A DNA stretch of 50,692 nucleotides from NCBI GenBank assembly GCA_948442255.1, contig CAOJRT010000008.1, positions 1 through 50,692 on the forward strand, written 5' to 3'. The translations under genes were made by a program, and so were the position numbers. The notes beneath the pieces are model-generated. The model had not been told where the DNA came from. It did not search any database and saw only the letters and a program-made list of their open reading frames with translations. This DNA is from an uncultured Caryophanales bacterium (GTDB lineage: Bacteria > Bacillota_I > Bacilli_A > RF39 > UBA660). Numbering within the stretch: the stretch's first letter is position 1; each line of letters begins with the position of its first letter. This document shows, piece by piece, positions 1 to 50,692 of the stretch.

Positions 1-4
1 AAAT

Positions 5-80
5 AGAGCAACTTCTTAAATTGCTCTAATCCCTTATCGGATGATTTTATCCTGAGTAAGGGCTTCTTTTTCTTTTGTAT
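5..80 (+). terminator. Two hairpins ending in a T-rich terminator
   Basis: Bases 5-27 form AGAGCAA/TTGCTCT. Bases 31-62 form a second stem (CCCTTA/TAAGGG with inner GGAT/ATCC), followed by a T-rich run to about 80. This is an intrinsic terminator for a transcript entering from the left. The preceding hairpin means it could be the 3' end of a small structured RNA whose start lies outside the window. Confidence 0.6.
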
Positions 81-95
81 CGAAAATTAATATGG

Positions 96-101
96 TAAAA
101 T
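96..101 (+). promoter_or_regulatory. Extended -10 promoter for the first glycosyltransferase
   Basis: TAAAAT is preceded by TGG, giving TATGGTAAAAT, an extended -10 of the kind repeated at 6693, 12586 and 17773. I see no good -35. It lies 17 bases before the start codon at 118, so the leader would be very short. Confidence 0.5.
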
Positions 102-117
102 TAGATTAGGTGATTCG

Positions 118-1068
118 ATGATAAAGTTTAGTGTTATCATAACGATTTATAATAGTGAGAAGTTTTTAAAACGAGCTATTGAAAGCGTTTTGAAACAGGA
201 TTATACTGCTTTTGAACTTCTTTTAGTGAATGATGGTTCTACTGATTCTTCTTCCGCTATTATGGAAGAATATGCTAAAAAAGAGGAGCGTATTAAACTT
301 TTTAATAAAAAGAATACAGGTATTGCTGATACAAGAAATTTCGCTATTTCAAAATGTAGAGGAGAATATTTTCTTTTTTTAGACGATGATGATACATTGA
401 ATGACTCTTTGTTAACTCACTTAGATGAAGAAATAAAAAAATTTCCTGCTATTGACTTAGTTAAATATCAAATACAGAAAATAGTGGGGGATGATGTTTC
501 TTTAGAAAAGACTAATCTTTTTAGTCATCTTAGTGGAGAGGACGCTTTTTCAAAACTTATATCTAATTCTTTGTTCGTTACTCCTGTTTCTTATGCATAT
601 AGAAGAGAATATTTTATAAACGGCAAATTTTCTTATGCCTCTGGACGTGTACATGAGGATTTTGGTTTAACGCCTCTTCTTGTTATTAAGGCCAAAAATG
701 TGAGTGCTATTTCTTATGTGGGGTATAATTACTTTGTTAGAGAAAATAGTATAATGACGACTAATTCTTTGGACAAGTTACAGAAAAAGAATGACGATAT
801 GTTAGCTCATTATGATTATCTATTAGCTTGCATTTCTAAAGAGAAAATACTTACTAAGACGAGTATACGATTATTTAAAAGTTATATTAGTAATGCTTTA
901 ATATCTAGATGCTCTTTGCTTTCTAAAGATATGTTAGAAGATTACATAACTAAATTAAAACAAAAGAGAATATATCAAAATTTACTTGTTGATACATTGC
1001 CAAGAAGGATGAAAAAGTTTCTTTTTCGCTTTTTTCCTATGTTTTATGTAAAATTGTTTTGTAAGTAG
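118..1068 (+). CDS. GT2-family glycosyltransferase
   Basis: This 316-residue protein begins with the GT-A nucleotide-sugar fold signature (SVIITIYNSEKFLKRAIESV) and has the metal-binding acidic run FLFLDDDDT near residues 85-92. It would transfer a sugar from a nucleotide donor to a lipid-linked glycan on the cytoplasmic face of the membrane. The C-terminal 100 residues are basic and amphipathic, as in many capsule and teichoic glycosyltransferases. AGGTGATTCG precedes the ATG. It opens the surface-glycan cluster and is followed after 8 bases by the polymerase-like gene. Donor and acceptor cannot be told from sequence. Confidence 0.9.
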   Translation: MIKFSVIITIYNSEKFLKRAIESVLKQDYTAFELLLVNDGSTDSSSAIMEEYAKKEERIKLFNKKNTGIADTRNFAISKCRGEYFLFLDDDDTLNDSLLTHLDEEIKKFPAIDLVKYQIQKIVGDDVSLEKTNLFSHLSGEDAFSKLISNSLFVTPVSYAYRREYFINGKFSYASGRVHEDFGLTPLLVIKAKNVSAISYVGYNYFVRENSIMTTNSLDKLQKKNDDMLAHYDYLLACISKEKILTKTSIRLFKSYISNALISRCSLLSKDMLEDYITKLKQKRIYQNLLVDTLPRRMKKFLFRFFPMFYVKLFCK

Positions 1069-1076
1069 GTGAGCGG

Positions 1077-2459
1077 ATGAAAAAATGCAAAATAGAGTAT
1101 CTTCTATATCTTTTTATTATTTTAAGTCCTTTTTTGGATTCTTTCAGTTTCTTGTTTAGAGAACTTTTTCCTCATGCTAAAATTTCTCCTACAACGATTA
1201 TTCGTCCTATTATTCCTACTATCTTATTTATGTATGTATTTATAAAAGATAAAAAGGAGAGAAAGTATCTTCTTTGTAGTGCTTTTTTCTTCCTTTTTTA
1301 TGGAGGTATGCATCTTTATTTTTTTCAAAAAAATGTAAGTACTATTTCTTATGGAAATGTATTTAGTGAGATACAATATCTTCTAAACTATACGTATATG
1401 GTTTATCTTTTTTATCTTGTTTTCTATTTTTATAAGAAAGGAAATCTTCCTTATTTGAAGCATAGTCTATGTATGATGTTGGCTTCTTATGTCCTTTTAC
1501 TTTATATTGCCCTTTTAACACACACTTCTTATTCGACTTATTTAGAAGGAATGGGATTTAAAGGTTGGAATTTATCTGGTAATGCTTTAAGTACAGTGTT
1601 GGTTTTGTTATGTGGAGGACTTGTTTCCTTTCTCCTTTCTAGTAAGAAGATGCTATTTTACGGTCTTTATCTTTTGACAGGAATTTATTTAGTCTTTTTA
1701 ATAGGAACTCGTACAGGTCTTTTGGGTTTCCTTCTTGTGAGTGGCTTTTATTTTTTATCTTTCTTTATCTTTACTTTAGTTAAAAAGAAAAAGATAAATA
1801 AAAAGGGAATTTTCTTTCTTTTCTTTCTTATTTTGGTGGTTGGAAGTGTTTTCTTTACAGTGGGGTCTTCTACCTTAGAAAGAAGAAAACATATTTCTTT
1901 AGAAGAGGAAGGTATAATAGATGTGAACACAGGAGAGAAGGGACATACTTCGGGGGATACTTCTTTGTTTGTTTATCAAATAGAAAATGAGTATTTTTCT
2001 GAAGATTATATGCGTATAGAACAGCAGAATGCTTATTTAAAGATGTACCATTTTGCGAATCAACATCAGTTATCAAGCAATAATATGCGAATGCAACAAC
2101 TTCTTTATCATTGGTTTTTAGTAAAAGAGCAAAAAAATATAGGGATGATTTTCTTCGGTAATGGGTATTTAACAAGCTATGGGGAGATGATTTTGGAGAT
2201 GGAAATTCCTGCTATTTTCTTTAACTTTGGTGTTTTTGGTTTTATCCTCTTTTTAGGTCCATTTCTTTATAGGTTTTATCAATCTTTAAAAAAGATGGTT
2301 CAAAAAAAAGCTTTTACTTTAAATAGATTGATGTACTTGTTTAGTATTCTTCTTGGATTTGCATTGTCCTTTTTAGCAGGTTATGTATTCTTTTCTGTTT
2401 CTTGTGTACTTGTTATGATTTGTTTATTTTGTTTACTTTATGAGGAGGAATTAGAATGA
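1077..2459 (+). CDS. Wzy/O-antigen-polymerase-like membrane protein
   Basis: A 460-residue protein with about ten hydrophobic segments and a large polar loop near residues 270-350. The segment IGTRTGLLGFLLV resembles the conserved core of the O-antigen ligase/Wzy polymerase superfamily. Members join lipid-linked repeat units or ligate glycans on the outer face of the membrane. AGGTGAGCGG lies just before the ATG, and the gene overlaps the next one by 4 bases (ATGA), which suggests translational coupling. No Wzx flippase is visible here, so its polymerase role beside an ABC exporter (6.7-8.3 kb) is an inference from fold and context. Confidence 0.75.
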   Translation: MKKCKIEYLLYLFIILSPFLDSFSFLFRELFPHAKISPTTIIRPIIPTILFMYVFIKDKKERKYLLCSAFFFLFYGGMHLYFFQKNVSTISYGNVFSEIQYLLNYTYMVYLFYLVFYFYKKGNLPYLKHSLCMMLASYVLLLYIALLTHTSYSTYLEGMGFKGWNLSGNALSTVLVLLCGGLVSFLLSSKKMLFYGLYLLTGIYLVFLIGTRTGLLGFLLVSGFYFLSFFIFTLVKKKKINKKGIFFLFFLILVVGSVFFTVGSSTLERRKHISLEEEGIIDVNTGEKGHTSGDTSLFVYQIENEYFSEDYMRIEQQNAYLKMYHFANQHQLSSNNMRMQQLLYHWFLVKEQKNIGMIFFGNGYLTSYGEMILEMEIPAIFFNFGVFGFILFLGPFLYRFYQSLKKMVQKKAFTLNRLMYLFSILLGFALSFLAGYVFFSVSCVLVMICLFCLLYEEELE

Positions 2460-3559
2460 AGAAAATAGTTTTTGGTATTACGAGTTTAGGACTTGGAGGA
2501 GCCGAGAGAGTCTTAGTAGATATGGCGAATAAATTGAAAGATCAGTTTTCGATTACGATTTTTACTTTGTATGGAAAGGGAGAGTTTAATAGTCAGCTAT
2601 CTAAAAAAATAAAAGTAATTTCCTATCTAGACGAAAAGTATGAAGAATTGTCTTTCTTGCAAAAGAAAATTCTTTCTTTACAACTTATTCTTCCTTTTTT
2701 TAGAAAGCGTATTTATAAGAAGTTTATTAAAGATAAATATGATGTAGAGGTAGCTTTCTTAGAGGGACCTATTACTTGGTTATTTAGTTTTCCTTCTAAG
2801 GCTTCTAAAATCGCGTGGATTCATAATGATATCCTAGATGTTTTTGAGGAAGGATTAAGAGGCAAATACAAAAAAAGTATGAATCGCGCTTGTTATCAAA
2901 AATATAATAAACTTGTTTTTGTTTCAAAAGACAATATGAAAAAGTTCAATTCTGTTTTTCCCAATATAAGTGTAGATAAACGGGTTATATACAACTATTT
3001 GGATTGTGATTTGGTTATGAAAAAGGCAAGTAAAGGAACTGTAAAAGAAATAGATAGGAGTGTTCCTTCTTTTGTACAAGTTTCTCGTATTGTTAAACAA
3101 AAAGCTCTATTTCGTTTATTAGAAGTACATAAAAACCTTATAGAAGAGGGATATCAGTATAAGATTTATATTGTGGGAGATGGTGACTTACGAAAAAATT
3201 TGGAGGAAAAAATTAAAGAATATGGTTTAGAAGATAGTTTTGTTTTATTAGGACAAAAAGAGAATCCCTATCCTTATATTCAAGCAGCTGATACTTTTAT
3301 GCTTACGTCTTTTTATGAAGGATATCCTATGGTGTTGTTAGAAGCGAAGGCATTAGATAAATTTATATTACTTACGGATTCAGCAGCCCGAGAAACTTTA
3401 ACTGGATATGAGAATAGTTTGGTTGTTCCTAATAGTGAAGAGGGAATTTACAAAGGAATTGTTTCCGTCTTAGAAGGTAAAGTGAAAAAAAGTAAAAAGA
3501 AAAAAGACCGCAACTTAGGATTACTTAAACAGATTGTAGATATTTTAGAAGGTGAATAG
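2456..3559 (+). CDS. GT4-family glycosyltransferase
   Basis: A 367-residue GT-B enzyme. The N-terminal domain starts with GLGGAERVLVDMANKL, the acceptor-side signature of GT4 enzymes. The C-terminal domain has FVQVSRIVKQKA, a nucleotide-sugar-binding stretch with IVGDGDLR, and the FYEGYPMVLLEAKA segment holding the conserved E-x7-E-like pair. It is expected to be a retaining transferase at the cytoplasmic membrane. It overlaps the polymerase-like gene by 4 bases and abuts the next GT2 gene directly, so these genes are one operon. The sugar is unknown. Confidence 0.9.
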   Translation: MKKIVFGITSLGLGGAERVLVDMANKLKDQFSITIFTLYGKGEFNSQLSKKIKVISYLDEKYEELSFLQKKILSLQLILPFFRKRIYKKFIKDKYDVEVAFLEGPITWLFSFPSKASKIAWIHNDILDVFEEGLRGKYKKSMNRACYQKYNKLVFVSKDNMKKFNSVFPNISVDKRVIYNYLDCDLVMKKASKGTVKEIDRSVPSFVQVSRIVKQKALFRLLEVHKNLIEEGYQYKIYIVGDGDLRKNLEEKIKEYGLEDSFVLLGQKENPYPYIQAADTFMLTSFYEGYPMVLLEAKALDKFILLTDSAARETLTGYENSLVVPNSEEGIYKGIVSVLEGKVKKSKKKKDRNLGLLKQIVDILEGE

Positions 3560-4441
3560 ATGAAGATTTCGATTGTTACAGCAACTTATAATCGTGAAAA
3601 GTTACTACCTACTTTGTATGAAAGTATTAAGAAAAATTATGATACTTTTTCTGATTTTGAATGGATTATACAAGATGATGGTTCTATTGATCAAACAAAA
3701 CAATTAGTTCGTAAGTGGACGAAAGAGGTTTCTTTTCCTATTATTTATCATTTTCAAGAAAATGCGGGTAAGATGAGGGCTATTAATCAAGCGATGTTAT
3801 TTGTTACAGGGGATATCGTGCTAGAGGTGGATAGTGATGATTATTTACTTGATGAAGCTTTATTACAAATACATCAGGATTATTTGCACTTACAAGAAGA
3901 AAATGTATATGGTATTTTATATAAAAGAAGACTACTTGGAAAGAATACAACAGTAAATCAGGAATTAGATAATCAGGTTGTTTCTTTGTTTGATTTGCAT
4001 AATCGCTATGGGTATGATTTTGATATGAATCTTACTTTTAAGGCAGATATTAGAAAGAAGTATTCGTATATTTTAGAAGATGAAGAGAAATTTGTTACAG
4101 AAGCAAGGTTATATTATTATTTAGATCAACTTTATGATGGTATGAAGTTTATTGATGAAGAAATTGTTGTTGGGGAGTATCTAACGGATGGATATTCTAA
4201 GAATATAAAAGAAATGTTTAAGAAATATCCGAAAGGATATTATGCCTTCTTTAGAGAATGTTTAGGATATATTAAAAAAAATACACTTTTTAAGCGCAAA
4301 CTTTATTTTATCAAGCATTATATTTTATTTAGTTATTTAACAAAAAAGAGTATAAAAGAATGTATTAAAGAGGCAAGTTTCTATAAAGAATGGATTACTT
4401 TGCTAGTTATTCCAGGCTATATAAAGGCTAGTAGATTTTAG
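3560..4441 (+). CDS. GT2-family glycosyltransferase
   Basis: A 293-residue GT-A enzyme. It begins KISIVTATYNREKLLPTLYES, has the QDDGSID donor-site motif near residues 40-46, and has VDSDDY as the DxD-type metal site near residues 93-98. The ATG immediately follows the previous stop. The C-terminal third is aromatic and basic, suggesting association with the membrane face. It probably adds one residue of the repeat unit made by this cluster. The donor cannot be assigned. Confidence 0.88.
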   Translation: MKISIVTATYNREKLLPTLYESIKKNYDTFSDFEWIIQDDGSIDQTKQLVRKWTKEVSFPIIYHFQENAGKMRAINQAMLFVTGDIVLEVDSDDYLLDEALLQIHQDYLHLQEENVYGILYKRRLLGKNTTVNQELDNQVVSLFDLHNRYGYDFDMNLTFKADIRKKYSYILEDEEKFVTEARLYYYLDQLYDGMKFIDEEIVVGEYLTDGYSKNIKEMFKKYPKGYYAFFRECLGYIKKNTLFKRKLYFIKHYILFSYLTKKSIKECIKEASFYKEWITLLVIPGYIKASRF

Positions 4442-4449
4442 GAGGATTT

Positions 4450-5529
4450 ATGAGTGAAATAAAATTAATTGCATTTGAAAATTGTCAAGAGTTAGGAATT
4501 AAGGTGAATAAACATCTTCAAAAATTAACAAGAAAAAAAGAGAATTATTTGATACATGCTTGTACAAGTCGTTTTAATAATGGAGAAGGAAAGCTTTCTT
4601 TAAGTGAGTCTATTCGAAATAAAGATTTGTATATTTTATCTGATATTGGTAATTATAATGTAACTTATGATTTTCATGGAACTATTCATCATATGGCTCC
4701 TGACGAACATTTTCAAGATATTAAAAGAGTCATATCAGCAACAAATGGTAAGTTTGCAAAAATAACGATTATAATGCCTCTTTTATATGAGTCTAGACAA
4801 CATAGGAGAAAAGAAAGAGAATCTTTAGATTGTGCTATTGCTCTACAGGAATTGGAAGCTTTGGGAGTAAATACAATTATAACTTTTGATTGTCATGATC
4901 CAAATGTTTCTAATGCGATTCCTAATCTTCCTTTTGAAAATATTTTTGCAACAGAAACCATTCTTAAAGAAATTTTTAAAGAAGAAGGAATTGACAAAAA
5001 TAAATTACTTGCTATTAGTCCTGATATGGGAGCGATGGAAAGAGCTCGTTATTATGCAGAAATATTAAGATGTGATGTTGGATTATTTTATAAAAGAAGA
5101 GATTTGTCTAAAATTGTGAAAGGGAAAAACCCAATTGTAGAACACATTTATTTAGGGAAGAATCCTGAAGGAGATACAGCAATTGTGATTGATGATATGA
5201 TTGCTTCTGGAGGATCAATGTTAGATGTTGCTAAAGAATTGAAACAAAGAGGAGTTCACAAAGTTATTTTGGTAGCTACTTTTTCTTTATTCTCTAATGG
5301 TGTTTCCGCTTTTCAAGAAGCTTTTCAAGAAGGTTTATTTGATAGCTTATATACTACTAATTTAACCTATGTGCCTGATGAGATAAAAAAACTAAAGTGG
5401 TACCATGAAGTAGATTGTTCTTTGCAGTTAGCTGAAGTTATTTTAGAACATTGTGAGAAAGGTATCATATTAGATGCAGATATCAATCAAGAACAAAAAT
5501 TAATGAAAGAAATCATAGGGAAGAAGTAG
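4450..5529 (+). CDS. prs: Ribose-phosphate pyrophosphokinase (PRPP synthetase)
   Basis: A 359-residue protein of the PRPP synthetase family, which transfers pyrophosphate from ATP to ribose 5-phosphate. The catalytic flexible-loop region appears as LYESRQHRRKERES, the metal/ATP region as ITFDCHDPN, and the PRPP-binding loop as AIVIDDMIASGGSM. That loop is a variant of the usual DMIDTAGT, and the protein is longer than the roughly 315-residue classical form, as in several clostridial homologues. AGGAGG precedes the ATG, with 8 bases from the upstream GT2 gene. Its place inside a glycan operon is unusual: it may simply be the housekeeping copy, or supply PRPP for a phosphoribosyl-derived glycan precursor. 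Confidence 0.88.
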   Translation: MSEIKLIAFENCQELGIKVNKHLQKLTRKKENYLIHACTSRFNNGEGKLSLSESIRNKDLYILSDIGNYNVTYDFHGTIHHMAPDEHFQDIKRVISATNGKFAKITIIMPLLYESRQHRRKERESLDCAIALQELEALGVNTIITFDCHDPNVSNAIPNLPFENIFATETILKEIFKEEGIDKNKLLAISPDMGAMERARYYAEILRCDVGLFYKRRDLSKIVKGKNPIVEHIYLGKNPEGDTAIVIDDMIASGGSMLDVAKELKQRGVHKVILVATFSLFSNGVSAFQEAFQEGLFDSLYTTNLTYVPDEIKKLKWYHEVDCSLQLAEVILEHCEKGIILDADINQEQKLMKEIIGKK

Positions 5530-5539
5530 GTGAGCTATC

Positions 5540-6625
5540 TTGAAAAAATTGCTATTTACAGCTTATAGTTTAGATGTGGGAGGTATTGAAACTGCTTTAG
5601 TTAATTTATTACAACGTTTGGACTACAAAAAATATGAAGTTACTTTGATATTGGAAAAAAAAGAAGGTATTTTTTTGGACCAAATACCTAAAGAAGTACA
5701 AGTCATGGAATATAAGATTAGTAACCATTCCTTTATTTTATTCAGGAAAATATATAATCGATTGAAATTGTTAAAATGGAAAATGAAATTAAGGAATAAG
5801 TTTGCTTTTTCTTGTTCTTTTGCTACTTATTCTATTCCGGGAGCGCATCTTGCGTTAGTAGGAAGTCAAAACAATACCTTGTGGATGCATGGGAATTATT
5901 ATATTTTATATAATCAAGATGAGAAAAAGATGCGAGAGTTTTTGGATATTGTATTTGTTAGTAAATTTAAAAGACTTGTTTTTGTATCCGAAGAAAATTT
6001 AAGAGATGTATGTCGTCATTATGAAGGAATAAAGAGTAAAAGTACTCTATGTAATAACTTTATTGATGGAGAAGATATTTTAAAAAAGAGTAAGGAAAAA
6101 GTTTCTTTTAAAAGAAAAAAGTGTCCACTATTTATTAATGTTGGGCGTCATGAAGAACATCAAAAGAGATTGTCTAGAATTATTGAGGCTAGTAAATGTT
6201 TAGTTGAAGAAGGGTATGACTTTCAAATTCTTTTTATTGGCGATGGGGCTGATCATGTATGGTATAAAGAAATGGTGAAATCCTATCAATTAGAAGATGT
6301 TATTTTATTTTTAGGAAGACAAAAGAATCCTTTTCCTTATTATAAATTAAGTGATGCTGTCTTACTTTCTTCTGCTTATGAAGGATATCCTGTTGTATTT
6401 TTGGAAGCACTGATCCTCGGGAAGCCGATTTTATCTACAAAAGTAAGTGATTGGAATTCTTTAGATAACGTATATGGTCGTTTTTGTCTTCCTACTACTG
6501 AAGGTGTTTATCAAAATATGAAAAAATTTTTGGATAAAGGATTTTCTATAAAAAGTGAGTTTGATTATGAAGAATATAATTTAGAAATTGAAAAAAAATT
6601 AGAAAAGATGATAGAGAATAAATAG
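5540..6625 (+). CDS. GT4-family glycosyltransferase (TTG start)
   Basis: A 361-residue GT-B enzyme starting KKLLFTAYSLDVGGIETALVNLLQ, with INVGRHEEHQKRLSRII beginning the nucleotide-sugar domain and AYEGYPVVFLEALILGKPIL holding the conserved Glu pair near residues 275-295. I chose the TTG at 5540 because AGGTGAG (5528-5534) is correctly spaced and no nearer ATG preserves the N-terminal motif. It closes the first transcription unit; a new promoter follows at 6693. Function is by family only. Confidence 0.88.
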   Translation: MKKLLFTAYSLDVGGIETALVNLLQRLDYKKYEVTLILEKKEGIFLDQIPKEVQVMEYKISNHSFILFRKIYNRLKLLKWKMKLRNKFAFSCSFATYSIPGAHLALVGSQNNTLWMHGNYYILYNQDEKKMREFLDIVFVSKFKRLVFVSEENLRDVCRHYEGIKSKSTLCNNFIDGEDILKKSKEKVSFKRKKCPLFINVGRHEEHQKRLSRIIEASKCLVEEGYDFQILFIGDGADHVWYKEMVKSYQLEDVILFLGRQKNPFPYYKLSDAVLLSSAYEGYPVVFLEALILGKPILSTKVSDWNSLDNVYGRFCLPTTEGVYQNMKKFLDKGFSIKSEFDYEEYNLEIEKKLEKMIENK

Positions 6626-6692
6626 CCTTCTTTTTTTCTTTTAGAATAAGGAATTTCTTCTAGTTTTCCTAGGTAAAAGAGTTCTTATGTGG

Positions 6693-6698
6693 TATAAT
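6693..6698 (+). promoter_or_regulatory. Extended -10 promoter for the ABC exporter genes
   Basis: TATAAT is preceded by TGTGG, giving TGTGGTATAATAA, 24 bases before the ATG at 6723. No convincing -35 is seen. It matches the extended -10 motif of other promoters in this cluster. Confidence 0.6.
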
Positions 6699-6722
6699 AA
6701 TTTATGAAAGGATTGTAATGCT

Positions 6723-7463
6723 ATGAAAAGTGAAAAGAATAGTATTGTTGTTACAGATGTATATAAAACGTTTAATGTTTATTTAGATAAATCTAATACG
6801 ATAAAAGAGAGCTTGTTATCATTTCTTAAAAGAAATAGAAAAGAAAAAAGAGTTGTTCTTAATGGAATTAATTTGAAAATAAAAAAAGGAGAAGCTGTTG
6901 CTTTAATTGGGACGAATGGGAGTGGAAAGTCAACTCTTCTTAAGTTAATGACCAAAATTATATTTCCAAATAAAGGGAGAATTGAAACACATGGGAAGCT
7001 TACTTCTTTATTAGAATTAGGAGCTGGTTTTCATCCTGATTTTAGTGGAAGAGAGAATATTTATTTTAATGCATCTATATTTGGTTTAACGAAAAAAGAA
7101 ATAGATAAACGAATAGATGCTATTATTGAATTTTCAGAACTTGGTAGTTATATTGATAATCCGGTCAGAACCTATTCTTCTGGTATGTATATGCGTCTTG
7201 CATTTAGTGTTGCTATTAATGTAAATGCAGAGATTCTTTTGGTGGATGAAATTTTATCAGTAGGTGATCAACACTTTCAAGAAAAATGTCTAAATAAAAT
7301 GAAAGAATTGCGTAATGAAGGCAAAACAATGGTTTTTGTTACGCATAGCATGGGACAAGTCAAAGAGTTATGTGATAGAGCGATTTGGTTACGAGAAGGA
7401 AAAATAGAAATGGACGGTCTGCCAGAGGAAGTCATTACTAAATACTTAGAGGCGACTACTTAG
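6723..7463 (+). CDS. ABC transporter ATPase, Wzt/TagH type
   Basis: A 246-residue ATPase with Walker A GTNGSGKST (about residues 62-70), signature YSSGMYMRLAFSVA, Walker B ILLVDEILSVGD and the H-loop FVTHS. The insertion around ELGAGFHPDFSGRENIY and the MYMRLAF signature are typical of polysaccharide and teichoic-acid exporters rather than importers. It lacks the C-terminal carbohydrate-binding extension of long Wzt proteins, so terminal-sugar selection is not expected here. It pairs with the permease 13 bases downstream to move a lipid-linked polymer across the membrane. Confidence 0.92.
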   Translation: MKSEKNSIVVTDVYKTFNVYLDKSNTIKESLLSFLKRNRKEKRVVLNGINLKIKKGEAVALIGTNGSGKSTLLKLMTKIIFPNKGRIETHGKLTSLLELGAGFHPDFSGRENIYFNASIFGLTKKEIDKRIDAIIEFSELGSYIDNPVRTYSSGMYMRLAFSVAINVNAEILLVDEILSVGDQHFQEKCLNKMKELRNEGKTMVFVTHSMGQVKELCDRAIWLREGKIEMDGLPEEVITKYLEATT

Positions 7464-7476
7464 AGAGGAGATTGTT

Positions 7477-8250
7477 ATGAACTTATTTAAAAACTTATAT
7501 CATTATAGAGAGTTACTAAAAACAAGTGTAAAAAAAGATATTCGTGGTAAATATAAGAATTCCTTTTTAGGAGTTTTGTGGTCTTTTTTAAATCCCTTAT
7601 TACAAATTGGGGTATATGCTCTTGTATTTCCTTTGATTATGAAAAGTAGTGAAGCTAATTATACTGTTTTTATTTGTTGTGGATTAATACCTTGGACTTT
7701 TTTTTCACAGGCTATAAATAGAGCGGCCTTTACGATGGTGGAGAATGGAAATATCTTAAAAAAAGTTTTTTTTCCACGAGAAATTTTGCCTATCTCTGTT
7801 GTAACTAGTGAATTAGTGAATTTTGTTATATCTACTATTATTATATTAGGTTTTGTTTTAGGATATGGATTTGGTCTTACTAAATATGTGGTTTTTTATC
7901 CCTTAGTGTTGTTAGTACAATATATATTATTAATTGGTATTTCCTTTTTTGTATCTAGTATTACTGTTTATTTAAGAGATTTACAACATTTTATCGGAGT
8001 CGTTTTACAACTTTTATTTTATGCCACACCTATTTGTTATGCAGCTAGCGTTATCCCTAGCAATTTTCAATGGATTATGAAATATAATCCTATGTCTTAT
8101 ATTATTACATCGTTTCGGGATATATTTTATTACCAACAAAGTCCTAATTTGCAAGCGCTTGCTATTGTTGGTTGTGTTGGCCTCCTTTTGTGTTTCGTAG
8201 GATATTTTATATTTAGTAAATTACAAAAAGGATTTGCAGAACAATTATAG
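7477..8250 (+). CDS. ABC-2 polysaccharide exporter permease, Wzm/TagG type
   Basis: A 257-residue membrane protein with six predicted spans. It starts with the amphipathic segment YRELLKTSVKKDIRGKYKNS and continues FLGVLWSFLNPLLQIGVYALVF, both characteristic of the TagG/RfbD ABC-2 family. It forms the channel for the ATPase encoded just upstream; AGAGGAG precedes the ATG. Together they would flip and export the glycan made by the surrounding transferases. After it the sequence becomes more AT-rich and a likely transferred block begins. Confidence 0.92.
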   Translation: MNLFKNLYHYRELLKTSVKKDIRGKYKNSFLGVLWSFLNPLLQIGVYALVFPLIMKSSEANYTVFICCGLIPWTFFSQAINRAAFTMVENGNILKKVFFPREILPISVVTSELVNFVISTIIILGFVLGYGFGLTKYVVFYPLVLLVQYILLIGISFFVSSITVYLRDLQHFIGVVLQLLFYATPICYAASVIPSNFQWIMKYNPMSYIITSFRDIFYYQQSPNLQALAIVGCVGLLLCFVGYFIFSKLQKGFAEQL

Positions 8251-8280
8251 ATGGAAGAATTTGTGGCTTTTTCCAATTAG

Positions 8281-8415
8281 TTTAGAAGTATGGCATTATG
8301 TGATAAATGGTTGCTTTGGGCAATTAAACTTGCAAAATCACTGCATAAAAGAAACAAGAAATATTTTAAAGAGTATTCTTCTTTGTTAGTTAATAAAATA
8401 TTTATATGTAGTTAG
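8281..8415 (+). other. Short open stretch, possible gene remnant
   Basis: Between the permease and the next GT2 gene there is an open frame from 8281. An ATG at 8290 would encode 41 residues (MALCDKWLLWAIKLAK...). There is no clear ribosome site, and the composition resembles a transferase C-terminus. It may be the tail of a gene lost when the AT-rich block was inserted, or chance. Confidence 0.2.
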
Positions 8416-8425
8416 GAGATTAAAA

Positions 8426-9448
8426 ATGAAAAGAAAAATATATATAATTGGATTACTATTAGAATTGTTACTTTTTTTTATTGTTCTGTTAAAAAAATAT
8501 TATATTCTAAGTAGTACGATTTTAATTGTATTTATATTATCTTTTCTTTTCTTTCTTTATAAGCTTTACAAAAATCGAGTTAAATTTAATTATTTTAAAA
8601 GATTTAAAAAGTTGGATATAAAGAAAGTAAGTGTTGTTATTCCAAATTATAATTATGCTAATTATATTGAAAAGAGAATTGACTCTGTTCTTAATCAAAC
8701 GTATCCAATTTATGAATTGATTATTTTGGATGATTGTTCTAAGGATAAGAGTGTTGAAATTATTGAAAATAAAATAAAACAAATAAAAGTAGATAAACCA
8801 AATGTAAAAGTTAAATTTATAAAAAATAAAATTAATAGTGGAAATGTTTTTATACAGTGGAAAAAAGCGTTTGAAGAATCCACTGGAGATTATTTATGGA
8901 TTGCAGAAGCTGATGATTTATGTAGTAAATATTTTTTAAACGTTGCAATGCAAGGTTTTGAAAATGCTGCTGTTGTTTTATCTTATACAGAGTCTAAGGG
9001 AATTAATAGCAATGGAAAAATTGTAAATCATGATTTTAGATTTTGGGCTGATCTTTATCATATTCGTTTGTGGAATAAAGATTTTATAATAGATGGTAAA
9101 GAATTTTTAGATAAATCTTTAAGTATTAATAACTCTATTGTTAATGCTTCAGCTGTTATTTTTAAAAAAATTTCTAAAATCAATTTTAATAAAATATTTA
9201 AAGATACAATGAAATATAAATTATCTGGCGATTGGTATTTTTATAGTAAATATTTATTGTATGGGTATATTTCTTATTCTGTTGATTCTCTTAATTATCA
9301 TCGAGTACATGAGAATAGTGTTACTAATAGTACTGACAAATTAACAAAATTTAACGAAATTATTTCTGTACAAAATAGTATTGATAAAGATATAATAATA
9401 TCTGATAAATCTAGAAAATTAAGAAAGATTTTTAATGATAATTTTTAA
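8426..9448 (+). CDS. Membrane-anchored GT2-family glycosyltransferase
   Basis: A 340-residue protein with two N-terminal membrane segments (about residues 5-45) followed by a GT-A domain beginning VSVVIPNYNYANYIEKRIDSV, with LDDCSKDKS and the acidic EADDL site. The start follows TTAGGAGATT. Codon use is more AT-rich than in the genes before it, as in the giant gene that follows, so the pair probably arrived together. The sugar added is unknown. Confidence 0.87.
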   Translation: MKRKIYIIGLLLELLLFFIVLLKKYYILSSTILIVFILSFLFFLYKLYKNRVKFNYFKRFKKLDIKKVSVVIPNYNYANYIEKRIDSVLNQTYPIYELIILDDCSKDKSVEIIENKIKQIKVDKPNVKVKFIKNKINSGNVFIQWKKAFEESTGDYLWIAEADDLCSKYFLNVAMQGFENAAVVLSYTESKGINSNGKIVNHDFRFWADLYHIRLWNKDFIIDGKEFLDKSLSINNSIVNASAVIFKKISKINFNKIFKDTMKYKLSGDWYFYSKYLLYGYISYSVDSLNYHRVHENSVTNSTDKLTKFNEIISVQNSIDKDIIISDKSRKLRKIFNDNF

Positions 9449-9497
9449 AGAATAAATGTGGTTGTTAAGTGAATAATTATTGGAAAGGTGTTTAAGC

Positions 9498-12400
9498 ATG
9501 AAGAAAAGTATAAAGAAAAATAAAGATAAAGTTGAAACTGAGAATAAAGAATTAGATATTCCTAATACTTTTATCTCAATTGAAGAATATAATTTATTGA
9601 AAGAAGAAATAGAAATATTAAAAGATGAACTTGATAGAACTAAATGTAATTTGATTGAAGCAGAAAAAAAACAAAACGAATATAAAAATGAAGTAAATAG
9701 AATATTAAGTAGTAATTCTTGGAAATTTACAAAACCAATTAGATTATTTACTTTTTCTGTCAATAAGATTATTTATTTATTAAAGAAATTATTTGTTAAA
9801 TTTTTAAAGTTAATTTATGTTATTATTCCAATTCCTAGAGAAAAGAAATCTAAAATAATGGATAAATTGGAAAATAAATTTTCTTTGGTTAAAAGAATTC
9901 GAAGAAGCAGTTATAATTCTGTAGAAGTTATCTCATCTTATTATAAAATTAATCAAGTTATTGATTTTGGGGAGGAATTAGACAGTACAAATAAAAGGAT
10001 AGCCATTCATGCACATGTATATTATATTGATCTAATGGATGAATTTATTTCTTATTTTAATAATATGCCTTATTCATTTGATTTATTTGTTTCTGTTGCT
10101 AATGAAGATAATATAAGAATTGTTGAAGAAAAATGTAAAAATATTAGTAAGTTAAGTCATTTGGTAGTAAAAAAATGTCAAAATGTTGGTCGAGATTTTT
10201 CTCCTATGTTTGTAGAATTCGGTTCAGATTTAGTTAAATATGATTATGTTTGCCATATTCATACTAAAAAGAGTGTTAGAACTGGTAGTGAACAAGACGG
10301 TTGGAGAAATTATTTGATTGGCTCGGTTTTAGGTTCGTCTTCCATTATTAGAAATATTTTTTATCAATTTGAAAACGATAGTAATTTGGGTTTAGTTTAT
10401 CCTGAAACTTATAAAGATATGCCTTATTGGGCTCATACCTATTTACAAAATCGAACTATTTGTTCAGAATTATGCCAAAAATTTAATATAGAAATGCCTC
10501 TTGAATATTTTGATTATTCTGTTGGAAGTATATTTTGGGCAAAAGCTAATGCTTTAAAGAAATTATTTGATTTACATTTAACCTATAAAGATTTTGGAGT
10601 AGAAGAAGGTAAAAATGATGGTACTTTTGCTCATGCTATTGAGCGAACTTTACCATCTGCTGTTATGAGCAATGGATATAAATATTTAATTATTGATATT
10701 GAACAAAAAGTATTTAAATCAACAAGTGATAAAAATTTATGGCAGTATTGTAATCAAACTTATGATTCGGTCAAAGCGTTTGCTTTAAATCATGATGTAA
10801 TAACTTTTGATATTTTTGATACCTTAATTACTAGAAATGTTGTTGATCCGGATAAATTAATGGATCTTATTGGTGAAAGAATTAATAGAAAATTTCATGT
10901 TAATTTTGCAGATTTTAAAAAAATTAGATCTTTAGCAGAATATAATGTTAGAGTAAAGAAAAATTTTAAAAATGATGTAAATATAGATGAAATTTATGAA
11001 GAAATTTCAAAGATAACTGAATTTAGCGAAAATCAAACTAATAAATTTAAAGAAATTGAAAAAAATTGCGAAATTGAGTTTTGTATTCCTAGGAATGAAA
11101 TGCTTAGACTTTTCAATGATTTGAAAAAAGATAAAAAGAAGATTGTTTTAATTAGTGACATGTATTTAAAATCTGATGTTATTACTAAAATGTTAAATAA
11201 ATGTGGTTATGAAGGTTGGGATGAACTTTTATTATCATGTGAAATTAATAAAAGAAAAGATAATGGTACAATGTGGGATTATTATTTAAAAGACGAAGTT
11301 AATAGTGTACATATTGGGGATAATGAAACATCTGATATTCAAGCGGTTTGTGATAGAAATCATCATTTTATACATGTAATGCAAGGAAGAAAAATATTAA
11401 ATACTACTTCTTATGGAAAATATTTAAATAATGAATTAAAAAGTTTAAGTACTGCTGAGTCTATTATGTTTGGGTTAATCTATAATAAAAAAATGTTTAA
11501 TAATCCGTTTAGAAAAGATTTTAATTTATTAGTAGTTAATTATAAGGATTATGGTTATTCCTTTTTAGCGCCACTATTTATTAAATTTTTTCTTTGGTTA
11601 GATGAAACAGTTAAAGAAAATAAAAATGATGGATTACTATTTTTAGCTAGGGAAGGTTATTATCTAGAGCAGCTATATAAAGATTTTTGTAAAATAAGTG
11701 GTAAAAAAGAAATAAATCACGATTACTTTCTTGCTTCAAGAAGAGCTGTATCAGTAGCTGCAATAAAATCTACTGATGATACTGATGTGTTATTAGATAA
11801 ATATTATTCTGGCTCCTTAAAAAACTTATTCAAATCAAGGTTTGGGTATAAGATTGATTGCTTTGATCAACAAATAGAATTACCTAAAGATAAAAAGGTA
11901 GTTATTGATCTTTTTGAAAAAGAAAAGGAAAAATATTTTGCATCAATTAGTGAGGAACAAAAAGAATACAAAAAATATGCTTCTTCTATAATTGATAAAT
12001 ATAAAAAACCAGTAGTTGTAGATTTAGGTTATTCTGGAACAATTCAATATTATTTATCAAAAGTTATGAACAAAAAAATTCCAGGCTATTATTTTGTTAC
12101 TGAAAAAAATATACTTCCATTAAAAATTAATTGTACTGTTGAAAGTTGTTTTAGTGTAAAAAATGTTAGCAAATATGAAGATACATTATTTTATAATTCA
12201 TTAATTTTGGAATCATTCTTAACAGCTCCATATGGTCAGCTATTAAAATTTGAAAATGGTACACCTGTTTATAAAGACGATGTAATTTCTCAAGAAGAAA
12301 AAGAGAGATTAGATTTAATATATGAAGGAATAATTGAATTTATGAAAGACTATTTCGAATTATATCCTGAGATAACTGATGATGCTATTTCAAGTAAATT

Positions 12401-12539
12401 AGTTTGTAAAAATTTCTATTCTTTAATTATGGTAGACGATATTATTAAGAGAAGTATGGAAGATGATTTTGTTTTAGAGGATAAGTATTGTTCAGATGAA
12501 ACTACAAATGTATTTAATATGTTAAAATCTAGAAGATAG
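9498..12539 (+). CDS. RgpF-type glycan synthesis protein fused to HAD hydrolase
   Basis: A 1013-residue multidomain protein. I place the start at ATG 9498 because GGAAAGGTG (9482-9490) is correctly spaced; an upstream TTG at 9480 would include that site. Residues about 1-75 are a charged coiled coil ending in SNSWKFTKPIRLF, a motif frequent in rhamnan transferases. Residues about 150-410 match the rhamnan synthesis F (RgpF) family, with HIHTKKS and GSEQDGWRNYL. Residues about 430-640 form a HAD domain with FDIFDTL, SDMYLKSD and HIGDNETSD. The last 350 residues include REGYYLEQLY and DLGYSGTIQYYLS. It probably transfers or remodels sugars on the surface glycan. The block is strongly AT-rich. 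Confidence 0.8.
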   Translation: MKKSIKKNKDKVETENKELDIPNTFISIEEYNLLKEEIEILKDELDRTKCNLIEAEKKQNEYKNEVNRILSSNSWKFTKPIRLFTFSVNKIIYLLKKLFVKFLKLIYVIIPIPREKKSKIMDKLENKFSLVKRIRRSSYNSVEVISSYYKINQVIDFGEELDSTNKRIAIHAHVYYIDLMDEFISYFNNMPYSFDLFVSVANEDNIRIVEEKCKNISKLSHLVVKKCQNVGRDFSPMFVEFGSDLVKYDYVCHIHTKKSVRTGSEQDGWRNYLIGSVLGSSSIIRNIFYQFENDSNLGLVYPETYKDMPYWAHTYLQNRTICSELCQKFNIEMPLEYFDYSVGSIFWAKANALKKLFDLHLTYKDFGVEEGKNDGTFAHAIERTLPSAVMSNGYKYLIIDIEQKVFKSTSDKNLWQYCNQTYDSVKAFALNHDVITFDIFDTLITRNVVDPDKLMDLIGERINRKFHVNFADFKKIRSLAEYNVRVKKNFKNDVNIDEIYEEISKITEFSENQTNKFKEIEKNCEIEFCIPRNEMLRLFNDLKKDKKKIVLISDMYLKSDVITKMLNKCGYEGWDELLLSCEINKRKDNGTMWDYYLKDEVNSVHIGDNETSDIQAVCDRNHHFIHVMQGRKILNTTSYGKYLNNELKSLSTAESIMFGLIYNKKMFNNPFRKDFNLLVVNYKDYGYSFLAPLFIKFFLWLDETVKENKNDGLLFLAREGYYLEQLYKDFCKISGKKEINHDYFLASRRAVSVAAIKSTDDTDVLLDKYYSGSLKNLFKSRFGYKIDCFDQQIELPKDKKVVIDLFEKEKEKYFASISEEQKEYKKYASSIIDKYKKPVVVDLGYSGTIQYYLSKVMNKKIPGYYFVTEKNILPLKINCTVESCFSVKNVSKYEDTLFYNSLILESFLTAPYGQLLKFENGTPVYKDDVISQEEKERLDLIYEGIIEFMKDYFELYPEITDDAISSKLVCKNFYSLIMVDDIIKRSMEDDFVLEDKYCSDETTNVFNMLKSRR

Positions 12540-12551
12540 TTAAGTAATAAA

Positions 12552-12577
12552 TGAGGTACATAGTTACCTTATTTTTC
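12552..12577 (+). terminator. Intrinsic terminator after the RgpF-HAD gene
   Basis: TGAGGTA pairs with TACCTTA across a short loop and is followed by TTTTT. It sits 13 bases after the stop codon and closes the AT-rich unit. Confidence 0.5.
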
Positions 12578-12585
12578 CTATATGG

Positions 12586-12591
12586 TAAAAT
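12586..12591 (+). promoter_or_regulatory. Extended -10 promoter for the GT2 gene at 12652
   Basis: TATGGTAAAATAAT matches the extended -10 seen at 96, 6693 and 17773. No -35 is evident. Confidence 0.5.
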
Positions 12592-12651
12592 AATATGGGA
12601 AATGATTGATAGGATAATATCTTAGAAATAAAGTAAAGGAGATGAGAGAGT

Positions 12652-13614
12652 ATGAAATTAAGTATTATAGTACCTTGTTATAATGTAGAACCTTATATTG
12701 AGGCGTGTGTAGAAAGTATAGTTAAAAATTCTATAAAAGATTATGAAATTATTCTTATTAATGATGGAAGTTCCGATCATACTTCCTCTGTTTTGGAAAA
12801 AATAAAGAAACAGTATAAAGAAGTCATCGTTATTGAGCAAGAAAATAAAGGATTATCTTTTGTCCGCAATAAGGGAATTGAACTTGCTAAAGGGAAGTAT
12901 CTTGCTTTTATTGATGGTGATGATACAATTCATGAGAAAATGTTATCTTCTTTATTAGAAAAAGCGGAAAAAGGAGATTTTTCTATGGTGACATGTGGGG
13001 TTCGTATGGTTTATACAGATCATGAAGTACTAGTGAATCCTGGATTTACAAAGGACTTACTTTCTAAAGAAGAAATCAAAAAGCAAATGTATGACTTTTA
13101 TCCAGCTGCTTGTAATAAATTATTTAAAAAATCTTGTTTAGAGGATATTCGTTTTAAAGAGGGAGTTTGGTTTGAGGATGTTGAATTTATTTATCGTTTG
13201 CTTCCCTCTCTTACTAAGGTAGGTGTAGTAGATGGATATTATTATAACTATTTTCAAAGAAAGGGTTCTATTACTTATTCTTATAATCATAAATTATATG
13301 ATTTAGTTGCTAATATGGATAGTATTGTTACTTTTTATCAAGAGCAGAACTTATTAGAATTTTATTACGAGGAAATTGAATATACCTATGTTAGATACTT
13401 ATATGCTACTTTTATTAGAAGATTAGCTAAAATGAAAGATAAGAAGGAATTTAAAAAAGGAGTTTCTTATGTAATAAAGAAAGTAAAAGAAAATTTTCCA
13501 CAGTATAAAAAGAATCCTTATCTATCCTTGAGTAAAAAAGGCAATTATTTAAAGCATTTTAATTCTTTCATAGCTTCTCTTGTCTATTTAATAGATAAAA
13601 ATAAGGAGAATTAG
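12652..13614 (+). CDS. GT2-family glycosyltransferase
   Basis: A 320-residue GT-A enzyme beginning KLSIIVPCYNVEPYIEACVES, with INDGSSDHT and FIDGDDTIH as donor and metal sites (about residues 40-90), and WFEDVEF, a catalytic-loop-like motif near residue 175. AAAGGAGATGAGAG precedes the ATG. It has its own promoter and sits between the RgpF-HAD block and the Alg14-like gene. Its base composition is closer to the core cluster than to the AT-rich insert. Donor unknown. Confidence 0.9.
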   Translation: MKLSIIVPCYNVEPYIEACVESIVKNSIKDYEIILINDGSSDHTSSVLEKIKKQYKEVIVIEQENKGLSFVRNKGIELAKGKYLAFIDGDDTIHEKMLSSLLEKAEKGDFSMVTCGVRMVYTDHEVLVNPGFTKDLLSKEEIKKQMYDFYPAACNKLFKKSCLEDIRFKEGVWFEDVEFIYRLLPSLTKVGVVDGYYYNYFQRKGSITYSYNHKLYDLVANMDSIVTFYQEQNLLEFYYEEIEYTYVRYLYATFIRRLAKMKDKKEFKKGVSYVIKKVKENFPQYKKNPYLSLSKKGNYLKHFNSFIASLVYLIDKNKEN

Positions 13615-13651
13615 AAATTCTTAGTTGGTAGATAAATTTTAAAATATATAG

Positions 13652-13657
13652 TATAAT
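13652..13657 (+). promoter_or_regulatory. -10 promoter element before the Alg14-like gene
   Basis: TATAAT lies in ATAGTATAATAAAA, 34 bases upstream of the chosen ATG at 13692. The -35 is weak. Confidence 0.5.
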
Positions 13658-13691
13658 AAAAAATAATAAAGTGATAATTAGGAATGATAAG

Positions 13692-14171
13692 ATGAAAAAA
13701 GTTATGTTTATTGCTAGTACAGGGGGACATTTAAATGAGTTATTACAACTTTCTCCTTGTTTTTCTAAATATGATTATACCTTGGTAACAGAGAAAACGA
13801 AGAGTAATATTGGTTTAGAGGATAAGTATCCAAATCGTGTGCATTATATCCTTTCAGGAACGTATACTACTTGGAAGGCGAAATGTACGTATCTTTTTAA
13901 ATTGTTTGCTAATTGTTGGATTTCTCTTTATTATATGATTAAATTTAGACCTGATTTTGTTGTGACAACAGGTTCTCATAATGTGGGACCAATGTGTTGT
14001 TTGGCTAAACTATTTGGTAAAAAGGTTATTTTTATCGAAACATTTGCCAATAGTACAGCACCAACAAAAGCAGGAAAGATTATATATAAATTTGCTGATT
14101 ATTTTATTGTACAATGGGAGAGTATGCTTGCCTATTACCCTAAAGCAATATATGGCGGTTGGATTTATTAG
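13692..14171 (+). CDS. Alg14/PssD-like glycosyltransferase subunit
   Basis: A 159-residue protein starting KKVMFIASTGGHLNELLQL, the membrane-anchoring acceptor half of the split GT28-type enzymes Alg13/Alg14 and PssD/PssE. PDFVVTTGSHNVGPMCCLAK and FIETFANSTAPTKAGK complete the family core. The ATG at 13692 is preferred over an in-frame GTG at 13671 because TTAGGA lies 8 bases upstream of it. The catalytic half is encoded at 17247, on the far side of a large LCP gene. The two would add the second sugar to an undecaprenyl-linked precursor. Confidence 0.88.
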   Translation: MKKVMFIASTGGHLNELLQLSPCFSKYDYTLVTEKTKSNIGLEDKYPNRVHYILSGTYTTWKAKCTYLFKLFANCWISLYYMIKFRPDFVVTTGSHNVGPMCCLAKLFGKKVIFIETFANSTAPTKAGKIIYKFADYFIVQWESMLAYYPKAIYGGWIY

Positions 14172-14181
14172 GAGGTAGTTT

Positions 14182-17100
14182 ATGGGAAAAAGTGCTAAGA
14201 GTGTTAAAAAAGCAAAATTGGAATTAAAAGAGAAACAATCTACGCAAGGGACATCCCTTAAGGAAAAAAAGAATGCTTCTATACAAACTGTACACAAGAG
14301 TACAACAACGAAACGTAAATCTCCTTCTATAGAGAAAAAAACTGTAGTTAAAGAAAAGCAACAGAGAAAGGAAGACATTCCTAAAAAAGTCTCTAATGTT
14401 AAGGTAGACAATAAAGTTGTTCTTCCAAAAGAAGAGAAAAAGGAACTCGTTTCGTCACAAGAAAATAAGGAAATCCTAAATAAACTAGAAAAGAAAGAAT
14501 CCTTTTCAAAAGCAAATTTGGAAACTAAAGGATTTGTTTCTAATAAAGGCAATATAGTTGAGCTTTCAAAACTAGAAAAAAAGGATTCTTCTTTTGTTTC
14601 ACAAAATGACAATAAAGTAGAATTTGCTAAAATAGAAAATAAAGAATTTGATCTTCCTTTACCAAAGGAGAGTAAAGAAATTTTTAAAACTATAGAAAAT
14701 AAAGACGTGGTTGTAAAAAAAGAAGAGAATAAGCAAAGTAAGAAAAAAAACACTTCCCCTAAGACAAGTACGACGAAGAAGTCTTCTGTAAAGAAAAAGA
14801 TGGAAAATACTATTTCTAAAAATATTGTGCCTCCTTTAGAAATTCCGCAAATAAAAAGCAGTTCTAATGAAAAAAAGGAAGAAGAAAAACCTTCTGTTAA
14901 TAGAATGCCACAAGCGAATGCTATGCCAGTTAAGAAAAATGGCCAAGTAGTTGGGCAAGTCAAGAAGAAGACTTCTTCGGTTAGAAATGTTGGTATTGCT
15001 CATGCCAATACGGGAACGTCAGCTAAACCAAAAGGGAGTTTTGAACTTCCCAAAAAGAAAAGTACTATTTCAGCAGAAGATCGTATGCTTAAATTGGCTA
15101 ATGAGCTAAAAGAAGAGAACAAAAAGAAAAAAGAACAGACAAAAGATATTAAGAAAAAGGTTTCCTCTCAAGAACAAATAAAAGAGGCAACAAATGAAAA
15201 AGATTTATTACAGAATATAGTTCATGATATAGAGGAAAAATCTCTTTTAATCAAAGAAGAGCCAAGAGAAGAAACCGAACAAGCTATACATATAGAAGAG
15301 AAACCACTACAAAAAAGGGCAGATAAGTATGCTCATCAAGCAGTACCTCTTCCTTCTTATGAAATAGAGAAAAAACGTGTAGAAGAAGCACAAATGTTTT
15401 TTGAAGAAGAACCTTCCAGTGAAGTAGAAGTAGAGCAACAAACTGTTCCTAAAGATGAACCTTTCTATAAAGAAGATGCAAAACAAGAACAGAACATAGA
15501 AGAAATAGACATTTCTTTAAAAGAAGAAACAGAAAATGAAAAAGAGTCCTCTTTTGCAAAGGAATTGACTGAAGAAACTCCAGAAAAAAAGATTGAACTA
15601 AAAGAAGAAGGAGACCTTTATTTAGAGAGTCCTTTAACGGAAGAACAAATTGCTGCTACAGAGGAAGAACATATTGTTGCTACAGAAGTAGTTCCCGAAA
15701 AGGAGAAAAAGAAAAAAGAGAAAAAACGTTTAACTAAAGTTGGTTTTTTCTTTAAGGTACTTGCTTGGATTAGCTTATTATTTTGTATTGTTAGTACAAC
15801 TTATTTTATGCGAAGAGTCTTTTTAATCGATTTGGTTCCTGTAAAATACCTTTATATAGCTATTTTTGTTTTAAGTATTATTGGATTTATTCTATTACTA
15901 TTTGCTAAGAGCCGAAAAAAGATATTACACTTTCTACAGATTATTATTTCGCTCGTACTAGGTGCTTTATTCTTTTTTGGAGCAATTTTTATAATGAAAT
16001 CAGAAAATTCTTTAAGGAGTTTATTTAGTGAGGAAGAAGATAAAACGACTTATTATGTGCTTTCTTTAAAAGAAAGTGAATATGATTCTTTAGAATCTTT
16101 AGAAAATCATGTGCTTGGCATTATGAAACAAAATAGTACTCCTGTTAAAGAAGCTTTAAATCAATATAAATACGAATATAAAGAATATGAAGCTGTAGGA
16201 GCTTTAACTAATTCGTTGATTACTAATACAGAAGAACTAACAGAAGCATTAGTTATTGATTCTAATATATATGAGTCTTTACCTGAGTTAGATAGTGCAT
16301 TGTATGAACAAGTTAGAGTTATATATGAGTTTGAACTTCATGTAGAAAAAGAGGATGATGCTATATTAGAAGTAGTTGATGCTCCTATAGAGCAAGATCC
16401 TGAAATACCAGAAGAACAACAAGGCCCTAAAAGAAATCCTAATTTATTAGACGGAGTCGATGTAGGGAACTCTTATATTATATATATTAGTGGAATTGAT
16501 GGTGGCGGATATGCAAGACCTTATGGTTTATCTGATGTTAATATTTTGGTTGTTGTTAACCCAGATACACATAAAGTTTTACTTGTTAGTACGCCAAGGG
16601 ATTATTATGTACAAGTTGCGGGAACTACAGGAATGAAAGATAAATTAACCCATGCAGGACTTTATGGAATTAATGCTTCTATAGGAACAATACAAAACTT
16701 ATATGGAGTTAAAATTCAAAATTATGTTAAAGTTACTTTTGGTGCAATAGAAACTTTAGTTGATGATATAGGAGGGATTACTGTTTATAGTGATACAGCC
16801 TTTCAATCATTCCATAAAAAAGGATGGTATGTAGAAAAAGGAATGAACTATATGGATGGTTCTAAAGCTTTAGCTTATTCAAGAGAGCGTTATGCTTATG
16901 CAGGAGGAGATAGACATCGAATAAAGAACCAACAAGATGTTATTGCAGCGATTATTAAGAAAGTAGCCACGGATCCACAACAGTTATTAAAATTTAATGA
17001 CATTTTAAATGATATGAATCCTTATATTTCTACTGATATTTCTTATGATCGTATGCAGCAAATGGTAAAAGAGCAGCTTAATACTTTACGTCCATGGAGT

Positions 17101-17244
17101 GTTAGCAGTATTAGTGTTAATGGAACGAATGGTAGTGCAGCAACTGCTAGTTGGCCGTCGCAGATTACTTATGTTATGTATCCTACAGAAAGTACAATTG
17201 TAGAAGCACAAGCAAAAATAGTAGAAGTTATGACAGGAGCTTAA
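14182..17244 (+). CDS. LytR-CpsA-Psr (LCP) phosphotransferase with long charged N-terminus
   Basis: A 1020-residue protein. Residues 1 to about 515 are extremely Lys/Glu-rich and low-complexity, predicted to be disordered or coiled coil and cytoplasmic. Three membrane segments follow (about 520-542, 553-575, 581-604), then an outer linker, then the LCP domain (about 755-1005). That domain has STPRDYYVQV, the Asp-containing SDVNILVVV and SRERYAYAGGDRHR, matching the Arg/Asp residues that bind the prenyl pyrophosphate. LCP enzymes attach lipid-linked glycopolymers to peptidoglycan. Usual LCP proteins are 300-500 residues, so the cytoplasmic tail is exceptional. AGGAGG precedes the ATG. It lies between the two halves of the Alg13/14-like transferase, 10 and 2 bases away. 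Confidence 0.85.
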   Translation: MGKSAKSVKKAKLELKEKQSTQGTSLKEKKNASIQTVHKSTTTKRKSPSIEKKTVVKEKQQRKEDIPKKVSNVKVDNKVVLPKEEKKELVSSQENKEILNKLEKKESFSKANLETKGFVSNKGNIVELSKLEKKDSSFVSQNDNKVEFAKIENKEFDLPLPKESKEIFKTIENKDVVVKKEENKQSKKKNTSPKTSTTKKSSVKKKMENTISKNIVPPLEIPQIKSSSNEKKEEEKPSVNRMPQANAMPVKKNGQVVGQVKKKTSSVRNVGIAHANTGTSAKPKGSFELPKKKSTISAEDRMLKLANELKEENKKKKEQTKDIKKKVSSQEQIKEATNEKDLLQNIVHDIEEKSLLIKEEPREETEQAIHIEEKPLQKRADKYAHQAVPLPSYEIEKKRVEEAQMFFEEEPSSEVEVEQQTVPKDEPFYKEDAKQEQNIEEIDISLKEETENEKESSFAKELTEETPEKKIELKEEGDLYLESPLTEEQIAATEEEHIVATEVVPEKEKKKKEKKRLTKVGFFFKVLAWISLLFCIVSTTYFMRRVFLIDLVPVKYLYIAIFVLSIIGFILLLFAKSRKKILHFLQIIISLVLGALFFFGAIFIMKSENSLRSLFSEEEDKTTYYVLSLKESEYDSLESLENHVLGIMKQNSTPVKEALNQYKYEYKEYEAVGALTNSLITNTEELTEALVIDSNIYESLPELDSALYEQVRVIYEFELHVEKEDDAILEVVDAPIEQDPEIPEEQQGPKRNPNLLDGVDVGNSYIIYISGIDGGGYARPYGLSDVNILVVVNPDTHKVLLVSTPRDYYVQVAGTTGMKDKLTHAGLYGINASIGTIQNLYGVKIQNYVKVTFGAIETLVDDIGGITVYSDTAFQSFHKKGWYVEKGMNYMDGSKALAYSRERYAYAGGDRHRIKNQQDVIAAIIKKVATDPQQLLKFNDILNDMNPYISTDISYDRMQQMVKEQLNTLRPWSVSSISVNGTNGSAATASWPSQITYVMYPTESTIVEAQAKIVEVMTGA

Positions 17245-17246
17245 TT

Positions 17247-17723
17247 ATGATATTGGTTACACTTGGAACACAAGATAAACCCTTTAAACGTTTATTAATA
17301 GAAATGCAAAGATTAATTGATGTGGGTATTATTTGTGATAAAGTTGTTGTACAAGCTGGATTTACCGATTTTACGTCGTCTCAAATGGAAATCTTTGATT
17401 TGATTCCAATGGATGACTTTGATGCCTTGATGCGAGATTGTGATTTATTGATTACGCATGGGGGAGTAGGCAGCATTGTAAACGGATTAAATCAAAATAA
17501 AAAAGTAATAGCTATTCCAAGGCTTGCTAAATATGGGGAGCATGTTAATGATCATCAAGTACAGATTATAGAAAACTTTAATCAAGCGGGGTATATTATT
17601 GGTATACATGATCCTAGTGAGATAGAGCAATCCTTACAAAAAGTTAAGACCTTTAAACCTAAAAAATATAAAAGTAATCGTGAGCATATGATGAAGTTAA
17701 TTACAGATATTATTGACCAGTAG
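17247..17723 (+). CDS. Alg13/PssE-like glycosyltransferase subunit
   Basis: A 158-residue protein starting ILVTLGTQDKPFKRLLIEM and carrying LITHGGVGSIVNGL and KYGEHVNDHQVQII, the nucleotide-sugar-binding half of GT28-type enzymes. The ATG at 17247 has AGGAG 8 bases upstream, inside the end of the LCP gene; an open frame continues further upstream but overlaps that gene. It would dock on the Alg14-like partner (13692). A terminator follows. Confidence 0.88.
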   Translation: MILVTLGTQDKPFKRLLIEMQRLIDVGIICDKVVVQAGFTDFTSSQMEIFDLIPMDDFDALMRDCDLLITHGGVGSIVNGLNQNKKVIAIPRLAKYGEHVNDHQVQIIENFNQAGYIIGIHDPSEIEQSLQKVKTFKPKKYKSNREHMMKLITDIIDQ

Positions 17724-17726
17724 TAG

Positions 17727-17760
17727 AAAGTGTCTTTTTTGATACTTTTTTCTTTATTTT
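17727..17760 (+). terminator. Intrinsic terminator after the Alg13-like gene
   Basis: AAAGTGTC pairs with GATACTTT (one G-T pair) around a TTTTTT loop, followed by a T-rich run. Confidence 0.65.
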
Positions 17761-17772
17761 GAATGTTTATGG

Positions 17773-17778
17773 TATAAT
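17773..17778 (+). promoter_or_regulatory. Extended -10 promoter for the HAD-GtrA gene
   Basis: TATGGTATAATAAG contains TATAAT preceded by TGG, 23 bases before the ATG at 17801. It probably drives 17801 to 23277 as one unit. Confidence 0.6.
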
Positions 17779-17800
17779 AAGATTAGTTGTAGGTGATTGA

Positions 17801-18820
17801 ATGAAATACGAGTTATATGATTTTGATGGCACAATCTATGATGGAGATTCTGGACTGGATTTTATACTTTTTTCTATAAAAAAAAGACCTTATCTTTTGT
17901 TTACTCTTTTTATTAGTGCGGTTCCTTATTTACTTCATTTATGTAGTAAAGAAGAATTTAAAACGAAGTTATTTTCTTTTTTACAAGATATAGAGGATAA
18001 AGAAGCTTATTTAGATGAATTTTGGCAGAAGCATCAATATAAAATAAAGTCCTTTTGGTTAGAAAAAGAAAATCATAGGCGTGATATTATAATCTCGGCT
18101 TCTTTACGCTATTGGTTAGAGCCAATTGCTAATAAATACCATATTAAAGCTTTGATTGCTACTGAGTATGATTTAGAAAGTGGACGTATTATTGGAGAGA
18201 ATTGTCATGGAAAAGAAAAAGTAAAACGATTTTATTCTCTTTTTCCTAAAGGAAAAATTGAGTCTATGTATACTGATTCTATACATGATTTGCCTTTAAT
18301 AGAAGCAGCTAAGCATGGTTATTTAGTAAAAAAGGATAAAATATATTCGTATTATAGTTATAAACCAAATCCTATAGTTCGTTTTTGGCGATGGGGTTGG
18401 GGGATTTACCATAAAAATGAAGAAGTTTGGAATTATTTAATTGTCGGTGGCTTAACAACTTTTGTATCTATTGCTGTCAAATGGGGGCTTTATTTTACAA
18501 TTTTAGATGTAAATAAAGAATTTGATGCGCAGTTAGGAGTATGTGTTTCTTGGATATGTGCTGTTGCTTTTGCTTATATTGCCAATCGTTTATTTGTTTT
18601 TCAAAGTAAAAATAAACATATATTTGTAGAACTTATGCATTTTGTTGGGGCTCGTTTGTTAACATTAGGAATGGAAATGGTTTTAACTTATTTGTTCTTT
18701 AATTTACTTGGGTTAACTACTAACTTATGGGTGGTACTTGTAACCTTTATTATTCAGCTTCTTATTATGATTTTAAACTATGTTTTTAGTAAATTATTTG
18801 TATTTAAAAAAGGAAAGTAG
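17801..18820 (+). CDS. HAD-IB phosphatase fused to GtrA-like flippase domain
   Basis: A 339-residue fusion. Residues 1 to about 190 are a HAD subfamily IB phosphatase domain: YDFDGTIYDGDSG is motif I, IISASLRYWLEPI motif II, and YTDSIHDLPLIEAA motif IV, related to SerB-like enzymes. Residues about 210-335 are a four-span GtrA domain (NYLIVGGLTTFVSIAVKWGL, AYIANRLFVF). GtrA proteins are thought to move or organise prenyl-phosphate-linked sugars. A fused phosphatase suggests dephosphorylation of a lipid or sugar phosphate tied to this step. AGGTGATTGA precedes the ATG. Confidence 0.85.
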   Translation: MKYELYDFDGTIYDGDSGLDFILFSIKKRPYLLFTLFISAVPYLLHLCSKEEFKTKLFSFLQDIEDKEAYLDEFWQKHQYKIKSFWLEKENHRRDIIISASLRYWLEPIANKYHIKALIATEYDLESGRIIGENCHGKEKVKRFYSLFPKGKIESMYTDSIHDLPLIEAAKHGYLVKKDKIYSYYSYKPNPIVRFWRWGWGIYHKNEEVWNYLIVGGLTTFVSIAVKWGLYFTILDVNKEFDAQLGVCVSWICAVAFAYIANRLFVFQSKNKHIFVELMHFVGARLLTLGMEMVLTYLFFNLLGLTTNLWVVLVTFIIQLLIMILNYVFSKLFVFKKGK

Positions 18821-18828
18821 GAAATGAG

Positions 18829-19890
18829 ATGGCTATTGTTATAACAAAAAGTAATTCTCCTTATAATTCAAAAAAAGAGAAAATAAAAAATATAGCTAAA
18901 GGAATGGGAATAAAAGTCGTTATAGGATCGAGTATTATCTGTATATCGCTTCCTTTTCTTGCGAGTTTAAAAAAAGATGCTTTAAAAGAATTTGTAAAAA
19001 GTGATTCTGTAACGGCAGAGGAAGACCCTTTAATGGAATTTAATGCTATTCCTTTATTTGAAAATAAAGTTAAGGCTGATGCTATGACACTTGATGCAGA
19101 AGTAATAGAACAGGCAGCTATAGAAGAAGTAGACTCTCTTTTACAGATAAGGCAAGATACAATTAAGCATTATTGTGCTATTTATTCAGTTTCTTATGAA
19201 CAAGTTTATGCTAAAATCGTTTTGTTGACAGATAATTTCTCGAATGAAAACTTTGTTCATTATTTAACAATTGATGGTGTAAAATGTAAAAGTAATCAAC
19301 CTTATGCTGATAATGAAGAAGAGTTATTTATTTATGCCGTTCGTGCTATGGCACAGACTCCAAGTGTTTTTGGCTTTGATGAATCTTTATATGTAGAAAG
19401 TACTTTTATTAGTAGCGTAGACTATGCAGCTATGATTGATTATTATGCTAAAATTTTTCAAGTTGACCGAAGACTTGCTTATGCAATAATTGCATCAGAA
19501 ACAAGTTTTAATAGTAATCATTTTCTCGATAATAACAATCCTGCTGGAATAAGATTAAATGACGAATTTGTTATATATGATAATTTAGATAGAGGGATGA
19601 TTGAGTTTTATACAGAATTATTAAAATATCATTTTAAATTTGGAGCGAATACACTTGAAGAAATTAGAGATATCCATTCTCCTTTGACAGATGGAAATAT
19701 TTATTGGTTGCCGAATGTTACATCTATATATAATGATTTAGTTTGTGGTGTAAAGGAACCTTTTTCTAATGGAGCATATGCGTTATGGAGACATAATGGA
19801 GAAGAAGTTTATTCTGTTTTCGTAGAGGGAGAGCAAGATTCTTTTTTTGGAGATCGTGAATTATATCAAGATCAAATGAGTTTAAAATAA
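18829..19890 (+). CDS. Membrane-anchored lysozyme/glucosaminidase-like protein
   Basis: A 353-residue protein with a basic N-terminus and one membrane span (about residues 27-48, GIKVVIGSSIICISLPFLAS), then an exported domain. The C-terminal half has the helical lysozyme-like pattern DRRLAYAIIASETSFNSNHF, with Glu near residue 222 as the likely catalytic acid, followed by NNPAGIRL and YWLPNVTSIYNDLV. This resembles glucosaminidase and lytic-transglycosylase-like wall hydrolases. AGGAAATGAG precedes the ATG, and it lies between the HAD-GtrA gene and nifJ with short gaps. The fold assignment comes from motifs only. Confidence 0.6.
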   Translation: MAIVITKSNSPYNSKKEKIKNIAKGMGIKVVIGSSIICISLPFLASLKKDALKEFVKSDSVTAEEDPLMEFNAIPLFENKVKADAMTLDAEVIEQAAIEEVDSLLQIRQDTIKHYCAIYSVSYEQVYAKIVLLTDNFSNENFVHYLTIDGVKCKSNQPYADNEEELFIYAVRAMAQTPSVFGFDESLYVESTFISSVDYAAMIDYYAKIFQVDRRLAYAIIASETSFNSNHFLDNNNPAGIRLNDEFVIYDNLDRGMIEFYTELLKYHFKFGANTLEEIRDIHSPLTDGNIYWLPNVTSIYNDLVCGVKEPFSNGAYALWRHNGEEVYSVFVEGEQDSFFGDRELYQDQMSLK

Positions 19891-19905
19891 GAAGGGAGAT
19901 TTTTT

Positions 19906-22900
19906 ATGTACAAAATCATGGATGGAAATAAAGCTTGTGCGGATGTTGCTTATATGTTTAGTGAAATTGCAAGTATTTATCCGATTACACCAAGTAGTCC
20001 TATGGCTACAGAAGTTGATATTATTAGTCATACAGATCGAAAAAATATTTTTAATGAAAGTGTCCGTGTTGTTGAAATGCAAAGTGAGGCGGGGGCCTCA
20101 GGGGCAATGCATGGAGCTTTATTAGCAGGAAGTTTAGCGACAACTTTTACGGCTTCGCAAGGGTTACTTTTAATGATACCCAATATGTATAAAATGGCGG
20201 GAGAATGTCTTCCTGCGGTTATACATGTAGCAGCAAGAACTATTGCTACGCATGCATTATCTATTTTTGGTGATCATAGCGATATCTATGCCGTACGACA
20301 AACAGGCTTTTGTATGCTTGCTTCTACCAATGTAGAACAAGCAAATCATATGGCTTTGGTCGCTCATTTAAGTGCTTTACAAGGAAGTCTACCATTTGTG
20401 CATTTCTTTGATGGTTTTCGCACCAGTCATGAAATAAATAAGATTCGAGAGTTAGATGATGGTGATATTTTAAAATTAGTTCCTTATGATAAAATAAATG
20501 AATTTCGAAATCGTATGTTAAATGTAGGAGCTAATATACAAAAAGGAATGGCAGAAAATGAGGATATTTATTTTCAATCGGTAGAGGCAAGAAATACTCT
20601 ATATAATGAAATGCCTGATATCGTTCATTCTTATATGGAGAAAGTAAATGCTCTAATGGGAACTTCTTATCAGCCATTTAATTATTATGGGTCTTTATCG
20701 GCTAAACAAATTATTGTAGCTATGGGCAGTGTTTGTGATACAATCAAATTAGTTGTTGAAGATTTTGTTAAACAGGGAGAAGAAGTTGGGTTAATAGAAG
20801 TCCATCTTTATCGCCCATTCAGTACAAAATATTTATATCATGTTTTACCTATTTCGGTAGAAAGAATTGCTGTTTTAGATCGGACCAAAGAAGCTGGAAG
20901 TATTGGGGAACCTCTATATTTAGATATTTGTAGTGCCTTAAAAAAGAAGGGGATTTCTATTGTAGGTGGACGCTATGGTTTATCTAGTAAGAATACTACT
21001 CCTGCGCAAATAAAAGCTGTGTTTACCATGTTAAAGGGAGAGCTAAAAGAGAATTTTACGATTGGTATAGAAGATGATGTCACTCATTTAAGTCTACCAG
21101 TTTCTCCTTATCAATTAGATTTGGGTACAAAAGAGATTCAAATCTTTGGATTTGGTAGTGATGGTATGGTAAGTACAAGTAAAGATATCATGAAAATAGT
21201 GGGGAATGGGACCGACCATTTTGTTCAAGGTTATAATCAGTATGACTCTAAAAAAAGTGGTGGAGTTACTCTTTGTAATTTACGTATTGGGGATAAACCT
21301 ATACATGCTCCTTATTATGTTACGAATCCTGATATGGTGGTTGTTACTAAAGAAGAATACTTATTTAAATTTTCTATGTTAGATCATTTAAAAGACAATG
21401 GTATTTTAGTTCTTAATACAAATCATGAAGATATGAATGCTTTTTTACCAAATAAGGTAAAAATTCTTTTAAAAGAAAAACAAGCTAAAATTTATACAAT
21501 TGATGCTGAAGAACTTGCAAGAAACGCTGGAATTAAGGGAAAAATAAGTAAGATAATGGAAATGGTTATTCTTCACTTGCTTGATTATCCAGATGCGACT
21601 GCAGCGATTAACAATTCTATTGAAAAACAATTTAGCACAAAAGGGGAAGATGTAGTTGCTGCTAACAAAAAAGCGATTCGCTTAGCACTTGACCATTTGC
21701 ATTTATATGAGGAAAATTTGGATACTGTAAAGGAAGAAAAAACAACTTATTCTGATATTTTTTCTATCATTAATGCCCGAAAAGGGGATGAACTTAAAGT
21801 TTCTGAACTAATTCCTTATCGTGACGGAACTTTTCCGTGTGATTTATCTAAAAATGAAAAGAGGAAAGTGAGTACTTTTGTACCAAAATGGATACCTGAA
21901 AACTGCATTCAATGTGGGCAATGTTCTATTGTCTGTCCACATGCGGTTATTAGACCTTTTGCGATTACAGATAAAGACAAAGGAATTCCGATGCTTGGAA
22001 AAAAAGAGTATAATTATATAATTGAAGTTTCAGAAGCAGATTGCACAAATTGTGGTCTTTGTATTAATATTTGTCCAGGTAAGGGTGGAAAAAAAGCTTT
22101 AGCTTTTGGAGAATATGAAGAAACAAAAGCAGAAGAAGCAACTGCCTATTTTGAACATTATGAGAATCCTAAAGGGTTACTTCCTAAGTTTACGATCAAA
22201 GGTAGTCAATTCGAAAAACCGAAGTTCGCCTTTAGTGGTTCTTGTGCAGGATGTGGAGAAACTCCTTATCTTAAGTTGTTGACTCAATTATTTGGGGATA
22301 AATTAATTCTTGCTAATGCGACAGGATGTTCTTCTATTTATGGAGGAAGTGTACCTTCTACGCCTTATAGTATTCCTTGGGCTAATTCTTTGTTTGAAGA
22401 TAATGCTGAGTTTGGGTATGGTATGCTTATTAGTTATCAAAAAACAAGAGGAAGAATACAATCCATTATGGAACAAACTATGGATACGGTTTCTCGAGAG
22501 GTAAAGGACTTATTTAGTAAATGGATAGAAAATAAAGAAGATTATGTTATAACTAGTAAAATAAAAGAAGAGTTGCGTCAATTGGAACTACCTTCTACTT
22601 TAAAGGATTTATTATCTTATCTTCCTGCGCGAAGTGTATGGACGATTGGTGGAGATGGTTGGGCATATGACATAGGCTTTGGTGGAATTGATCATGTTTT
22701 ATCTAGTGGAGAAGATGTGAATATTCTTGTCTTAGATACGGAAGTGTATTCTAATACAGGAGGACAAGCAAGCAAATCCTCTCACATTGGACAAGTAGCT
22801 CAATTTGCTGATAATGGGAAGAGAACAGCAAAAAAAGATTTGTTTAAGATGGCTATGAGTTATCCTAATTGTTATGTAGCAAATGTTTCTTTTGGAAGTA

Positions 22901-23277
22901 ATTTTATGCAAACTATAAAAGCTTTTCAAGAGGCAGAAGAACATAAGGGCCCTTCTATTATTATTGCTTATTCTCCTTGTATTGAACAAGGAATTAAAGG
23001 TGGTATGAGTTATGCTTCCTTAGAGCAAAAATTAGTTGTAGATTGTGGTTATACTACGCTAATGCGTTATAAGCCAGAAGAAGAGAAGCTTTATATAGAT
23101 AGTAGAGAACCAGACTTTTCTAAGTATGAATCTTTTCTGTTAAACGAAGTACGTTATAATAGTTTGGTAAAGAAAAGTCCAGAAGCTGCTAAAGAGATAT
23201 TAGAGTTAAATAAAAAAGAAGCGGAAAAGCGTTATCAATATTATAAAGATTTAGCGAATCAAAAAAAGGATGTTTAA
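19906..23277 (+). CDS. nifJ: Pyruvate:ferredoxin (flavodoxin) oxidoreductase
   Basis: A 1123-residue single-chain enzyme that oxidises pyruvate to acetyl-CoA and CO2 with reduction of ferredoxin or flavodoxin, a hallmark of anaerobic fermentation. Domains in order: the pyruvate/TPP-pyrimidine domain (YPITPSSPMATEVD), the gamma/CoA domain, two [4Fe-4S] ferredoxin motifs (CIQCGQCSIVCP and CTNCGLCINICP, about residues 666-725), then the TPP-pyrophosphate domain with SCAGCGETPYLKL and GGDGWAYDIGFGGIDH plus YSNTGGQASK. It is slightly shorter than the roughly 1170-residue enterobacterial protein. GAAGGGAG precedes the ATG. It ends in a hairpin shared with the convergent gene. Confidence 0.97.
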   Translation: MYKIMDGNKACADVAYMFSEIASIYPITPSSPMATEVDIISHTDRKNIFNESVRVVEMQSEAGASGAMHGALLAGSLATTFTASQGLLLMIPNMYKMAGECLPAVIHVAARTIATHALSIFGDHSDIYAVRQTGFCMLASTNVEQANHMALVAHLSALQGSLPFVHFFDGFRTSHEINKIRELDDGDILKLVPYDKINEFRNRMLNVGANIQKGMAENEDIYFQSVEARNTLYNEMPDIVHSYMEKVNALMGTSYQPFNYYGSLSAKQIIVAMGSVCDTIKLVVEDFVKQGEEVGLIEVHLYRPFSTKYLYHVLPISVERIAVLDRTKEAGSIGEPLYLDICSALKKKGISIVGGRYGLSSKNTTPAQIKAVFTMLKGELKENFTIGIEDDVTHLSLPVSPYQLDLGTKEIQIFGFGSDGMVSTSKDIMKIVGNGTDHFVQGYNQYDSKKSGGVTLCNLRIGDKPIHAPYYVTNPDMVVVTKEEYLFKFSMLDHLKDNGILVLNTNHEDMNAFLPNKVKILLKEKQAKIYTIDAEELARNAGIKGKISKIMEMVILHLLDYPDATAAINNSIEKQFSTKGEDVVAANKKAIRLALDHLHLYEENLDTVKEEKTTYSDIFSIINARKGDELKVSELIPYRDGTFPCDLSKNEKRKVSTFVPKWIPENCIQCGQCSIVCPHAVIRPFAITDKDKGIPMLGKKEYNYIIEVSEADCTNCGLCINICPGKGGKKALAFGEYEETKAEEATAYFEHYENPKGLLPKFTIKGSQFEKPKFAFSGSCAGCGETPYLKLLTQLFGDKLILANATGCSSIYGGSVPSTPYSIPWANSLFEDNAEFGYGMLISYQKTRGRIQSIMEQTMDTVSREVKDLFSKWIENKEDYVITSKIKEELRQLELPSTLKDLLSYLPARSVWTIGGDGWAYDIGFGGIDHVLSSGEDVNILVLDTEVYSNTGGQASKSSHIGQVAQFADNGKRTAKKDLFKMAMSYPNCYVANVSFGSNFMQTIKAFQEAEEHKGPSIIIAYSPCIEQGIKGGMSYASLEQKLVVDCGYTTLMRYKPEEEKLYIDSREPDFSKYESFLLNEVRYNSLVKKSPEAAKEILELNKKEAEKRYQYYKDLANQKKDV

Positions 23278-23289
23278 GCATCCTTTTTT
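23262..23289. terminator. Bidirectional terminator between nifJ and the convergent gene
   Basis: AAAAAAGGATGT and GCATCCTTTTTT form a perfect stem with A and T tracts on both sides. It would stop transcription from nifJ (+) and from the gene ending at 23274 (-), and it overlaps both stop codons. Confidence 0.8.
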
Positions 23290-25280
23290 GGTTGTAAGTT
23301 TTCTTTTCTTCTTAGTATTTTACTATTTTTCTTAGTTTTTTTATGATATTTTTCTAAATTACCATATTTTTTTGTGAGTTTTTGGTTATTTTTATTAAGA
23401 CGATTATTTAAATGGTTGACGTAGTATTGATACTCCGTGTCATTTATCAATTCAGGATGTTTGGCAAGAGCTTGTTTGTTTAAGATATCTAACATGTCTA
23501 AATTATTATAATTTGTATTTATGGCTTCTTCTAAAGCGCTTTGTCCATCTGTAATAACGTCTAACTTTGGAATGCTTAAAGGGGTAGAAGAACGTGCTAT
23601 TATATTGTTTAATAATCCTAAATGATTTTGTACAAAGAGTCCTAATGAAAAGGCGAAAAAGAAGCGATTTCTTATGAATGGTAGAGCCGCTAAGGAGGCA
23701 ATGCTTGCCGCTTGGATAGCTCTTTTCATTTTTTTCTTAATTAATTTTTTTTCTATATTTTTGCTTGTTTTGGCATCCATTCTTTCTAAGTCTTCTATTT
23801 TGTTAATCATTTCTTCTTCTAAATCCATTTGATTTTCTAAATGCATTTCCTTTATTTTATTGATTAGACCATCTTTTTCTTCTTGCTTTATGACGTCAGT
23901 AAATAATTTTCTATCTTTTTCTATGTCTTGTTTTTTTTCTGCTTGCAGTTTTTCTTTAATCTCGTTTAAATGTTCTTTTTCTCTTTTTAGAATAACTTCC
24001 TGTTCAGGAGTCATTTTTCCATCGTTTTTTATGTGAAATAATTCTAATTCATAAAGCATTTTATCAATTTGTTCTTCTAAGCTTTCATAATCCTTTTCTT
24101 CTAGTTTTTCTTTTTTTATTTCAACCAAGCTGTTTCGTTCCATATTTTCAATAGATTGCTCAAAAGGTGGAATCGAAATCCATTCTTGTTCTATTTTTTC
24201 GTTAGGAAGTTCTTTAAGTGGCTTTTTTTCTTCAAGTTCTATTTTCTCTTTGACCTGTCTTCTTTTTTCTTGTTCTTCTTTTATCTTTTCTATTTTTTGT
24301 TCTATATATATAATTTTCTCTTTTGGTATATCTTCTTGATTTAATAGTTCAATGAAATGCATTTGCTCTTCGATTGTTAAGTCTTCTAATATTTCTACCT
24401 TTGTTTTAGTTTTCTCTTTATTTTCTCTTGAAGGAGGAGTCTTAATCTGATTTTGCATTTCCTTTTTTATTGGTTTTTTTTCGTTTTCTTCTTGACTTTT
24501 TTGTGTTTCTTTTAGTTCGTTTGCTATAGAGGCGACGACAAGAGTAGAAGTAGTAATTCTATATATAGTTTCTTCTCGTAAATTTAGTGTCGTTTCTTTT
24601 TTTCTATTTATTTCTTTTTCTTGAGTCGGCGTGTTTTCTTTAATTGGATTTGTCTCTTGCTTTAAAGAAACTTGTTCTGTTTTTATTTCCTTTTTCTCTT
24701 CTCTTTTTAGTTCTCTTACTGGATTATTTGGGAAGAAAATGTCATAAGTCTTTTTAGCTCTTTTGTTACTTGTTATTAGAAGAGGTCTTTCCCATAATTC
24801 TTCTTGGATTATTTTGGTAGTTCTAGTTGCAATTTCATCTTTTGATCTTCTTTTATGATACTCTATGTCATGGATAAGGAGAGGAAAAATACGCTTTTTG
24901 CTTTCATTTACTAGTTTTAAATCTTCAGTACTTATTTTTTTTATATCCAGTTCAAATTCTTCTTTTAAAACCTTATTTACTATCTCATCGATTTCTTCTA
25001 ATGAAAATAAATCATTTATTAGTTGTTTGCTATTTACTTCCCATTCTTTTATTGGATTTTCTTCTTCGGGTAATGAAGTATCTGTATCTAAAAAATGATT
25101 TTCTTTTTTTCTATTATCTTTTTTTGATATTTGTTTTTGGTTAATTGTTTTTTCGTCTGTTTTTTTTCTGCTTGGAAAAAAGAAAGTTAAAAATTTAAAT
25201 AGATAAAGGAAGAGCATTTTTACAATGTTGATTATAATAAGAAATACTCTTTTTATATAATAGGAAAAACTTTTTTTCAT
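23274..25280 (-). CDS. Lys/Glu-rich coiled-coil membrane protein of unknown function
   Basis: A 668-residue protein. Residues about 5-35 are hydrophobic and aromatic, a likely membrane anchor, followed by SRKK. Residues about 40-520 are extremely rich in Lys and Glu with heptad-like spacing and many predicted coiled coils. Residues about 535-575 include a second hydrophobic stretch (AIQAASIASLAALPFI). I recognise no catalytic motif. A -10 element lies at 25296-25301. The composition resembles the N-terminal half of the LCP protein at 14182, so both may belong to an envelope scaffold, but that is speculative. Confidence 0.75.
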   Translation of the reverse strand: MKKSFSYYIKRVFLIIINIVKMLFLYLFKFLTFFFPSRKKTDEKTINQKQISKKDNRKKENHFLDTDTSLPEEENPIKEWEVNSKQLINDLFSLEEIDEIVNKVLKEEFELDIKKISTEDLKLVNESKKRIFPLLIHDIEYHKRRSKDEIATRTTKIIQEELWERPLLITSNKRAKKTYDIFFPNNPVRELKREEKKEIKTEQVSLKQETNPIKENTPTQEKEINRKKETTLNLREETIYRITTSTLVVASIANELKETQKSQEENEKKPIKKEMQNQIKTPPSRENKEKTKTKVEILEDLTIEEQMHFIELLNQEDIPKEKIIYIEQKIEKIKEEQEKRRQVKEKIELEEKKPLKELPNEKIEQEWISIPPFEQSIENMERNSLVEIKKEKLEEKDYESLEEQIDKMLYELELFHIKNDGKMTPEQEVILKREKEHLNEIKEKLQAEKKQDIEKDRKLFTDVIKQEEKDGLINKIKEMHLENQMDLEEEMINKIEDLERMDAKTSKNIEKKLIKKKMKRAIQAASIASLAALPFIRNRFFFAFSLGLFVQNHLGLLNNIIARSSTPLSIPKLDVITDGQSALEEAINTNYNNLDMLDILNKQALAKHPELINDTEYQYYVNHLNNRLNKNNQKLTKKYGNLEKYHKKTKKNSKILRRKENLQPKKDA

Positions 25281-25295
25281 GAGACCACCACTTTC

Positions 25296-25301
25296 ATTTT
25301 A
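25296..25301 (-). promoter_or_regulatory. -10 element for the coiled-coil membrane protein
   Basis: On the minus strand TATGTTAAAATG contains TAAAAT 15 bases before the ATG at 25280. It lies after the small-RNA terminator, so the gene does not depend on read-through. Confidence 0.45.
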
Positions 25302-25321
25302 ACATATTCTTTCTTGAAAGC

Positions 25322-25421
25322 AAAAAAATAGGAGTTGTCCCCCTGAGAACAACTCCAAAAAGAATAAAAAGGGGTTGGCTAGTGTGATACTAGCACCAAT
25401 TCGCCGTTAAGTGAATTGGTA
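25322..25421 (-). ncRNA. Predicted small RNA with own promoter and terminator
   Basis: On the minus strand a -35 TTGACA (25451-25456), a 17-base spacer and a -10 TAGTAT (25428-25433) predict a start near 25421. The roughly 100-base transcript would fold into ACCAATTC/GAATTGGT (25395-25420), GCTAGT/ACTAGC (25378-25394), a single strand CAACCCC with U-rich sequence, and a terminator GGAGTTGT/ACAACTCC (25331-25356) with a U tail. The terminator loop contains GGGGG, complementary to the CCCC of the linker, so a pseudoknot is possible. No open frame is present. I do not recognise the family; the C-rich strand resembles Firmicute regulators that block ribosome sites. Confidence 0.7.
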
Positions 25422-25592
25422 GTTAATATACTAACTTTTAAAGTCATTTTTGTCAATGTTTTTTTATCGAAAAAATACGTTTTTTGTTTATTTTTATTTT
25501 TGCTATAACAATCTGTTAATTTCTTTTTTCTCGCTATAATTTTTTGTTATTAAAGAAAAGTTTTCCATCTTTTTTGCTAAACAAACGTATGC

Positions 25593-25598
25593 TATAAT
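25593..25598 (+). promoter_or_regulatory. Extended -10 promoter for recG
   Basis: TATGCTATAATC has TATAAT with an upstream TG, 18 bases before ATG 25616. The remaining bases from 25441 to 25590 are AT-rich spacer with no gene. Confidence 0.55.
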
Positions 25599-25615
25599 CT
25601 TTATAGGTGATGACA

Positions 25616-27616
25616 ATGGATATTCAATCTATTTATGGAGTGGGAGAAAAATCTATTCAACTATTTTCTAAGTTACAATTATTTACCATTCAAGATTTCT
25701 TAGAATACTATCCTTATCGTTATCAAGTCTTTTATGTGCAATCCTTGGACAGTGTTTTAGAGAACTCTACCTGTACTATTCAAGGAATAGTTGATACAGA
25801 ACCAAAAGTTAGTTATTTTAATAAAAGATTTAATCGTATGACTTTTCGTATGCTGAGTGATGGAAAGTATGTTGTTGTTACTATCTTTAATCGTGCATTT
25901 TATAAAGTGAATTTAAAACTAGGAAGAACTATTTGGGTTATTGGAAAATATGATAAAAAGAAAAACACTTTTACTGCCAGTGATATTAAGTTTGAAAAGA
26001 TAGAGGGTATAAAAATAGAAGCAATTTATCATTCTATACAAGGAGTTAAACAAAGTCAAATTAGAAAAGTCATGCATGAAGTACTAAAAATACCTTTTGA
26101 TTTGGAGGATTATATACCTTCTTATTTAATTACTAAATATCAATTTATTAGTAAGGAAGAAAGTTGCCATTATTTACATCTGCCCCAATCTGTAGATGAG
26201 ATAAAAAAAGCTAAAGTAAGAGGTATTTATGAGGAATTCTTTGTTTTTATGTTTAAAATGCATTATCTTAAATATAAATATAGTCAAAATAATGAGGGCT
26301 TAAAAAGGGATGTAGACGAGGCACAAATTACTACGTTTATTAGAAACTTACCCTTTTCTTTGACAATTGATCAACTGGGTGCTATTCAAGATATTTATCA
26401 GGATTTGAAAAGTGAAAAAAGAATGAATCGTTTGATTTTGGGTGATGTTGGTAGTGGAAAAACCTGTGTTGCAGAGGTAGGAATTTATATTAATTATTTA
26501 AGCGGATATCAAAGTTGTATGATGGCACCGACAGAGATACTTGCTTCTCAGCATTATGAAAATATGAAAAAATTATTTGCTTCTGCATCCCTTCGTATTG
26601 CTCTTTTGGTTGGAAGTATGAAAAAGAGTGAAAAAAAGAAGGTGTATAGTCAATTAGAGAATGGTGAAATTGATGTAGTGGTTGGAACACATGCTCTTTT
26701 GAGTGAAGGTGTATCTTTTCATAATTTAGGTCTAGTTATTACAGATGAACAACATCGTTTTGGAGTGAATCAAAGAAGTATATTACAAAATAAAGGAGTT
26801 TTATGCGATGTTATTTATTTGAGCGCCACTCCAATTCCAAGAACATATGCTCTTACTTTATATGGGGATATGGATACTAGTTTAATAAAAACAAAGCCGA
26901 ATGGACGGAAAGATATTATTACCAAGATTGTGAAAGAAAAAGATATAAAATTAATGTTAGGACATGTTTATGATGAAATACGTTCTGGTCATCAGGTGTA
27001 TGTTGTGGCTCCATTAATTGAAGATGAAGAAGGGGAAAGCCATTTAAATGATGTCAAAAAGTTGCAAGAGAAGTTTTCTTTAGCATTTCAAGATAAGGTG
27101 TCGATAGAAATTTTGCATGGAAAGATGAAACCTGTTGAAAAAGAAAATATAATGGAACGTTTTAAAGCAGGTGAGGTGAAAATTTTAATTAGTACTACAG
27201 TTATTGAAGTTGGAGTTGATGTGAAAAATTCTACTATGATGGTTATTTTTAATGCAGAACGTTTTGGTCTTGCGACACTGCATCAATTAAGAGGGCGAGT
27301 AGGAAGAAATGAGTTGCAGTCTTATTGTTATTTAGTTAGTGATAAAGATACTCCGCGTTTAAAAGTGTTGGAAGAAAGCAATGATGGTTTTTATGTTAGT
27401 GAAAAAGATTTTGAACTTCGTGGAGAAGGGGACTTGTTTGGGACAAAGCAGAGTGGAGATATGGTGTTTAAATTAGGTAATATCAAAAAAGATTATAAAA
27501 TCCTTGTTCAATGTAAAAAAGATGCAACAGAGTTTATTGAAAAGCATATTGTGAATAACTTTGATGCTTATCCGCAATTTAGAAAAATTATTAAAGAAAT
27601 TGACTTTATTGATTAA
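25616..27616 (+). CDS. recG: ATP-dependent DNA helicase RecG
   Basis: A 666-residue RecG, which remodels stalled replication forks and Holliday junctions. Residues 1 to about 180 form the wedge/OB domain that splits the fork. The SF2 motor follows with Walker A LGDVGSGKT (near residue 282), MAPTEILASQHYE, ITDEQHRFGVNQR, LSATPIPRTYALTLYGDMD, and the C-terminal HQLRGRVGR with LRGEGDLFGTKQSG. The ATG at 25616 is preferred because AGGTG (25605-25609) is well placed; GTG 25607 and ATG 25610 would overlap that site. It is flanked on each side by a predicted small RNA. Confidence 0.96.
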   Translation: MDIQSIYGVGEKSIQLFSKLQLFTIQDFLEYYPYRYQVFYVQSLDSVLENSTCTIQGIVDTEPKVSYFNKRFNRMTFRMLSDGKYVVVTIFNRAFYKVNLKLGRTIWVIGKYDKKKNTFTASDIKFEKIEGIKIEAIYHSIQGVKQSQIRKVMHEVLKIPFDLEDYIPSYLITKYQFISKEESCHYLHLPQSVDEIKKAKVRGIYEEFFVFMFKMHYLKYKYSQNNEGLKRDVDEAQITTFIRNLPFSLTIDQLGAIQDIYQDLKSEKRMNRLILGDVGSGKTCVAEVGIYINYLSGYQSCMMAPTEILASQHYENMKKLFASASLRIALLVGSMKKSEKKKVYSQLENGEIDVVVGTHALLSEGVSFHNLGLVITDEQHRFGVNQRSILQNKGVLCDVIYLSATPIPRTYALTLYGDMDTSLIKTKPNGRKDIITKIVKEKDIKLMLGHVYDEIRSGHQVYVVAPLIEDEEGESHLNDVKKLQEKFSLAFQDKVSIEILHGKMKPVEKENIMERFKAGEVKILISTTVIEVGVDVKNSTMMVIFNAERFGLATLHQLRGRVGRNELQSYCYLVSDKDTPRLKVLEESNDGFYVSEKDFELRGEGDLFGTKQSGDMVFKLGNIKKDYKILVQCKKDATEFIEKHIVNNFDAYPQFRKIIKEIDFID

Positions 27617-27643
27617 AAAAATCTAGTTTCCTTAAAAGAGTCA

Positions 27644-27672
27644 TTGACTCCTCCCTTAAAATAATATATAAT
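27644..27672 (+). promoter_or_regulatory. Consensus promoter of the small RNA downstream of recG
   Basis: TTGACT (27644-27649), a 17-base spacer and TATAAT (27667-27672) make one of the best sigma-A promoters in the window. The predicted start, A27679, falls on the first base of the first hairpin. Confidence 0.8.
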
Positions 27673-27678
27673 TTATTT

Positions 27679-27780
27679 AGCATGATAGAGATGTCATGCT
27701 AGATTGCTTTCATGATTATTATGAAAGTGAATCAACCAAAACCCCCTGAAATCCCAGTCGAAAGGCTGGGATACTTTGTT
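27679..27780 (+). ncRNA. Predicted small RNA; its 3' end is the integration site
   Basis: From the consensus promoter the transcript would fold into AGCATGA/TCATGCT (27679-27700), CTTTCAT/ATGAAAG (27707-27727), a single strand AATCAACCAAAACCCCCTGAA, and a 9-bp terminator ATCCCAGTC-GAAA-GGCTGGGAT (27751-27772) followed by a T-rich tail. This matches the layout of the small RNA at 25322-25421. The CCCCCTGAA (27742-27750) recurs at the far end of the mobile element, so the terminator now used is element DNA. No open frame is seen. The family is unknown to me. Confidence 0.72.
27742..27750 (+). repeat. Left core attachment site (attL)
   Basis: CCCCCTGAA between the C-rich strand and the terminator stem of the small RNA. 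Identical to 39078-39086 and close to CTCCCTGAA at 40176-40184; each copy is directly followed by a different hairpin. Confidence 0.65.
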
Positions 27781-27811
27781 TATAAAGGCTCCAAGCCGTT
27801 TAATATATGTA

Positions 27812-27831
27812 TTAGGTACCCAAATAGGTAC
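27812..27831 (+). repeat. Left arm-type integrase repeat
   Basis: TTAGGTACCCAAATAGGTAC, itself two AGGTAC units 12 bases apart. It is identical to 38941-38960 and lies 6 bases from the integrase stop codon and about 72 bases inside the left core. By analogy with lambda and Tn916-type recombinases it should bind the integrase N-terminal domain. Confidence 0.8.
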
Positions 27832-27836
27832 CCGTT

Positions 27837-28952
27837 TTAATTTAAATTGTCGATAATATTTATAATTTCATTCATTTGATTTCTAAATAGGTGAGAATAT
27901 GTGTTTAATGTCTCATCTATTTTTGTATGACCTAAATACTTTGCAACTACATTTATTGTGGCACCGCTATTTATAAGTAGTGATGCACAACTATGTCTAA
28001 AATCGTGAATTCTAATTTGTTTAACACCTGCTAACTTACAATTTTTATTTTTCCTGGTTCTTATCTTACCATTTGTAATAGGTTCAGTATCCCCAAACAC
28101 ATACCAATTATTATTAAATCCATAATGATTATTAGAAATTTTATATAGTTCTTTTAAATCATCTAGTAAAACTTTAGGCACTGGAATATTTCTAACACTT
28201 GATTTTGTTTTAGGAGTGGTAACCATATAAGATTTATCCTCATCTCCTCTAGTTGCCACAACATTTTTATTTACACTTAAATAATTATTTTCAAAATCAA
28301 TATCATTCCAGGTAAGACCACGAAGTTCTCCACGCCTTAATCCACAATAATATAAAGTTTCATACATAGTTTTATATAAAATATCATTTTCTACTGAAAT
28401 AAATTTCTTAAATTCATCATAAGTAAAAAATAACATTTCTTTAGGTATTTCATTAGGATTCGTAAAATTAGTCATTTTATTGTAAGTTGCAGTGAAATTA
28501 AAATTGTACCATTTAGTAGCATAGTTTAATAATTCTTTAAAGAATTTAAATAGATGATTCTTATGATTTGTTGTATAACCATAAGAATTAATTTCTTTCT
28601 TCCATTTTTCAAAGTGTTCTATGTTAAAATCCTTCAATTTAACATTTTCTAGATTTTTAAAGAACTTTTGTCTATCTCTATAAGTCTTTAAAGTAGTAAA
28701 TTTTACTTTATCTTCTTTATAAGCATAGAAGAGAGTATATAAATCCTTAAAAGTCATATTACGATCTTTATCGGCTCGTTCAGTATTCATTGTTAAAAAC
28801 TCCCTTTCGACTTTTAAAGCCTCTGTTTTTGTAAAAAACTTCTTTGACTTATATTTTCTTCTAGTTCCATCTAAATTCTTTACATAGTCATAAAATATCC
28901 ATTTGCGACCATCTTTAGTCCATTCAGATTTATCTAATTGCTTCACTGCCAT
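27837..28952 (-). CDS. int: Tyrosine recombinase / phage-type integrase
   Basis: A 371-residue integrase. Residues about 1-60 resemble the arm-binding AP2-like domain, about 65-165 the SAM-like core-binding domain, and the rest the catalytic domain with Arg206 in CGLRRGELRGLTW, His316-Arg319 in HDFRHS, His342 in YLGHTK and nucleophile Tyr352 in TYSHLF. I chose the ATG at 28952 because GAGGAGG is correctly spaced; an ATG at 28958 is too close to it. The upstream ATPase gene ends 2 bases before, so the two are co-transcribed. The stop lies beside the left arm repeat. Confidence 0.95.
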   Translation of the reverse strand: MAVKQLDKSEWTKDGRKWIFYDYVKNLDGTRRKYKSKKFFTKTEALKVEREFLTMNTERADKDRNMTFKDLYTLFYAYKEDKVKFTTLKTYRDRQKFFKNLENVKLKDFNIEHFEKWKKEINSYGYTTNHKNHLFKFFKELLNYATKWYNFNFTATYNKMTNFTNPNEIPKEMLFFTYDEFKKFISVENDILYKTMYETLYYCGLRRGELRGLTWNDIDFENNYLSVNKNVVATRGDEDKSYMVTTPKTKSSVRNIPVPKVLLDDLKELYKISNNHYGFNNNWYVFGDTEPITNGKIRTRKNKNCKLAGVKQIRIHDFRHSCASLLINSGATINVVAKYLGHTKIDETLNTYSHLFRNQMNEIINIIDNLN

Positions 28953-28954
28953 AA

Positions 28955-29923
28955 TCATTCCTCCTCGAAACTATTGCTTTCTAGGATTGGTTCCTTATAT
29001 ATAGCAGTATAAATTCTATCTGTTGCAGTTCTTCTAGATTTAATAGTGAGTCCTAATTTTTCTAACTTTTCTTTGTTATTTGCAAGTAATTTACCAAATA
29101 CAGGTGGAGTAATATTTAAATTTAACTTACTTACCATCTCTGATATTTTAAAAGTAAATTCTTGTTTGTTAATTGCATATTTTAAGAATTGTATCAAGTT
29201 ATCATTTAATTTATCTTCAGTATCTTCATCAATCGTAAGTATTAGATGATTATCCTTTTTTAAAATATAATCTTTGCTAGGATAATCTCTACTTTCATAC
29301 TTTAAATAGAAGGTAGATTTAATATTTTCATCTTGTTTTAATGCAATCTTACCATCAACACAAGTATCTATTGCTGTACTACCTAAAGATTTACCTTTAC
29401 GATTTAAATGATGAACTAAAATAATTGAAACATTATATTTACCACATAGATTTCGTATTTGTGGAAATATATTTTGACTCATATCTTGGTAGTTGTTTAA
29501 ATCATAGTTATAGCCAAAATTAATTCCATTGAACATATCTATAAATACAAGTTTTCCATTATGTTTTTCAGAAAAGTTCATAATTTCTTTTTCAACCTTT
29601 ATAATACTTAGTTGTGTAGAGTTTTCTTCTGGATAAGTATAAAAGAAATCATCACTATTTAATTTACAATTCATAAGTTCAGTGCGACTTATTGTTTCAC
29701 TAGGATTCATCTCTGTACTTAAATATAGTACAGGTGTTTTGTTCGTCTTTAAATCTAGAAAAGGAATACCATTACAGACTGAATTTGCTATTTGAAGAGC
29801 CATAGCAGATTTACCAACTTTGGCTTCTCCAAGTAAGCAATATAAACCATTTTCTCTGATCATATCTTCAATAATATAATTCATATCGACAATACTACTT
29901 CTTAATTCTTCAATTGTTTTCAT
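28955..29923 (-). CDS. RecA-fold (RepA/AAA_25-like) ATPase
   Basis: A 322-residue protein with Walker A GEAKVGKSAMALQI (near residues 32-45), LYLSTEM, Walker B KLVFIDMFNG and ILVHHLNRKGKSLGSTAID, matching the hexameric RepA/DnaB-like helicase group common in integrative elements and satellites. It may help replicate or stabilise the excised circle. The C-terminal 80 residues look like a winged-helix DNA-binding region. The gene lies between the excisionase-like gene and int in one minus-strand operon. Confidence 0.82.
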   Translation of the reverse strand: MKTIEELRSSIVDMNYIIEDMIRENGLYCLLGEAKVGKSAMALQIANSVCNGIPFLDLKTNKTPVLYLSTEMNPSETISRTELMNCKLNSDDFFYTYPEENSTQLSIIKVEKEIMNFSEKHNGKLVFIDMFNGINFGYNYDLNNYQDMSQNIFPQIRNLCGKYNVSIILVHHLNRKGKSLGSTAIDTCVDGKIALKQDENIKSTFYLKYESRDYPSKDYILKKDNHLILTIDEDTEDKLNDNLIQFLKYAINKQEFTFKISEMVSKLNLNITPPVFGKLLANNKEKLEKLGLTIKSRRTATDRIYTAIYKEPILESNSFEEE

Positions 29924-29934
29924 ATAATTCCTTT

Positions 29935-30171
29935 CTATAAATTTTCTTTCGCCATTTTTTCTAAATAATTAATATTTATTTTTAGTTTATTAACGACTTC
30001 AATCATTGGTAATCTGTTATTAGGAAGAGTGTATCCTTGATTTATTAAATCCTGTTTTATCTCTTTCCTAAGTTTAACTGCATTATTTTTGCCTATTTCA
30101 GCAAGTAACATTAAATCATCAAGATTACACCATTGCTTGGAAATAAGTTTTAATGTTTCTCTAGCATCCAT
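29935..30171 (-). CDS. Small excisionase-like / helix-turn-helix protein
   Basis: A 78-residue protein with a predicted helix-turn-helix (LDDLMLLAEIGKNNAVKLRKEIKQ) and the ending NNRLPMIEVVNKL, reminiscent of small recombination directionality factors or DNA-binding proteins of integrative elements. It is the first gene of the minus-strand int operon, 11 bases from the ATPase gene, preceded by AAAGGAGG. The excisionase role is inferred from size and position. Confidence 0.55.
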   Translation of the reverse strand: MDARETLKLISKQWCNLDDLMLLAEIGKNNAVKLRKEIKQDLINQGYTLPNNRLPMIEVVNKLKININYLEKMAKENL

Positions 30172-30253
30172 ATTAAGTGTTCCTCCTTTCGTTAGACTCT
30201 AGATATAAAAATATCTATGTATATGGATTACCAATAAAGAAAAGAATTATATA

Positions 30254-30270
30254 TGTGAGTTATACTCACA
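30254..30270. promoter_or_regulatory. Palindromic operator 1
   Basis: TGTGAGTTATACTCACA is a perfect GTGAG/CTCAC palindrome just downstream of the minus-strand promoter (-35 at 30300-30305, TTGACT; -10 at 30278-30283, GATAAT; spacer 16). The repressor from 30395 probably binds it to shut off the int operon. Confidence 0.6.
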
Positions 30271-30310
30271 ACAATATATTATCATACAGATTTAATTTAA
30301 GTCAATACAT

Positions 30311-30331
30311 TTTGTGATTAAAACTCACAAA
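30311..30331. promoter_or_regulatory. Palindromic operator 2
   Basis: TTTGTGATTAAAACTCACAAA has the same GTGA/TCAC half-sites as operator 1. It lies between the two divergent promoters, next to the minus-strand -35 and just upstream of the repressor -35. Confidence 0.55.
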
Positions 30332-30334
30332 AAT

Positions 30335-30363
30335 ATTGTTTGATAATCAAAATTGTGTTAAAA
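30335..30363 (+). promoter_or_regulatory. Promoter of the repressor gene
   Basis: TTGTTT followed by a 17-base spacer and TAAAAT, just upstream of the XRE-family gene and beside operator 2. Confidence 0.5.
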
Positions 30364-30394
30364 TGGTAATAGATGAGTAAATGAGGTGTATAAA

Positions 30395-30919
30395 GTGGAA
30401 GATAAAACTTTAGCCAGTGTAGTAAAGAGTGCTAGAGAAAAGGTTGGTATATCGCAAAGAGAACTATCTAGAAGAACAGGAATTGATAACAATACATTAG
30501 CAAAGATAGAAAAAGGTGAAAGAAGGAAACCTAATGCGTTATCTTTAAGAAAACTATCTATGGTACTAGGTATTGATGTAAAAAAATTAATGAAACTATG
30601 TGATTATACCAAGGAAGAAATTGAAATAATTGATAACAAAATTTATACAAATATTGCAATTAAAAATGATGATTTATCAATTACATTGATAGATGAATAC
30701 ATTAAAAATTTCAAATATGATGTCTTAGCTAAAGAAATTTTGTTAGATTTTATAAACGATAAAGATTATAAAAAGACAGAAAAATATGAAAAATTGAAAC
30801 AAACTGAAAAAAATAAAGTAGATAAAGCATTTAAAAATATAGTCAATACCTTTAACGAAGATATAGAAAAAATGGAATATGCTATAGTACATATTGATGA
30901 TAATAAGACTAAAAAGTGA
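30395..30919 (+). CDS. XRE/cI-like repressor of the element
   Basis: A 174-residue protein with an N-terminal helix-turn-helix (VGISQRELSRRTGIDNNTLAKIEKGERR) and an acidic C-terminal dimerisation-like half. I chose GTG 30395, preceded by AGGTG at the right distance, over an in-frame GTG at 30386 that overlaps it. It is transcribed divergently from the int operon across two palindromic operators, the usual lysogeny-switch layout. No ImmA-type protease gene follows. Confidence 0.85.
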   Translation: MEDKTLASVVKSAREKVGISQRELSRRTGIDNNTLAKIEKGERRKPNALSLRKLSMVLGIDVKKLMKLCDYTKEEIEIIDNKIYTNIAIKNDDLSITLIDEYIKNFKYDVLAKEILLDFINDKDYKKTEKYEKLKQTEKNKVDKAFKNIVNTFNEDIEKMEYAIVHIDDNKTKK

Positions 30920-30935
30920 TTTTTTCAGTTAGTAA

Positions 30936-30996
30936 TGACAGTATGACAAATAAATCAGAGTATGGTGGTAGGTATAAAATACTTGTCATGGTGTCA
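30936..30996. repeat. Interrupted inverted repeat upstream of the MazG-like gene
   Basis: TGACAGTATGACAA (30936-30949) and TTGTCATGGTGTCA (30983-30996) are inverted copies with 12 of 14 matches, separated by 33 bases. It could be an operator or a replication or nicking site; sequence alone does not decide. Confidence 0.35.
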
Positions 30997-31023
30997 TTTA
31001 TAAAGAAAGTAAGATGATATTTA

Positions 31024-31371
31024 ATGAAAAAAGAAAACTTAGTTAATGAATTTAATAAAATAAATGCCAATAGTAATTTAAATGAAATTCAAAAATATAT
31101 TACTAAAATGATGCAAGTCAATGGCTTTAACAATACGCCTTTAGAATTATTTTGCTACTTAACTGAAGAGGTTGGAGAATTAGCAAAAGAAATTAGAAAA
31201 ACAGAAAAAAATATGGATATGGACATAAAAAAGAATTATGAATCCTGTTTAAAACATGAAATTGCAGATGTATTTATATATTTACTTGCAATATGTAATT
31301 CATATAATATAGATCTTTTAGAAGCTTTTAAAGATAAAGAAAAGATTAATTTGAATAGAGATTGGAAGTAA
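31024..31371 (+). CDS. MazG-like nucleotide pyrophosphohydrolase
   Basis: A 115-residue all-alpha NTP pyrophosphohydrolase. The metal-binding EEVGELAKEIRK (near residues 49-60) and HEIADVFIYLLAIC (near 80-93) supply the E-x-x-E and E-x-x-D residues of the MazG superfamily, and it ends RDWK as many relatives do. It would hydrolyse (d)NTPs to monophosphates, for sanitation or nucleotide depletion. It overlaps the reading frame before the glycosylase-like gene by a few bases, so the two are probably co-expressed as a nucleotide/DNA-damage pair. Confidence 0.82.
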   Translation: MKKENLVNEFNKINANSNLNEIQKYITKMMQVNGFNNTPLELFCYLTEEVGELAKEIRKTEKNMDMDIKKNYESCLKHEIADVFIYLLAICNSYNIDLLEAFKDKEKINLNRDWK

Positions 31372-31388
31372 AAAAGAGAGTTGATAAT

Positions 31389-32102
31389 ATGGCTAAACAA
31401 AAAACTTTTTCAGATAATGTATTAGAATTTAATGAATGGCTAGCAAATATATCTTTAGAATTATTTGATAATTATGCTATTAGTAATCCATTTAGTGGTA
31501 AAAATAGAGTACAAATAAAAGAGATTACGAATGCTTTTTATAAAAAATATTATAATGATCATAATAAAAGATATTTAATACTTGGGAGTTCCCCAGCAAG
31601 AAAAGGTACAGCAACAACAGGTATTCCATTTGAAGATGCGGGTCATCTTTATAAAGAAACAGGTATTATGATTGATAATTTTTATATAAATCAATCATCT
31701 TCTAATTTTTTGTATGATGTTATGGAACAATATGGTGGTTATGAAAAATTTTATAAGGACTTTTTTATGAGTTTTGTATGTCCACTTGGTATAGTAAATA
31801 TAAATTCAAAAGGAAATGAAGTTAATTCAAATTATTATGAAAATAAAAAATTGGAGAATGCTTTATACAATTTTATTGTTGATTCTTTAAAAAAACAGAT
31901 TGCTTTTGGAATTGAAACATCTGTATGTTATTGTATAGGAAGTGGAGAAAATTTTAAATTTTTAAAAAAAATTAATGAACAATATAAATTTTTTGATAAG
32001 ATTATTGCTTTAGAACATCCAAGATTTATTATGCAATATAATTCAAAAGATAGGAATAAATACTTGGATAAATACATTAATACTTTAAATAATAGAAACT
32101 AA
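31389..32102 (+). CDS. SMUG2-like uracil-DNA-glycosylase-superfamily protein
   Basis: A 237-residue protein resembling the SMUG2 branch of uracil-DNA glycosylases as I remember it: NPFSGKNR, FYKKYYNDHNKRYLILGSSPARKGTATTGIPFED, FVCPLGIVN, CYCIGSGENFKFL and LEHPRFIMQY appear in the expected order. The active-site motif is GSSPA where SMUG enzymes usually have G-(I/M)-N-P-G, so the catalytic Asn appears to be Ser. The motif-2 His (HPRF) is kept. The ATG at 31389 is preferred over TTG 31362. A close paralogue with a frameshift lies at 40486-41200. Confidence 0.72.
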   Translation: MAKQKTFSDNVLEFNEWLANISLELFDNYAISNPFSGKNRVQIKEITNAFYKKYYNDHNKRYLILGSSPARKGTATTGIPFEDAGHLYKETGIMIDNFYINQSSSNFLYDVMEQYGGYEKFYKDFFMSFVCPLGIVNINSKGNEVNSNYYENKKLENALYNFIVDSLKKQIAFGIETSVCYCIGSGENFKFLKKINEQYKFFDKIIALEHPRFIMQYNSKDRNKYLDKYINTLNNRN

Positions 32103-32197
32103 AATAATAAAAATGCAAGAAAAAGTTTCTATAAATAATTAAAATATAGACAAAAACTTATCAAGAAAATTCAAGATGAAAAATATTGAAAAAGCAG

Positions 32198-32279
32198 AGT
32201 AGAATATTTGTGTCTTAGCCAGCACTGCAAATTGACTCCCGCCATTTGCAAAAATATGGGATTTATCCTAAACCCTAAA
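32198..32279 (-). repeat. Structured element, copy 1 (inverted)
   Basis: On the minus strand: TTTAGGG (32273-32279), a GGAT/ATCC mini-stem, then hairpin TGCAAAT/ATTTGCA (32226-32232 with 32244-32250) whose loop holds GCGGGAGT, then CAGTGCTGGCT (32217-32227), then an A/T-rich stretch reaching an ACTCT that can pair with the loop. The inverted partner is at 38089-38167. Loop and tail are conserved while the stem sequence changes and still pairs. The rest of 32103-32305 is AT-rich without a gene. Confidence 0.7.
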
Positions 32280-32305
32280 TAGTATTAAAATATAGGAGGC
32301 AAAAT

Positions 32306-33127
32306 ATGGATTATGAACAATTTATTAAAATGTTATCAAATTTATCTAATACAGAAGAAATTTTAGTCACTCTTTTTAACTATTTTAAAAATAATGTAAG
32401 TTACAATTATGATGAACTTCAAGTAGTAAAATATCAAAGATACGAAAATGAATATTTAAGACAGGTTAGTGACTTAATAACTAAAAACAAAAATGAGAAA
32501 TCTGATAAATTTAAAGAATATTTAATAAAACTTTTAGATGATGCATTCTTAAAAATTGAAGGAAGACCATTATCTGAAAAAAATAAATTAGAATGGTTTA
32601 AAAATTATGGTACTATTATTCATCATGAAGCACAACCAGCAAAAAATGGAATAATAAAAATTCCTGCTAGAGATGCTTATGATGAAATTGTTCACATTGA
32701 ACCAAATAATTATCCACCAATATATTGTAATGGATTATTAACAAATGGTGTATGTGGAGAATATTCAAGGTGGATTAAACAAATATGTGATAGCTTGAAT
32801 ATTCCTTGTTTAAAAGTAAGAGGAAAAGGTACTACAGGCCATGCATGGAATTTGGTATATATTCAAGAAAAAAGTATTTGGGTTAATTTTGATATGACTA
32901 TGGTAAGGTTTTATATTGATGGTTGGTCAAAAGAATATGGTGAACCTGAAAAGTGGATTTTTGCAACTAATAATGAAATGTTTAAATTGCAACCACAAAG
33001 AATTATAGAACAAATATTGGGAGATAATGATACAATATTATTTACTTCAGTAATAAATGCAAATAATCAGGCAGAATTAGATGAATTTCTTAATGAATTA
33101 TATCCTATAGGGAAATTGAAAAAATAA
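32306..33127 (+). CDS. Transglutaminase-like (papain-fold) protein
   Basis: A 273-residue cytosolic protein with a Cys-His-Asp arrangement typical of the transglutaminase-like superfamily: Cys150 in NGVCGEYSRW, His179 in TGHAWNLVYI and Asp196 in VNFDMTM. Such proteins act as peptidases, amidases or cross-linkers. There is no signal peptide. TAGGAGG precedes the ATG. It is the first gene inside the pair of inverted structured elements, followed by the DUF3800 gene after 34 bases. Substrate unknown. Confidence 0.72.
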   Translation: MDYEQFIKMLSNLSNTEEILVTLFNYFKNNVSYNYDELQVVKYQRYENEYLRQVSDLITKNKNEKSDKFKEYLIKLLDDAFLKIEGRPLSEKNKLEWFKNYGTIIHHEAQPAKNGIIKIPARDAYDEIVHIEPNNYPPIYCNGLLTNGVCGEYSRWIKQICDSLNIPCLKVRGKGTTGHAWNLVYIQEKSIWVNFDMTMVRFYIDGWSKEYGEPEKWIFATNNEMFKLQPQRIIEQILGDNDTILFTSVINANNQAELDEFLNELYPIGKLKK

Positions 33128-33161
33128 TATTTAAAATGTTAAAAAGTTAGGAGATGGTAAA

Positions 33162-34007
33162 GTGTCAAAATGGTATGATAAACCCACTAAAATTTTATCA
33201 ATGAAAAAAGATATTGATTATGTTATGTGTATTGATGAAAATGGTAGTAGCAGTAATTTAACCTATGTATTAAAACAAATATCTAATGAAAAAGAAATAT
33301 CAGAAGATGATAAATACTTTACCATTACTGGATGTATCTTTACTAAAGAAGAATATATGAATTCAAAGAGAATAATAAAGTCATTAAAAAATAAGTATTG
33401 GGAAAATGGTATGTTTTATGATAGTAAATTAAAACGAGAAAAGTGCGTATGTTTTCATTCGAGAGATATAAGAAAACATGATAATTGTTTTAATGATAGT
33501 GTTATAAATTATAATGAATTTATGATTGATCTAACAGATACTATGAAGAATATTAAGTGTAAAATCATTTCAATTAGTATAAACCTTTATGAATATTTGA
33601 AAAAAGGATACACTCATAATGTTTATAATGTAGCATTTGATTTTCTATTAGAAAGATATATTTATGCAACTGATAATAATAAAAAAGGTGTAATAATGCT
33701 TGAAGCAAGAGGTAAAGATGAAGATAATGAATTGCTAGAACACATTAGTAAAGTTATCAATAAAACGGGAACAAAGAAAATTAGTTCAAAGGAACCAAAA
33801 TCTAAAATAGATGGAGTATATTTTAATCCTAAATGGAATGAAGAATATAGTTCAACTTATGTTGGACTTGAAATAACAGATTTATTCTCATATCCAATTC
33901 ATAAATATGTTAAAAGAAATACCAAAGATAAGGCATTTTTAACATTTGAAGATAAAATAGTTGGTTATCCAAATTATAAGAATAAAGGAATAAAAACATT
34001 CCCTTAA
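33162..34007 (+). CDS. DUF3800-family protein
   Basis: A 281-residue protein with the DUF3800 layout: an N-terminal strand ending in Asp25-Glu26 (VMCIDENGSS), an ITGCIFTKEE strand, a central His-rich HSRDIRKHD, VIMLEARG, and C-terminal VGLEITDLFSY with Asp240. The spaced acidic residues suggest an RNase H-like metal-dependent nuclease fold, which is an inference. GTG 33162 follows AGGAG. A strong minus-strand small RNA converges on its 3' end. DUF3800 genes are known for nearby structured RNA motifs. Confidence 0.75.
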   Translation: MSKWYDKPTKILSMKKDIDYVMCIDENGSSSNLTYVLKQISNEKEISEDDKYFTITGCIFTKEEYMNSKRIIKSLKNKYWENGMFYDSKLKREKCVCFHSRDIRKHDNCFNDSVINYNEFMIDLTDTMKNIKCKIISISINLYEYLKKGYTHNVYNVAFDFLLERYIYATDNNKKGVIMLEARGKDEDNELLEHISKVINKTGTKKISSKEPKSKIDGVYFNPKWNEEYSSTYVGLEITDLFSYPIHKYVKRNTKDKAFLTFEDKIVGYPNYKNKGIKTFP

Positions 34008-34009
34008 AA

Positions 34010-34087
34010 CAAAAAATAAGAACTGGATAAACCAGTTCTTACCGTCCGCGATACCACGAACCCCAAGCAAACTTAATTGCTTTTGAC
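34010..34087 (-). ncRNA. Predicted small RNA converging on the DUF3800 gene
   Basis: On the minus strand TTGACA (34117-34122), a 17-base spacer and TATATT (34094-34099) form a near-consensus promoter with a start near 34087. The roughly 78-base RNA would fold into AAGCAA/TTGCTT (34065-34082), a middle hairpin GTTCGTG-GTAT-CGCGGAC (34045-34062, two G-U pairs), and a 9-bp terminator AAGAACTGG/CCAGTTCTT (34018-34040) followed by ATTTTTTG. The GC-rich middle stands out from its AT-rich surroundings. It may belong to the DUF3800-associated RNA motifs, or be an antisense regulator. No open frame. Confidence 0.7.
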
Positions 34088-34162
34088 ATACTTAATATAG
34101 CAAATAAATGATTATTTGTCAATAACTATGTCTTTAATAGTATATATAAAAATTGTCTGAAA

Positions 34163-34180
34163 TATGCAGATTATTGCATA
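34163..34180. promoter_or_regulatory. Inverted repeat in the STAND-gene leader
   Basis: TATGCA and TGCATA are separated by 6 bases, just upstream of the AGGAGGTG ribosome site (34193-34200). It may be an operator or a small leader hairpin. Confidence 0.35.
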
Positions 34181-34204
34181 AAGTTATAGATTAGGAGGTG
34201 CGTT

Positions 34205-36259
34205 TTGAAAAATATTATTTTTTTATTAGAACAACAAGTTGTTGAAAAACATCAAAAAAATATATTTAATATTATTATCGAAAAATTAAAAGAAATTAAT
34301 GAATATTATGAACTTGTTAATTTATTATGGATAGGTTTAGGGGTTATTATAATTGTAATTGTATTATCTTTTAATAAACGAAGAGTAAATAAAAAAAGTA
34401 AGGTTGAGTATAAAAAAAATGAAAATAATGGAAAATTTATAAATGAATTATATATTGAACTTGGTAATTGTAACGAAAAATTAAGATATATGTATTTTAA
34501 TAAAAAATGGAAATATAGAATAAAAAAAGAATTTCAAATAATTTTGAAAACAAATATAGGTAAAATGCTATGTAAAAAGTGTCATATAAAGTTTTACAAC
34601 TATATAACATTTAAAGGTTTATATAAATCAATAAAAAAATGCAGTAATTATCTAGAAAATTGTAGAACCAGTGATGCGGAAGAATGTATAAATCGAAATT
34701 ATGAATTTTATTTAGAGATGAATAGTTATTATGTAAAATATGATATTTTAAGATTATTGGATAATGTAGAAATGATTAATACTAATATATGTTTTCTTTT
34801 AGGAAAAGCAGGTAGTGGTAAAACCAATCTTTTGACAAATTTTGCAAAAAAATTAATCTGCAATTTCAAAGCACAATGTATTTATATTGATGCAAAAGAT
34901 ATTATCGATAATAATGTAGAAACTAAAGTATTATCATATTTTCATACTAACTATTTAATTAATGAAGATAAAAATATATTGATTTCAATACTGTTTTTAT
35001 TAAAACGACTGTTTAAACAAAAGATTGTGATTATTATAGAAGCAATTAATGAAAATTCTAATACTGAGTTTTATAAAAATTTAAGTAGATTTTTAAATAA
35101 ATATCATCAATATCATAATATTAAGATTATTATTTCTAGCAGAACTGAATTTTATAATTTAAGATTTAAAGAAATATTTGATGAATATTTAGATAAAAAT
35201 GTACAATATAAAATTATATCTATTGAAAATTCTAGAATAAGCGATGTTGTATATGAAAAAATGTATTTAAAATATAAAAAATATTTCAATTTTAATGGTG
35301 CAGTTACCAATTCAGTAAAAAGAACATTATTTGAATCTCCTATTTTTATGAGAATATTTTTTGAGTGTTACGAAAATAGTAAAGAGAGCATCAGTGATAT
35401 AAATAAATCTAAAATATTTAGTGAATACATAGATAGGCTATCAAAAAAATATATAGATTTAAGGAAAGTATTAGAAGAAATAATTGATACAATGTTAGAA
35501 GATAAAAAATTTGATAGTGTTAATATTGATAGATTAAATATTTCTATCGATAAAATACAAAATCTTATAAGTGAAAATTTTATATTAACACATTCAATAG
35601 TGGAGAATGAAGGAAAAGTCAACGAATGCAAATCTGAAATTATTTCAATTACATATGATGAGATAAGAGATTATTTGATTACTAATAGTATTATTAAAAA
35701 ATATAAAGATAAAAAAATTAATATAACGAATTTTATTGATGAAATGATTAATCAAAGATATCCAATATTAGAAGGTGTTTTGAAAAGAATATATGCATAT
35801 TTTAAACAAGATGACAATAGAACTTGTAATTACATTTTGAATAAAGAATTATTTGAAAATCATAGTTATGGTAATAAAGATATTTATAACAATGTTCACT
35901 TAGATTTTATATTTTCTACAAGACAAGATTTAAATAAAGATGAGAAAAAATATTTATCTAATTTAAAATATATAACACCTAATGATTTAGCTAAAATGAC
36001 TTGGGATTGTACATACAATTTAGTTTATGGGCTATTGCCTGGAATAGAATTTATACAAAACGAAATGTTAAAATTTATTAGAAAAGAAGATACTATATTT
36101 GATTTTTCTAAAATTTCATTTGACTATTATAGATTTCTTATTAGCCAATTAGAAGAGCGTAATGATGATAAAATTGGTAAATATATTGTGACATTAAAGA
36201 ATTTATTAAAATATTTGGAGATGAATTATTATGAAGAAGATTCAAAAAACTATTATTAA
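34205..36259 (+). CDS. Membrane-anchored STAND/NACHT-like NTPase
   Basis: A 684-residue protein starting at TTG, chosen because the strong AGGAGGTG (34193-34200) is correctly spaced. One membrane span (about residues 38-56) is followed by a charged 130-residue linker. An NTPase core has Walker A GKAGSGKT (200-207), a Walker B-like KIVIIIEAINE (272-283) and sensor-1 IKIIISSRTEF (about 305-316). The EAINE variant and following helical region resemble NACHT-type STAND NTPases, several of which are antiphage sensors. No standard nuclease or TIR effector is recognised, and the C-terminal 300 residues are an unassigned helical sensor. Its end overlaps the next gene by 29 bases. Confidence 0.68.
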   Translation: MKNIIFLLEQQVVEKHQKNIFNIIIEKLKEINEYYELVNLLWIGLGVIIIVIVLSFNKRRVNKKSKVEYKKNENNGKFINELYIELGNCNEKLRYMYFNKKWKYRIKKEFQIILKTNIGKMLCKKCHIKFYNYITFKGLYKSIKKCSNYLENCRTSDAEECINRNYEFYLEMNSYYVKYDILRLLDNVEMINTNICFLLGKAGSGKTNLLTNFAKKLICNFKAQCIYIDAKDIIDNNVETKVLSYFHTNYLINEDKNILISILFLLKRLFKQKIVIIIEAINENSNTEFYKNLSRFLNKYHQYHNIKIIISSRTEFYNLRFKEIFDEYLDKNVQYKIISIENSRISDVVYEKMYLKYKKYFNFNGAVTNSVKRTLFESPIFMRIFFECYENSKESISDINKSKIFSEYIDRLSKKYIDLRKVLEEIIDTMLEDKKFDSVNIDRLNISIDKIQNLISENFILTHSIVENEGKVNECKSEIISITYDEIRDYLITNSIIKKYKDKKINITNFIDEMINQRYPILEGVLKRIYAYFKQDDNRTCNYILNKELFENHSYGNKDIYNNVHLDFIFSTRQDLNKDEKKYLSNLKYITPNDLAKMTWDCTYNLVYGLLPGIEFIQNEMLKFIRKEDTIFDFSKISFDYYRFLISQLEERNDDKIGKYIVTLKNLLKYLEMNYYEEDSKNYY

Positions 36260-36632
36260 ATTAGATGATAAGATATTTTTTATAAAAAATGATGATATGA
36301 GAAAAAAGTCTTTTTTGAAGTTGTTTAATGTTAAGAATAAGTCTTATCTATATCAATTATATGGTAGATTGTATGATTATATAATTGGGGATGGAATCAA
36401 CTTATATGAAGAGTTTGAAAAATATTATAGTAAAGAATATTCTAGTTTTGAAATATTTTTATCAGAACATTATAATATACCAGATGAATTAGTAGAAAAA
36501 TTTAATAATACAAAAAGTTATTATAAATATAAAGATATTGGAAATGAACAACCACTATATAATTTATTGCATGATGAAGAAGTTCATAATATTGTTAGTG
36601 AGTTTATGGGAGGTTATGTGTATGAAAATTAG
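36231..36632 (+). CDS. Orphan 133-residue protein
   Basis: I do not recognise this family. The protein is rich in Lys, Tyr, Asp and Glu, has no membrane span or signal peptide, and is predicted mostly helical (SYLYQLYGRLYDYIIGDG; FEIFLSEHYNIPDELVEKF). It overlaps the STAND NTPase gene by 29 bases and the next gene by 11 bases, so translation of the three is probably coupled. It may be a partner or adaptor of its neighbours. Confidence 0.7.
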   Translation: MKKIQKTIIKLDDKIFFIKNDDMRKKSFLKLFNVKNKSYLYQLYGRLYDYIIGDGINLYEEFEKYYSKEYSSFEIFLSEHYNIPDELVEKFNNTKSYYKYKDIGNEQPLYNLLHDEEVHNIVSEFMGGYVYEN

Positions 36633-37023
36633 AGATGGATTTGTTACAAATAGTTCATCTACAAGCTACATTATAATTTCAAAAAAGGAGTTAACAGGTG
36701 AGTATTTAGCACAAAAATTGGGTGTAACAGAAAAAACACTTAATTATTATGATATAGTTTCCGTATGTAAAAATATGGTAAATGATGGCAAAGATGGATT
36801 TTATCATCATAATTATCAGGAATCATTAAGTTATAGTTTGATAAATGAATTATTCGGAAAAGAGACTGCAAATAAGTATAAGAAAGCTTTAAAGAAGGGG
36901 TATGAGATTTACTGCGGTCGAATTTCAAGTGATGAAACTGATTATGAAATTACAATGTGTTTAGATTACATCAAATATAGTGATTCAGAAGTTTACATAG
37001 ATGCAACTGATAATGGATGGTAG
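36622..37023 (+). CDS. Small protein with N-terminal GFVTNSSSTSY motif
   Basis: A 133-residue protein starting KIRDGFVTNSSSTSYIIISK. This N-terminus resembles a recurring K-I-R-x-G-F-V-S-N-S-S-S-S-S-F motif that I recall heading otherwise unrelated hypothetical proteins; its role is unknown to me. ATG 36622 has GGGAGG (36608-36613) 8 bases upstream and makes the motif N-terminal. The remainder is acidic and soluble. The radical-SAM gene starts 2 bases after its stop, so it is a plausible substrate or partner, with the Ser/Asn-rich head as the candidate modified segment. That is inference. Confidence 0.7.
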   Translation: MKIRDGFVTNSSSTSYIIISKKELTGEYLAQKLGVTEKTLNYYDIVSVCKNMVNDGKDGFYHHNYQESLSYSLINELFGKETANKYKKALKKGYEIYCGRISSDETDYEITMCLDYIKYSDSEVYIDATDNGW

Positions 37024-37025
37024 TT

Positions 37026-38093
37026 ATGAAAGTATATAAAGATAAATTATTTAATTTTACTGAGATTTTTAATGAAAAAAATGGGATGCTTATTCGTACA
37101 AATATTTTAGATGCAAATGGGAATGAGACTTCAGAAGAACCATATATGAGAAGTTTTCCAGAATTAATTGATATTGGAATCATGGGAAAGTGTCATGTCA
37201 ATCAAAAATATTGCAAAAATTTTGGGGTAGATTGTTATCAAGCAAATAATGTTCATGAAGATATGGACTTTGAAGATTATAAGAAAATAGTTGACCAATG
37301 TAAATACAAAACATTTCAAGTTGCCTTAGGTGGCAGAGGTGACCCAAACAAACATAAAGATTTTGGTAAGATATTAAAGTATACTTATGATAATGGAATT
37401 ATTCCTAATCTAACTACTACGGGAATGTTATTAAGCGATTCAGAAATTAAATTAATGAAAAAGTATTGTGGAGCAGTAGCAGTATCATTATATAGTAAAA
37501 TAATTACTAAAGATGGTGTGAATGAAGAGTCTAATGTTCAAAGTATAGAGGCTATTAATAAATTGATATCTAATGATATTATTACAAATATTCATTATGT
37601 AATTTCAAAAGATACAATAGATGACATAATTTTTAGACTAGAGAATAATTTATTTCCAAATGGGATAAATGCAATCATTTTTTTATTATACAAGCCAGTG
37701 GGATTAGCAAATGTAGATAAAATGATAAATATAAATGATAATAAGTTTACGAAGTTTTTGAATATTATAAATGATAAAAAATATAATTTTAAAATAGGCT
37801 TTGATACTTGCTTCTCTCCTATAATAATTTCAAAATTAGAAAATGTTAATAAAAATTCTATTGATTTTTGCGAAGCAGCACGCTTCTCTTGTTATATTTC
37901 CCCGGATATGATAATGTATCCTTGCTCCTTTATTCAAAATTCAAGTTTTGGAATTAGTTTAAAAGATAGTAGTATTGAACAAGCATGGCTGTCCACGAAA
38001 TTTAAAAATTTTAAGGATAACAATAAGTATAACTTTGAAGGAAGTTGCCCTTGCGGACTGAATACTTTTGCATACAATAAAAGCAAAGTTTAG
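37026..38093 (+). CDS. Radical-SAM/SPASM-like protein with unusual cysteine spacing
   Basis: A 355-residue protein. IMGKCHVNQKYCKNFGVDCYQ gives Cys56-x6-Cys63-x6-Cys70, not the canonical CxxxCxxC, in the place where radical-SAM enzymes bind their SAM cluster. It is followed by VALGGRGDP (the GG SAM motif, residues 99-107) and a TIM-barrel-like body with TTTGMLL and VAVSLYS. The C-terminus is SPASM/twitch-like: FCEAARFSCYISPDMIMYPCSF (Cys282, Cys289, Cys300) and SCPCGLN (Cys341, Cys343). Such enzymes modify peptides or mature proteins. ATG 37026 gives a 2-base gap from the previous gene. Confidence 0.75.
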   Translation: MKVYKDKLFNFTEIFNEKNGMLIRTNILDANGNETSEEPYMRSFPELIDIGIMGKCHVNQKYCKNFGVDCYQANNVHEDMDFEDYKKIVDQCKYKTFQVALGGRGDPNKHKDFGKILKYTYDNGIIPNLTTTGMLLSDSEIKLMKKYCGAVAVSLYSKIITKDGVNEESNVQSIEAINKLISNDIITNIHYVISKDTIDDIIFRLENNLFPNGINAIIFLLYKPVGLANVDKMININDNKFTKFLNIINDKKYNFKIGFDTCFSPIIISKLENVNKNSIDFCEAARFSCYISPDMIMYPCSFIQNSSFGISLKDSSIEQAWLSTKFKNFKDNNKYNFEGSCPCGLNTFAYNKSKV

Positions 38094-38167
38094 GGCATGG
38101 GATTTCCCATAATAGAAAACCTTGCGGGAGTAAGTTTTCAGTGCTGGCTGGACAAAAAATATACTCC
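38089..38167 (+). repeat. Structured element, copy 2
   Basis: TTTAGGG (38089-38095, overlapping the radical-SAM stop), ATGGGA/TCCCAT mini-stem, hairpin GAAAAC(C)TT/AAGTTTTC (38115-38123 with 38132-38139) with loop GCGGGAGT, CAGTGCTGGCT (38139-38149), then TACTCC (38162-38167), which can pair with GGAGTA of the loop. It is the inverted partner of 32198-32279. A terminator follows at 38181-38219. Confidence 0.7.
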
Positions 38168-38180
38168 TAAAGGTATTTTA

Positions 38181-38219
38181 AAAGCACAATCTATTAGTTA
38201 GAAAGTGCTTATTTTTTTT
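38181..38219 (+). terminator. Terminator closing the cargo operon or element RNA
   Basis: AAGCAC (38182-38187) pairs with GTGCTT (38205-38210), followed by ATTTTTTTT. It could end the radical-SAM operon or a transcript containing structured copy 2. Confidence 0.6.
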
Positions 38220-38529
38220 ACATACATTTTTCAATTTTCAGTGGATTGTCATTTGCTATTGTGAGATTAAATTTAATTTTTAAAATTTGCTTTATTTGAG
38301 GTATTAAGCTATTAATATCGCAACTCACATTAAAGATGTCTATTGCAGAATTAATATGGTTATATAATGGACAATCAGATAAGCAATCTCTGCTATATCC
38401 ATTTGCTAGATAAAATGCTATGGTATCTGGAATAACATAGTTAATCATATATTCGTTATAGTTATCATAAAAAGGTAAAAGAACTTCCTCAAATTCTTTA
38501 TCAGTTATATCTTCTTTACCTTTTATCAT
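38218..38529 (-). CDS. Uncharacterised 103-residue protein next to tnpV
   Basis: I do not recognise a family. The protein is acidic and soluble with a Cys cluster (DCLSDCPLYNHINSA). It follows tnpV with a 4-base overlap, so the two are co-translated. Probably an element accessory gene. Confidence 0.6.
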   Translation of the reverse strand: MIKGKEDITDKEFEEVLLPFYDNYNEYMINYVIPDTIAFYLANGYSRDCLSDCPLYNHINSAIDIFNVSCDINSLIPQIKQILKIKFNLTIANDNPLKIEKCM

Positions 38530-38888
38530 ATTGTATCTCCATAGATAAGTTCTTTTAAAGCTATTTCTTCAGCAATATTTTTACAATTATTCATTTTTTG
38601 TACCCATAACATTTGATTAGTTGCTTTCAATTCTTCATTAATAGAATCATCTGACTTAACCATTTCATTAATTAGATAATTAACTTTATCTTCTGCTTCA
38701 ATACTTACTGAAAAAAGATGATCGTATAATTTGTCTTGCATTAACAATTGTTGGTATAGAACATATTTATTCTTTTTCAGATAGTCTAATCTCATTAATC
38801 CATATTTATTTAGATTTTCTTGTTTACTTGATTTTAAAATTAAATTTGGTAATAAATAATCCCCACATTTTGTATAAGTTATTTCCAT
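38526..38888 (-). CDS. tnpV: TnpV-family element protein
   Basis: A 120-residue protein with the TnpV pattern: ITYTKCGDYLLPNL at the start, NKYGLMRLDYLKKNK, LYQQLLMQDKLYDHL in the middle, and ATNQMLWVQKMNNCKNIAEEIALKELIY at the end. TnpV proteins are common in Tn4451/Tn916-like and other Firmicute mobile elements; their precise role is unclear. AAAGGAAA precedes the ATG. It is the last gene before the right arm repeat and faces inward. Confidence 0.85.
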   Translation of the reverse strand: MEITYTKCGDYLLPNLILKSSKQENLNKYGLMRLDYLKKNKYVLYQQLLMQDKLYDHLFSVSIEAEDKVNYLINEMVKSDDSINEELKATNQMLWVQKMNNCKNIAEEIALKELIYGDTI

Positions 38889-38940
38889 AATATTTTTCCT
38901 TTCATTTATAGGAAGAATATAAGTAGTAGTATTATCACTT

Positions 38941-38960
38941 TTAGGTACCCAAATAGGTAC
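38941..38960 (+). repeat. Right arm-type integrase repeat
   Basis: A 20-bp perfect copy of 27812-27831, in the same orientation and 135 bases (from its first AGGTAC) before the right core. The 410-base stretch 38963-39372 contains no gene; it holds the right core, its terminator-like hairpin, AT-rich sequence and the palindrome at 39331. Confidence 0.8.
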
Positions 38961-39077
38961 TCAAACTATAAAATTTGATAATATAATTTAAATTTTATTA
39001 ATCTAAAATGATTTAAAATTGCTTAAAATATAGGGAAATAAAAAGCAATAATTAACTTTATATGCAATAAATTTTAG

Positions 39078-39110
39078 CCCCCTGAAGGGGCACATTTGTG
39101 CTCCATTTTT
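39078..39110 (+). repeat. Right core site (attR) with following hairpin
   Basis: CCCCCTGAA (39078-39086) is directly followed by GGGGCAC-ATTT-GTGCTCC and ATTTTT, a terminator. Joined to the left flank it would complete the small RNA started at 27679, consistent with an original or earlier 3' end. Confidence 0.65.
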
Positions 39111-39330
39111 GTTGTTATGAATTAAAATTTGTTAAAATTAATACAAAAAAGTTTAAAAAGTATTAATTTTTGATTAAAAAAAGTTAATAAAAATGCTACC
39201 TAAAATAGTATAAATAATACACAAGAAGTGGTAAAATATAGTTACATTAATAAAAAATATTAAAAAGTGCAGAAATCATCTGCACAATTACCTATTCAAA
39301 AAATTAAGATAAGCTTAAATCGTAGTTAAT

Positions 39331-39358
39331 GAATTGTCTGGACGCGTCTGACCAATTC
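39331..39358. promoter_or_regulatory. 28-bp palindrome upstream of the 75-residue gene
   Basis: GAATTG and CAATTC flank a GACGCGTC centre, 14 bases before the ATG at 39373. It matches, position for position, a second palindrome at 40424-40451, and the differing central bases keep the symmetry (ACGCGT versus TCGCGA). Likely an operator. Confidence 0.6.
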
Positions 39359-39372
39359 AAAAAGGAGAAAAT

Positions 39373-39600
39373 ATGTTAGAAGAAGTTAATAATAAAATAA
39401 ATGTTAATTATAGAATAACTATATATGATGAGAATAATAATGAAAAAATACTGGACGATTTATATGATATTTATGATTCCAATATTTTATTTCCAGACAT
39501 GGTAGATGCATTAGTAAGAAAAAATAATATTAAATATTTTCAAATATATGTTGAAAATTTAAAAAATAATACTTGGGGACAGATTTTGAATGAAGACTAA
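39373..39600 (+). CDS. Uncharacterised 75-residue protein
   Basis: A small acidic protein beginning MLEEVNNKINVNYRITIYDENN; the family is unknown to me. AAAGGAG precedes the ATG. Its first codons (MLEE-NNK) match those of the short frame at 40465, and both lie behind related palindromes. The DUF4160-like gene follows after 9 bases, so they probably form a two-gene operon. Confidence 0.6.
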   Translation: MLEEVNNKINVNYRITIYDENNNEKILDDLYDIYDSNILFPDMVDALVRKNNIKYFQIYVENLKNNTWGQILNED

Positions 39601-39609
39601 TATAATCAG

Positions 39610-40008
39610 ATGGATGGAGATGATTTCCATTATAAATGGCTTCGATATGAGATAGGTGATGTTCAAAATGCTTTCAATTTATTAAATAATAAAATAAATA
39701 TTATAATAAATGGACCCAGTATTGGCAGATTAATGGGTGAAGAAGAGGGAATAAGATTTTATATAAATAATAATGAAAAAGATTATCATCAGTTTGAACC
39801 ACATGTCCATTGTGAATATTCAGGAGAAGAAATGAGAATAAGAATTGATACATTAGAGATAATGAAAAATGATAAAGCTTTTAAAAATAAGAAAAAAGTA
39901 AAAAAAGCTATAAATTGGGTAATAAAACATCAAGAGTCATTACTTAAATTTTATAATTCATTTGCTATTAATAAAGATAATAGTATTATATTTGAGATTA
40001 ATATATAA
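39610..40008 (+). CDS. DUF4160-like protein
   Basis: A 132-residue protein with a DUF4160-like pattern: GIRFYINNNEKDYHQFEPHVHCEY followed by RIRIDTLEIM and KKAINWVIKHQESLLKFYN. DUF4160 proteins often occur in small two-gene modules of unclear, possibly toxin-antitoxin-like, function. No strong ribosome site precedes ATG 39610, so translation may be coupled to the gene 9 bases upstream. The 456 bases to 40464 hold arm repeats, a core site, a promoter-like AT-rich tract and a palindrome, but no gene. Confidence 0.55.
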   Translation: MDGDDFHYKWLRYEIGDVQNAFNLLNNKINIIINGPSIGRLMGEEEGIRFYINNNEKDYHQFEPHVHCEYSGEEMRIRIDTLEIMKNDKAFKNKKKVKKAINWVIKHQESLLKFYNSFAINKDNSIIFEINI

Positions 40009-40041
40009 TATTCTATTAAATTAGATAACTTTTAAAGTTTC

Positions 40042-40061
40042 AGGTAGCAATTAGGTAGCAA
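40042..40061 (+). repeat. Arm-type repeat variant (unit 2 right end)
   Basis: AGGTAGCAATTAGGTAGCAA has the two-unit layout of the AGGTACC arms of element 1 but with GGTAGC units, and lies 134 bases before the core at 40176. A single inverted GCTACCT at 39195 could be part of a left arm. Confidence 0.6.
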
Positions 40062-40175
40062 AATTTTAAACTTTTATATTTAAACTTTAATTTATTTTAA
40101 TCAAAATTGGTAAAAAATAAATAAAATATAAGGAAAAATAAAGGTTTTGAAATTAAATAAACCAAAATTTAATAG

Positions 40176-40218
40176 CTCCCTGAAGAGTAGAACGATTTAA
40201 AGATCTGCTCATTTTTTA
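40176..40218 (+). repeat. Third core-like site with terminator hairpin
   Basis: CTCCCTGAA followed by GAGTAGA/TCTGCTC and ATTTTTT. Same order (core, hairpin, T run) as at 27742 and 39078. Confidence 0.55.
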
Positions 40219-40423
40219 GCTTAAAATAAGGGCTTTTGAGCTTTCTGAATTTATCAAAAGTATTTTAGTAGAATATATTTAGTAAGAAAATATGCTATAA
40301 TGTTTTTGAAGTAAGAACTTCATATTTGAATGAGTTTGAAAATTAAAGAAGTAGAAAAGATAGAGATGGCAATAAAGTTTAGAAATTTATTTCCTAAAAA
40401 ATAAGCACCATATTGTCATTTAT

Positions 40424-40451
40424 GAATTGGTCAGTCGCGACTGACTAATTA
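40424..40451. promoter_or_regulatory. Near-perfect palindrome upstream of the broken SMUG2-like gene
   Basis: The 16-bp centre GTCAGTCGCGACTGAC is a perfect palindrome, and the 26-bp segment around it (40425-40450) has a single mismatched pair. It lies 13 bases before ATG 40465 and is related to the palindrome at 39331. Confidence 0.65.
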
Positions 40452-40464
40452 GAAAGGGCGCCTT

Positions 40465-41200
40465 ATGTTAGAAGAAAATAATAAAATGACTAAAAAAAAA
40501 GGCTTTTTCGGATTACGTTGTAGAATTTAATGAATGGTTGGGCAATATATCTTTGAACTTATTTGCTAATTATAATATTAGTAATCCATTTAATGGTAAT
40601 AATAAAGAAAAAATAAAGGAAATTACGAATGCTTTTTATAAAAAATATTATAATGACTATAATAAAAGATATTTAATACTAGGAAGCTCACCAGAGAGAA
40701 AAGGCACAGCAATAACAGGTATTCCGTTTGAAGATGCAAGTCATCTTTATAAAGAAACTGGTATTATAATTGATAAATATTATATTAATAAATCATCTTC
40801 TGATTTTTTGTATGATGTTATGGAACAATGTGGTGGTTGTGAAAAGTTTTATAAAAACTTTTTTATGAATTTTGTATGCCCACTTGGTATAGTAAAAGTA
40901 AATTCAAAAGGAAATGAAGTCAATTCAAATTATTATGAAAACAAAAAATTAGAAAATGCTTTATACAATTTTATTATTGATTCTTTAAAAAAGCAGATTT
41001 CTTTTGGAATTCATACTTCGATATGTTATTGCATAGGTAGTGGAGAAAATTTTAAATTTTTAACAAAAATTAATGAGCAGTATAAATTTTTTGATAAGAT
41101 TATTGCTTTAGAACATCCAAGATTTATTATGCAATATAATTCAAAAGATAGAAATAAATACTTAAAAAAATATATTGATGCTTTTAATAATAGAAGTTAG
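40465..41200 (+). pseudogene. SMUG2-like gene with frameshift at A9 tract
   Basis: From ATG 40465 (or 40486) the frame reads MLEENNKMTKKKGFFG and stops at 40530. A one-base change at the nine-A run (40492-40500) would instead read MTKKKAFSDYVVEFNEWLGNISL and continue open to 41200, matching the intact paralogue at 31389 almost throughout. The downstream part is undamaged, including GSSPERKGTAITGIPFED, CYCIGSGENFKFL and LEHPRFIMQY. It is therefore a very recent pseudogene or a gene switched by slippage at the homopolymer. Confidence 0.8.
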
Positions 41201-41221
41201 AGAAAAAGCTTTGATAGTACT

Positions 41222-41863
41222 ATTGTAACATTACTTTCTTTAATTGCAGGTTTATTGTCTCACGATGTTTTAAAGGAGAGTTAAATCTTTTAACATCTTT
41301 ATTATGTGCATATTTTTCTAGTGAGGGAAAAAAGAATTAGTTATATTATGGATTGTATTAATTATCTGTTAATAGGATATTTATCTTTTAAAAATCAACT
41401 TTATGGCTTGTTTATATTTGGAGTTATTATATATCCTATATTACAAATTCAAGGGTATATAAGTTGAGGTGAAAATTTAGATGAAAATAAGAATGTTAAA
41501 ATTCGATAGTTTACTTTAAAAAATTCTATTATTATAACTTTATCCTGTTTGTTAGGAAGTCTAATTTTAAGTTATTTATTAACTCTTATTTCAGGACAAA
41601 GAATTGCTTTTAGGGATGCTGCATCAAATACTATAAATTTATGTGCTCTTATTTTAGCAATTTTAAGATTTAAGGAATGTTGGTGGATATGGTTAATAAA
41701 TAATGTTATTGATTTAGGTATTTGGATTATTACATTTATAGCTAATGGAGAAGGATCTTTTATGCTGTTATTGGTAGCAATAGCTTACTTAGTAATTAAT
41801 ATTTATGGCATAATAAAATGGAATATGGAAGCTAAAAGAAATAGAAAATTAGAAGCAAATTAG
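41222..41863 (+). pseudogene. pnuC: Degraded pnuC (nicotinamide riboside/mononucleotide transporter)
   Basis: Pieces of a PnuC-type membrane transporter can be read in changing frames: IVTLLSLIAGLL near 41222, SYIMDCINYLLIGYLSFKNQLYG near 41340-41410, then a stretch with in-frame TGA (after GYIS) and TAG (after VKIR), and an open C-terminal part from 41549 (GQRIAFRDAASNTINLCALI; FKECWWIWLINNVIDLGIWI). At least one frameshift and two nonsense codons are present. The 104-residue open tail is unlikely to work alone. Confidence 0.75.
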
Positions 41864-42018
41864 TGATTATTTACGTAGTATGAACTGAGTGGATAACAGA
41901 ATTTCGCTACTTCTCTTGGAGGAATTAAATCTATTTATTGAAAGACAATTTATGTTTTTACTTCTTTGTAGAGCTGTTGTTTCTTTTTTTGTTGATATCT
42001 TTGTTTTTATAAACATGC

Positions 42019-42024
42019 TATACT
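42019..42024 (+). promoter_or_regulatory. -10 element for the ABC-F leader transcript
   Basis: ATGCTATACT has TATACT with an upstream TG, 42 bases before the leader ATG. The 189 bases 41864-42052 hold no gene. Confidence 0.4.
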
Positions 42025-42065
42025 GGTATTAGAAAGGTTATTTACACATTTAATGGAGGTGCGAA

Positions 42066-42083
42066 ATGAGATTATTTTTATAG
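42066..42083 (+). CDS. Leader peptide MRLFL upstream of the ABC-F gene
   Basis: ATG AGA TTA TTT TTA TAG encodes MRLFL, preceded by a strong GGAGGTG (42055-42061). Short leaders of the M-R-(L/F)-F-V type interact with macrolides in the ribosome exit tunnel, and ribosome-dependent leaders often control ABC-F and Erm genes. It ends 44 bases before the ABC-F start. Confidence 0.6.
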   Translation: MRLFL

Positions 42084-42086
42084 AAG

Positions 42087-42127
42087 TTGGCATAAACTTT
42101 GATTATGCCAAGAAAGAGAGGCATAAT
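42087..42127 (+). promoter_or_regulatory. Mutually exclusive hairpins before the ABC-F start codon
   Basis: TTGGCATAA (42087-42095) can pair with TTATGCCAA (42103-42111). Alternatively ATTATGCC (42102-42109) can pair with GGCATAAT (42120-42127), burying the 3' end of the AGAGAGG ribosome site and abutting the AUG at 42128. Both stems are perfect, so this looks like a translational switch tied to the leader. Confidence 0.65.
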
Positions 42128-43627
42128 ATGTTACAAATAAAGAATTTAACGATTATTGTTTATGATCGATATTTAGTTAAAAATTTATCTTTTACTTTAA
42201 ATAAAAATGAAAAATTGGCCATCATTGGCGAAGAGGGGAATGGAAAATCAACATTACTTAAATGTATACTAGGAATTTGTGATTATGCGCATTTTAGTGG
42301 ATATATAAATGCAAAAGGAGAACGCATTGGTTATTTAGAACAATCTATGTCAAAGGAAAACTGTGCAAAGAAAGTCTATGATTATCTATTTTCTAATGAG
42401 GAAGATTATTATAATAAAATTAATTTATTCTATACTTATTTAGAAACAATCCAATTAGAAGATACCATCTTAGATCAAGTTATTTCTACTTTATCAGGGG
42501 GAGAAAAGGTAAAGATTTCTATTTTAAAATTATTATTAGAAGAGTATGATATTTATTTTTTAGATGAACCAACGAATGATTTAGATATAGAGACACTTGA
42601 ATGGTTAGAACATTTCATTAATGTAGAAAATAAACCTATTCTTTATATTTCTCATGATGAAACATTGCTTGCTAATACAGCTACTTCTATTTTACACTTA
42701 GAACAAATAAAGAAAAAGACGGATTGTCGCCACACACTTTTAAAAATAGGTTATGATGCGTATGTTAAGGAGCGATTATGTAAGATTGCTAAACAAGAGC
42801 AAGTCGCTAAGAACGAAAAAAGAAATTTTGATAAAAAGCAAGCGAAACTGAAGCAAATTATGAATAAAGTGGAACATGAACAGAATACTATTACAAGAGC
42901 GGATCCACATGGAGCACGATTATTAAAAAAGAAAATGCACGCCATAAAATCACAAGAGAGAAAATTGGAAAAGGTTATATTAACAGAAACTCCTGATATA
43001 GAAGAGAGTATTCATTTTTTCTTTTCTGAAATATATATTCCTAAAAATAAAGTTATTTTAAAATTGGATATTCCTGAGCTGAAAGTGGAAAATCGAGTAT
43101 TATCAAGAAATGTTCATTTGGAAGTTATGGGGAATACTCATTTTTGTATTGTGGGAAATAATGGTGTAGGAAAGTCTACTTTGATGAAATTTATCTATGA
43201 AAAATTAAAAGATAGAACAGATATACAAGTAGGTTATATGCCTCAAAATTATGAGGATATTTTAGATATGCAAAGGGATGTTTTAGATTTTTTATCTCCT
43301 AGTAAGAGTAAAGAAGATATTACACTTGCTAGAACCTACTTAGGTAGTATGAAGTTTACTCATGAAGAAACAACTGGGAAAATAGGGCAACTAAGTAATG
43401 GTTCTAAAGCTAAGCTTCTATTAGCCTATCTTGTTTTAAGTAATTGCAATGTATTGCTTTTAGATGAACCTACTCGAAATGTAAGTCCGTTATCAAATCC
43501 TGTTATTCGAAACATTTTAAAGAATTTTCAAGGGACTATTATAAGTGTTTCTCATGATCGTAAATATATTTTTGAAGTTGCAGATGAATTGTATGTATTT
43601 ACTAAAGATGGTTTATTGAAAAAGTAA
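42128..43627 (+). CDS. ABC-F family ATPase (ribosome protection type)
   Basis: A 499-residue protein with two ABC domains and no membrane spans. First domain: Walker A GEEGNGKST, signature LSGGEKVKI, Walker B YFLDEPTNDLD. A basic helical linker (about residues 215-290) would reach toward the peptidyl-transferase centre. Second domain: GNNGVGKST, signature LSNGSKAKLLL and DEPTRNVSPLSNPVIR. ABC-F proteins displace antibiotics from, or reset, the ribosome. ATG 42128 has AGAGAGG 6 bases upstream; an in-frame ATG at 42053 would overlap the leader. Substrate class cannot be assigned. Confidence 0.85.
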   Translation: MLQIKNLTIIVYDRYLVKNLSFTLNKNEKLAIIGEEGNGKSTLLKCILGICDYAHFSGYINAKGERIGYLEQSMSKENCAKKVYDYLFSNEEDYYNKINLFYTYLETIQLEDTILDQVISTLSGGEKVKISILKLLLEEYDIYFLDEPTNDLDIETLEWLEHFINVENKPILYISHDETLLANTATSILHLEQIKKKTDCRHTLLKIGYDAYVKERLCKIAKQEQVAKNEKRNFDKKQAKLKQIMNKVEHEQNTITRADPHGARLLKKKMHAIKSQERKLEKVILTETPDIEESIHFFFSEIYIPKNKVILKLDIPELKVENRVLSRNVHLEVMGNTHFCIVGNNGVGKSTLMKFIYEKLKDRTDIQVGYMPQNYEDILDMQRDVLDFLSPSKSKEDITLARTYLGSMKFTHEETTGKIGQLSNGSKAKLLLAYLVLSNCNVLLLDEPTRNVSPLSNPVIRNILKNFQGTIISVSHDRKYIFEVADELYVFTKDGLLKK

Positions 43628-43637
43628 AGATTAGAAT

Positions 43638-43660
43638 AGCAAATAAGTTTTGCTTTTTTT
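43638..43660 (+). terminator. Terminator after the ABC-F gene
   Basis: AGCAAA pairs with TTTGCT, followed by TTTTTT. The remaining bases to 44007 are AT-rich without a recognisable gene; a TGATACAAT extended -10 near 43960 may serve the next gene. Confidence 0.6.
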
Positions 43661-44007
43661 GTTGATGAAAAATAATAAAAAGATAGATCCTTTTTAACTA
43701 CCTAAATTTTAAATTTATATAATACTTGTTATTCTAGGATTTTTTCATTAATAATTTAAAACTCTAATCTAAATAGAAAGTTATAATTTAAAAAACTTTA
43801 AAAGGAATTAACCGTTTAAGAGTAAAGCTTTATCTTTTTAAAAGAAAAGGCTCTCTATTCGAGAAGACATTTCGTTCATATGAATTTTTGTATGTCATAA
43901 TAAATTTCATTCTTCTTTTTCATAGACGAGGGGATAGTTGTGGACTTTGTGTTAGCAATTTGATACAATTAACTTGTTAGGAAGATAATAAGAGAGGAAA
44001 GTATAAA

Positions 44008-44481
44008 ATGTTTCACTTTGGTTTTTCTTGCATAGGATTTATCTATTTTATTATGCTGATTGTACCAAATATTTTATGGAGTAAGAATAAGCCTGTTAAT
44101 TATGATTTTTATGTTAAGAATGAAAATTTAGTATTATTGTTATTGGAAAGAGTAGGAGAAATTCTAGTTACTTGTTTTTCTTTATTTTCTAATATTAAGA
44201 TAACTATTTTTTCTATTCAAAGTCTTTTTTTGTTACTTTCTTTTCTTTTTATGTTATTGTATGAAATGTATTGGGTAAGGTATTTTAATAGTGAAAAGAC
44301 AATGCATGATTTTTATCGTACTTTTTTCAAGATTCCCTTAGCAGGAGCTACTTTACCAGTATTAGCATATTTTTTACTAGGAATATATGGGAAAAATATT
44401 TTCTTACTCGTTTCTACTATCTTATTAGGTATTGGTCATATTGGGATTCATTTTAATCATAAGAAAGAAATCATTTCATAA
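44008..44481 (+). CDS. Small multi-span membrane protein
   Basis: A 157-residue protein with about five hydrophobic segments (FSCIGFIYFIMLIVPNILW; FLLLSFLFMLLYEMYWV; AGATLPVLAYFLLGIYG; IFLLVSTILLGIGHIGIHF). I do not recognise the family with confidence; it resembles small uncharacterised integral membrane proteins of Firmicutes. GAGAGGAAAG precedes the ATG. The next gene is a broken AraC-type regulator. Confidence 0.65.
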   Translation: MFHFGFSCIGFIYFIMLIVPNILWSKNKPVNYDFYVKNENLVLLLLERVGEILVTCFSLFSNIKITIFSIQSLFLLLSFLFMLLYEMYWVRYFNSEKTMHDFYRTFFKIPLAGATLPVLAYFLLGIYGKNIFLLVSTILLGIGHIGIHFNHKKEIIS

Positions 44482-44538
44482 CAGGTTTTATTTTATCTAA
44501 TTTATAATAAAAACGCTTTTCTTTTTAGGAGGCTTTCT

Positions 44539-45321
44539 ATGTACTATCCAAAGCAAATACCATACCTTTTAAATGAAGATTTTAAAAGAAATGTTATCTA
44601 TCAAGAATTTCATTTTGATGAGTTAGACCCATTTTGTATGTGTATATGGCAAATGTAATCAAAAGAATACATAACAAAACCTTTATTCAATACTATCTTA
44701 CCAGATGCTTGTATTGATATTATTATTAATTTTACAGCCAAAGAAATATTTATTGTAGGTTTTAGTAAAGATACCTTTTCTTTAGAACTTCAGGGTGATG
44801 TTGATTATCTTGGTGTTCGTTTAAAACCAGGAGCTTTTTATTCTCTTTTTCAAATGCCTGCTGACCAAATTATGGATAAACAAATTTCTTTTTCTACATT
44901 AGAGACAGAGTATTCTATGGATTTTATATTAGACGAAAAAGAACCTTCTATAAGAATAAATATATTAAAAGATTATCTACTAAAAAAAATAGAGATAACA
45001 AAAGAGACCTTTTTTATTACATTTGTGGATACTTTATATGAAAATCCAGTAGAAAAGAGTGTATTATCTATTGCAAGCACGTTTCATTATACAGAAAGAC
45101 ATCTTTATCGAATCTTTAAAAAAAATTATGGTGTTTCTCCTAAAACACTTTTAAATATTATAAGATTGCATTTGTGTTTAACCATGATTCTAGATGAAAA
45201 TAGAGAGTTAATTGATATTGTTCATCGATGTGGCTTTTTTGATCAATCTCATTTTATTAAAGAAATAAAGAAATATACGGGAATTTCACCTTTGCAATTG
45301 CTTTCTTCTTATCAAGAGTAA
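44539..45321 (+). pseudogene. AraC-family regulator with premature stop
   Basis: From ATG 44539 (AGGAGG upstream) the frame reads 39 codons to an in-frame TAA at 44656-44658, then stays open to 45321. After the stop come the N-terminal domain (LPDACIDIIIN, GVRLKPGAFYSLF) and a C-terminal AraC DNA-binding domain (VLSIASTFHYTERHLYRIFKK; IVHRCGFFDQSHFIKEIKKYTGISPLQL). A single nonsense codon interrupts an otherwise intact 260-codon gene. A shorter product could start internally and keep the DNA-binding half. Confidence 0.8.
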
Positions 45322-45385
45322 ATGTCTTTTTTTTACAATACAATTTTTTGTAATTTTAGTATACTTTTTTTGGAGGTTTAGAAGT

Positions 45386-45954
45386 ATGGCAACGAGTGAA
45401 GAATTTATTTATTATGTTTGTGAGCAGTTAAAAGGAATAGGTACTATCCGTTATAAGAAAATGTTTGGCGAATATATGGTTTATATTAATGAAAAGCCGA
45501 TTGTTCTTGTATGGTATATGTAAAAAAAATGGACTGTATTTTAGAGTTTATGCGTGATGCGTCTTTAGGATATCCTTATAAAGGAGCAAAAGAGCATTAT
45601 ATTTTAGATATTGATGATGGTGAATTTAGTAAAAATGTGGTTCAAAAAGTAGAGGAGGTAACCCCTCTACTCAAAAAGAAGGAGAAAGATTCGATAGAGT
45701 CTCGTTGTGGTATTTGTTGTAGCAAGTGTCAATTTTTAAAGGATAAAGTATGTCAGGGGTGTATCAAGATTACCAAACCTTTTTGGGGAGATTCTTGTCC
45801 TGTTAAATCTTGTGTAGAAAGTAAAAAGTTAGCTTGCTGTGGGGAATGTTCTCAGTTTCCTTGTGATTTATTACATTCTTTTGCTTATGATGAAGAGCAA
45901 GGTGATAATGGACTCCGTATTGAAAATTGTAAGAAATGGTGTTGTAGAAAATAG
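45386..45954 (+). pseudogene. TfoX-N/DUF3795 fusion with small deletion
   Basis: ATG 45386 (TGGAGG upstream) starts a TfoX N-terminal domain (SEEFIYYVCEQLKGIGTIRYKKMFGEYMVY), but the frame stops at 45521. The rest continues in another frame from about 45511 (VYVKKMDCILEFM...GYPYKGAKEHYILDID), followed by a Cys-rich DUF3795-like domain (RCGICCSKCQFLKDKVCQGC, ACCGECSQFPCD). The join is missing about 8 bases within what should read LVCDNxVYV. The C-terminal 147 codons remain open. Confidence 0.75.
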
Positions 45955-45960
45955 TTAAAA

Positions 45961-45987
45961 AAGTAAATCAGGAGATTTGCTTTTTTT
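45961..45987 (+). terminator. Terminator after the TfoX-DUF3795 remnant
   Basis: AAGTAAATC-AGGA-GATTTGCTT followed by TTTTT. A TATAAT at 45992-45997 right after it probably starts the DUF3781 transcript. Confidence 0.7.
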
Positions 45988-45991
45988 GTAG

Positions 45992-45997
45992 TATAAT
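45992..45997 (+). promoter_or_regulatory. -10 element for the DUF3781 gene
   Basis: TGTAGTATAATAGA resembles the -10 motif of the glycan cluster promoters. Confidence 0.45.
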
Positions 45998-46069
45998 AGA
46001 AGAGGAAAGATTGTAGCAAAGTTAAAATGAAAGAAAATAAAAGTAGCTATTTTAAGGAGATGAAAATAT

Positions 46070-46315
46070 ATGAATCAAGAAATATTACTAGCTAATATAG
46101 ACAAAATTCATACGACTTCTATGGGTATTCAAAGAATTAAAAAGAATCTAAATTTGGATATAGAAGATGTTGTTACTTATTGTAAAAATAAAATTTTAGA
46201 TAATAATTGTGCTATTTATAAACAAGGAAAGAATTTGTATTGTGCGATTGATAATATAAAGATAACGATTAACTCTTATAGTTATACAATTATTACTGCT
46301 CATCTTATTTACTAA
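46070..46315 (+). CDS. DUF3781-family protein
   Basis: An 81-residue cytosolic protein with NIDKIHTTSMGIQRIKKNLNLD, VVTYCKNKILDNNC and ITINSYSYTIITAHLI, matching DUF3781 as I remember it. Function unknown. AAGGAGATGAAAA precedes the ATG. Confidence 0.75.
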   Translation: MNQEILLANIDKIHTTSMGIQRIKKNLNLDIEDVVTYCKNKILDNNCAIYKQGKNLYCAIDNIKITINSYSYTIITAHLIY

Positions 46316-46386
46316 ATTATGGTGGTAAGCTTCTATTTATATATTTGTGAGAATAGAAAGTAGTGATTTTGAAAGCGAGGAATAGC

Positions 46387-46902
46387 ATGAAGGAGTTAAT
46401 CGATTTTGGTATGTTAATATTAATCTACTTTTTAGTATTTTATAAAAAGTGGAAAGCAAAAGGGAAATATATGTTATTTATGAATACGACAATGTATGTT
46501 TATTTATCTTTTGTAATCTATTTTACTTTAATGCCTATAGTAACATCTCTACCAAATATATTTAATCATCATTGTAAATCTATGAATTTAGTGCCTTTTA
46601 TAGATGTATCAATGCATAGAGGAGACTTTACGAGACAGATTGTATTAAATGTTATAATGACAATTCCTTTTGGATTTTTATTGCCCTTTCTAGAAAAAAA
46701 AGCAACATTGTTAAGAGTGGCCTTTTATACATTTCTATTAAGTTTAAGTATAGAAATCCTTCAGCCTTTCCTAAATAGTTTTCGCGCATCTGATATTACC
46801 GATATTATAACAAATGTAAGTGGTGGAATTATTGGATATATATTATATTTAATTTGTAAGCCATTAATGATTAACATACGTAATTATCTAAAAAATAGAT
46901 AG
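46387..46902 (+). CDS. VanZ-like membrane protein
   Basis: A 171-residue protein with four to five spans and VanZ-family motifs: SFVIYFTLMPIV, NLVPFIDV, QIVLNVIMTIPFGFLLP, LLSLSIEILQPFL and ASDITDIITNVSGGIIGY. VanZ proteins are linked to low-level glycopeptide tolerance or envelope functions. ATG 46387 has GAGGAA 6 bases upstream and is preferred over GTG 46363. Confidence 0.85.
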   Translation: MKELIDFGMLILIYFLVFYKKWKAKGKYMLFMNTTMYVYLSFVIYFTLMPIVTSLPNIFNHHCKSMNLVPFIDVSMHRGDFTRQIVLNVIMTIPFGFLLPFLEKKATLLRVAFYTFLLSLSIEILQPFLNSFRASDITDIITNVSGGIIGYILYLICKPLMINIRNYLKNR

Positions 46903-46985
46903 AGTGATTTTATATAACTCAAGTTTTGTTTCGTGTTAAAAATAGCTTTTCCTTTGTAAAATGAAGAGGAAAGGAGGAAATTTTT

Positions 46986-47696
46986 ATGAATCAAGAGCGT
47001 ATTGGAAAATTTATTGCTGAATGTCGAAAGAATAGAAAGATAACACAATCTGAATTGGCGGAGAAATTAGGAGTAACAGACCGCTCTGTCAGTAATTGGG
47101 AGAATGGCAAAAACATGCCCGACTTATCATTATTTAAACCCTTATGTAATGAACTTAATATTACGATTAATGAATTTCTAAGTGGAGAGAAAGTTAATAA
47201 AGATAATTATCAAGAAAGATTTGAAGAGAATATTGTTAATACAATTGCTTATTCTACAAAAAAAATGAATAAATATAGCTATGTAATTTCTTTAATCTTG
47301 ATTATATTTGGTTTATTTATTTCAATATCAGCTATTATGATTTTTCCGAGCGAAAGCAGTTGGAGTTCCATTTATTCTGTATTTGGGATATTCATATTCC
47401 TGATAGGTATTGCTCGAATTATTCGTGGGTTTAAATGGTATAAACGTTTAGTTCTACTTTTGGCAATATTTTTTGGAGCAATGGGAATTTTATTATTTAC
47501 TGATTATTTAAATGTTAAAATGAATGAGGAAGCTCCTATGTTTAGATGGGCAACAACAGCTACTGGGCAGGTTATTTATTATGACACTTTATTTTATGAT
47601 GTATATCGATGTCATTTTGATGAGGAAGATGAATATTGGGTTATTGAAAAAAATAAAAATGTTACGATTGATGAATTAATAAATTATTGTAAATGA
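46986..47696 (+). CDS. XRE-type HTH protein with C-terminal membrane segments
   Basis: A 236-residue protein. Residues 5-60 are a helix-turn-helix (KITQSELAEKLGVTDRSVSNWENGKNMPD). Residues about 96-170 contain three hydrophobic spans (SYVISLILIIFGLFISIS; FGIFIFLIGIARII; LVLLLAIFFGAMGILLF), with a polar C-terminal tail. Membrane-attached XRE proteins of this layout are common in Firmicutes and may sense envelope state. AAAGGAGG precedes the ATG. Confidence 0.82.
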   Translation: MNQERIGKFIAECRKNRKITQSELAEKLGVTDRSVSNWENGKNMPDLSLFKPLCNELNITINEFLSGEKVNKDNYQERFEENIVNTIAYSTKKMNKYSYVISLILIIFGLFISISAIMIFPSESSWSSIYSVFGIFIFLIGIARIIRGFKWYKRLVLLLAIFFGAMGILLFTDYLNVKMNEEAPMFRWATTATGQVIYYDTLFYDVYRCHFDEEDEYWVIEKNKNVTIDELINYCK

Positions 47697-47726
47697 TATA
47701 ATTACAATGTTACTAGGAGTTTTAAT

Positions 47727-48215
47727 ATGATAGAATTTAAAAAGATAAGCGAATTTCCAAAAGGAACATTATATAATCAATTAGTTAATGCTTATTCTTT
47801 TAATAAAGAGTGTAAAAAATATTGGAATTGTATGTGGAAAGAATATGATGATTTTTTCTATGCAAATTTAGAAACTATTGCTGACCAGTATGGCTTTATA
47901 ACTGTTGTTGATGGTGTTGCGATTGGACATATATCGTGGGATCCCAGGAATAAACCTAATTATGTGTTCATAGGACATAATTGTATTTTATCTGCTTTTA
48001 AGGGTCAGGGATATGGAAAACAACAATTACAAGAGGCAGTTAGACGAATTAAAGAGTATGGAGTTGATAAAATAATTGTAACAACAAATGAACTTACTTA
48101 TTCAGCACAAAAAAATTATGAAAGTGTAGGTTTTATAAAAGTTAGAGAGAGAGTAAATAGAGAAACACCATTTGCTGGCAATTACATTGACTATGAAATG
48201 GTATTAAGATATTAA
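47727..48215 (+). CDS. GNAT-family N-acetyltransferase
   Basis: A 162-residue acetyltransferase with the acetyl-CoA loop AFKGQGYGKQQLQEAVRRI (about residues 93-111), preceded by the strand VFIGHNCIL and followed by TTNELTYSAQKNYESVGF. CTAGGAG precedes the ATG. Substrate unknown. The 250 bases after it (48216-48465) are AT-rich, with a likely promoter TGTTATACT at 48401-48409 and no gene. Confidence 0.88.
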   Translation: MIEFKKISEFPKGTLYNQLVNAYSFNKECKKYWNCMWKEYDDFFYANLETIADQYGFITVVDGVAIGHISWDPRNKPNYVFIGHNCILSAFKGQGYGKQQLQEAVRRIKEYGVDKIIVTTNELTYSAQKNYESVGFIKVRERVNRETPFAGNYIDYEMVLRY

Positions 48216-48403
48216 AGTAGTAATTTTTTTGAAAAAGGTATTTGGCATTGACATCATACATTTTTTTGTAATGTTAAGGCAACTAGAGATTCCTTTTTTA
48301 TAAAGGTTATTTTTATTTATGTGGACTTTAAGAAAGGTAAAAATATAACTAAAAAATAGAAGAAAAATATATTTGAATTATATTTAGATGAAATAAAGTA
48401 TGT

Positions 48404-48409
48404 TATACT
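48404..48409 (+). promoter_or_regulatory. Extended -10 promoter for the DUF4026 gene
   Basis: TATGTTATACTAATAAG contains TATACT with upstream TG, 57 bases before the ATG at 48466. Confidence 0.45.
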
Positions 48410-48465
48410 AATAAGTAGAAATTAATATATATTCTTACATTATAAAAGAAGAAAGAGATGATTGT

Positions 48466-49722
48466 ATGAAAAAGAAATTGGTAGAACAACCACTTGCTTA
48501 TTGGGAAGAACAATCCTATATGATGGCAATCCTTAGGAATGACACTTTTGTTATGGAAGAGGGAACTCAAAGATTATTGTCTAGTAAAGAGTTTACAGTT
48601 AAAGACATGCATGTAGATTCTAAGGGAGTTGTTTGTTTACAAGTTCTTTACGACAAGGAAGAATATGAAGTTGGATTTTATTTGGGTGACGTTAGTGTTC
48701 CTGCGTATTATTTATATAAGAACTTTTTATTTCGAGAGGAAGAAAAAAGTCTTCTAATGCACGCTAAAAAAGCAGTTACTCTTTTTATGAAATTTGGAAG
48801 TAATGTAAAAAAGTCTTTTCATTTACAACTTAAAATTGCCTTGACGTTAGTTCCTGATTTGATTGGTTTACTAGATGAAAGTGCAGAAAAGATGTTTCCT
48901 TCTAAGTGGGTGGAGATGTCTGCTGCTTCTAAAGTGCTTCCTAGTGCTAATGATTTATTTAATGTGCAAGCAGTAAGTGAGAAAAAAGGGACCGTTTGGT
49001 TACATACGCATGGACTTTGTAGATGCGGTATTCCTGAGTTAGAAATACTAGAATCAAGTCAAGAGCATTATGAACAACATTATCATTTACTAATGACATA
49101 TGCTGCTTTTTTAGTTGATCATAAAAAAGATGAATTTGCAATACAAAAGGAAGGAGCTTATATAGGACGCTTAATCAATGGCAATCCAGTTGTAGTGACT
49201 TCTGTTTCTTGGACAGATGGAATAGCAGAATATCAAAAATTAAAACTTGGTAATGAGAAAGATAGAAAAAATGGACATAATAGTAAAACAAGTATCGTCT
49301 TTCTTTATACAAGTGAAGAAGATGAGAAGAATGGGGTTTACCGAAAAGTTTCTATATATGATGACTTGTGGGGAGAAAATCCTTTATTCTTCTTTAGTGA
49401 TGAAGAAACAAAGAGAATGAAAGATTTGGCGAAAGAGCGATTTTCTTATATTCAAAAAGAAGCCCAGAATAAAGAAAATGTTATCTTATTAAAGATTGGT
49501 TTACCTTTAAAAGAAAAGGGAAAGTTTGAGCATATTTGGTTTGAATTACTCGAAATGAAAGAAAATAAGTTTAAAGCAAAATTGACGCAGGAGCCATATG
49601 ATGTTCCAGATATGCATACAGGAGATGAAGCGTGGTTTACATTAAAAGATGTAACAGATTGGGTTATTTATACGAAAGATTTTGCTGTATCTCCTAATAA
49701 TGCTTATCTTTTAGAGAAATAA
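48466..49722 (+). CDS. DUF4026-family protein
   Basis: A 418-residue soluble protein. The central part has VWLHTHGLCRCGIPELEIL and YEQHYHLLMTYAAFL as in DUF4026 proteins; the C-terminal part (residues about 310-410, ending GDEAWFTLKDVTDWVIY) resembles DUF2314. The function of either is not established. GAAAGAGATGATT precedes the ATG. The single-copy arrangement gives no functional hint. Confidence 0.7.
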   Translation: MKKKLVEQPLAYWEEQSYMMAILRNDTFVMEEGTQRLLSSKEFTVKDMHVDSKGVVCLQVLYDKEEYEVGFYLGDVSVPAYYLYKNFLFREEEKSLLMHAKKAVTLFMKFGSNVKKSFHLQLKIALTLVPDLIGLLDESAEKMFPSKWVEMSAASKVLPSANDLFNVQAVSEKKGTVWLHTHGLCRCGIPELEILESSQEHYEQHYHLLMTYAAFLVDHKKDEFAIQKEGAYIGRLINGNPVVVTSVSWTDGIAEYQKLKLGNEKDRKNGHNSKTSIVFLYTSEEDEKNGVYRKVSIYDDLWGENPLFFFSDEETKRMKDLAKERFSYIQKEAQNKENVILLKIGLPLKEKGKFEHIWFELLEMKENKFKAKLTQEPYDVPDMHTGDEAWFTLKDVTDWVIYTKDFAVSPNNAYLLEK

Positions 49723-49754
49723 CTTAATTAAGAGTAATGATAGGAGTGGAAGTT

Positions 49755-49987
49755 GTGCAATTAATAGCTAAGTTTTTTAAAGAATTGAATACAACAGAGT
49801 TATATGAAATATTAAAAGTAAGAGCTGAAATATTTCATATGGAGCAAAATATTTTCTATCAAGATATGGACGATATCGATTATATTAGCTTGCATTGCTT
49901 TTTTATGAAAAATTTGGTTTTAAACAGGTATCTGATGATTTTATAGAAGTAGGTATCGTTCATGTGTCGATGGAATTAGAGGAATAA
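49755..49987 (+). pseudogene. elaA: elaA-like GNAT gene with internal deletion
   Basis: GTG 49755 (AGGAGTGG upstream) starts FFKELNTTELYEILKVRAEIFHMEQNIFYQDMDDID, the ElaA N-terminus. The frame then stops at 49946, while another frame reads FYEKFGFKQVSDDFIEVGIVHVSMELEE to a TAA at 49985-49987, the ElaA C-terminus. About 70 codons containing the acetyl-CoA site are missing between them, so the gene is inactive. Confidence 0.8.
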
Positions 49988-50014
49988 TTTAGATTTTTCT
50001 GTAAGTGTTTTTCA

Positions 50015-50042
50015 GGAGAGGCGATTTCTCTTTTTCTTTTCT
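50015..50042 (+). terminator. Weak terminator before the response regulator
   Basis: GGAGAG and TTTCTC flank a short loop, followed by a T-rich run. Only a modest stem. Confidence 0.35.
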
Positions 50043-50051
50043 TCTTTGTGA

Positions 50052-50057
50052 TATAAT
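50052..50057 (+). promoter_or_regulatory. Extended -10 promoter for the response regulator
   Basis: TGTGATATAATGC contains TATAAT, 35 bases before the chosen start. Confidence 0.5.
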
Positions 50058-50091
50058 GCATAAAGAAAAGTTCTTTTTGGAGATGATAAAT

Positions 50092-50692
50092 TTGTATAAA
50101 ATATTAATAATAGAAGATGATATTAGTATTCATAATGTAATAGAAGAGCTATTAAAGAGGAAAAACTATGTAGTTTTTCATGCTTATTCAGGTACAGAAG
50201 CAATGCTTTTGTTAGAAAAAGACAAATATGATTTGCTTTTACTTGATTTAATGTTACCAGGAGTTAGTGGTGAAGATATTATTGCAAGAGTGAATGATAC
50301 TCCTATTATTGTATTGAGTGCTAAAATATCCTCCGAAGATAAAGTAAAATGTTTATTATCTGGTGCTAATGATTATGTAACAAAGCCATTTGATGGAAAA
50401 GAGCTGCTTGCTAGAATAGAGGTGCAATTAAGGAATAATAATATTAATATTTCTGGAACGTTAAAATATAAAGAGCTAGAGCTACTAAATGATAGTCATA
50501 CTTTAATAGTTTCTAATAAAAAGGTAAATTTAACGAAAACAGAATATGCCATTTTAAGACATTTGCTTTTGAGTACGAATCAAGTAATTTCTAAAAATAA
50601 ACTATTAGATTTAATAAGTGTAGATACAGAAGATTGCGATGAAAATTCTTTAAGAGTTCATATAAGTAATTTGCGAAAAAAGCTTAGAGATT
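50092..50692 (+). CDS. OmpR-family response regulator (partial, runs off window)
   Basis: About 200 codons are visible from TTG 50092, preceded by TTGGAG. The receiver domain has ILIIEDDISIH (acidic pocket), LLLLDLMLPGVSGEDI with the phospho-acceptor Asp near residue 51, VLSAK and VTKPFDG (conserved Lys). A winged-helix effector domain follows (LTKTEYAILRHLL; SLRVHISNLRKKL) and is cut by the window end. A histidine kinase gene is expected just beyond. Confidence 0.9.
   Translation, partial: MYKILIIEDDISIHNVIEELLKRKNYVVFHAYSGTEAMLLLEKDKYDLLLLDLMLPGVSGEDIIARVNDTPIIVLSAKISSEDKVKCLLSGANDYVTKPFDGKELLARIEVQLRNNNINISGTLKYKELELLNDSHTLIVSNKKVNLTKTEYAILRHLLLSTNQVISKNKLLDLISVDTEDCDENSLRVHISNLRKKLRD

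Follow-up and report, generated by a model that had tools for sequence, protein, structure and literature searches.

The closest described counterparts of the locus reported here pair a protein with a structured RNA. In a Clostridioides difficile prophage, AbiF (Abi_2) is accompanied by a separate RNA, RCd22, which neutralises it by direct binding both in cis and in trans (PMC12373285). Type III toxin-antitoxin systems (ToxIN, CptIN, TenpIN) are defined by a tandem-repeat antitoxin RNA lying upstream of the toxin gene, with a terminator between the two and one promoter (PMC5086642). DUF3800 proteins have been described as RNase H folds in which the catalytic residues are rearranged (PMC10910872), and some Cas12a2/V-A2 and VI-F loci carry them as accessory parts (PMC10910872, PMC12669027). 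Structured small RNAs are also found beside DUF3800 genes, an example being DUF3800-I (Rfam RF02969).

The DNA analysed (the window) is a stretch of 50,692 nucleotides from an uncultured Caryophanales bacterium. It contains a DUF3800 gene and, converging on it from the other strand, a small RNA with its own transcription signals. The features of the locus are as follows:

33144 to 34167, no strand: unit of about 1.0 kb (RBS, gene, RNA and promoter, plus a further 45 bp); borders from blastn at about 25 loci and from empty sites in congeners
33162 to 34007, plus strand: DUF3800 gene, GTG start, 846 bp, 281 aa; product a candidate RNase H-like nuclease
34010 to 34087, minus strand: small structured RNA, approximately 78 nt long and converging on the DUF3800 gene; based on fold, covariance model and an alignment of 51 sequences
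34015 to 34043, minus strand: intrinsic terminator hairpin and U tail, immediately beyond the DUF3800 stop codon
34044 to 34061, minus strand: RNA hairpin 2, within the conserved GGGGUUCGUG-GUAU-CGCGGACGGU core; 99.1% of cells paired
34065 to 34082, minus strand: RNA hairpin 1 (AAGCAA/TTGCTT); pairing retained, sequence variable
34083 to 34122, no strand: inverted repeat TTGACA...TGTCAA from the -35 box to the RNA start, read from the sequence; possible operator
34094 to 34122, minus strand: RNA promoter, TTGACA-17-TATATT with extended -10; place and 17/18 spacing kept in nearly all of 46 RNA loci

A stretch of 80 nt of the minus strand folds at -30.7 kcal/mol (z = -6.5), a value equalled by none of 200 shuffled sequences, and the RNA starts 5-6 nt ahead of hairpin 1. 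Its terminator (34043 to 34015) is the sole one in the 6 kb between 31 and 37 kb, where shuffled sequence gives a mean of 0.5. The promoter scores 11/12 and is one of the two best matches in the same interval; of these two, it alone has the extended -10 TG. Promoter-like matches total 71 against 61 expected; such a match is weak evidence on its own, and the promoter is credible because its place and spacing are kept beside relatives of the RNA. The first-pass annotation had proposed an RNA of about 78 bases, from about 34087 to 34010 and ending at the DUF3800 stop codon, with both transcription signals legible. These coordinates were right, as fold, promoter and terminator indicate, and both signals are conserved beside relatives. 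The three consecutive hairpins that it described are more correctly two hairpins followed by the terminator hairpin, the stem of which has 10-12 pairs and not 9 bp. The dyad across the promoter is possibly an operator; in one locus (L034) both of its arms are altered jointly (TTGGCA...TGCCAA). A conserved AT-rich stretch ending in GCATAT (34123-34167) lies beyond this inverted repeat.

The DUF3800 protein matches Pfam PF12686 (DUF3800) with 30.8 bits (gathering cut-off: 21; E-value: 5.5e-7). This was the only domain found in the Pfam search, which detected no ToxN/CptN/TenpN-type toxin and no TnpB/IscB, and no PADLOC model matched the protein. In an alignment of 20 relatives the invariant acidic residues are Asp25, Glu26, Glu181 and Asp240. 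An AlphaFold2 model based on 20 relatives has a pLDDT of 86.9. With this model, Foldseek found nothing at an E-value below 0.001, the best matches being RNase HII/HIII (E-values: 0.006-0.05). When the model was compared with the PDB using VIA-align, type-2 RNases H headed the ranking at Z 8-10.3 (top match 1eke: Z 10.3, rmsd 3.5 A over 163 residues, approximately 10% sequence identity), and Argonaute PIWI domains, EndoV and UvrC came below them at Z 6-8; VIA-align and Foldseek rows ranked under the RNase H group were taken as uninformative. By register (model residue 19 corresponding approximately to chain residue 1), Asp25-Glu26 match the Asp-Glu of the first strand of RNase HII, while Glu181 and Asp240 were not superposed. 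As modelled, the protein resembles a type-2 RNase H-like fold. It shares with RNase HII/HIII the predicted fold and the adjacent Asp-Glu at an equivalent place in the first strand, but the low identity and the rmsd set it apart from them. The model and the acidic residues agree with the published statement on DUF3800 (PMC10910872). A nuclease-like fold with Asp25, Glu26 and Asp240 had been suggested from the sequence; the RNase H-like model and the invariance of all three residues are in its favour, although that set missed the invariant Glu181.

A scan of GTDB contigs yielded 34 loci encoding DUF3800 relatives, and the RNA lies convergently 3' of the gene wherever that region is readable (L017 is broken off before it). 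At 61-64% protein identity the RNA sequence has changed and the hairpins are retained. An order-wide search at the protein level, in which 27 of 288 genomes had matches, brought in relatives at 36-57% identity; promoter, two hairpins and terminator are all present in those at 47-57%, and in this search the RNA adjoins the DUF3800 gene in 14 of 14 uninterrupted (complete) relatives of at least 47% identity. A more divergent version was recognised by eye at 36% identity (L055), and no RNA was recognisable at approximately 30% (L058). Weak matches to the RNA model are found in the same place beside DUF3800 genes of a phage (34% identity; E-value: 3e-4) and of a viral contig (50% identity; E-value: 0.0015). 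In a Brevibacillus plasmid (38% identity), which the RNA model does not reach, a similar pair of hairpin and terminator was recognised by eye alone.

A covariance model built from 20 RNAs was used to gather 51. Hits scoring about 24-34 bits were left out of the class, and a class-wide hit at 31.6 bits (G481), which has neither a recognisable core nor a DUF3800 gene, was dropped. Among the 51 RNAs, standard pairs fill 93.2% of pair cells, compared with 79.2% after shuffling and no more than 51.9% after sliding. Changes on both sides affect 20 of 23 base pairs (12.8 after shuffling, no more than 12 after sliding), and there are 132 double-change cells (shuffled: 33.2). These statistics are biased towards the tested structure because the alignment was fitted to it. 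Helix 2 and the terminator covary already in unfitted MAFFT alignments, and all ten pairs of helix 3 (the terminator) have changed on both sides. In helix 2, U-G pairs occupy two positions (in 35 and 37 sequences); because the plus strand would have A-C mismatches there, the minus strand is the functional RNA. Conservation of the hairpins beside other DUF3800 genes, which the first-pass annotation had set as a check, is thus found with the new covariance model, and the pattern of changes indicates that the RNA fold is under selection. The conserved core (GGGGUWCG..GUAU..CGGU) looks more like a protein-binding site than an antisense sequence. It is very unlikely that the RNA merely controls expression of the gene, either as an antisense to read-through mRNA or through convergent transcription. 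Such a role would suit the convergent layout, in which every close relative has the RNA terminating at the stop codon of the gene, and the promoter dyad could be its operator; however, antisense action needs no conserved fold, and the compensatory changes and U-G pairs point to selection on precisely that.

An RNA associated with DUF3800, either a member of a published family or a new variant, had been anticipated, and the published models were run in their Rfam versions. No DUF3800 RNA family was found in the window or related loci by cmscan with all 4227 Rfam 15 families at gathering score, in 251 bases at E-values up to 10, or in the phage and plasmid loci. The RF02969 (DUF3800-I) model had no match in the window, in 13 related loci (gathering score) or in G000, and RF02968 (DUF3800-IX) was found in none of 245 Bacillota genomes and in none of the control genomes. 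RF02970, tried as a further DUF3800 RNA family, proved to be another family. A 2017 list of 224 candidate RNA motifs reportedly covers the DUF3800 RNA motifs. Like the present RNA, DUF3800-I is a structured small RNA beside a DUF3800 gene, has a terminator at its end and occurs in multi-copy orphan arrays. Unlike it, DUF3800-I spans 115 positions and lies directly upstream on the strand of the gene (six loci read), whereas the present RNA is downstream and convergent; the two match in neither sequence nor structure. Because no Rfam model matched and DUF3800-I is larger, upstream and on the same strand, the RNA is, as far as Rfam shows, a new DUF3800-associated class and not a published member, the comparison of layout covering DUF3800-I and that with the other families resting on their Rfam models. 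Five tandem DUF3800-I hits occur within approximately 0.9 kb of a small genome (L175, G685), with no adjoining DUF3800 gene recognised, and genome G005 has three DUF3800-I hits in addition to the present RNA.

Gene and RNA share the borders of a compact block. In about 25 loci, blastn showed homology from approximately 33144 or 33163 to 34167 between unrelated flanks, with borders that differ between clades. In one species of genus g6 the unit separates two genes that several congeners have some tens of bases apart, and two further species carry it at other places; in genus g30, 38 bases in a congener correspond to 1.1 kb in L014. Insertion between genes is visible at these empty sites, the exact junction being masked by surrounding divergence. 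Neither terminal inverted repeats nor a target duplication of the unit were found, and the order-wide search gave one copy per genome as a rule. Gene and RNA travel together as a single unit among gut bacteria and phages. Internally deleted units (L034, L061 and L152) keep the first and last DUF3800 codons, the RNA and the promoter. These derivatives, the palindrome over the promoter, the sharp borders, the empty sites and the single copies whose location differs among three congeneric species would all be expected if the RNA and its flank served a small mobile element as its functional end, to be recognised in transposition by the DUF3800 protein or another enzyme, with gene-less RNAs arising by internal deletion. 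This explanation is nevertheless quite improbable, given the usual single copy per genome, the clade-dependent borders, the lack of terminal inverted repeats or target duplication and the persistence of orphan RNAs in the lepA-ligA interval of two congeneric genomes. The 3' end of recG has the unit or its RNA nearby in several genera (L005, L011, L015, L032, L033, L025 and L143) and may be an insertion hot spot. Positions 30000-37500 of the window are 99.9% identical over 7.5 kb to positions 1839-9339 of L001, from a genome assigned to another genus (G250), which reflects either recent transfer or a mis-binned contig.

A search of 385 genomes for the RNA gave 40 strong hits (at least 43 bits). 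Seventeen are beside an uninterrupted DUF3800 gene and two beside a gene with an in-frame stop; nine adjoin remnants, eight have no trace of a gene and four are at contig ends or unclear. The RNA is present and the protein absent in genomes that include G332 (three copies), G046, G201, G055, G340 and G116, these being approximately 90-94% complete, so that single missed genes are possible. Mean pairing in orphan RNAs is 91% (compared with 94%) and the promoter is usually kept; this retention of fold and promoter where no gene is left to regulate also argues against a role confined to expression control. G332 and G046, of the same genus, both retain an orphan in the interval from lepA to ligA. 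An ORF6N-domain gene takes the place of DUF3800 opposite the RNA in L150 and L155: the two are convergent, the stop codon of the gene overlaps the RNA end, and the partner gene has apparently been swapped. A phage in G116 carries an orphan RNA (fold z = -5.5) flanked by the genes for an RNA ligase and the terminase, RtcB being encoded 7 kb upstream; this copy lacks the usual promoter and comes from one contig of a metagenome bin. An exact DNA pattern of this phage variant found nothing in IMG/VR. As a phage-borne RNA without its protein, it is like the phage mimic of ToxI (PMC3475682). Neither this phage copy nor the orphan RNAs and the mobility of the unit had been noted in the first-pass annotation. 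By itself, the excess of RNAs without protein is weak evidence for an antitoxin role, because decay is more likely to strike an 846-bp gene than an 80-nt RNA.

The gene that follows the unit in the window encodes an Avs2-like STAND NTPase (34205-36259; PADLOC E-value: 3e-16), and a viperin-like radical SAM protein is encoded downstream of it (37017-38093; pVip E-value: 3e-7), both on the basis of weak matches. Integrase and AAA_25 genes (28164-29923) and MazG and UDG-like genes lie upstream. The region looks like the defence cargo of an integrative element. Other copies of the unit adjoin PtuA-like, type IIG restriction and PDC-S06 genes, lie between hsdS and hsdR (type I restriction) or are found beside a prophage integrase. 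Because many copies are instead flanked by housekeeping genes, the link to defence drawn from neighbours is suggestive only. DUF3800 genes at approximately 35% identity, without such an RNA, occur on Lactobacillaceae plasmids (L187 and L188), where a PemK/MazF-type gene follows, and in a phage (L185), where a hypothetical gene occupies that position.

The likeliest reading of the pair, to which a probability of about 0.45 is given, is a nuclease inhibited by its RNA, working like AbiF/RCd22 or a type III toxin-antitoxin system. What the pair has in common with AbiF/RCd22 is a protein carried on a prophage and partnered by a separate structured RNA (PMC12373285). AbiF is, however, related to ancestral Cas13 and not to RNase H or DUF3800, its RNA is different, and neutralisation was shown for that pair whereas the present one is known from sequence and models. 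With type III systems the pair would share its logic, that of an RNA-held nuclease and phage-encoded RNA mimics (PMC3475682). It differs from them in that its RNA is single, has no tandem repeats, is convergent and has its own promoter, and its protein is not ToxN-like; type III membership is ruled out by this layout and protein.

An alternative is that the RNA is a needed cofactor, a scaffold or guide with which the protein is active, as OMEGA RNAs are with TnpB/IscB. This is unlikely. The RNase H-like fold, with Argonaute PIWI domains among the matches, the fixed one-to-one link of gene and RNA, the compact mobile unit and the accessory DUF3800 proteins of some Cas12a2/V-A2 and VI-F loci (PMC10910872, PMC12669027) would fit it. 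With a terminator at the end and a start 5-6 nt before hairpin 1, however, the RNA has no room for a variable guide, it is nearly invariant where a guide should vary, and orphan RNAs in genomes lacking the protein would be unexpected. An OMEGA system as such was rejected, there being no TnpB/IscB domain in Pfam and no variable guide segment in the RNA.

The proposed model of an RNA-neutralised nuclease runs as follows. The DUF3800 protein and its separately transcribed RNA would form a two-part mobile module. The RNA would bind the protein and keep the nuclease in check, much as AbiF and ToxN are restrained by their RNA antitoxins, and the nuclease would act only upon loss or titration of the RNA, for example during phage infection. 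A neutralising RNA is suggested because the RNA has a conserved core and a fixed partner, the partner has an RNase H-like model, and orphan RNAs and a phage copy exist; from these we infer binding, inhibition, nuclease activity, toxicity and an anti-phage role of the pair. A more specific version is more doubtful, namely that the pair is a previously undescribed RNA-protein toxin-antitoxin or anti-phage module with an RNase H-like effector, whose orphan RNAs are kept by phages and hosts as antidotes.

The DUF3800 family is widespread, its function is unknown, and both RNAs and CRISPR effectors have been linked with it by several groups. The present pair is compact and bounded, with a legible promoter, terminator, core and acidic residues, which makes the effect of an RNA on a DUF3800 protein directly testable. 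The orphan and phage-borne RNAs give this a specific prediction, that the RNA would protect.

Follow-up and report, generated by a model that had tools for sequence, protein, structure and literature searches.

A probable translational attenuator with three interchangeable RNA arms before an ABC-F gene in a little-studied bacterial family

Introduction

Two RNA hairpins compete directly before an ABC-F gene in a 50,692-nucleotide stretch of DNA from an uncultured Caryophanales bacterium (the window hereafter, meaning the whole stretch analysed), one of them reaching up to the start codon of the gene. Do these hairpins constitute a switch, and if so, in which direction is it thrown by a ribosome translating the tiny reading frame that precedes them? 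The initial annotation saw here an ABC-F gene controlled by its leader, likened the encoded peptide MRLFL to leader peptides of the drug-responsive type, and suggested that a ribosome stalled on the leader would mask the first pairing arm and favor the start-blocking stem, the reverse of the logic of the erm genes, while posing the direction of control as a question. Below, we examine the anatomy of the locus, its homologues and its predicted folding, and arrive at the opposite direction of control.

A leader frame, two competing stems and an ABC-F gene

The features on which the argument rests are the following:

42016-42024, + strand: candidate extended -10 element (TGC TATACT), on inspection of the sequence
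42055-42059, + strand: Shine-Dalgarno sequence of the leader (GGAGG), in columns with 0.84-1.00 pairwise identity across 47 homologous leaders
42066-42083, + strand: leader ORF ATG-AGA-TTA-TTT-TTA-TAG (MRLFL), five codons and a stop, from the sequence and homologous leaders
42083-42088, + strand: arm 1 (GAAGUU), pairing with AACUUU at 42095-42100 in the MFE fold
42087-42095, + strand: arm 2 (UUGGCAUAA), from the sequence and the 2:3 pairing in homologues
42102-42111, + strand: arm 3 (AUUAUGCCAA), common to both alternative stems
42116-42127, + strand: Shine-Dalgarno sequence of the ABC-F gene (GAGAGG) continuing into arm 4, from the sequence and the 3:4 pairing
42120-42127, + strand: arm 4 (GGCAUAAU), abutting the ABC-F ATG at 42128
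42128-43627, + strand: ABC-F ATPase gene, 499 aa, with two ABC_tran stretches (PF00005)

The leader ORF, its ribosome site and the three arms described in the initial annotation are all present in the sequence, and the segment at 42102-42111 can indeed pair either way. Stem 2:3 joins UUGGCAUAA (42087-42095) to UUAUGCCAA (42103-42111) in nine perfect base pairs and stem 3:4 joins AUUAUGCC (42102-42109) to GGCAUAAU (42120-42127) in eight, and the two are mutually exclusive because both use arm 3. Folded alone, they are nearly equal in stability, with -9.0 kcal/mol (z -4.0) for 2:3 and -8.8 kcal/mol (z -4.5) for 3:4. A further pairing had been overlooked, namely that of arm 1 (GAAGUU, 42083-42088), which begins inside the stop codon of the leader, with AACUUU (42095-42100). 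In the MFE fold of the leader, this hairpin encloses the GGCAUA of arm 2 and is accompanied by 3:4; this fold is start-blocked, since arm 1 shuts off arm 2 while 3:4 is formed. The choice between 1:2 plus 3:4 on the one hand and 2:3 on the other is therefore the layout of the erm attenuators.

Farther upstream, the sequence at 42016-42024 is likely an extended -10 promoter element, which would put the transcript start near 42031; it is absent among the sites from a consensus promoter scan. No terminator-like site was found between the leader and the ABC-F gene (42083 to 42128), and no Rfam family matched at its gathering score anywhere in the window. A three-arm arrangement with perfect 7-base pairing arose in 19 of 20,000 dinucleotide shuffles of the 121-nt region; when the entire window, which is AT-rich, was shuffled, it turned up about 0.8 times on each strand. 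Given the latter rate, the single sequence is suggestive only, and conservation had to decide.

With two ABC ATPase domains and a helical linker between them, the protein has the architecture of the ABC-F family, as judged from Pfam and the predicted structure. The latter (mean pLDDT 87) finds its best PDB folds in PoxtA and VmlR2, closely followed by Uup and EttA; it thus fits resistance and housekeeping ABC-Fs about equally and does not settle the function. None of the curated ARE cut-offs (Vga, Msr, Lsa, Sal, CplR, OptrA) is reached, with the best ARE model, Vga, scoring 237.4 bits against a cut-off of 725 and the CplR model 197.6 against 780. The generic ribosomal-protection model NF000355 scores 301.5 bits, below its cut-off of 380; a homologue (L083) passes it with 392.8 bits, and 8 of 14 control genomes pass this model too. 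We infer, mainly from the leader, that the protein could confer resistance. The gene is presumably monocistronic. Just upstream lies a PnuC-like ORF (41549-41863) with a TTG start only, which matches only the C-terminal half of the Pfam model and may be truncated or misread. The window also contains two stretches of about 716 nt each (31384-32097 and 40481-41195) that are 89% identical and 9.1 kb apart, with the second copy covering a uracil-DNA-glycosylase-like gene (PF03167).

Conservation of the arrangement before homologous genes

At E <= 1e-80, the ABC-F gene was found in 64 of 386 family genomes and 44 of 150 genera. We examined the 5' sides of 68 genes, 64 of them from the family and four from other families of the class (L013-L016), while excluding five family matches that lack a 5' end. 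A Shine-Dalgarno sequence, an ORF of 3-9 codons and the same three arms precede the gene in 51 of the 64 family loci (the window and 50 of the 63 others). The search for the same leader before homologues, suggested as a check in the initial annotation, thus found the arrangement conserved in dozens of relatives, which most likely makes it an ordinary switch, if an undescribed one. In the 47 distinct loci among the 51, which served as our leader set, the arm 2 core has 0.88-1.00 pairwise identity, and the region upstream of the leader Shine-Dalgarno sequence is at background (0.28-0.47). The element is absent in the remaining 13 family loci (L039, L043, L046, L048, L066, L073 and L075-L081): L043 and L066 retain the leader ORF and lack the arms, in L046 the gene is broken and its leader is found at another place on the contig, and L073 and L075-L081 encode diverged ABC-F proteins (49-55% identity). 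A broad-pattern scan of genome contigs yielded at least seven close homologues (42-66% identity) among the 80 loci listed; L083, whose ABC-F protein is the closest among the matches listed (66% identity), carries the leader.

Both competing stems are maintained in these homologues, with the 2:3 pairs formed in 94.9% and the 3:4 pairs in 93.6% of the cells of the alignment. The 1:2 pairs are formed in 75.8%, with the central AAGU/ACUU kept in 38-39 of the 47 leaders, but in the folding ensemble arm 1 pairs weakly (mean p12 0.08 over the 47). Covariation is thin because the arms are nearly invariant: it does not exceed column shuffles for 2:3 and is modestly above them for 3:4 and 1:2 (scores reached by 11 and 3 of 500 shuffles, respectively). 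Still, in L012 and L074, GGC/GCC/GGC has become GGU/ACC/GGU in all three arms together, with both stems preserved, probably as one event because the two belong to the same genus, and a G-U wobble preserves a stem in L006, L010, L068 and L071.

The element is tied to this one gene. A covariance model run on the 386 family genomes recovered 56 matches in 55 genomes, 55 of which stand directly before the ABC-F gene, counting frameshifted, split or contig-broken copies, and the remaining one (G323) before an ABC-F remnant. Most of the matching sequences had gone into building the model, and their recovery is therefore expected; what carries information is the absence of any other match. Across 395 class genomes, there were 13 matches at E <= 0.05, of which five are strong (the window, three family members and G663 from another family, likewise before the ABC-F gene) and eight, at E 0.025-0.05, are at chance level.

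In G663 (contig C35; L163, L219), the ABC-F leader region looks the same as that of G128 (L035), by horizontal transfer or contamination. The ABC-F gene of one relative, G426 (contig C2, about 49.2-50.6 kb and 73.6 kb; L217, L218, L188), is interrupted after roughly 24 codons: its leader and N-terminus lie some 23 kb away from the rest of the gene, in the same orientation, and the two junctions share AATTTAATATTA, a picture suggestive of a mobile-element insertion. G323 (contig C70; L215) has a degenerate leader directly followed by the C-terminal part of the ABC-F gene, and the frame is broken in G344 (contig C2; L193). Both are decaying copies, and the gene seems to be lost often. Viral contigs offered neither a relative of the protein nor an exact copy of the arm 2-arm 3 pattern. 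The ABC-F proteins of plasmids and phages are all below 60% identity (27-31% among the matches listed), and hence there is no sign of recent mobility there.

Outside this arm set, the class orthologues with 40-50% identity keep a short ORF (e.g., MRK, MKNA, MYKSLSVR) with other folds. In four of the six leaders folded (L167, L168, L169, L179), all of which include the ABC-F Shine-Dalgarno sequence, a long hairpin encloses the ORF, and the Shine-Dalgarno sequence is hidden by a separate one; L013 has a terminator-like hairpin before that sequence, and the stretch available for L173 ended before it. Judging from these sequences, the principle appears to be older than the present arm set.

A leader fixed in position rather than in peptide

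The 47 leaders have six codons in 28 cases, five in 10, seven in 5, eight in 2, and three and nine in one each; 39 have 3, 5 or 6 codons. Despite this range, the distance from stop codon to arm 2 is 7 nt in 30 of them. Codon 2 specifies Arg in 39 (36 AGA, 2 CGC, 1 CGA) and the first base of codon 3 is A in 45, with codons 3-6 otherwise near background and barely above it. No conserved drug-arrest peptide was found in the set, with Met-Arg alone being kept, nor was there a conserved arrest motif at the end of the leader. As the alignment has it, the leader is conserved in position, and its peptide beyond Met-Arg is not. A role of MRLFL as a sensor peptide of the drug-responsive type is not supported by this comparison, as Leu at position 3 occurs in 1 of the 47 leaders, that of the window. 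MRLFL and the leader MRMLTR of L082 resemble short macrolide-resistance peptides, the latter starting with MRMLT, a short peptide linked to erythromycin resistance.

Predicted response of the leader RNA to a translating ribosome

In our model, a ribosome with codon n in its P site occupies 16 nt counted from the first base of that codon, and the remaining sequence was folded; this footprint is in keeping with the 30S toeprint of VmlR, reported 16 nt 3' of the start-codon A (PMC9226507). Access to the ABC-F start was gauged by pair probabilities, which replaced the mean unpairedness of the 12 nt before the ATG, a measure that is uninformative because it includes the loop. In the window without a ribosome, p(2:3) is 0.18 and p(3:4) 0.82. 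With codons 1 to 5 successively in the P site, p(2:3) becomes 0.15, 0.60, 0.46, 0 and 0 and p(3:4) becomes 0.85, 0.40, 0.54, 1.0 and 1.0. Across the 47 leaders, the mean p(3:4) is 0.67 without a ribosome and 0.99 with the last codon in the P site, where p(2:3) is below 0.01 in all 47; in 33 leaders, 2:3 peaks when codon 3 or 4 occupies the P site. Footprints of 14 to 17 nt gave a similar outcome, with the best codon moving from 4 towards 3. Predicted folding by ribosome position therefore indicates that finishing the leader would lock the ABC-F start and that early arrest would permit its release. The direction considered in the initial annotation fits a ribosome whose P site holds codon 4 or 5 and fails for codon 2 or 3, where arm 1 is covered, arm 2 is largely free and the opening stem is favored. 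On this model, early arrest most likely turns the ABC-F gene on, as in erm.

At equilibrium, the mean best p(2:3) is 0.34 and exceeds 0.3 in 21 of the 47; many leaders favor 3:4 even with an early-stalled ribosome, and kinetics must therefore be invoked. The order of synthesis would help, as arm 3 emerges before arm 4. Against this reading, a ribosome on the leader AUG, where pleuromutilin or lincosamide arrest is to be expected, leaves arm 1 uncovered in the footprint model.

Competing explanations

A specific arrest peptide could still operate in this one genome. The MRL motif of Erm leaders arrests macrolide-bound ribosomes, and the MRL of MRLFL might do so at Leu3, making this copy answer to macrolides; the switch of this leader opens at two positions, one of them with Leu3 in the P site (p23 0.46). 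Its presence in 1 of 47 leaders means that it cannot be the general rule, and the word MRLFV was not found in the literature searched for it, which leaves such an arrest unlikely. Alternatively, the drug could arrest the ribosome at the end of the leader, mask arm 2 and repress ABC-F, or leader-end arrest could itself be the signal for a gene that is on by default. When codon 4 or codon 5 occupies the P site, the window leader would behave in this manner (p34 = 1.0), and MsrDL is reported to arrest at its UAA with erythromycin (PMC10314930). However, the ribosome-free fold is already start-blocked, both in the window and on average over the set, the motif for arrest at the end of the leader is not conserved, and drug repression of a ribosome-protection-type gene makes little sense. 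We consider this account quite improbable, and the reverse logic is, by the folding model, probably wrong for this leader.

It might also be argued that no RNA switch exists and that a transcription factor binds the inverted repeat as its DNA operator, GGCATAA-N7-TTATGCC being a well-formed palindrome close to the inferred promoter. This is made highly improbable by the variation in the inter-arm spacer and in the distance from arm 3 to the start (13-29 nt), which an operator would hardly tolerate, and by the use of G-U pairs; moreover, the third arm overlaps the Shine-Dalgarno sequence and an ORF with its own Shine-Dalgarno sequence occupies nearly the same place in every copy. Finally, the frame is open from 42053 (ATG GAG GTG ...) into the ABC-F gene, so that the supposed leader could be coding sequence. 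We tried this start and rejected it as barely credible: a long stretch of open frame ahead of the gene (44 codons) occurs at one of the 47 loci, with all others having 18 codons or fewer, the ATGGAGG in question is the Shine-Dalgarno sequence itself, and the homologues begin at the equivalent of 42128.

A model for induction

We propose that the element is a translational attenuator of the erm/CplR kind, probably switched on by early arrest of the ribosome, with drugs as the presumed cause of that arrest. The strong leader Shine-Dalgarno sequence would keep loading ribosomes onto the five-codon ORF. By footprint arithmetic and predicted folding, a ribosome finishing the leader would sit on arm 2, upon which arm 3 would pair with arm 4 and hide both the Shine-Dalgarno sequence and the start of the ABC-F gene (off). 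With no ribosome, arm 1 would pair into arm 2 and the same off fold would be favored. An antibiotic that blocks the first peptide bonds would halt the ribosome early (here while codon 2 or codon 3 occupies the P site), so that arm 1 is covered and arm 2 can capture arm 3 before arm 4 does so, or in its place; this would release the ABC-F start (on). The peptide past Met-Arg would then count for little and the position for much. What stands from the initial annotation is thus a leader-controlled ABC-F gene, read by the ribosome through exclusive stems conserved in 51 of 64 loci, without MRLFL as its sensor. The anatomy, the conservation, the mutual exclusion and the tie to one gene are observed in the sequences themselves; drug-dependent arrest on the leader is what we infer from them, and the inducers would most likely be pleuromutilins, lincosamides and streptogramin A.

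More tentatively, the leader could contain no arrest peptide at all and register only whether ribosomes reach its end: reaching the stop codon, which overlaps arm 1 and brings the ribosome over arm 2, would repress, and any block of the first peptide bonds, by any class of drug, would turn the gene on. We hold this broader version to be possible, if somewhat doubtful; were it true, the element would be a general sensor of early-elongation stress.

Relationship to known attenuators

We did not find the element in the titles or abstract beginnings of the papers on ABC-F leaders that our searches listed. It would carry attenuation of the drug-responsive type at ABC-F genes into a little-studied bacterial family, one represented mainly by metagenome assemblies and to which the element is so far almost confined; its form is compact, works through translation alone and uses three interchangeable arms. 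It offers a clean test case for what a short leader senses, the sequence of its peptide or just the place of the ribosome, and it argues, short of proof, that a hitherto unplaced ABC-F clade is an inducible ribosome-protection factor.

With ermC and its relatives, the element shares a predicted alternation of 1:2 plus 3:4 (off) and 2:3 (on) and, in the present model, a purely translational control. The erm leaders carry conserved drug-arrest peptides, whereas here the peptide past Met-Arg is not conserved and arm 1 overlaps the stop codon of the leader. The msrDL-msrD system likewise has a short hydrophobic leader (MYLIFM) before an ABC-F gene, but the published account describes stop-codon arrest and transcription attenuation (PMC10314930); such arrest would lock the present switch off.

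The element most resembles attenuators of the CplR/VmlR type without a terminator. As reported for cplR of Clostridioides difficile, a uORF with the consensus MR[I/M] precedes the gene, which is induced by lincomycin and retapamulin, and translational attenuation was shown by mutation alongside transcriptional attenuation (PMC10201436). The two systems have in common a very short Met-Arg ORF, an ABC-F target, a hairpin sequestering the Shine-Dalgarno sequence, an alternative anti-sequestering fold and, as proposed here for the present element, translational attenuation (PMC10201436). The cplR leader is described as 212 nt long, with a three-codon uORF and an intrinsic terminator that also hides the Shine-Dalgarno sequence (PMC10201436); the present one has about 97 nt (if the inferred promoter is right), usually 5-6 codons, no terminator and other arm sequences. 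Similarly, vmlR of Bacillus subtilis combines a short uORF (MIN), an ABC-F gene and a hairpin hiding the Shine-Dalgarno sequence, and according to the published account its induction depends on arrest at initiation or early elongation (PMC9226507). Its control is given there as chiefly transcription attenuation with RNAP pausing (PMC9226507), whereas no terminator was found between the present leader and its gene. The closest known systems are thus cplR and vmlR, from which the element is set apart by the missing terminator, the overlap of arm 1 with the leader stop codon and a conserved arm sequence of its own.
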